From the IMG/VR virus record IMGVR_UViG_3300046558_000411, positions 1 to 23,850 of that record: a stretch of DNA of 23,850 nucleotides; one strand, written 5' to 3'. The notes under the pieces are model-generated. The model did not search any database, was not told where the DNA came from, and was given only the letters and a program-made list of their open reading frames with translations. The DNA is from a virus. Position numbers and translations under genes: made by a program. How positions within the stretch are numbered: position 1 is the stretch's first letter; each line of letters begins with the position of its first letter. Shown one piece after another: positions 1 to 23,850 of this stretch.

Positions 1-504
1 TTAGGCTACAATCAGCCCATGAGCCCGCAGCGCGGATAGAATGGTCGCCAGCGTTGTTCGCGCTTCGACATCGATAACAGCCCCGCCGCTCGGCGCCGGG
101 ATCGCTGCCTGACGAGCGGCAATCACACGCTGATCGTCCACATACAGGCCATCACTGCGCACCGCACTGTCGCGCCAGTCGGTCCCGTCATGAAAAAGCC
201 GGTGCCCCCGGTCCGCGACATCCATCGCCACCCCCGCCCGCGCCGCCACGAACCGCCAGCCGCCCTCGCTCCAGACGGCGATCGCCCCCGCCTGCCCGGC
301 CCAGGCCCCGCTCGCCCCCGCCGCCACGATCCAGCATTGTCCGATTTCCGGCGTGCCCGGCGGGTTCGCCACGTCCGCGCTTTCCGCCCGCCCATGCAGC
401 AGCGCATCGACCAAGGTCAGCGCCTCATTGTGAAAAACTTCCTTCTGCGCCTGCCCTGCAAACAGCAAAGGCAGCGCCCATCGCGGCGTCATATCCATGA
501 TCAT
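1..504 (-). CDS. DUF2793 domain-containing tail-associated protein
   Basis: A complete 167-residue protein with its TAA at the window edge. The N-terminus (TPRWALPLLFAGQAQKE, residues 6-22) and the following HNEALTLVDALLHG segment are typical of DUF2793 proteins, which usually close alphaproteobacterial GTA/phage tail operons. The family has no firmly assigned activity; a role in the tail tip or fibre is inferred from position. It lies 17 bases downstream of the megatron-like gene and is probably co-transcribed with it. Three in-frame ATGs occur (504, 498, 492). The first follows AAAAGGG at Shine-Dalgarno distance and was chosen, but the start is uncertain by up to four codons. The C-terminal part (from about residue 110) is shorter and less recognisable than the core. 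Confidence 0.85.
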   Translation of the reverse strand: MIMDMTPRWALPLLFAGQAQKEVFHNEALTLVDALLHGRAESADVANPPGTPEIGQCWIVAAGASGAWAGQAGAIAVWSEGGWRFVAARAGVAMDVADRGHRLFHDGTDWRDSAVRSDGLYVDDQRVIAARQAAIPAPSGGAVIDVEARTTLATILSALRAHGLIVA

Positions 505-521
505 AGTCCCTTTTCAGATTT

Positions 522-2717
522 TCACAGATTAAGAGCGATCCGCGCCGCCCGCCCCATGGCCAGCGTGCCGATCTGCGCCACCTCGACTGCCCAGTCCGCA
601 CCCGCGGCACCATCCGCTGCGATCATCGCCGCGTCATAGGTCCAGCCCGGCACGCCGGTTTCCACGCTCCGCACCACGCGCTCGCCGTCCAGCACCCGCA
701 CCCGATAGCGCTCGCTTTCCTCGCCCAGCGGCACGTCCCCGCCACTGCTCCAGCGCCATCCGGCCCGGCTGCGCCTGACCCAGCCGACCACCCGGCCACC
801 GTCCTCACCCCGCACCGTCAGATGCACCGGCGCCGGCGGGATCAGCGCCTCGCCCCGGATCGGCAGCCCCGCCTCCACCGGCTCGACATCGCCCAGCCCG
901 ATCGCCGCCACCCGCAAGGTACCGCCCACATCCCCGCTCGCCCCCAGCGCCGTCAGCGGCTCGACCAGCCGATCCTCCTCGATCAGCAGGAAGCGCTCGC
1001 CCGCGCCATGCGCTGTCATCGCCCACTCGCTCCCGCGCAGCCCCCGCCGCAGCCCGCTCAGCCGCCAGCTTGCCGGCCCGATCCGCTCAGCCGCCTCATA
1101 CTGGAGCAATTCCTCACCCAGCAGGCACAGATTCCGTCCCTGCGCCAAAGCCGCCTCGTCCGCGCCGCTCAGGTCCATATCCTCCGCCAGCAACGTCACC
1201 AGCAGCACCTGCTCCCGATCCACCAGCACCCGGCTACCGTCCGGTAGCGCCGCATCCGCCACCCCCATCACCGCCCGCCCGGCACTTCGCCCGATCGCGC
1301 TGGCCTCGCCGCTCTCGCTCATCACAAACAGCGCCGCGCTGCGCCAGCCCGCCCCGCCGCTCGCCGCCGCCACCAGCAGGGGCGCACTCGCCGCCCCATC
1401 CCGCAACGACGGCAAGTCCGCCAGCATCAGCGTCGTCACCCCATGCGGCGCATCCACCTGCCGCACGATCGCGCCCGAAGACGCGCCCGTCGGCAGCGCC
1501 CCACCTGGCCCTGGCACCCGTCGCAGCGACAGCCGCACCGCCATCGCCTCCCATTCCCGCTCCTCGATCCGCCACAGACCCGGCACATCCGCGACCGTCA
1601 CCACCATGCCCGGCACCAGCGCCAGCGCGCTCCAGTCACAGCGCAGCGCCATCGTCGCCCGCCCCGTCCATGCCGCGCCCAGCCGCACCGCCGCCAGCGC
1701 CCGCGCATCGTCCGCGCCCATCACGACTGGCAGTTCCATCCCCTGCTCCTGCCGCCCCGGCCCCGGTCGCACTACCCGCTGCACCCCCGCCTGATAGTCC
1801 CGCGCCGCATCATAATGGCGCAGGCTCAGCGCCACCGGCACACCATCGGCCGCCCCGCCCGATCGCTCGACCGGATCGATCGCCTGCCCGTTGATCCGCC
1901 GCGCCAGCATCTCCGCGCCGATCGCCCCCTCGGCTGCGCCCGCCGCCCGCAACTGCAATCCTGCCGCGCCCGTCGCCAGCGCCAGCCCCTGCGCCTCGAC
2001 CAGCGGACCGATCGCCGCCCCGATATCGGCCCCGCCCGCCGCAAAGCCATTCAGCGCCGCCAATCCAGTCCCGCCCAGCGCCCCGTCGCTCAATTCCGCC
2101 GCGACAGCCTCGATCGCCACGGCCCCCTCATCCGCCGCCACCTCAAAGGTCAGCGACGGAATCCGATTGCCATAATCGGCCAGCGCCAGATCCTCGAACA
2201 GGACATAGGCGATCCCCCGATGCCCCGGCGTCAGCGCCAGCCCTTCCGCCGAAGCGATCAGCGGATCGACCGCCTGTGCCTCATCACCCAGATGCACACG
2301 AAAAGCAGAAACCTCCGTCTTGAAATCCCCCGCCGCTCCGCGCAGCAAATTGCCGTCCGCCCATATCCGCCCGATCGACCGGATCGCCCGCGCCGACAGC
2401 GCCACCGCAAAACTCGCCGAATAGCTATAGGTCGTGACGCTCGCCCGCCCCTTGCCCCCACCACTCTTGCTGCGCGTCTCCTTCAGGTCCGTCGCCCAGA
2501 TCACCGTCCCGGCCACCCGCATCGTCCCGAAAATCTTCGGCACCTGCGTCCCGTAGCTCGACGTCTGCACCTGCAAATCGGACAGGCGCGATCCCTCCCG
2601 CCCCTTCGGCTTGAACAGAACCTGATTGTCGATGACATTCCCGATCACCGCCCCGATCGCCGCGCCGATCGGCCCGCCCAGCACGGTCCCCACCGCCGTC
2701 AGCACCACCGTCGCCAT
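522..2717 (-). CDS. Megatron-like phage tail tip protein (RcGTA g15 equivalent), short form
   Basis: 731 residues. The N-terminus has a glycine/alanine-rich hydrophobic stretch (VGTVLGGPIGAAIGAVIGN) followed by QTSSYGTQVPKIFGTMRVAG and VIWATDL, the pattern of the RcGTA gene 15 / phage tail-3 host-specificity proteins. The middle and C-terminal parts (LVPGMVVTVADVPGLWRIE, LLGEELLQYEAAE, WRLSGLRRGLRG) match the conserved tail-tip region of that family. It should form the tail tip that meets the recipient surface. RcGTA g15 is roughly 1300 residues and carries a TIM-barrel domain between these regions; here the N-terminal block runs straight on (DLALADYGNRIPSLTFEV) without one. The ATG at 2717 follows GGGAGAGAGAT and was preferred over a further-upstream TTG-like start in the repeat. 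Next gene: DUF2793. Confidence 0.88.
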   Translation of the reverse strand: MATVVLTAVGTVLGGPIGAAIGAVIGNVIDNQVLFKPKGREGSRLSDLQVQTSSYGTQVPKIFGTMRVAGTVIWATDLKETRSKSGGGKGRASVTTYSYSASFAVALSARAIRSIGRIWADGNLLRGAAGDFKTEVSAFRVHLGDEAQAVDPLIASAEGLALTPGHRGIAYVLFEDLALADYGNRIPSLTFEVAADEGAVAIEAVAAELSDGALGGTGLAALNGFAAGGADIGAAIGPLVEAQGLALATGAAGLQLRAAGAAEGAIGAEMLARRINGQAIDPVERSGGAADGVPVALSLRHYDAARDYQAGVQRVVRPGPGRQEQGMELPVVMGADDARALAAVRLGAAWTGRATMALRCDWSALALVPGMVVTVADVPGLWRIEEREWEAMAVRLSLRRVPGPGGALPTGASSGAIVRQVDAPHGVTTLMLADLPSLRDGAASAPLLVAAASGGAGWRSAALFVMSESGEASAIGRSAGRAVMGVADAALPDGSRVLVDREQVLLVTLLAEDMDLSGADEAALAQGRNLCLLGEELLQYEAAERIGPASWRLSGLRRGLRGSEWAMTAHGAGERFLLIEEDRLVEPLTALGASGDVGGTLRVAAIGLGDVEPVEAGLPIRGEALIPPAPVHLTVRGEDGGRVVGWVRRSRAGWRWSSGGDVPLGEESERYRVRVLDGERVVRSVETGVPGWTYDAAMIAADGAAGADWAVEVAQIGTLAMGRAARIALNL

Positions 2718-2734
2718 ATCTCTCTCCCTCACCG

Positions 2735-2764
2735 CGTCATTGCGAGCAAAGCGAAGCAATGACG
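2735..2764. repeat. Small palindromic intergenic repeat (CGTCATTGC...GCAATGACG)
   Basis: Perfect 9-base inverted repeat: CGTCATTGC at 2735-2743 and GCAATGACG at 2756-2764 around a 12-base loop containing GAGCAAAGCGAA. The string CATTGCGAGC-AAGCGAAGCAATG is a widespread bacterial intergenic repeat. It occupies most of the 70-base gap between the NlpC/P60 gene and the megatron-like gene, the only interruption in an otherwise overlapping tail operon downstream of the tape measure gene. Confidence 0.75.
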
Positions 2765-2787
2765 AAAATTGCTATTCTGCGCGGGCT

Positions 2788-3156
2788 CTACTCCACGGCC
2801 CACCAACTCAAGACCGGCCAAGGCGACACCCCCGGCATCTCCACCACCCGCCCCAGCCCGGCATGCGCATGGACAAAGCCCACCCCCGTCCCGATCATCA
2901 GATGCAGTTGCAAAGGCCCCGGCCGCACCAGCGCCAGATCGCCCGGCCGCGCCTCAACCACCAGCCGCAACCCCGCCGCCCGCAACCAGCCCTCGGCCCG
3001 CGCCACATCGCCGCTGCGCAGCCCATAATCGCCCGGCGCCACCCGTCCCAAAGCCAGCGCCGCCAGCCCCACGCAATCCAGCCCCTCCCAACTGCGCCCA
3101 TGCAACCGAAAGGGCACCCCGATCATCGCCCGCGCCCGCTCGACCGCCGCGCTCAT
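2788..3156 (-). CDS. NlpC/P60 family cell-wall peptidase (RcGTA g14 equivalent)
   Basis: 122 residues, a compact NlpC/P60 domain. The nucleophile motif GLDCVGL puts the catalytic Cys at residue 28; LHLMIG (His85) and FVHAHAG (His96, His98) provide candidates for the catalytic His, and PGDLALVR (71-78) is the usual strand before it. In RcGTA the matching protein is a tail-mounted peptidase that cuts peptide cross-links in the recipient wall during DNA entry. The ATG at 3156 overlaps the DUF2163 stop (ATGA), so translation is coupled. It lies between the hub gene and the megatron gene, the standard GTA order. Confidence 0.9.
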   Translation of the reverse strand: MSAAVERARAMIGVPFRLHGRSWEGLDCVGLAALALGRVAPGDYGLRSGDVARAEGWLRAAGLRLVVEARPGDLALVRPGPLQLHLMIGTGVGFVHAHAGLGRVVEMPGVSPWPVLSWWAVE

Positions 3157-3962
3157 GCGCCGGGATAGCGGGTCAGCAGATCCATCCCCGGCAGATAAGG
3201 TTCGCCCCGGAAATTCACCGCATTGCCGAACCGCCCCGCACAGGTCGCCACTTGCCGGTCGCACCCCTGCGTCAGCAGCGCCAAAGTCCCCGCCTCCACC
3301 GCAAAGGCCGGCGGATCGACCAGGCTCACGCCCTCCGCCCCATTATCCGCCACCGCCTGCACCAGCCCGACATTGGCCCCGCCCAGCCAGCGCAGCGTGC
3401 CGAACGCATAGTCCCCCGCCTCCAGCCCATCCGCCGCCACCTGCGCCCCGTCCACCGCCGTAACCGCCACGATCCGCCGTCGCCCCGCCATATCGACCCG
3501 GCATGCCCGGTCGCCCAGCCGCGCCCGGCAATCAGGCGACGTACTCGGCGCCACCGGTCCACCCAGCACCGCCGCCGCGCCGATCATCTCGGCGGTGAAG
3601 GCCGCCCCCTTGCGCGACACCGCCCCCATCTCACCCCGCGCCAGCAACAGCCACAAAGCGCCCGGCGCTTCCCATTGCGTCAACCGTAACTCCAGCGCCG
3701 CGCCATCCCAACGCCCCGCCATCAAATCCGCCTCGCTGATCGCATCGCTGCTCAGCGCCCCGGCGACATCGCTATCTTCGCCCTCCAGCCCGATGCCCGA
3801 TCGCACCGCAGAGGGCGTCATCCCCGGCGCCGCGCGATAGAGCAGCCCGCCAATATCCAGATCGCGATCATGGCTGGTCAGCCCGATCGTCACCCCGTCC
3901 CGCCGCTCGATCCGCCAGCAAAAGGCCAGCGTCGTCAGCGCCCCGTCCAGTTCTCCGCTCAT
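3153..3962 (-). CDS. DUF2163 / phage BR0599 family baseplate hub protein (RcGTA g13 equivalent)
   Basis: 269 residues. The N-terminal half has the DUF2163 hallmarks (CWRIERRDG, LTSHDRDL, DDSDV-like GEDSDVAGALSSDAIS, DLMAGRWDGA). The C-terminal half carries C-R-A-R...C-R (Cys145, Cys154) and TQGCDRQVATCAGRFGNAVN (Cys234, Cys241) followed by FRGEPYLPGMD. These four cysteines match the positions that bind an iron-sulfur cluster in the RcGTA hub structure; the cluster here is inferred. It should form the ring to which the tip proteins attach. Both ends overlap neighbours by four bases (ATGA). Confidence 0.92.
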   Translation of the reverse strand: MSGELDGALTTLAFCWRIERRDGVTIGLTSHDRDLDIGGLLYRAAPGMTPSAVRSGIGLEGEDSDVAGALSSDAISEADLMAGRWDGAALELRLTQWEAPGALWLLLARGEMGAVSRKGAAFTAEMIGAAAVLGGPVAPSTSPDCRARLGDRACRVDMAGRRRIVAVTAVDGAQVAADGLEAGDYAFGTLRWLGGANVGLVQAVADNGAEGVSLVDPPAFAVEAGTLALLTQGCDRQVATCAGRFGNAVNFRGEPYLPGMDLLTRYPGA

Positions 3963-6286
3963 TCGCGTATCTCCACCAGCAGCACCGACACCGCCTCCCC
4001 GGCGGCAAAGGTCGCCCGGTTGATCTCCAGCCGGTCCTCGGCAAAGCGCACCGGCACGTCGAAGCGATAGCCAGCGGTCAGCACCACGCCATCCCCCGGC
4101 GCGTCATCGAACGCGATCACGCCCATCCCCGCATGGCTCCATCCCCCGACCATCTCGACGCCATCGGCCGCCACACGGATGCTGCCCGCCACCGGCCTCG
4201 TGATGGTCCGCGCCTGCGCCTCCGCCCCCGCGCCATAATAGCGCATCAGCGGAAACTCGACCGCCACCCCATCGCCAATGCCCAGTCGCTGGTCCAGCGG
4301 CCCCGGCGCAACGCCCGGCGCCCCGCTGCGATCATCATAGGGATCGCTGAAGCGGAACCCCCGCGCTGCCCCCCGTCGCGCCCGGAAGAAGGCGATCAGC
4401 GTGGCGATATCCGCCTCGCTCCGCACCCCCGGCCCGGCATCATAGGACAGCCTGGCATCGGCCCAGTCGCTCGACCGCCGCTCATGCCCGGCCGGGCTTT
4501 CCACGATCTGCGTCGAAAAGGCCGGGGCCAGACTCGCCTCCCGCCCGATCGCCATGGGAAAGATCACATCGTCAAAGGCTTGCACATCATCCTCCCCTTC
4601 GATTGCAAAGCAGGTAAAGCCATCGCGGCACACTTGCGGCATCGCCCAGATGAAGGTCGCCGCCGTCCCCCGCGCGACAGACGCCTGCGCCGCCGCCACG
4701 ATCGCCCGCCACTGCCCGGCCTGCTCCGGCAACAGCACGAAGCCCGAAAAATAATGCTGTTCCCCGATCGGATAGCCCAGCCGCGCCGTCGCCATCTCCA
4801 CGCCCCGCGCGGTCAGATGCGGCCGCCCCTCCGTCACCCAGTCATAATCTTCCAGTTGCAGCACATCGAAGGCGGGCGAGGCCCAGCCGACCGGCATATT
4901 CGCCCTTTTGGCCTCCGGCGCACGCGGATCGAGAATGGTCGGCAGATAGGCCAGCAAATGCGTCACCGCCCCCGGCGCAATCGCCTTCACATGTGCGCAC
5001 AAAGCCGCCGTCGACGCCGCCAGCAACGCCCCCGCCGCATCCAGCACATCGCACTGGTCGCTATCCAGCGCACCCCAAACGCTCCCGATTGACACCGGTG
5101 CCCCGCCCAGCGCCACCCGCGCCGCATCGTCATAGATACAGATGCGCCCATCCCCCGGCATCACCCACCACCAGGGTTCCCCCACCTGAAAGCGGATCGG
5201 CAGACCCGCCTCCAACCCGATGGAAACAAAGGCCCCCGCCACAGCCTGCAAATAGGCCATCGCCCCGCCTTGCGCCGGCGACAGCAAAGTCGAAGGCGGC
5301 GACCATCCGGTCAGCGCCGGGTCGCCATTTTCCGCCCTCTGCTTCCAGTCGTTCCAGCAATGCGCATCGAATAATTCATAGGAGAGCGACCAGATCAGGT
5401 CGAAACCCCATGCCTTCGCCTGCACCGCAAAATCCCGGTGCCAGGCCGCGCAGGGCGCATTCAGCACCCCGCCCGCCAGACTGACGAACAGGTCGCTGCC
5501 CGCCCGTTCCAGCCGGAAATAATGGCTCATGCCGACATAATGGTTGATCGCCCCACGATAGCCCAGCGCATGGATCGCCGCCACGACCCGCGCGGGCGTT
5601 TGGTTGAAACAATCATCATAGCCGGTCGCGATTCCCAGCCCATGCTCCGACAGCATCACATCGCCCACCGCCAGCACCGACCCCGCCCCGTCGCAGCGCA
5701 GCTCGCTCAGTTCCGCCCAGCCCTCGACCGCCGCCGGAAAAGGCGTATCCCCCGCATCATAATCAGGCGGCACCAAGGATATGAACATCCGGTCCACATC
5801 CCCCGCCCAGACCAGGTCCGCCTCATCGGGCAACAGATATCCGCCATTGATCGCCGCAAAATCCAGCGTGATGACAGCCTCTTCCGGCCCACCGCTCGCA
5901 TAATTCCACAAGCGCACATACCAGGCCCGCGGCACCCCGCTCGCATCCCGCCCCTCGATCGTCAGCGTCGGCCCATGCGTCTCGTCCAGCTTGCGCAGAC
6001 CACCGGAGCGCCAGCGAAAGGACAGCACACAATTACGAAAATCCCGCCGGGTCTCATAGGCCAGCAGGGGATGGCTCCATCTGTCCTCCGCTTCCCAGAT
6101 CAGCCCCGCCAGATCCCCCGACCCATAAAAGACCGCATCCACGCGCAAAGCGTCGGCCGCAGTCGTCACCACCCCCGCCATCATCGGCCGGGGAAAATTC
6201 ACCGTCCAGTGCGTCGCCGCAAAGCGCTTCATGAAGGCCGCCTCCTGCCCCCGCCGCGCATCGGCCAGCCAATAGCCCATCGTCAT
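3959..6286 (-). CDS. Distal tail protein with large N-terminal extension: NCTSP/glycosidase-like region fused to DUF2460 (RcGTA g12 equivalent)
   Basis: 775 residues. The last ~200 (about 574-775: FSTQIVESPAGHERRSSDWA, RFRFSD-like GFRFSDPYDD, TAGYRFDVPVRF) are a full DUF2460 distal tail protein, about the length of RcGTA g12. The preceding ~570 residues are not part of g12. They begin with a beta-rich block (THWTVNFPRPMMAGVVTTAA, LSFRWRSGGLRKLD, GPTLTIEGRDASG) resembling phage proteins named non-contractile tail sheath proteins. They then show glycoside-hydrolase-like segments (YRGAINHYVGMSHYFRL, GFDLIWSLSYELFDAHCW, FQVGEPWWW, LQLEDYDWV). A TIM-barrel carbohydrate-active role is an inference from these motifs; no catalytic pair is proven. 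The start overlaps the tape measure stop (ATGA), so the fusion is the native operon member. Confidence 0.85.
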   Translation of the reverse strand: MTMGYWLADARRGQEAAFMKRFAATHWTVNFPRPMMAGVVTTAADALRVDAVFYGSGDLAGLIWEAEDRWSHPLLAYETRRDFRNCVLSFRWRSGGLRKLDETHGPTLTIEGRDASGVPRAWYVRLWNYASGGPEEAVITLDFAAINGGYLLPDEADLVWAGDVDRMFISLVPPDYDAGDTPFPAAVEGWAELSELRCDGAGSVLAVGDVMLSEHGLGIATGYDDCFNQTPARVVAAIHALGYRGAINHYVGMSHYFRLERAGSDLFVSLAGGVLNAPCAAWHRDFAVQAKAWGFDLIWSLSYELFDAHCWNDWKQRAENGDPALTGWSPPSTLLSPAQGGAMAYLQAVAGAFVSIGLEAGLPIRFQVGEPWWWVMPGDGRICIYDDAARVALGGAPVSIGSVWGALDSDQCDVLDAAGALLAASTAALCAHVKAIAPGAVTHLLAYLPTILDPRAPEAKRANMPVGWASPAFDVLQLEDYDWVTEGRPHLTARGVEMATARLGYPIGEQHYFSGFVLLPEQAGQWRAIVAAAQASVARGTAATFIWAMPQVCRDGFTCFAIEGEDDVQAFDDVIFPMAIGREASLAPAFSTQIVESPAGHERRSSDWADARLSYDAGPGVRSEADIATLIAFFRARRGAARGFRFSDPYDDRSGAPGVAPGPLDQRLGIGDGVAVEFPLMRYYGAGAEAQARTITRPVAGSIRVAADGVEMVGGWSHAGMGVIAFDDAPGDGVVLTAGYRFDVPVRFAEDRLEINRATFAAGEAVSVLLVEIRE

Positions 6287-6843
6287 TGCGCCAATGCCCC
6301 CCGCACCGCCCGCGCCACCTGCCGCGCGCTGCGCGCCAGCAACCGGCTTTCGCTCTCCCCACCCCGGCCATTGACCGCGATGTTCACCCGCACGTCGCGC
6401 CCGACCGCACCACCAGCCGCCACCACCTGCCCGCTGCTCGTCGGCACGAACAATTCCGGCCCGCGCTCCCCGACGATATAGGCCCGTCCGCCCGTCACCG
6501 GCCCGCCGGTCGCCCGCCCTGGCGATCCCATCAGCGCCGTCAGCGCCGCTGTCGCCAGGCTCGCCAGCCCGCCGCCACTGCTGCTCCCGCCACTCACGGC
6601 CGATTGCAGCGCGCTCGCCGCAATCTCATTGAGCGCCGACAGCGCCACCGCGCGCAGATCGTCAAAGCCCAGCTTGCCGGTCCGCACCGCCCGCAACAGC
6701 CCCTGCTCGATCCGCCGCCCGGCACGATCCGCCCCATCGGCGAGCGGCCCCTCCATCTCGCCCCGCATCGCCGCCACATCCCGGCTCAACCCCTGCGTAT
6801 CCGCCCGCACCCGCACCACCAAAGTCTCGATCTCGTCTTCCAT
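6283..6843 (-). CDS. Short tail tape measure protein (RcGTA g11 equivalent)
   Basis: 186 residues. The C-terminal motif GRAYIVGERGPELFVPTSSG (about 119-138) is the signature of tape measure proteins. The N-terminal part is helical (ETLVVRVRADTQGLSRDVAA, MRGEMEGPL), with a hydrophobic/glycine-rich centre (70-110) that may act in membrane passage. Tape measure length sets tail length, so the tail should be short, as in RcGTA, whose counterpart is only about 220 residues. The ATG at 6843 follows GGGAGGGCAT. A 100-base repeat-containing gap separates it from the chaperone gene upstream; downstream it overlaps the distal tail gene by four bases. Confidence 0.9.
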   Translation of the reverse strand: MEDEIETLVVRVRADTQGLSRDVAAMRGEMEGPLADGADRAGRRIEQGLLRAVRTGKLGFDDLRAVALSALNEIAASALQSAVSGGSSSGGGLASLATAALTALMGSPGRATGGPVTGGRAYIVGERGPELFVPTSSGQVVAAGGAVGRDVRVNIAVNGRGGESESRLLARSARQVARAVRGALAQ

Positions 6844-6868
6844 ATGCCCTCCCGCACCCCACAGAGCA

Positions 6869-6936
6869 TGTGCTCCTGCGAAAGCACGAGCACAGTCCCG
6901 CCCTCTCCACTGGGCTCCTGCTTTCGCAGGAGCACG
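6869..6936. repeat. Inverted pair of GCTCCTGCTTTCGCAGGAGC-type repeats
   Basis: TGCTCCTGCGAAAGCA (6871-6886) and its exact complement TGCTTTCGCAGGAGCA (6919-6934) form a perfect 16-base inverted repeat. The right arm alone also folds (GCTCCTGC-TTTC-GCAGGAGC). It fills the gap between the tail chaperone and tape measure genes, inside the tail operon, so it will be transcribed and may affect mRNA stability. The unit looks like a dispersed intergenic palindrome. Confidence 0.75.
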
Positions 6937-6943
6937 ACGCACC

Positions 6944-7144
6944 TCAATCCGGCATCACCCCCATCAACCGCCGCAACTCCGCCGCATCCACGCCTGCCTC
7001 TCCCGGCGCATCCTCTCCCCGCGCCGCGCGCAGCACCGCCGCCAGTTCCACCGGCGTCGCGCGCCAGAACTCCTCCGGCCGCCAGCCCAGCAGCCACCCG
7101 GCCACCCCCGCCAGCCGCCCCGCGCCCGCGCGAAACGTCGTCAT
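6944..7144 (-). CDS. Phage tail assembly chaperone (RcGTA g10.1 equivalent)
   Basis: 66 residues. The segment WLLGWRPEEFWRATPVELAA is characteristic of the small phage tail assembly chaperones encoded between the g10-like gene and the tape measure gene in GTA clusters. Such proteins keep the tape measure protein in an assembly-ready state. The ATG at 7144 overlaps the previous stop (TCAT on the plus strand, ATGA on the coding strand), which fixes the start. It is too short to be seen without using this overlap, but position and motif make it secure. Confidence 0.85.
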   Translation of the reverse strand: MTTFRAGAGRLAGVAGWLLGWRPEEFWRATPVELAAVLRAARGEDAPGEAGVDAAELRRLMGVMPD

Positions 7145-7455
7145 TTTCCCGCCAATATCTGCTGCAAGATCGCCCTCAGCACCGGCGTCACCCGCGCCAG
7201 CCCCACCGCCAGCACCGCCTCGCCCAGCGCCTCGCGCGTCAGCCGCTCCCGATCGACCAGACAATGCCAGAACAGCCCGACCAGCTCCGCCAGCGACAGC
7301 TTGCCCTCCGCCGCCCGCTCCACCAGCGCGAACAGCGGTCCCAGTTCCTCCTCGGCCGCCACCAAAGCCGCGAAACTCGGCCGCACCAGCAACCGCTCGC
7401 CGCCAATCTCCAGCGCCGCCTCGCCCCTCTCCGGGTTCACCGCCGCGCCGCTCAT
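7141..7455 (-). CDS. GTA gp10-like tail assembly chaperone (Phage_TAC_11 type)
   Basis: 104 residues. ALEIGGERLLVRPSFAALVA followed by EEELGPLFALVERAAEGKLS and LAELVGLFWHCL is the pattern of the 'gene transfer agent family protein' (RcGTA g10) group: a short beta N-terminus that reads GG.....L.PSF.AL..IE, then helices. It is expected to act with the next small gene product as the pair of chaperones during tail-tube assembly. It overlaps the genes on both sides by four bases. Confidence 0.88.
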   Translation of the reverse strand: MSGAAVNPERGEAALEIGGERLLVRPSFAALVAAEEELGPLFALVERAAEGKLSLAELVGLFWHCLVDRERLTREALGEAVLAVGLARVTPVLRAILQQILAGK

Positions 7456-7859
7456 TCGCTCACCACCGCGCCGCTGCTTTCCAGGCTCAGCGTATAATTG
7501 CGCTCGCCATTATAATCCCCGGCATAGTCCAGCCGCGTCACCAGAAAGCGCCCGCGCATCCGCTCCCCGCTCTCGAAGCTCAGCTCAAATGCCTCGATCG
7601 TCCCGGCCAGCGCATGATTGCGCACCCGCACTTCGGCCGCCGATCCGGTGAACAGCCCCGCAGCCGACACGCTGACCGATCGCACCCCCGCGCCCGACAG
7701 CAATTCGCGCCAGCCGCCCGAATCCTTGCTGGTGATGTTCACCGCCTCGCCATTCACGGACAATTGGGTGGTGCGCATCCCGGCCACCGTCGCATATGTT
7801 GCGGGCATGTTGCCGTCGCCCACCTTCAGCAAAAACGCACTTCCTTTTTCGACGCCCAT
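7452..7859 (-). CDS. Major tail tube protein (RcGTA g9 equivalent)
   Basis: 135 residues. GSAFLLKVGDG, ATVAGMRTTQLSVNGEAVNI, TSKDSGGWRELL, SAAGLFTG and a C-terminal GRFLVTRLDYAGDYNGERNY are the conserved features of the phage major tail (TP901-1/GTA gp9) family, a beta-sandwich hexamer that builds the tube. The ATG at 7859 follows GGAGAATGCGCC. The 138-base gap upstream faces a plus-strand gene, so this gene probably starts its own transcript, which then runs through the whole tail operon to DUF2793. Confidence 0.92.
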   Translation of the reverse strand: MGVEKGSAFLLKVGDGNMPATYATVAGMRTTQLSVNGEAVNITSKDSGGWRELLSGAGVRSVSVSAAGLFTGSAAEVRVRNHALAGTIEAFELSFESGERMRGRFLVTRLDYAGDYNGERNYTLSLESSGAVVSE

Positions 7860-7997
7860 GGCGCATTCTCCAGCCAAGCGACACCGACGTCCGAAGCACC
7901 CTGCTACGGCCCGGAAAATCGCGAAAAAACAGGAGACTCGGCCGCCTTCTGGGCGACCGGTCCCAACGATAAATCTGGGGTTGATGGAGAGGTCCCG

Positions 7998-8321
7998 ATG
8001 ATTGTTGCCGCTTCGCTTGCGATGATGCTTGCCGCCGCGCCTTCCGCTGATGCCGTGGGCACCGGGCGCAAGGAATTTTCCAAATGCCTCAGCGCCCAGA
8101 CGCAGCCTGCGCTGGGAAAAAAATTGTCCGTCGGCGATTTTCAGTCCGCGATCAAAAGCGCCTGCGCCGACAAGGAATCCGCCTTCCGCAACGCCATCAT
8201 CGCCCAGGACAAGGCCGACAAAATGTCCGACGCCGACGCCAAGAGCGACGCCGACGACCAGATTTCCGAATATGTCGACAAGATCACCAGCGAATATGAA
8301 GAAAGCAGCCGCCCGAACTGA
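7998..8321 (+). CDS. Small secreted hypothetical protein, inserted between g8 and g9 equivalents
   Basis: 107 residues, unrecognised. Residues 1-19 (MIVAASLAMMLAAAPSADA) form a signal peptide with an Ala-x-Ala cleavage site. The mature part is charged and helical, with two cysteines (30 and 56) that could pair, and an acidic Asp/Lys/Ala-rich end. It is probably periplasmic. The ATG follows GGAGAGG at good distance. It is divergent from the major tail gene and convergent with the DUF3168 gene, so it interrupts the GTA operon. It is not a known virion component; whether it is cargo or a GTA accessory is open. Confidence 0.75.
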   Translation: MIVAASLAMMLAAAPSADAVGTGRKEFSKCLSAQTQPALGKKLSVGDFQSAIKSACADKESAFRNAIIAQDKADKMSDADAKSDADDQISEYVDKITSEYEESSRPN

Positions 8322-8330
8322 CATCCTCTT

Positions 8331-8403
8331 CCTCTCTCCCCCTCTCAGGAGAGAGATACGAAGGCTTGGCAGCTTGCTGCCTAGCCGCAGTTGAGAGGGG
8401 GGC
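8331..8403. repeat. Palindromic repeat family A, copy 1
   Basis: CTCTCTCC (8332-8339) pairs with GGAGAGAG (8348-8355), followed by ATACGAAG, a second palindrome GGCAGC-TT-GCTGCC, CGCAG and GTTGAGAGGGGG. The same layout recurs at 11810, 13125 and 17420. This copy sits between convergent 3' ends (107-aa gene on plus, DUF3168 gene on minus) and may end transcription from both. Confidence 0.85.
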
Positions 8404-8407
8404 TGCG

Positions 8408-8806
8408 CTACGCCCCCTCCCGCACCGCCCTAACCCGATAATCCACCACGCCACGCCACCCCTGCGCGCCACTCCGCGCCACCCGCGACCGCAGCAACCG
8501 CGCACTCACGATCCGCCAGCCCGCCTCCACGCCCGCAGCGCCGATCGCCGGATCGACCCGCGCGATCATCCCGGCCAGCCGCGCCGGCGTCTCGTCCGCC
8601 ACCACCAGCCCGATCGTCAGCCGCAACTCGCGCCCCTCGACATCCTTGCCGCCCCAATCGCTGCCCAGACATTCGCCGACAAAGCCATGGGGCGCCGCCG
8701 CCCGCACCGGCTCGCCATCATAGATCCCATTGACCAGCGCCATCAGCGCTACGTCCGCTCGCAACGCCGCGATCACCGCCGTCCGCACCGCCACTTCCGC
8801 GCTCAT
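8408..8806 (-). CDS. DUF3168 tail terminator/completion protein (RcGTA g8 equivalent)
   Basis: 132 residues. VAVRTAVIAALRADVALMAL, GIYDGEP, PHGFVGE, GRELRLTIGLVV and GWRIVSARLLRSRV are the ordered motifs of the DUF3168 family, which forms the tail terminator ring between head connector and tail tube. The ATG at 8806 overlaps the previous stop (ATGA). Downstream the operon is interrupted by a repeat and the plus-strand secreted-protein gene before the major tail gene. Confidence 0.9.
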   Translation of the reverse strand: MSAEVAVRTAVIAALRADVALMALVNGIYDGEPVRAAAPHGFVGECLGSDWGGKDVEGRELRLTIGLVVADETPARLAGMIARVDPAIGAAGVEAGWRIVSARLLRSRVARSGAQGWRGVVDYRVRAVREGA

Positions 8807-8991
8807 CGCCCTCTCCCCGCTTCCCGCAGCGCCAGATCGCGCAGCCATCGCCCGCGCAGCCCCCGCCCGGCCGCCACGACATCCTCGCCCTCGACCAGCG
8901 CGTCGACGCCCGCATCCCCCAGCGCCGCGACGATCGCCGCCCGCCGCATCGCCGCCCGCGCCTCCACCATCCGCACCAGCGCCGCCCTCAT
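8803..8991 (-). CDS. Small hypothetical protein in the head-tail adaptor (g7) position
   Basis: 62 residues, defined by ATGA overlaps at both ends (with the connector gene and with DUF3168). It is helical at the N-terminus (residues 1-22, alternating Ala/Arg/Met/Val), with VDALVEGEDVVAAGRGLRGR and WLRDLALREAG at the end. It occupies the slot of RcGTA g7, a head-tail adaptor of about 110 residues, but is only about half that size and I do not recognise the adaptor fold. It may be a reduced adaptor or a different small virion protein. The coupling makes a real gene likely. Confidence 0.7.
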   Translation of the reverse strand: MRAALVRMVEARAAMRRAAIVAALGDAGVDALVEGEDVVAAGRGLRGRWLRDLALREAGRGR

Positions 8992-9512
8992 GCCAGCCGC
9001 ATCCGCCGGAATGGCCGCCACAGCGCGCTAACCACAGCCGGCGGCGCCGCGCTCTCATTCCCCCGCGCCAGATAATGGTCCGCCGCCAGCCGCACGATCC
9101 CCTGCCGCAGTGCTTCGGGCAGCCCGTTCATCTCCCCCGCGATCCCCGCGCGATAGCGCACCGCCAGCAGCCCCGGCTCGCCCGCCCGCGTCGCCCGCAC
9201 CCAGCCATCGCCCGCCGCATCCACATCGATCGCATAGGCACCGACCGGCAGCAGCCCGCCATCCGCCGCCGTCACGCTGTCGATGCTCAGCACCGGCCGC
9301 GCCGACAGCCTTTGCCAGCGCCCGTCACCCGCCACCGTCTCGCGCGCCTCCCGCGCCACCAGCCACTGGCCGACAAATTGCTCGCACAGCGCCGCCGCAC
9401 TGCGCAGCAGCCCGGCCAGCACCGCATCTTCCGCCCCCGTCTCGATCCGCAAATAGGCTTTCAGTTCCGCCAGCGACGCCGCCAGCCCCCCGCTTTCCCG
9501 TTCCACCAGCAT
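8988..9512 (-). CDS. Head-tail connector protein, gp6-like (RcGTA g6 equivalent)
   Basis: 174 residues. SLAELKAYLRIETGAEDAVL and AALCEQFVGQWLV are the start of the gp6-like head-tail connector fold. The middle has the beta part (LPVGAYAIDVDAAG, LAVRYRAGIAG), and the end has LPEALRQGIVRLAADHYLAR. It forms the ring under the portal. Its start codon overlaps the adaptor stop (ATGA) and its stop overlaps the next start, so it sits in the middle of a tightly coupled block. Confidence 0.9.
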   Translation of the reverse strand: MLVERESGGLAASLAELKAYLRIETGAEDAVLAGLLRSAAALCEQFVGQWLVAREARETVAGDGRWQRLSARPVLSIDSVTAADGGLLPVGAYAIDVDAAGDGWVRATRAGEPGLLAVRYRAGIAGEMNGLPEALRQGIVRLAADHYLARGNESAAPPAVVSALWRPFRRMRLA

Positions 9513-9790
9513 CAGCGTTCCTCCACCCGGATCGTCAGCGTCCGCTCATCCACCTGCCCGTCGGACAAGGTGACGCGGTTGGTCAGCCGATAGACATGGC
9601 CGATCACCCCACCGCTCAGCCGCACGCTGCTGCGCTGCGCTTCGAACGCGCTCGCGTCCACCACCAGCCCGCCCGTCTCCACCGGCGCCACCGTCCATCC
9701 GCTCGCGACCAGGCTCTGCCCGGCCAGATAGGCGGACCAGTCGACGCCATGGTCGATCCGCGCGTCCGGGTCTTTCAATAATAGGCTCAT
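9512..9790 (-). CDS. Phage fibre-tail adaptor-like protein
   Basis: 92 residues. The N-terminal KDPDARIDHGVDWSAYLAG and SLVASGWTV resemble the short proteins named phage fibre-tail adaptors, which share a KDP...D...DWS.WL.......SSWTV pattern. The C-terminal half is beta-rich and ends in HVYRLTNRVTLSDGQVDERT. The gene directly follows the fibre gene and a 55-aa ORF, which supports a role in attaching the fibre. The ATG at 9790 follows AGGATAAG and overlaps the previous stop by four bases. Confidence 0.75.
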   Translation of the reverse strand: MSLLLKDPDARIDHGVDWSAYLAGQSLVASGWTVAPVETGGLVVDASAFEAQRSSVRLSGGVIGHVYRLTNRVTLSDGQVDERTLTIRVEER

Positions 9791-9954
9791 CTTATCCTGC
9801 TCCCCCGTTCCGCCTCGGCCCGCGCCGTCCGCGCCTCGCCCGGCACGCGCCAGCCCTGCCCCGGCCGCACGCCGCCGCGCCATGGCCCTGCCCAGCGATC
9901 CGCGCTCTCCGCCAGATCGCCAATCACTCCCGCGCCCAGCGCCTCACCCTGCAT
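9787..9954 (-). CDS. Small hypothetical protein between fibre and fibre-tail adaptor
   Basis: 55 residues, no recognised family. The start lies inside the last codons of the fibre gene and the stop overlaps the adaptor start (ATGA), the same coupling as its neighbours. It has an acidic/hydrophobic N-terminal part (EALGAGVIGDLAESADRWA) and an Arg-rich end. The larger frame extending upstream is antisense-like, arginine-rich noise; only the part from 9954 is supported. Confidence 0.6.
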   Translation of the reverse strand: MQGEALGAGVIGDLAESADRWAGPWRGGVRPGQGWRVPGEARTARAEAERGSRIR

Positions 9955-11752
9955 GGCCCGCCTCCAGCGCCGCCACCCGATCCGCCAGCGCCGCGATCGC
10001 GCGCCGCTGCCATGCCGCCTCCAGCGCCAGACATTCTTCGTACCGCAGCCCCCAGCGCTCGCCCGCGTCCCGCGCCGGCCGCACGACAACGCCCTCGTCA
10101 TCGCGCGCCTCGGCCTGCGCATCCCACGCATCATGACAGAGCAATCCCCAGCGCTGCGCCGCGCCATCGCCCATCCGCGCATCAATCGCGTCGCGCACCT
10201 GCTGCGCCACCAGCCCGACATGCCATCGCGCCGCGTCGCCCTTCTCCGCCACCGCCGCACGAAAGCGATAGCGCACCCAGCGCACATCGCCCCACGCCTC
10301 GATCAGCCCCGGATCGACAGCCTCCATCTCCTGCTTCTCGCGCGCATCGGATGTGCTGATCGTCCCGCTCCCGGCATAGACGATCGACCATCGCAGCGCG
10401 GCCCCGCCCAGCGCCAGACTATTGTCGCTCGCCGGCGCCAGCACGCCGCCCACCTGAATCTCGCCCGTATCCCGCCGGATGGTCAGCGCCGTGCCCAGCA
10501 CCGTCCCGCCATCGGCAAAGCGGCGCAGCGCAAAGTCCGACCCGGCATTGCTCCCGCTCTCCGCGCCATTGGTCTTGCCCATGTCCCAGCGCCCCGCCGT
10601 GCCGCTGCGCCAGCGCAGCAACGCATATTGGCCGGCAAGGGAATCGATATAGGAAAAGGCGGTCGAGGAGGGATGGCTCACCTGCAAACTGGTCAGCCCC
10701 GCCACCGCCCCGCCGCTGATCGCCACGGCCGACGCCGCCTGCACCGCCATGTCGCCCAGCCCCAGCGCGCTGCGCGCACCGCTGGCGCTGGTCGCCCCGG
10801 TGCCCCCGCTCGCCAGCGCCAGCGTCCCGCCGAGCGTCAGCGTCCCGCTGCCCGTCACCGGCCCGCCCGACACGCTCAAGCCCGTCGTCCCGCCGCTCAT
10901 CGCCACGCTGGTCACGGTGCCGCTCGTGCTGCTCGTCCCCGCGCCGATATAGCTGCGCACGCCCGCCGCATCCGCCCGCGTCAGCAGCGCCCGGCCGAAA
11001 CTGGTCGTCGCCAGCGCCGCGATCGCCTCCAGATCGGCGTCATAGGCCTGCACGTCGCTGCCGATCGCCAGCCCCAGATTGCTCCGCGCCACGCTGGCGC
11101 TCGACGCCCCGGTGCCGCCATCGGCCACCGCCAGATCCACGATCCCGCCGATCGTCCCGCCGCTGATCGCCACCGCGCCGGGGCTTTGCGTCGCGAGGGC
11201 GCCCAGCCCGATCGCCGCCCGCGCCGCCGCCGCATTCCCCGCGCCGATCAGGCTGCGCCCCTGCGCGCTCAGCGCCGTCAGCCCGGCCGCGCCCGCCCCG
11301 GTCCAGTAGCTCATCTGGTCCGCCGCGCTCGCCTGCCCGGCCAGCGCCGCCAGATTGGCGCTCGCCCCCTGCTTGCCGTCCAGCGCCGCCGCCAGCCCGT
11401 CGATCGCCGCCATCCCATGGCCATGCGCCTCGACCGCCGCCACCCATCCGGCATGCAGCGCCAGCCCGACCTTCTTCTCCAGCGGCGCAAAATCCACCGC
11501 CGCGCCCCCGGCCGAAGACGCCGCCGGCGTCCGCACCAGCCGCCCGGCCTCGTCCAGTTCGCCGGTCCCCGCCTCCCACTGGGTCGGATCGCCCACGCCC
11601 ATGATCATATAGGGAAAGCGCGCCCCCGCCCCCAGCACATCGGCAAAGGCGCGATAGCCCGCCACCGCCCCACCCAGCAGCAACGGCCCATCCCCGCCAT
11701 CATAACAGACCTCCCGCACCAGGTCGGCCATCTCCAGCCCCGAAATCGCCAC
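9944..11752 (-). CDS. Tail fibre protein with C-terminal S74 intramolecular chaperone (endosialidase) domain
   Basis: About 602 residues. The N-terminal ~100 (LVREVCYDGGDGPLLLGGAV, FPYMIMGVGDPTQWEAGTG) form an attachment domain of the GTA/phage fibre type. A long low-complexity shaft follows with ADGGTGASSASVARSNLGL and ASGGTGATSASGARSALGLG, the classic GGTGAtsA..AR..LGLG fibre repeat. The last ~137 residues carry STSDAREKQ (self-cleavage Ser before Asp, about 468-469), RWHVGLVAQQVRDAI and a terminal coiled coil (ALADRVAALEAG). This is the S74 chaperone that trimerises and cleaves itself off. No ATG fits: a GTG at 11752 has GAGGGGG at proper distance; another GTG lies two codons upstream. Confidence 0.85.
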   Translation of the reverse strand: MAISGLEMADLVREVCYDGGDGPLLLGGAVAGYRAFADVLGAGARFPYMIMGVGDPTQWEAGTGELDEAGRLVRTPAASSAGGAAVDFAPLEKKVGLALHAGWVAAVEAHGHGMAAIDGLAAALDGKQGASANLAALAGQASAADQMSYWTGAGAAGLTALSAQGRSLIGAGNAAAARAAIGLGALATQSPGAVAISGGTIGGIVDLAVADGGTGASSASVARSNLGLAIGSDVQAYDADLEAIAALATTSFGRALLTRADAAGVRSYIGAGTSSTSGTVTSVAMSGGTTGLSVSGGPVTGSGTLTLGGTLALASGGTGATSASGARSALGLGDMAVQAASAVAISGGAVAGLTSLQVSHPSSTAFSYIDSLAGQYALLRWRSGTAGRWDMGKTNGAESGSNAGSDFALRRFADGGTVLGTALTIRRDTGEIQVGGVLAPASDNSLALGGAALRWSIVYAGSGTISTSDAREKQEMEAVDPGLIEAWGDVRWVRYRFRAAVAEKGDAARWHVGLVAQQVRDAIDARMGDGAAQRWGLLCHDAWDAQAEARDDEGVVVRPARDAGERWGLRYEECLALEAAWQRRAIAALADRVAALEAGHAG

Positions 11753-11809
11753 GCCCACCCCCTCGGAAAAACAAAAAAAGGGGAAGAAGCCAAAGCCGCT
11801 CCCCCCAAA

Positions 11810-11882
11810 CCTTCTCCCCCACGGGGGAGAAGGATACGCAGTCTTACCGGCGCAGCCGGTTAGACGAAGTTGGATGAGGGGG
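11810..11882. repeat. Palindromic repeat family A, copy 2
   Basis: CCTTCTCCCC pairs with GGGGGAGAAGG, then ATACGCAGTCTT, an inner palindrome ACCGGC-GCA-GCCGGT, TAGACGAAGTTGGATGAGGGGG. It diverges most from the other copies at the ends but keeps the layout. It lies between the capsid and fibre genes. Immediately left (11773-11806) is an imperfect GC hairpin with a seven-T tract on the minus strand, a weak terminator candidate. Confidence 0.8.
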
Positions 11883-11911
11883 AAGGACGCATCCCCGCCC
11901 CCCTCACCCCC

Positions 11912-11962
11912 TTACGAAGCCGCGAACTTCATCAGCTTACCACCGCCTCGTTTACGAGGCGG
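11912..11962 (-). other. Relic copy of the capsid 3' end plus hairpin across the capsid stop codon
   Basis: The sequence 11912-11940 matches the last 29 bases of the capsid gene (11952-11980) at 24 positions. Read on the minus strand it gives KLMKFAAS-stop next to the genuine KVMKFSAS-stop; differences are conservative or silent. Between them, CCGCCTCG (11943-11950) and CGAGGCGG (11955-11962) form a perfect 8-base hairpin with the TAA stop in its loop. It has no T-tract. Confidence 0.65.
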
Positions 11963-13067
11963 AGAACTTCATCACCTTAATCGCCTCGCTATTGGCCACG
12001 CCGCCGCCAATCCGCTTGACCGCATAGAAATGCACGAACGGCTTGTTGCTGAACGGATCGCGCAGGATGCTCGTCTCGCTGCGCTCGGCGATGACATAGC
12101 CCGCCTGAAAATTGCCGAAGGCGATCGACAGGCTGTTCGCGGCGATATCGGGCATGTCCTCGGCCTCGACCACCGGGTAGCCCAGCAAAGTCGCCGGCTG
12201 CCCCGCCGCCATGGACGGCTGCCACAGGAACGCGCCGTCGCTCGTCTTCATCTTGCGGATCACCGCCAGCGTCGCCGAATTCATGACGAAGCTCGCCCCC
12301 TGCCGGTATGGCGCACGCAGGCTCTGCACCAGATCGATCAGCCTGTCCTGCGGATTGGACGCGGCAAAGGCCCCCGCCGCCCCCGACGCCACATATTGCA
12401 GCGATCCGAAGGCCCGCACGCTGTCCGCCTCATTGGTGGTCGTATAGGTCAGGAAGCCCTTGGGCTTGCTGGTCCCATTGCCATTGACGAAGGCCGCGCC
12501 CTCCGCCGCCGCAAATTCGCGCGCAATCTCGCTCGCCAGCCAGCTTTCGACATCGAACTGCGCATCGTCCAGCATCGCCTGCGATGCCGCCGGATTGGCG
12601 AACAGTTCGCCCGAAGGCGGCACGATCTCGTTGAAGCTCGGCGTCCCCGTCTCGGCCCGCGCGCCCGTCTCGCTGGCCCAGCCCGACACGATCCCGCCCG
12701 ACGTCACCAGCTTGCGATAGCCCGCCGTCCCGGTCCGCACGACATTGGCGATCCCGCGGATCGGCGACACGCTCTTGAGCGTCGCGTCGATCAACTGGTC
12801 GATCTCCCGCGGCACCGCATAGCCCCCCGCCGCGCCACTGGCGCCCGAAAAGCTCTTCAGCTCGACCCCGGCTTCCAGCCCCTGCCGCAGATAGCGCTCC
12901 ACAAATTGCGCCCGCGCCGGATCGACGGCGCCACCCTTCACGCCATCCAAAGCCGGCCGCTGCTGCGCCAGCAAAGCCCCCTTCAGCGCCGCGACTTCCC
13001 CCGCCAGCCCCTCGATCCGCTCCCCCTGCGCCACCAGCTCCAGGCTCGCCTCCAACATATCCGTCAT
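11952..13067 (-). CDS. HK97-type phage major capsid protein (RcGTA g5 equivalent)
   Basis: 371 residues. The N-terminal ~60 are a coiled-coil delta/scaffold segment (RIEGLAGEVAALKGALLAQQ) to be removed by the prohead protease. The HK97 core follows: GGYAVPREIDQLIDATLKSV, IRGIANVVRTGT, VSGWASETGARAETGTPSF, IAREFAAAEGAAFVNGNGT, KPKGFLTY, FVMNSATLAVIRKMKTSDGA, LLGYPVVEAEDMPD and the end FSNKPFVHFYAVKRIGGGV. The ATG at 13067 follows GTGGAGACGGGC; longer upstream frames run through a terminator and repeat and are not used. A T7-tailed terminator lies just 13 bases upstream of the start codon, so transcription must begin in or read through that stretch. Confidence 0.95.
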   Translation of the reverse strand: MTDMLEASLELVAQGERIEGLAGEVAALKGALLAQQRPALDGVKGGAVDPARAQFVERYLRQGLEAGVELKSFSGASGAAGGYAVPREIDQLIDATLKSVSPIRGIANVVRTGTAGYRKLVTSGGIVSGWASETGARAETGTPSFNEIVPPSGELFANPAASQAMLDDAQFDVESWLASEIAREFAAAEGAAFVNGNGTSKPKGFLTYTTTNEADSVRAFGSLQYVASGAAGAFAASNPQDRLIDLVQSLRAPYRQGASFVMNSATLAVIRKMKTSDGAFLWQPSMAAGQPATLLGYPVVEAEDMPDIAANSLSIAFGNFQAGYVIAERSETSILRDPFSNKPFVHFYAVKRIGGGVANSEAIKVMKFSAS

Positions 13068-13079
13068 GCCCGTCTCCAC

Positions 13080-13106
13080 AAAAAAAGGCGGCCCAACCGG
13101 ACCGCC
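13080..13106 (-). terminator. Factor-independent terminator upstream of the capsid gene
   Basis: On the minus strand: GGCGGTCC-GGTT-GGGCCGCC (one mismatch) followed by seven Ts, ending 13 bases before the capsid ATG. No minus-strand gene lies directly upstream (DUF805 and PhyH are on plus), so it either blocks antisense transcripts or attenuates capsid expression. Confidence 0.7.
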
Positions 13107-13124
13107 CGAACAAAACCAAAAAAT

Positions 13125-13192
13125 CCTCGCCCCTTCAGGGGAGAGGATACGAAGTCTTGGCAGCTTGCTGCCTAGACGCAGTTGGAGAGGGG
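13125..13192. repeat. Palindromic repeat family A, copy 3
   Basis: CCTCGCCCC-TTCA-GGGGAGAGG, ATACGAAGTCTT, inner palindrome GGCAGC-TT-GCTGCC, TAGACGCAGTTGGAGAGGGG. It is nearly identical to copy 1 over ATACGAAG..CTTGGCAGCTTGCTGCCTAG. It lies between the divergent starts of the capsid and DUF805 genes, so this copy is in an upstream region rather than a 3' end. Confidence 0.85.
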
Positions 13193-13250
13193 CCAGCGCC
13201 CTTGCCTCCCGAAAACCGCTCATGCATCTATGAGGAAAGGGGTTTTTACC

Positions 13251-13724
13251 ATGAATCGTCACACGACCGCAGATGCAGAAGCCAATCTGATTCTTCGCGC
13301 AATTAGCGGAACAGCCAATTTCAAAGGCCGCTCACGCAGAAAGGAAATACTTCTCTACCAGATCATGGTCGCTCTGATCAGCGTGGTCCTTGGCTTCATC
13401 GGGATGGCCCTGTTACCTGCGGCAACAACGATGCGAATGATCAGCCTGCTCCAGATCGTTACGACCATTCCCCTTTTTGCGCTGATGGCCCGCCGCCTCC
13501 ACGATCAGAACCGTTCAGGATGGTGGGGGTTGATCCTACCTGCTGCAATCCTCCTGAAACTGATCGAAAACTGGAAGTTTCCGACTAGTCCGGGCAATAT
13601 AATTCATCTTCCTGCGCCTTGGATCGCAATCAATATCATATTTATCATCCTGCTTTTGACGTTCATAATGTGTCCCGGCACAAACGGCCCCAACCGCTAT
13701 GGCAAAGATCCCCGTACTGCTTGA
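13251..13724 (+). CDS. DUF805 family membrane protein
   Basis: 157 residues. Typical DUF805 features: GRSRRKEILLYQIM (26-39), ARRLHDQNRSGWWGL (80-94) and the terminal PGTNGPNRYGKDP (142-154), around four predicted membrane helices (about 38-57, 62-79, 90-104 and 122-140). The function of the family is unknown; it is an inner-membrane protein. The ATG at 13251 follows GAGGAAAGG. Base composition is lower in GC than the GTA genes. It is followed after 13 bases by the PhyH-family gene and likely shares its transcript. Together they interrupt the protease-capsid junction on the opposite strand, pointing to insertion. Confidence 0.88.
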   Translation: MNRHTTADAEANLILRAISGTANFKGRSRRKEILLYQIMVALISVVLGFIGMALLPAATTMRMISLLQIVTTIPLFALMARRLHDQNRSGWWGLILPAAILLKLIENWKFPTSPGNIIHLPAPWIAINIIFIILLLTFIMCPGTNGPNRYGKDPRTA

Positions 13725-13737
13725 GTGTTCGAGAAAA

Positions 13738-14409
13738 ATGTCCCTAACTCTCACCACCCACGGCGCAATGCACATCCCCGCAGCGCTGCCCGAACCCACG
13801 CTCGCCACCATCGAAACCACCCTCGCGACACTCCCAACCGATCGCGCCGGCCAACGCCTCGCCGCGCTACCGGCTCTTGCAGCGATGCTCAGCGCGGACG
13901 GCACAATCGGCCGCCACCCCGCCGCCCATCTGGGCGAGGCCGCAAAAGCCGTCCGCGCGATCTTCTTCGACAAGAGCGAAGCCACAAACTGGTCGCTCGG
14001 CTGGCATCAGGACCGCACCATCGCCGTGCAGCAGCGCGTCGACACGCCAGGCTTCGGCCCCTGGACGCTCAAGTCCGGCATCCAGCATGTCGCCCCGCCG
14101 CAATCCCTGCTCGACCAGATGCTCACCCTGCGCATCCATCTCGATCCAGTCGACGCAGACAATGCCCCGCTGCTGATCGCACCCGGCTCCCACCGCCATG
14201 GCCGCGTCCCCGAAACCGACGTCGCCGCCCTCGTCGCCGCCTGCGGCACCCATGCCTGCCTCGCCCGGCGCGGCGACATCTGGCTCTACGCCACCCCGAT
14301 CCTCCACGCCTCCGACGCCGCCACAAACCCCCGCCACCGCCGCGTCCTGCAACTCGACTATAGCGCCGACCCGCTACCGGCCGCGCTGCGATGGCTGGGC
14401 ATCACCTGA
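13738..14409 (+). CDS. Phytanoyl-CoA dioxygenase (PhyH) family protein
   Basis: 223 residues from the chosen ATG. It belongs to the Fe(II)/2-oxoglutarate oxygenases of the PhyH type: metal ligands His90-x-Asp92 in SLGWHQDR, distal His190 in TPILHASDA, and the 2-oxoglutarate-binding Arg in RHRRVLQLDYS (201-202). LLIAPGSHRHGRVPE is the typical loop between them. The substrate cannot be told from sequence; relatives hydroxylate small molecules or modify metabolites. An alternative ATG at 13699 lies inside the DUF805 end and lacks a ribosome-binding site; the ATG at 13738 has only a weak one, as expected for coupling to the gene 13 bases upstream. It converges with the 174-aa membrane protein gene. 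Confidence 0.88.
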   Translation: MSLTLTTHGAMHIPAALPEPTLATIETTLATLPTDRAGQRLAALPALAAMLSADGTIGRHPAAHLGEAAKAVRAIFFDKSEATNWSLGWHQDRTIAVQQRVDTPGFGPWTLKSGIQHVAPPQSLLDQMLTLRIHLDPVDADNAPLLIAPGSHRHGRVPETDVAALVAACGTHACLARRGDIWLYATPILHASDAATNPRHRRVLQLDYSADPLPAALRWLGIT

Positions 14410-14441
14410 AGAACCGTGGCGCGACACCACACGCTTTGCAT

Positions 14442-14966
14442 TCATCCGAAATAGAGGAACCAGGCCATCCTGTCCTTCGGCGAAACCAGGATCAGCCCCT
14501 CACCATGGTTTAGGATTTTATACCATCTACCGGGTCTGTTCCGCGCCATCCCATAGCGCTCAGTCAGTTTCAGTCGCCTCGCCTTTTCGGACGCGCAGGT
14601 GGTGCCATGATCCGCATAAAGCGCAATCCGCCGTCGGGCGGGGCCGACCAATGCATATTGCCCGTCTTCCAGCGGCAATGGCGTTCGATACCATCCCGCT
14701 GGCAGGTTCGACTTACCTGAAAATCGGGTAACGGTTGCGTCCGTGATGCGGTAGGCGCCAAAGCTACAGCCGTCACGCAGCCCGGAATTCTCATTGAAGG
14801 CGACTATGCTTTCCCACTCTACTTCCTTCGGCAGAGCGCTGCGAGGACTGTGCCATAACGTCCAGCCGCAAAAACTCAAAGGAAGGAGGATAGGTAAAAG
14901 CATAAGAAAAAGGCAACCACGCCACAGGATCGTGCCGACCGTAACGCCCTTTTCATCTACGCTCAT
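14442..14966 (-). CDS. Hypothetical membrane-anchored protein
   Basis: 174 residues, unrecognised. One membrane helix (about 12-33, TILWRGCLFLMLLPILLPLS) precedes a soluble domain of about 140 residues with GCSFGAYRITDATVTRFSG, LPLEDGQYALVGPARRRI and two cysteines (one in each of GCSFG and TTCASE). It is probably anchored in the inner membrane with the domain in the periplasm. The ATG at 14966 follows GGAGATGGT; an ATG seven codons upstream has no ribosome-binding site. GC is lower than in the flanking GTA genes. It sits alone between the prohead protease gene and the convergent PhyH gene, and looks like an insertion. Confidence 0.75.
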   Translation of the reverse strand: MSVDEKGVTVGTILWRGCLFLMLLPILLPLSFCGWTLWHSPRSALPKEVEWESIVAFNENSGLRDGCSFGAYRITDATVTRFSGKSNLPAGWYRTPLPLEDGQYALVGPARRRIALYADHGTTCASEKARRLKLTERYGMARNRPGRWYKILNHGEGLILVSPKDRMAWFLYFG

Positions 14967-15064
14967 ACCATCTCCATTCTTTATCATCGACTAATGAGGA
15001 AGTATGAAAGGATGATTGCCTTGATGACTTGTTTCCATCAATACGGCTGAATGCATGACGGCCC

Positions 15065-15466
15065 CTAATCCTCCACCGCCACCACCCGCGCCAATGGCTG
15101 CATCGGATGCGTCACCACGCTCACCTCCACCAGTTCCAGCGCCAGCAATTCGCGTGGCCCCGCCCCCCGCGCCGCCTTCACCCGATATCCGAATGACAGC
15201 CCGTCCACCGCGCGCGAAGCCAGCGCCGCCGCAGCCTCCCGACCGGCCGCCGTGCGCCGCGAAACCCGGCCGATCACCCGCAGCCCGCGCGCATCCTCCC
15301 GCGCCGCCTCGACCACGCCAATGACGCTGCCCGGCCCATGCTGCCACAGCAAAGGCACCCCCACCGCGTCCACGACGCCAAAAGCCCCCGCCCGCACCAC
15401 ATCCCCGCCCCGGTCCACCCGATCGAAAATCGCCGCATAACCGGCAAAGCGCAGATCGCTGTCCAT
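15065..15466 (-). CDS. HK97 family prohead protease (RcGTA g4 equivalent)
   Basis: 133 residues, short for the family (often 150-200) but with its core: LRFAGYAAIFDRVDRGGDVV (5-24), VPLLWQHGPGSVIGVV with the catalytic His43 (in WQHGP), DGLSFGYRV with Ser91 in the AVDGLSFGY loop, and LLALELVEVSVVTHPMQPLA as the terminal strand. It matures the capsid by cutting the delta domain. The ATG at 15466 follows GGAAGGGGTGAGG; longer frames run into the upstream repeat and were rejected. Unlike most phages, the gene is separated from its substrate, the capsid gene, by about 2 kb of unrelated genes. Confidence 0.9.
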   Translation of the reverse strand: MDSDLRFAGYAAIFDRVDRGGDVVRAGAFGVVDAVGVPLLWQHGPGSVIGVVEAAREDARGLRVIGRVSRRTAAGREAAAALASRAVDGLSFGYRVKAARGAGPRELLALELVEVSVVTHPMQPLARVVAVED

Positions 15467-15492
15467 CCTCACCCCTTCCAAATCGACATGGC

Positions 15493-15620
15493 TCGCGCAG
15501 AGCCGCAGAGCACGCAGAGAGAAAAAAGCCGCCAAAGGCGGCCCATTCTCCCTTATCTTCTCCGCGTCCCCGCGCCTCCGCGCGAACACAATCTCAGCGT
15601 CCTCTGCGCCTCTGCGCGAA
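15493..15620. repeat. Palindromic repeat family B, copy 1 (with embedded terminator)
   Basis: Outer arms TCGCGCAGAGCCGCAGAG... (15493 onward) and ...CTCTGCGCCTCTGCGCGA (to about 15619) are complementary, flanking a GCCGCC-AAA-GGCGGC hairpin. The right arm ATCTCAGCGTCCTCTGCGCCTCTGCGCGAA also occurs at 23021. An extra TCCGCGTCCCCGCGCCTCCGCGCGAAC block suggests a partial internal duplication. It lies between DUF6127 and protease genes. Confidence 0.8.
15522..15542 (-). terminator. Factor-independent terminator after the DUF6127-like gene
   Basis: Minus strand: GCCGCC-TTT-GGCGGC followed by six Ts. It lies 98 bases after the DUF6127-like stop and 56 bases before the prohead protease ATG, inside repeat B copy 1. 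Confidence 0.8.
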
Positions 15621-15640
15621 CGAAATTATCCCCTTCCCGC

Positions 15641-15949
15641 TCATCCCTTCACCAACCCGACAAGGCCGACCTTTACTGCAATCCCCAGCAGCAACAGCGC
15701 CATGCCGATCCGCACGATCCAGCCGATCACCGCCCCGCGCGCCGCCTTCTTCGCGTCGCGCCAGGCGGACAGCAATTCGCGCAATTCCCGCACATCGCCC
15801 TCCGCGCGCCGGTCCGCCAGCCCCAGCCGCTCCAGCGCCCGCCCCGCGCCCAGCTCGCTCGCCTCCTCGATCAGCGCGCGGATCGTCACCATATCCAGCA
15901 CCTGCCCGTCCGCCTGCGCGACCAGCCGCGCCAGCATGTCCTCTTTCAT
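15641..15949 (-). CDS. DUF6127-like GTA membrane protein (RcGTA g3.5 position)
   Basis: 102 residues. The N-terminal part is helical (MLARLVAQADGQVLDMVTIR, ALIEEASELGAGRALERLGL), followed by a charged amphipathic stretch (DVRELRELLSAWRDAKKAAR) and a single membrane helix near the C-terminus (about 74-100, AVIGWIVRIGMALLLLGIAV). This arrangement and its position between portal and prohead protease fit the DUF6127 family of alphaproteobacterial GTA clusters, whose role is not established. The ATG at 15949 follows AAGGAGCGGGCG, which fixes the start; the longer frame upstream is antisense to the 57-aa ORF. Confidence 0.8.
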   Translation of the reverse strand: MKEDMLARLVAQADGQVLDMVTIRALIEEASELGAGRALERLGLADRRAEGDVRELRELLSAWRDAKKAARGAVIGWIVRIGMALLLLGIAVKVGLVGLVKG

Positions 15950-15994
15950 CGCCCGCTCCTTCCCTTCCGTCCGCTCTGCCCCTATCTGCACGCC

Positions 15995-16168
15995 ATGAAG
16001 CGCACTCCCCGCAAAGTCCTGATCGTCCTTATCCTCGCCGCGATCGGCGCCCTCGCCTGGCATTTCCACCTGTTCCGCGCCGGCGATTGCCTGACGCAGG
16101 GCGGCACATGGAATTGGGAGGGCCATTTCTGCCGCCTCGATTCCCTCCCCGCCCGCGCCCCGGACTAA
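15995..16168 (+). CDS. Small membrane-anchored hypothetical protein (CL..GG.W....C motif)
   Basis: 57 residues on the plus strand. Basic start (MKRTPRKV), one membrane helix (8-22, VLIVLILAAIGALAW), then GDCLTQGGTWNWEGHFCRLD with two cysteines (32 and 46). Small alphaproteobacterial envelope proteins often show this C-L-x-x-G-G-x-[WF]...C pattern. The Shine-Dalgarno site is weak, so the start is based on the helix. It is opposite to, and fills the gap between, the portal and DUF6127-like genes. It is not a known GTA component. Confidence 0.6.
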   Translation: MKRTPRKVLIVLILAAIGALAWHFHLFRAGDCLTQGGTWNWEGHFCRLDSLPARAPD

Positions 16169-16171
16169 ATT

Positions 16172-16265
16172 TTCGCGCAGAGGCGCAAAGACCGCAGAGC
16201 CAAAAAAAGCCGCCACAGGCGGCAAAATCTCCTCTTCTCAGCGCCCTCTGCGCCCTCTGCGCGAA
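16172..16265. repeat. Palindromic repeat family B, copy 2 (with embedded terminator)
   Basis: Terminal arms TTCGCGCAGAG (16172-16182) and CTCTGCGCGAA (16255-16265) are an exact 11-base inverted repeat and extend imperfectly inward. The centre holds GCCGCC-ACA-GGCGGC. The right edge continues as CCCATTA into the portal stop codon, the same junction as at copy 3 with the M28 gene. Confidence 0.85.
16202..16223 (-). terminator. Factor-independent terminator of the portal gene
   Basis: Minus strand: GCCGCC-TGT-GGCGGC followed by seven Ts, 46 bases after the portal TAA. It lies inside repeat B copy 2. Confidence 0.85.
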
Positions 16266-16269
16266 CCCA

Positions 16270-17394
16270 TTATAATCCCAGCATCGCCCTCTTCTGGTCC
16301 CCCGACAGGAAGTCCACCGCCGCCACCCGCTCCCACAGCGCGGCGCGCTCATCCGCCAGCGCCGGCACCGCATCCAGATCGGGCTCGATCGCCACGCCCG
16401 GCCACCAGGGCTGCAACCCTTGTGACAGCCCCGCGCAAATCTTGCCCACCAGCGGCAAAATTGCCTGCCGCCACAGCGCCTTGTTCGCCTCCCGATAATT
16501 GGCGTAAGCATTGTCGCCCGGCAGCCCCATCAGCATCGGCGGCACCCCGAACGCCAGCGCAATCTCCCGCGCCGCCGCGCTCTTCAGCCCCACGAAATCC
16601 ATCTCCGCCGGGGTCAAACTCATCGCCTTCCAACTGAGGCCTCCCTCCAGCAGCATCGGCCGCCCCGCATTGGCCGCCCCCGCAAAGGCCGCCTCCATCT
16701 CGCGCTTCACCCGCTCGAACTGGTCGGGCGACAGCACCGATCCATCGCCCGGCTCATAGACCATCGCGCCCGACGGCCGCGCCGCATTGTCCAGCAGCGC
16801 CTTGTTCCACACGCTGGCCGCATTGTGGATCGCCACCGCGCCCGCCGCCGCGCCGACACAGCCCAGCCCATAATGATCATCCAGCGGATGCAGCGCCTTC
16901 AAATGCAGCAAACTGGTCCGCCCCGCGCCATCCTCCGGCGACAGTCGCGTCACGCTCTCCCCCACCCGATAGAGGTAAGCCGCCGGCCACCCCCGCGCAT
17001 CCGCCTCCACGCTGACCCGTTCCGGCCGCAGCGCAAACAGTTCGGCCGGCCGACCATCGGCCCCCGCCATCATCTGCACATAGCCATTGCCATGCAGCAG
17101 CAGATGACAGGCCAAAGTCTCCACCAGCCCCTGCCCCGCAGACGCCCTCCCGACCAGCGCCAGGACGGCCGCATCCTCCGCCACCCCGCGCACCTTGATC
17201 GCACAGGCGCCCGCGCCTTCGGACACCAGCCGCATCGCCCGCTGCGCCACCGGATTGCCCATCACCCCCGCGCGCAACTGAGCCTCATAGGATGCCGGCC
17301 ACTCCCCCAGCGCCACCGCGCCCGAACCCCAGGCACGCGCCAACACCGGCCGCGCATCCTGCGATGCGGCCGCTTTCGTCCCGAACCATTTCAT
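16270..17394 (-). CDS. HK97-type phage portal protein (RcGTA g3 equivalent)
   Basis: 374 residues. Motifs of the HK97 portal family in order: NPVAQRAMRLVSEGAGAC (47-64), LLLHGNGYVQMMAG (98-111), LFALRPERVSVEAD, LLHLKALHPLDDHYGLGCVG, IHNAASVWNKALLDNAARPS, MLLEGGLSWKAMSLTPAEMD, and AREIALAFGVPPMLMGLPGD with YREANKALWRQAILPL near the end. It forms the dodecameric ring for DNA entry and exit. The ATG at 17394 follows GGGGGCTTTAC. It stands alone: 4.2 kb of unrelated genes separate it from terminase, and terminators lie on both sides (16202-16223 and 17413-17440). Confidence 0.94.
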   Translation of the reverse strand: MKWFGTKAAASQDARPVLARAWGSGAVALGEWPASYEAQLRAGVMGNPVAQRAMRLVSEGAGACAIKVRGVAEDAAVLALVGRASAGQGLVETLACHLLLHGNGYVQMMAGADGRPAELFALRPERVSVEADARGWPAAYLYRVGESVTRLSPEDGAGRTSLLHLKALHPLDDHYGLGCVGAAAGAVAIHNAASVWNKALLDNAARPSGAMVYEPGDGSVLSPDQFERVKREMEAAFAGAANAGRPMLLEGGLSWKAMSLTPAEMDFVGLKSAAAREIALAFGVPPMLMGLPGDNAYANYREANKALWRQAILPLVGKICAGLSQGLQPWWPGVAIEPDLDAVPALADERAALWERVAAVDFLSGDQKRAMLGL

Positions 17395-17412
17395 GTAAAG
17401 CCCCCAAACGCG

Positions 17413-17440
17413 AAAAAATCCTCTCCCAAAGGGGGGAGAG
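17413..17440 (-). terminator. Terminator-like hairpin between the GNAT and portal genes
   Basis: Minus strand: CTCTCCC-loop-GGGAGAG, GA, then six Ts, 64 bases after the GNAT stop and 18 bases before the portal ATG. It is the left part of repeat A copy 4, so the repeat family can double as a terminator. Confidence 0.7.
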
Positions 17441-17490
17441 AATAGTGAAGGTCAGCGGCGCCAGCCGCTTATCGAAAACTTGAGAGGGGG
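17420..17490. repeat. Palindromic repeat family A, copy 4
   Basis: CCTCTCCC and GGGAGAG arms, AATAGTGAAGGT, an inner palindrome AGCGGC-GCC-AGCCGCT (imperfect), TATCGAAAACTTGAGAGGGGGC. This is the most diverged middle of the four copies, but the outer GAGAGGGG end and spacing are kept. Confidence 0.75.
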
Positions 17491-17504
17491 CAGCGCCCCA
17501 CTGG

Positions 17505-18062
17505 TCACAATGCCTGCAATTGGTCCCGCATATCTATCGCTGTCTGAAGCGATAGAAACATGCCTGATCCTCGCCTATATCGTTCGAACCCCAGCCACCC
17601 ATAAAAGTCGGCAACGCCATCATTAATGGGGGTCAGGATCAACAGCGGCAGCCCGATCAGCTCGCCATATTCGGCAAAATCCAATATCACCCTGATGATC
17701 ATGGCCGATCCGATGCCTTGACGTTGGCGATCCTGCGCGACGGCAAGGTAAACCAGACTCAGGCATGGAAAATAATTGGAGTTACCGAAAAACGGTACAT
17801 AGGATATCCCGGGCAATAGCCGGGCTTCTTCTATAACTGTGGATAGGGCATAAAAGCCTACAGGATTTGTTTCCAAACCTGCATCATGCACGCAAGTAAC
17901 AATATGCTTGCGCCTCTCATGATCCCGCAACGATTTCGTGCGAAACCATGTATCAATTTCCGATATGCCGCAGCAAAAAGACAGAGTGCGCATATCCTTG
18001 CCGTGCCTTCGGAAAGCCAACGCGCTTTCCGGCACGCCGGACAGACCCGAATTACGGGGCAA
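17505..18062 (-). CDS. GNAT family N-acetyltransferase, possible toxin of a TA pair
   Basis: 185 residues from a TTG at 18062. CCGISEIDTWFRTKSLRDHE (30-49) corresponds to the F-x-C-G-x-x-x-L-D-x-W-L opening of the TacT/AtaT-type tRNA-acetylating toxins. LSLVYLAVAQDRQRQGIGSA (101-120) contains the acetyl-CoA-binding Q/R-x-x-G-x-G, and ADFYGWLGFERY (151-162) carries the conserved Tyr of these enzymes. The start overlaps the end of the 54-aa gene, which indicates coupling; GTG (18035) or ATG (17993) starts are possible but would leave less before the fold. Lower GC than the GTA genes suggests acquisition. A non-toxin acetyltransferase remains possible because the upstream gene is not a typical RHH antitoxin. 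Confidence 0.8.
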   Translation of the reverse strand: MPRNSGLSGVPESALAFRRHGKDMRTLSFCCGISEIDTWFRTKSLRDHERRKHIVTCVHDAGLETNPVGFYALSTVIEEARLLPGISYVPFFGNSNYFPCLSLVYLAVAQDRQRQGIGSAMIIRVILDFAEYGELIGLPLLILTPINDGVADFYGWLGFERYRRGSGMFLSLQTAIDMRDQLQAL

Positions 18063-18216
18063 CCTTAGCCTTATAAATCGCCATCAGCTTGCGCATGCCC
18101 GGCGTCAAGCCGCCGCGCTTGGCATGTGCCTTTGCGCCGACTTTGAACGCCAGCGCCGTACCTTTTTCGGACAGAGGCCTGGGCGCCACAAAACAATCTT
18201 TTCTAATGATCGCCAT
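18052..18216 (-). CDS. 54-residue basic protein coupled to GNAT; candidate antitoxin or partner
   Basis: 54 residues, unrecognised. The ATG at 18216 follows a near-perfect AAAGGAGGTGCGAC, one of the best ribosome-binding sites in the window. It is lysine/arginine rich (KGTALAFKVGAKAHAKRGGL, then TPGMRKLMAIYKAKVAP) and has no membrane helix or signal. Its TAA lies inside the GNAT gene start region. The order small gene then GNAT with overlap is that of toxin-antitoxin pairs, but a ribbon-helix-helix (DUF1778) pattern is absent. The basic composition could suit nucleic-acid or ribosome binding; that is inference. Confidence 0.7.
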   Translation of the reverse strand: MAIIRKDCFVAPRPLSEKGTALAFKVGAKAHAKRGGLTPGMRKLMAIYKAKVAP

Positions 18217-18338
18217 GTCGCACCTCCTTTCCACTATCATCACGTCGATAAAAACTGGCCGCTCAACATGCGCAGAATAACCATTTCGCCAGTGGACGAC
18301 AAGCGCCCCCGCAACACAGGAGCGCCCACCGCCAACCC

Positions 18339-18677
18339 TCACCGATTTCGCGCCAGCACCCGATCGCACACCGAATTGGTGCCCTCGCTCTTGCCGATCA
18401 CGCGCCCGGCCACTGCGCCCGCAGCGCCCGCCAGCAACGTCTCGCCCAGACCGCCGCCCGCCAGCAGGCCCACGCCAGCACCACCGGCCGCGCCGATCAC
18501 AGTGCCCTTGTCGCGCCCCTGCTTGCCCTTGAGCAGGCAGTATCGCACATCGTCCCGGTCGCGCGGCGCAGCGCGGGCCACCCGCGCGCGATCCTTGCTG
18601 TTCAGACTGGCGGCCATCACCGGCGTCGCGATCACACTCACGCCAACAGCCACCGCCATCAGCTTCACCATCTTCAT
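18339..18677 (-). CDS. Secreted glycine-zipper protein
   Basis: 112 residues. Residues 1-23 form a signal peptide (VKLMAVAVGVSVIATPVMAA). The middle has GTVIGAAGGAGVGLLAGGGL and LLAGAAGAVAGRVIGKSEG (58-97), a G-x-x-x-G-rich double helix typical of glycine-zipper outer-membrane or periplasmic proteins. Two cysteines (Cys47 and Cys103) may pair. Members of this loose group are common in sphingomonads, without a firm function. The Shine-Dalgarno AGGAG lies in a hairpin (18686-18701). It is located in the island between terminase and portal and is not a virion gene. Confidence 0.8.
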   Translation of the reverse strand: MKMVKLMAVAVGVSVIATPVMAASLNSKDRARVARAAPRDRDDVRYCLLKGKQGRDKGTVIGAAGGAGVGLLAGGGLGETLLAGAAGAVAGRVIGKSEGTNSVCDRVLARNR

Positions 18678-18685
18678 GTCCCATA

Positions 18686-18701
18686 CTCCTGATTACAGGA
18701 G
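18686..18701 (-). promoter_or_regulatory. Hairpin sequestering the ribosome-binding site of the glycine-zipper gene
   Basis: On the minus strand CTCCTG-TAAT-CAGGAG forms a perfect 6-base stem with a 4-base loop; the right arm contains the AGGAG 8 bases before the ATG at 18677. The geometry would limit translation until the short stem opens (temperature, protein or ribosome loading). A second GC stem (18711-18745) lies just upstream. Confidence 0.45.
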
Positions 18702-18752
18702 CAGAACGATCCGGGCCGCCCGCCAGTTCCCCACAGGCGGCCCCGGCAACAC

Positions 18753-19385
18753 TCAATCAATCCGCGACACAAACTCGCCGATCGGCCGCCGCACCTTCTT
18801 CAGGCCCAGCAGCCAGTCGCCCTCGTCCGCGCGATAGCCCACCGGCATGATCGCCACCGACCGCAGGCCCCGCGCCCGCAAATCCAGTATCGCGTCCAGC
18901 GCCGCCGGATCGAACCCTTCCATCGGCGTCGCATCCACTTCCTCGAAAGCGGCGGCGGTCAGCGCGATGCCCAGCCCCACATAGGCCTGCCGCGCGGCAT
19001 GTTCGAAATTGGTCTGCGCGTCACGCTGCGGATAGGTGCCCAGCAGCATCTGCCGATAGGCTTCCCAGCCCTCGTTCCGGAACCCGCGCTCCTCATTGAC
19101 CAGATCGAACATATGGTTGATCCGCTCGGGCGTATAATTGTCCCACGCGGCAAAGACGATCAGATGCGACGCATCCGTCACCTGCTCCTGATTCCAGGCA
19201 ATCGCCTTGATCTGCTCGCGAATATCCTTGTTGGTGACGACGATCACCTCAAACTGCTGCAACCCGCTCGACGTCGGCGCCAGCCGCACCGCCTCCAGGA
19301 TGCGCTCGATCTTGTCTTCGGGCACCAGCTTGTCCGGGTTCATCTTCTTGGTGGCATAGCGCCAGTTCAACCGATCGATCAGCAT
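18753..19385 (-). CDS. Nitroreductase family NAD(P)H-dependent oxidoreductase
   Basis: 210 residues, the full length for NfsB-type flavoenzymes. LNWRYATKKMNPDKLV (6-21) is the FMN-binding start (R-x-x-x-K-K-x), LRLAPTSSGLQQFEV-like VRLAPTSSGLQQFEVIVV (33-50) the second FMN loop, HAARQAYVGLGIALTAAAFE the dimer helix, and IMPVGYRADEGDWLLGLKKV near the end completes the site. It should reduce quinones or nitro compounds using NAD(P)H; the substrate is unknown. The ATG follows GAGGAG. It is a cytoplasmic housekeeping-type enzyme, unrelated to virions, in the terminase-portal island. The 275 bases upstream (19386-19660) show no supported gene. Confidence 0.9.
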   Translation of the reverse strand: MLIDRLNWRYATKKMNPDKLVPEDKIERILEAVRLAPTSSGLQQFEVIVVTNKDIREQIKAIAWNQEQVTDASHLIVFAAWDNYTPERINHMFDLVNEERGFRNEGWEAYRQMLLGTYPQRDAQTNFEHAARQAYVGLGIALTAAAFEEVDATPMEGFDPAALDAILDLRARGLRSVAIMPVGYRADEGDWLLGLKKVRRPIGEFVSRID

Positions 19386-19660
19386 GCAAACTCCTCAAAA
19401 CAAAGCCCACCGGAGATAGAACCGGCCGATGACGCTGTGATGTAGAGGCGTGCACGGAGAAATAAAGGTCTTGGTTTGAAACTTTATTGCCAGCAACGAC
19501 CAGCATTGTCGGGAACCGGCAATGGTCGCCCATCGGCAGTGAAGGCCGTGACCAATCAGACGAGAGGCCACCGCATTTGCCCGACAGCAGTGCCAAAGCC
19601 GACGGCGCACGCTTGCCCCGCCTGCGCCATGCGACTTTGACAGCCCCCGATCGCTTGGGA

Positions 19661-21424
19661 CTACTCGTCGGAAAAACCGACCTTGAACGCCTTCGTTATG
19701 AAAATTCCGGCACTGAATTTATCCGGGTTCTTGCCTCCCATTTGATCGGAGAAGCGCAATCCCGCATGAATGCCGCCCTTGTCATCGGTAATAAACAGAA
19801 CCGGGACATCATAGGCAAACTGGCCGCTATTTACGTCCAGCGTCAATTTGGGGGCAATGGCCAGCCCCCCTGCAAACGGCACCCCGGCAAAATGAACCTT
19901 GCTCATCAGGCCCAGCCGATAGAATGTGCTTTCCTCCGGAGCCGCGATGTTCACCTTTGAACAGGCGATCACGTTACCGGGAAGACAGCGTATCTGATCC
20001 TCGCTACCCTTGACATATTTATATTCCTGGCCGATCTCGACAAGAGCGGCGCCATAAAGGCGTGGCACTTGCGGCGCTAGACTGTCCCACTGTCCGGGCT
20101 TGGCAGACGACCGATAGATTCCGAACTTGCCGATGTGCGCATTTGCGCTCCAGACCAGCTTTGCGGTTTCATGCTCCGCATAGCCAAATGGTTTCGTCGC
20201 ATCCAAATCCTCTGCCGCCGTGCTTCCGAACCGGCTATAGGTAAAGGCTTGCCATCCCAGCTTGCCGTCAATGCCCCAGTCCCAATCCGGCGCTGCGTCG
20301 GAAGCCCAAAGGGCCTTATCATAAATATTCTTAATCGCCTTGTCTGGATTGTTGGCAGCCCAGCGTCCCAACGCCTCCCCGGAACATAATGCCGCCTTTT
20401 GCTCTGCATCGGGTTTTGTTTCTTTGCCATCCTGCTCGGCAATGCATTTTTTTACCAACTCGGCCTGCCCCCTCGCCAGGGAACTGCGAATAGCATCGGG
20501 TGAGCGAGGCCTGTAACCGATACGTGTCAGGCCCAGGCTAAACTGGACATTATCTTCAAAGCCCTTGCCCTCTCCGCCTGAATAGAGCGCGCCAAAACTG
20601 TCCGCCGCCTTCGCTATGATGCCTCCCGACAAGGTATAGGAATAGCCCTTGTCGCCCGTTACGGACACGCCTTCATCCGAACACGTCTTCTGCTTTTCTT
20701 TGCAGCGCAAATACTTCCCGGCCCATGAACGCGCAAGTTTGATCCCAATCTCGGTCTTGTCGTCCTGAGCCGAGAGGCTGACACCGCCCAGGCCGGAAGC
20801 ATCGCTGCGATCAAACAGATATGAACTGGCCGCATTCGCCGCCCTCTCTACCAACGCCCATCCGACCGGCCGGGGGGCCTTGATAGATTCATCATTCTCT
20901 TTCGGTTCGGGGCCGTAAAAACTGTTAGGCGCCTTCAAAAGCGTAGTAAGTTTGGTGCCAAATAGCGTGCAATCGGAAACAACATCGTTCCCTGCCGGCT
21001 TGCCTTCGCCTTTATCAGCGGCACAAGCGCTCGGGTCCGCCACCGCCTGCTGTTCTGCAACTGGCCTCGCCTGATCCAGACGAGCAAGTATCTGCTGGAA
21101 ATTGTTCAAGGCAATGGCCAGCGCCTGAGATTTCCCCTCAAGAGCACGGACCTCATCGGCCAGTTGCGACTGCATTGCGGCAAGATTGACCGTCGACGCA
21201 TCCTGGCGGCCAAGCACTTCCATGAGTTGCCGCCTGACCCCAAGCTCACGATTTATCTGCTCGGCCTCCCCTTCCTTCTGCTTGATCTGTTGTTCGATAA
21301 AATCTCTCTGTTCCTGCCAGCCCCCGGCTTGCACAGGCACCCCGCTCGTTTCCTGCGCAGCAATAGCCTGAATTGGGCAGGCAAAATAAGCAGCTACCAA
21401 GATCATGGAAAAATTTGATTTCAT
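19661..21424 (-). CDS. Large secreted protein with N-terminal coiled coil and beta-rich C-terminal part, unknown family
   Basis: 587 residues from the ATG at 21424, which follows GGGGGG at good distance and starts a signal peptide (NFSMILVAAYFACPIQAIAA). A longer frame from 21517 has no ribosome-binding site and would bury the signal. Residues about 30-110 are coiled coil (IEQQIKQKEGEAEQINRELG, QSQLADEVRALEGKSQALAI). The rest is beta-rich with repeated aromatic strands (LGWQAFTYSRFG, STFYRLGLMSKVHFAG, SGQFAYDVPVLFI), ending in FSAGIFITKAFKVGFSDE. That suggests an outer-membrane or periplasmic beta structure, possibly trimeric through the coiled coil. It contains cysteine pairs (CKEKQKTC; CLPGNVIACSK). 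No family is recognised. GC is clearly lower than in the flanking terminase gene. Confidence 0.8.
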   Translation of the reverse strand: MKSNFSMILVAAYFACPIQAIAAQETSGVPVQAGGWQEQRDFIEQQIKQKEGEAEQINRELGVRRQLMEVLGRQDASTVNLAAMQSQLADEVRALEGKSQALAIALNNFQQILARLDQARPVAEQQAVADPSACAADKGEGKPAGNDVVSDCTLFGTKLTTLLKAPNSFYGPEPKENDESIKAPRPVGWALVERAANAASSYLFDRSDASGLGGVSLSAQDDKTEIGIKLARSWAGKYLRCKEKQKTCSDEGVSVTGDKGYSYTLSGGIIAKAADSFGALYSGGEGKGFEDNVQFSLGLTRIGYRPRSPDAIRSSLARGQAELVKKCIAEQDGKETKPDAEQKAALCSGEALGRWAANNPDKAIKNIYDKALWASDAAPDWDWGIDGKLGWQAFTYSRFGSTAAEDLDATKPFGYAEHETAKLVWSANAHIGKFGIYRSSAKPGQWDSLAPQVPRLYGAALVEIGQEYKYVKGSEDQIRCLPGNVIACSKVNIAAPEESTFYRLGLMSKVHFAGVPFAGGLAIAPKLTLDVNSGQFAYDVPVLFITDDKGGIHAGLRFSDQMGGKNPDKFSAGIFITKAFKVGFSDE

Positions 21425-21486
21425 ATCGCCCCCCGACGAATCCATAAAATGGTCAAAATCATCAGATTTCACCATCAGTAGAGGCA

Positions 21487-21517
21487 ATATTACATAACGA
21501 TATTTAAAAGTGAACAA
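21487..21517 (-). promoter_or_regulatory. Candidate sigma-70-type promoter of the secreted-protein gene
   Basis: An AT-rich pocket in otherwise GC-rich DNA. Minus strand TTGTTC (21512-21517) and TGTAAT (21489-21494) are spaced by 17 bases; TAATAT overlaps at 21487-21492. The -35 match is only half. It lies 60-95 bases upstream of the chosen start. Confidence 0.35.
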
Positions 21518-21648
21518 TGATAATGTCGAATTAGGCCCAAACTGATGGTTGCAAAGTTAGACCGTTTTTTCAGTCCGCTGGCGCCAGACGAATCCCATGC
21601 ACGGGGCTTTGACCGCCTGAATTGCATCCCATGTCCTGCTGATCCCCC

Positions 21649-22962
21649 TCACATCCCCCGAACCCGCGCCTCCCCCACCTTCCCCAGCATCAGCTCACTC
21701 ATCGCCCACACCAGCGCATCCGCCCGGTCCGGCGATCGCCCCGGCCCCACATAGCCGCCCCCCGCCAGCAATCCGCACATCTGGTCCTCCAGTTCGGGGA
21801 AGGCCCCGCGATGCGCCACGCGCCCGGCCTCGTACAAAGCCGCCACCGGCTCCGCCCGTGCCGCTTTCCCCCGGCTCGCATGGACGAGCCGCACCGGCAT
21901 CTTCTCTTCCGCCGCACGCAGCACGCTTTCCACCATCTGCCCGCCATTATTCGCCTCGGCCACGACCCGGTCGGCGCCATGCACCATCGCCGCCGCCGCG
22001 ACCGCGCGCGCCCAGCCTTCGGGCCGCATCCCCGCCACGCTCGCGTCCGCGATCACATAGCCGCGCCCGTCCCCGCCGATCCCGGCCACCACGATCCCGC
22101 ACGCATCCCCGCCTGCACTCGCCGGCGGATCGACCGCCACCACCACACGCGCCAGCATACCCGGCACATGGCGCACCCGGCACCGCTCGATCAGATCGCG
22201 CGTCCACAGCGCGCCCTCCACCTCCTCGATCAGTTCGCCGTCCAGTTCCTGCCGCCCCAGCCGCGTACCGCCATAGCTGGCCGCCATCGCCGCCACGAAG
22301 CCCGGCGCCAGATTGGCTGCATTGTCCGCCGTCCGCCCCCGCGTCACCACGACATCATCCCCCTCCCGCGCGACCAGCCCCCGCACCAGAGGCACCGGCC
22401 GCGGCGTCGTCGTCGCCAGCACGCGCGGCGCCCTGCCAAGTCGCAATCCCATCATCAGATTATGCCAGGCCGCCTCGCCGCCCGCCCATTTGGCGATCTC
22501 GTCGGCCCAGCCATGGCTGAACTGCGGCCCACGCAAACTCTCCGGCTCGGCCGCGCCGAACAGCATCGCCGTCGCGCCATTGGGCCAGCGCAGCCGCCGC
22601 AGCGCCGGGGCATAGTGTGGCCGCGCCCACCATGGCGCGATATTCAGCAGCCCGCTCTCCCCCTCCACCATCACGCTGCGCGCCTCGCCCAGCGTCGCAC
22701 CGACCAGCGCGATCCGCGCCGCCGGATCGGCCTCGGCAATGGCCCGCACCCATTCCGCCCCGGCCCGCGTCTTGCCGAAACCGCGCCCCGCCAGCATCAG
22801 CCAGATGCGCCAGTCCCCCGCCGGCGCCAATTGCTCCGGCCGCGCGACAAAGCGCCACTCCCGCTCCAGCCGCTCCGCCGCCGCCGGCGTCAGCCCCGCG
22901 CGCAACCGCGCCCACAGCGCCGCATCTTCCCCACCCAGCCATTCCCGATCCGAAACCTCCAT
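21649..22962 (-). CDS. Terminase large subunit / GTA DNA-packaging protein (RcGTA g2 equivalent)
   Basis: 437 residues. ATPase: Walker A LMLAGRGFGKTRAGAEW with Lys64; Walker B/catalytic pair HGWADEIAKW (Asp154, Glu155); the TTTPRP motif (coupling) at about 184-189. Nuclease: VVVAVDPPAS (Asp278), VVAEANNGGQMVE (Glu336) and SPDRADALVWA (Asp415), a full RNase-H-like acid triad. It packages DNA into the prohead; in RcGTA this is random host DNA. The ATG at 22962 follows GGGGGAGGGCG; a GTG seven codons upstream sits in a terminator T-tract and was rejected. No small terminase gene is seen upstream. The next gene in the GTA order, portal, is 4.2 kb away. Confidence 0.95.
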   Translation of the reverse strand: MEVSDREWLGGEDAALWARLRAGLTPAAAERLEREWRFVARPEQLAPAGDWRIWLMLAGRGFGKTRAGAEWVRAIAEADPAARIALVGATLGEARSVMVEGESGLLNIAPWWARPHYAPALRRLRWPNGATAMLFGAAEPESLRGPQFSHGWADEIAKWAGGEAAWHNLMMGLRLGRAPRVLATTTPRPVPLVRGLVAREGDDVVVTRGRTADNAANLAPGFVAAMAASYGGTRLGRQELDGELIEEVEGALWTRDLIERCRVRHVPGMLARVVVAVDPPASAGGDACGIVVAGIGGDGRGYVIADASVAGMRPEGWARAVAAAAMVHGADRVVAEANNGGQMVESVLRAAEEKMPVRLVHASRGKAARAEPVAALYEAGRVAHRGAFPELEDQMCGLLAGGGYVGPGRSPDRADALVWAMSELMLGKVGEARVRGM

Positions 22963-22983
22963 CGCCCTCCCCCGAAACGGCAC

Positions 22984-23010
22984 AAAAAAGGCCGCCCGAA
23001 AGCGGCCTTT
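22984..23010 (-). terminator. Factor-independent terminator of the M28 peptidase gene
   Basis: Minus strand: AAAGGCCGC-TTTCGG-GCGGCCTTTTTT, 42 bases after the M28 stop and 21 bases before the terminase ATG. The stem is perfect over at least 7 bases. It separates the peptidase transcript from the GTA terminase gene. Confidence 0.85.
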
Positions 23011-23020
23011 CCTCCATAAT

Positions 23021-23048
23021 CTCAGCGTCCTCTGCGCCTCTGCGCGAA
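23021..23048. repeat. Palindromic repeat family B, copy 3 (single arm)
   Basis: CTCAGCGTCCTCTGCGCCTCTGCGCGAA, shared with copy 1, followed by CCCATTA into the M28 stop codon, as in copy 2 with portal. The complementary left arm is not seen, so this is a half unit next to the terminator. Confidence 0.8.
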
Positions 23049-23052
23049 CCCA

Positions 23053-23850
23053 TTACTTCCTGGGCGCCATGCCCCCAAAGGTCACAAGACTCTCCGCCCC
23101 ATCCTTCGCCACGGCCGCCACACCGATGAAATGATCATCGACCACGATATCCTTCAGCACCGTCTCCGTCGCGCCGCTCACGACCCGGCTGTCGCTCCAG
23201 TCCTGCGCATCGGCCCGCCGCCAATAGACCTTATAAGCCGCCGCCCCCGGCACCGCGTCCCAGAAGACCCGCGTATCCATGGAGAGCGCGCCATCCAGCG
23301 ACACGCTCGCAGGCGCCGCCGGCGCATCCGCCAGTGCCCGCAGCGTCGCGACATTCAGCGCCGTCACTTTCGCCAGATAGGGAAAGTCCATCCCCTCGAC
23401 CGTATCGCCATAGACCCGGCCATTTTCGGTCCGCAGATCCTGATGCTGCCGGTCATAATTTTCGATCCCCACCGAAAAGCGCACCGCCGGAAAGCCCAGG
23501 TCCAGGAAGGGCGAATGATCGCCCCCGCGCCCGAACCGGTCGAACCGCCGCACCGCAAACACGTCCAGCCCGATCGCCGGATCGGCCTTGGCGATCCCGT
23601 CAATCTTCTTGGCCAGCGCGCGCGAAGGGCCATCATCCTCCCCGCCGATCGCCCGGCGGGTCAGATTGGCCTTCCCATCCTCCGAAAAGCGGATGCCTTC
23701 GGAAAAGACGCGCACCCGGTCCGCCACCCGCTGCCCATTCTGGCCCAGCGTATTGCCGACAATGTCATTGTTCAGCATCGCCCGCACCTGCCAGCCGCGC
23801 GCCTTGGCCGTGGCCGCCAGCAACTTCCCGCCCCACAGCCCCTGTTCCTC
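23053..23850 (-). CDS. M28 family metallopeptidase, C-terminal part (5' end outside the window)
   Basis: 265 residues visible, open to the right edge. The first residues (EEQGLWGGK) carry the Glu-Glu pair of M28 enzymes (catalytic base and zinc ligand), MLNNDIVGN the next Asp ligand, and RQHQDLRTENG the final His ligand; GRGGDHSPFLDLGFPAVRF is the substrate-side loop. From about visible residue 178 a fibronectin-III-like domain follows (RVFWDAVPGAAAYKVYWRRA). The family comprises secreted zinc aminopeptidases. A signal peptide would lie outside the window. Probably a host gene flanking the GTA locus; it ends 90 bases before the terminase start, behind a terminator. Confidence 0.9.
   Translation of the reverse strand, partial: EEQGLWGGKLLAATAKARGWQVRAMLNNDIVGNTLGQNGQRVADRVRVFSEGIRFSEDGKANLTRRAIGGEDDGPSRALAKKIDGIAKADPAIGLDVFAVRRFDRFGRGGDHSPFLDLGFPAVRFSVGIENYDRQHQDLRTENGRVYGDTVEGMDFPYLAKVTALNVATLRALADAPAAPASVSLDGALSMDTRVFWDAVPGAAAYKVYWRRADAQDWSDSRVVSGATETVLKDIVVDDHFIGVAAVAKDGAESLVTFGGMAPRK

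What the first reader, a model, noticed from the sequence alone, without database searches (positions are those of the whole stretch)
17505..18216. GNAT gene overlapping a 54-aa basic gene without an RHH domain: candidate new toxin-antitoxin type
The GNAT has the C-G-x-x-x-I-D-x-W start and Q/R-x-x-G-x-G of tRNA-acetylating toxins. Its partner has an almost ideal ribosome-binding site, overlaps the toxin start, and is too short and too basic for the usual DUF1778 antitoxin. Low GC and position inside a GTA head region suggest a mobile or stabilising module.
Basis: partly seen in the sequence, partly recalled or inferred. Interest (0 to 1): 0.6.

Follow-up and report, generated by a model that had tools for sequence, protein, structure and literature searches.

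The report
Toxin-like acetyltransferase with unknown small partner
Inside a virus-like gene-transfer cluster of a sphingomonad bacterium sits a two-gene module, a probable protein-synthesis-blocking acetyltransferase toxin with a tiny basic partner that always travels with it but lacks the DNA-binding domain that antitoxins of this toxin family usually carry, so it is probably a new kind of antitoxin for a known kind of toxin.

Summary
Confirmed and extended. Window 17505-18216 (-) encodes a GNAT whose AlphaFold model matches, in the first 38 PDB hits, only tRNA-acetylating toxins (AtaT, KacT, TacT, ItaT, GmvT). It is preceded by a 54-aa gene with a strong ribosome-binding site, net charge +10 and purifying selection (dN/dS 0.04-0.13). 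The small protein matches no Pfam, NCBIfam, PHROG or PADLOC family, no ribbon-helix-helix profile and no PDB fold. All nine distinct close GNAT relatives, in gene transfer agents, prophage-like regions and other chromosomal loci, have a homologous small gene upstream. In 389 Sphingobium and Sphingomonas genomes the two strong matches fall in the same seven. About 70 more distant GNATs have DUF1778/RHH antitoxins instead. The GNAT branches outside the RHH clade, the position from which Bikmetov et al. (2022) reported TA-like loci with unidentified short partners. The pair is an insertion of roughly 0.8 kb between two GTA genes and is far more diverged than its neighbours. A sister genome has a different GNAT plus small gene at that site, and another GTA carries a classical DUF1778-GNAT pair. 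Best reading: a type II-like toxin-antitoxin module with a new RHH-less antitoxin family. Toxicity and neutralisation are untested. New variant of a known kind.

The parts
17505..18062 (-). GNAT acetyltransferase, putative tRNA-acetylating toxin; 185 aa from TTG 18062, or 176 aa from GTG 18035 (the start that aligns with L004/L085)
   Evidence: AlphaFold model pTM 0.75, top 38 PDB fold hits all GNAT TA toxins
18052..18216 (-). 54-aa basic small protein, candidate RHH-less antitoxin (family 'SM7' in this report)
   Evidence: no known family; AF2: two helices 17-34 and 39-52, no strand
18222..18230 (-). ribosome-binding site AAAGGAGGT of the small gene, core conserved in L003, L004, L085
17601..17603 (-). 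codon of Tyr154 (FY..LGF), aligned with the catalytic tyrosine of AtaT (Y144) and KacT (Y145); invariant in the eight SM7 GNATs aligned
   Evidence: AtaT Y144 role from PMC7595197
17709..17726 (-). Q-x-x-G-x-G acetyl-CoA loop; the second Gly (G118) is invariant in SM7 GNATs, the first (G116) only in the GTA-site copies
16270..17394 (-). GTA portal protein, right flank of the insertion site
   Evidence: PF04860, 4.7e-69
18339..18677 (-). glycine-zipper-like small protein gene, left flank of the insertion site; in about half of the compared GTAs it lies 86-161 bp from portal

Best explanation
The pair is a type II-like toxin-antitoxin module with a non-canonical antitoxin. The GNAT (toxin) acetylates the amino group of aminoacyl-tRNA and stops translation (inferred from family and fold). 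The 54-aa basic two-helix protein is translated first from a strong RBS, binds the GNAT and blocks it, doing without a DNA-binding half the job that the C-terminal tail of DUF1778/RHH antitoxins does (inferred). The GNAT is translated from weak start codons (never ATG in this clade) at or near the stop codon of the small gene, so coupling should keep antitoxin in excess (shown: codons and positions; inferred: effect). With no RHH, transcriptional autoregulation of the usual kind is probably absent. The module is exchanged as a cassette, here inserted between two GTA genes, where it may stabilise the cluster (inferred).
For: Fold: top 38 PDB hits are AtaT, AtaT2, KacT, TacT1-3, GmvT and 7byy, E 3.9e-10 to 2e-7, then a roughly 100-fold gap to other GNATs; sequence agrees. 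Catalytic Tyr invariant. Strict pairing: all nine distinct close GNATs have a homologous small gene upstream; strong hits of both in the same 7 of 389 genomes. Controls: nearly all of about 75 more distant GNAT loci have RHH antitoxins. Identities of the two proteins covary across loci (r=0.93). Purifying selection. A sister GTA has another GNAT plus small pair at the same site; another GTA has a bona fide DUF1778-GNAT pair. L085 keeps an intact small gene beside a GNAT with an in-frame TAA, as expected if the small gene is harmless alone. SM7 and the non-RHH partners of three further GNATs (SM10) look distantly related.
Against: No toxicity, binding or rescue data. The clade lies outside the DUF1778 'true TA clade', where a changed function cannot be excluded (PMC9177977). 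The first Gly of the acetyl-CoA loop is not conserved in five of eight SM7 GNATs. L003/L086 and L087 have no ATG/GTG/TTG start upstream of the core, so those copies might be defective. The small protein is unusually basic for something expected to mask a tRNA-binding enzyme. The SM7 profile was built from genes found upstream of GNATs, so the pairing count is not fully independent.
Confidence: 0.66

Rival explanations
1. The GNAT is not a growth inhibitor but a modifying enzyme, and the small basic protein is its activator or its dedicated lysine- or N-terminus-acetylated substrate.
For: The clade lies outside the DUF1778 clade; PMC9177977 raises changed physiological function as an alternative. 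The small protein is lysine-rich. The acetyl-CoA loop is partly degenerate.
Against: The fold is nearest to the toxins, not to RimI, NAT or lysine acetyltransferases. Antitoxin-first order, weak toxin start, exchange among mobile contexts, and replacement at the same GTA site by another toxin-family GNAT pair all fit a TA module better.
Confidence: 0.2
2. Reverse roles: the small basic helical peptide is the toxic agent and the GNAT is the enzyme that detoxifies it by acetylation (as type VII enzyme antitoxins or self-immunity acetyltransferases do).
For: Small, strongly basic (+8 to +10), helical. Enzymes that neutralise peptides by acetylation exist (general knowledge).
Against: L085 has an intact small gene with a truncated GNAT. 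The small gene has the strong RBS and the GNAT the weak start, the wrong way round. The GNAT fold is that of toxins. No export or processing genes seen beside it.
Confidence: 0.08
3. The small ORF is a leader or coupling peptide for the GNAT, its sequence unimportant.
For: It sits immediately upstream and seems coupled to a weakly started gene.
Against: dN/dS 0.04-0.13, recognisable homology down to 20-30% identity across contexts, changing reading-frame relation between the two genes, covariation with the GNAT.
Confidence: 0.05

Closest known systems
GNAT-RHH (DUF1778/TacA1) type II TA: TacAT, AtaRT, KacAT, ItaRT, GmvAT
   Same: Toxin fold, catalytic Tyr, CG..IDxW start, small gene upstream of and close to or overlapping the toxin gene
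   Different: Partner is 54-69 aa, not about 90-100 aa, with no RHH and no DUF1778 match; GNAT branches outside the RHH-associated clade
TA-like GNAT loci outside the 'true TA clade' (Bikmetov et al. 2022, PMC9177977)
   Same: Same description: a short divergent ORF without DNA-binding domain precedes a toxin-like GNAT; partner function unknown
   Different: That paper does not define families; here one lineage's short ORF is a conserved, strictly paired family found in GTA, prophage-like and other contexts
VcaA-VcaT (DUF4065-GNAT)
   Same: GNAT toxin whose DUF1778 antitoxin was replaced by another protein
   Different: DUF4065 antitoxin, toxin inside the true TA clade; P0001 has no DUF4065 match
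PacTA (GNAT-Xre) of Pseudomonas aeruginosa, PMC9561280
   Same: GNAT toxin with a non-RHH antitoxin
   Different: Antitoxin has an HTH-Xre motif and PacT acts on Fur; here no HTH
gp26-gp27 of Listeria phage A118 and its equivalent in Latilactobacillus phage TMW 1.1397 P1
   Same: 58-67-aa ORF just upstream of a related GNAT in a temperate phage
   Different: Small proteins not detectably related to SM7; function unreported as far as found

Membership tests
Type II GNAT-RHH (DUF1778) TA | GNAT toxin of the TacT/AtaT/KacT kind | tested here: met
   phmmer 7ak7 1.7e-7, AtaT and KacT 1e-3; Foldseek top 38 hits all GNAT toxins
Type II GNAT-RHH (DUF1778) TA | catalytic tyrosine in FYxxxGF | tested here: met
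   Tyr154, invariant in SM7
Type II GNAT-RHH (DUF1778) TA | adjacent upstream antitoxin gene, conserved pair | tested here: met
Type II GNAT-RHH (DUF1778) TA | antitoxin with RHH/DUF1778 domain | tested here: not met
   no Pfam/NCBIfam hit, RHH profile finds none of the nine, hhalign aligns only 17 C-terminal columns, no PDB fold hit; 16 of 16 controls hit PF08681
Type II GNAT-RHH (DUF1778) TA | toxin lies within the DUF1778-associated clade | tested here: not met
   RHH-associated clade excludes SM7, support 99/98
Type II TA (any) | toxin inhibits growth, antitoxin protein binds and neutralises it | not testable with these tools
   needs expression and co-purification
GNAT-DUF4065 (VcaAT) or GNAT-Xre (PacTA) | DUF4065 or Xre/HTH antitoxin | tested here: not met
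   no Pfam match for P0001 up to E 1
Programmed-frameshift fusion of the two ORFs | constant frame relation between the ORFs | tested here: not met
   frame offset differs between loci (+1, 0, -1)

The most novel reading that the evidence does not exclude
RHH-less short proteins are an independent antitoxin superfamily (SM7, SM10 and possibly the L060-type protein) for GNAT toxins outside, and once inside, the DUF1778 clade, and sphingomonad gene transfer agents repeatedly acquire and swap such GNAT toxin-antitoxin cassettes as addiction or control modules that keep the GTA cluster in the genome.
Probability: 0.35. Interest if true: 0.75.

Novelty: new variant of a known kind. Interest (0 to 1): 0.58.

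Why it matters
It gives a concrete, conserved candidate for the 'yet unidentified antitoxins' of GNAT loci outside the DUF1778 clade, an open question stated in 2022, and makes it directly testable with a 54-aa protein. If true, GNAT toxins can be controlled by very small proteins without any DNA-binding domain, so neutralisation and autoregulation are separable. It also suggests that gene transfer agents, whose persistence in genomes is debated, carry toxin-antitoxin cassettes at fixed sites.

Tried and rejected
Artefact or spurious ORF: rejected by dN/dS and by homologues in other contexts. Programmed frameshift fusion: rejected, frame relation varies. First searches with the GNAT alone found nothing in viral contigs or phages because the peptide patterns were too strict; the small protein found the relatives. 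Shared operator palindromes upstream of the small gene: none common to the loci. PADLOC: no match. PHROGs gives only a generic phage acetyltransferase family, phrog_1758. Literature search for GNAT TA modules in GTAs: nothing relevant found.

Full report
WHAT IS THERE. The window is a 23,850-base IMG/VR record holding a gene transfer agent (GTA) head-tail cluster of the sphingomonad kind on the minus strand: portal PF04860 at 16270-17394, DUF6127 at 15641-16225, plus terminase at 21649-22983 and capsid at 11952-13262 assigned by reading the translations and by matches to homologous GTA loci. Between portal and a glycine-zipper-like gene lie two minus-strand ORFs: a GNAT (17505-18062) and, just upstream of it, a 54-aa ORF (18052-18216) with RBS AAAGGAGGT. 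GC drops to about 0.50 there. The overlap is real only if the TTG at 18062 is used; the GTG at 18035 aligns with the start of the L004 and L085 copies and gives no overlap.

THE GNAT IS A TOXIN-FAMILY GNAT. phmmer against the PDB gives 7ak7 (TacT2, 1.7e-7), 7f37 (AtaT2, 2e-7), AtaT and KacT (names). An AlphaFold model from four sequences (pLDDT 75, pTM 0.75) matches, in its first 38 Foldseek hits, only AtaT, AtaT2, KacT, TacT1-3, GmvT and 7byy ('bacterial toxin'), E 3.9e-10 to 2e-7; the next GNATs start at 1.7e-5. Tyr154 in FYGWLGF aligns with the catalytic Tyr of AtaT (Y144; PMC7595197) and is invariant in the eight aligned relatives. The acetyl-CoA loop is canonical in the window but only its second glycine is invariant in the clade.

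THE SMALL PROTEIN. It matches nothing in Pfam, NCBIfam, PHROGs or PADLOC. AlphaFold gives two helices (17-34, 39-52), no strand, moderate confidence (pLDDT 69), and no PDB fold hit below E 8. Relatives were found by searching with the small protein itself and by reading upstream of related GNATs. Family 'SM7' now has nine distinct members: window; Sphingobium YR768 (L003/L086); L004; L085; Sphingomonas IC-56 (L087); G403 (L122), G482 (L123), G727 (L133), G688 (L134). They share K/R-x-T-A-x-A-F-x-x-G-x-K and a C-terminal TPxhRKhhxhY-like stretch, and all are strongly basic (+8 to +10). dN/dS is 0.04-0.13, so it is a real gene under purifying selection.

STRICT PAIRING, WITH CONTROLS. In 94 Sphingobium and 295 Sphingomonas genomes the strong GNAT hits and the strong small-protein hits fall in exactly the same seven genomes (G001, G003, G403, G482; G002, G727, G688), adjacent in the same order each time. 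The small-protein profile was built from genes upstream of GNATs, so the informative part is that no solitary copies turned up. Pairwise identities of the two proteins correlate (r = 0.93 over eight loci; partly driven by the close trio). As a control, nearly all of about 75 more distant GNAT loci from sphingomonads, other Alphaproteobacteria and plasmids carry an RHH antitoxin by an independent profile, at least its C-terminal part; all 16 sequences of that profile match PF08681 TacA1/DUF1778. The RHH profile finds nothing in any SM7 locus (best E 5).

A SECOND, DISTANTLY RELATED PARTNER FAMILY. Three GNATs (Methylobacterium plasmid L002, G986 L165, G953 L167) have 70-74-aa non-RHH partners ('SM10'). 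The SM7 profile scores each SM10 protein above all but 0-1 of about 2,600 scored shuffles, and profile-profile comparison gives P = 0.0015 over the C-terminal part. Both families align, weakly, only with the C-terminal toxin-binding tail of DUF1778 antitoxins (P = 0.02 and 0.005). Two GNAT partners (L169, L181) match the DUF1778 profile only in that tail, L181 also in Pfam, below the cut-off. This suggests, but does not prove, that SM7 is a free-standing neutralising segment.

PHYLOGENY AND LITERATURE. In a maximum-likelihood tree rooted on RimI-like GNATs, all RHH-associated GNATs fall in one clade (99/98), SM7 GNATs form another (100/99), and SM10 GNATs lie outside the RHH clade. Bikmetov et al. 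2022 (PMC9177977) describe the same geometry: DUF1778-GNATs form one 'true TA clade'; [quoted passage not shown] The window pair is such a locus, so the architecture is not unheard of. What is new is a defined partner family with strict linkage. Known non-RHH partners of GNAT toxins are DUF4065 (VcaA, same paper) and Xre (PacA, PMC9561280); SM7 is neither.

GTA CASSETTE. In 23 of 46 GTA loci compared, the glycine-zipper gene lies 86-161 bp from portal; in the window and its kin (L003/L086, L004, L085) that gap is about 0.9-1 kb and holds the pair, next to a palindromic stretch also present in loci without the pair. Flanking genes differ from L003 and L004 by dS 0.12-0.21 (portal, glycine zipper, nitroreductase), but the small gene by 0.85-0.98 and the GNAT by 1.5-4 (the higher values are saturated). 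The pair is thus exchanged independently of its neighbours. In a sister genome (L060 = G472, portal 98% identical) the same site holds a different GNAT (best PDB hit AtaT 8.6e-10) preceded by an unrelated 60-aa ORF with a strong RBS; that second pair recurs, both genes conserved, in the GTA of G481 beside the capsid gene (L208). A further GTA (L063) carries a classical DUF1778 antitoxin plus GNAT between protease and capsid. A bona fide TA pair of the same toxin family in the same niche supports reading the window pair as a TA module. Elsewhere SM7 lies beside a phage integrase (G403), phage recombination genes (G482) or an IS21-like transposase and a TIR gene (G688).

MECHANISM. Shown: gene order, strong RBS on the small gene, weak or absent start on the GNAT (no ATG in any of ten SM7 loci, against 38 of 73 RHH-type loci; L003/L086 and L087 have no ATG/GTG/TTG upstream of the core, so only rare starts such as ATT, ATA or ACG, or a truncated start). 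Inferred: coupling keeps antitoxin in excess; the two-helix protein binds and masks the GNAT; a free GNAT acetylates aminoacyl-tRNA. Supporting the assignment of roles: L085 keeps the small gene intact while its GNAT has an in-frame TAA (a MAG, so a sequencing error is possible). A frameshift fusion is excluded because the frame relation differs between loci. No toxicity, binding or rescue data exist for this clade, so the functional claim stays at about two in three.

Noticed in passing
L060:513-1240 (same GTA site as the window pair) and L208 minus strand 1492-2221: A second GNAT plus 60-aa non-RHH partner family (partner 54%, GNAT 63% identical between the two loci), both copies inside GTA clusters at different positions; the GNAT's best PDB hits are AtaT and KacT, and it falls inside the RHH clade on a long branch.
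   Followed up: partly
L063:6515-7332: Classical DUF1778 antitoxin plus GNAT toxin between prohead protease and major capsid gene of a GTA cluster; GTAs seem to be recurrent homes of GNAT toxin-antitoxin modules.
   Followed up: partly
L211 (Listeria phage A118 gp26-gp27) and L212 (Latilactobacillus phage): Temperate phages of Firmicutes also carry a 58-67-aa ORF directly upstream of a related GNAT, next to the endolysin gene; in A118 the anti-CRISPR genes follow. The small proteins are unrelated to SM7.
   Followed up: partly
L085:5001-5531: GNAT copy with a single in-frame TAA while the small gene is intact and conserved.
   Followed up: partly
L003:4852-4917: A 33-bp perfect inverted repeat with no spacer upstream of the small gene in Sphingobium YR768; not present in the window.
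   Followed up: no
window 19661-21517: 618-aa protein of unknown family, lower GC, between terminase and nitroreductase genes; 99.8% identical at DNA level in L004 although the nearby terminase differs by dS 0.07 and nitroreductase by 0.13, so probably exchanged recently.
   Followed up: no
window 13182-14987: Low-GC cargo (DUF805, PhyH-like, a 181-aa unknown) between capsid and protease, the same slot that holds GNAT modules in L063 and L208.
   Followed up: no
L169, L181 (upstream partners of distant GNATs): Partners that match the DUF1778 antitoxin profile only in the C-terminal toxin-binding tail, with no recognisable RHH half: possible intermediates.
   Followed up: partly
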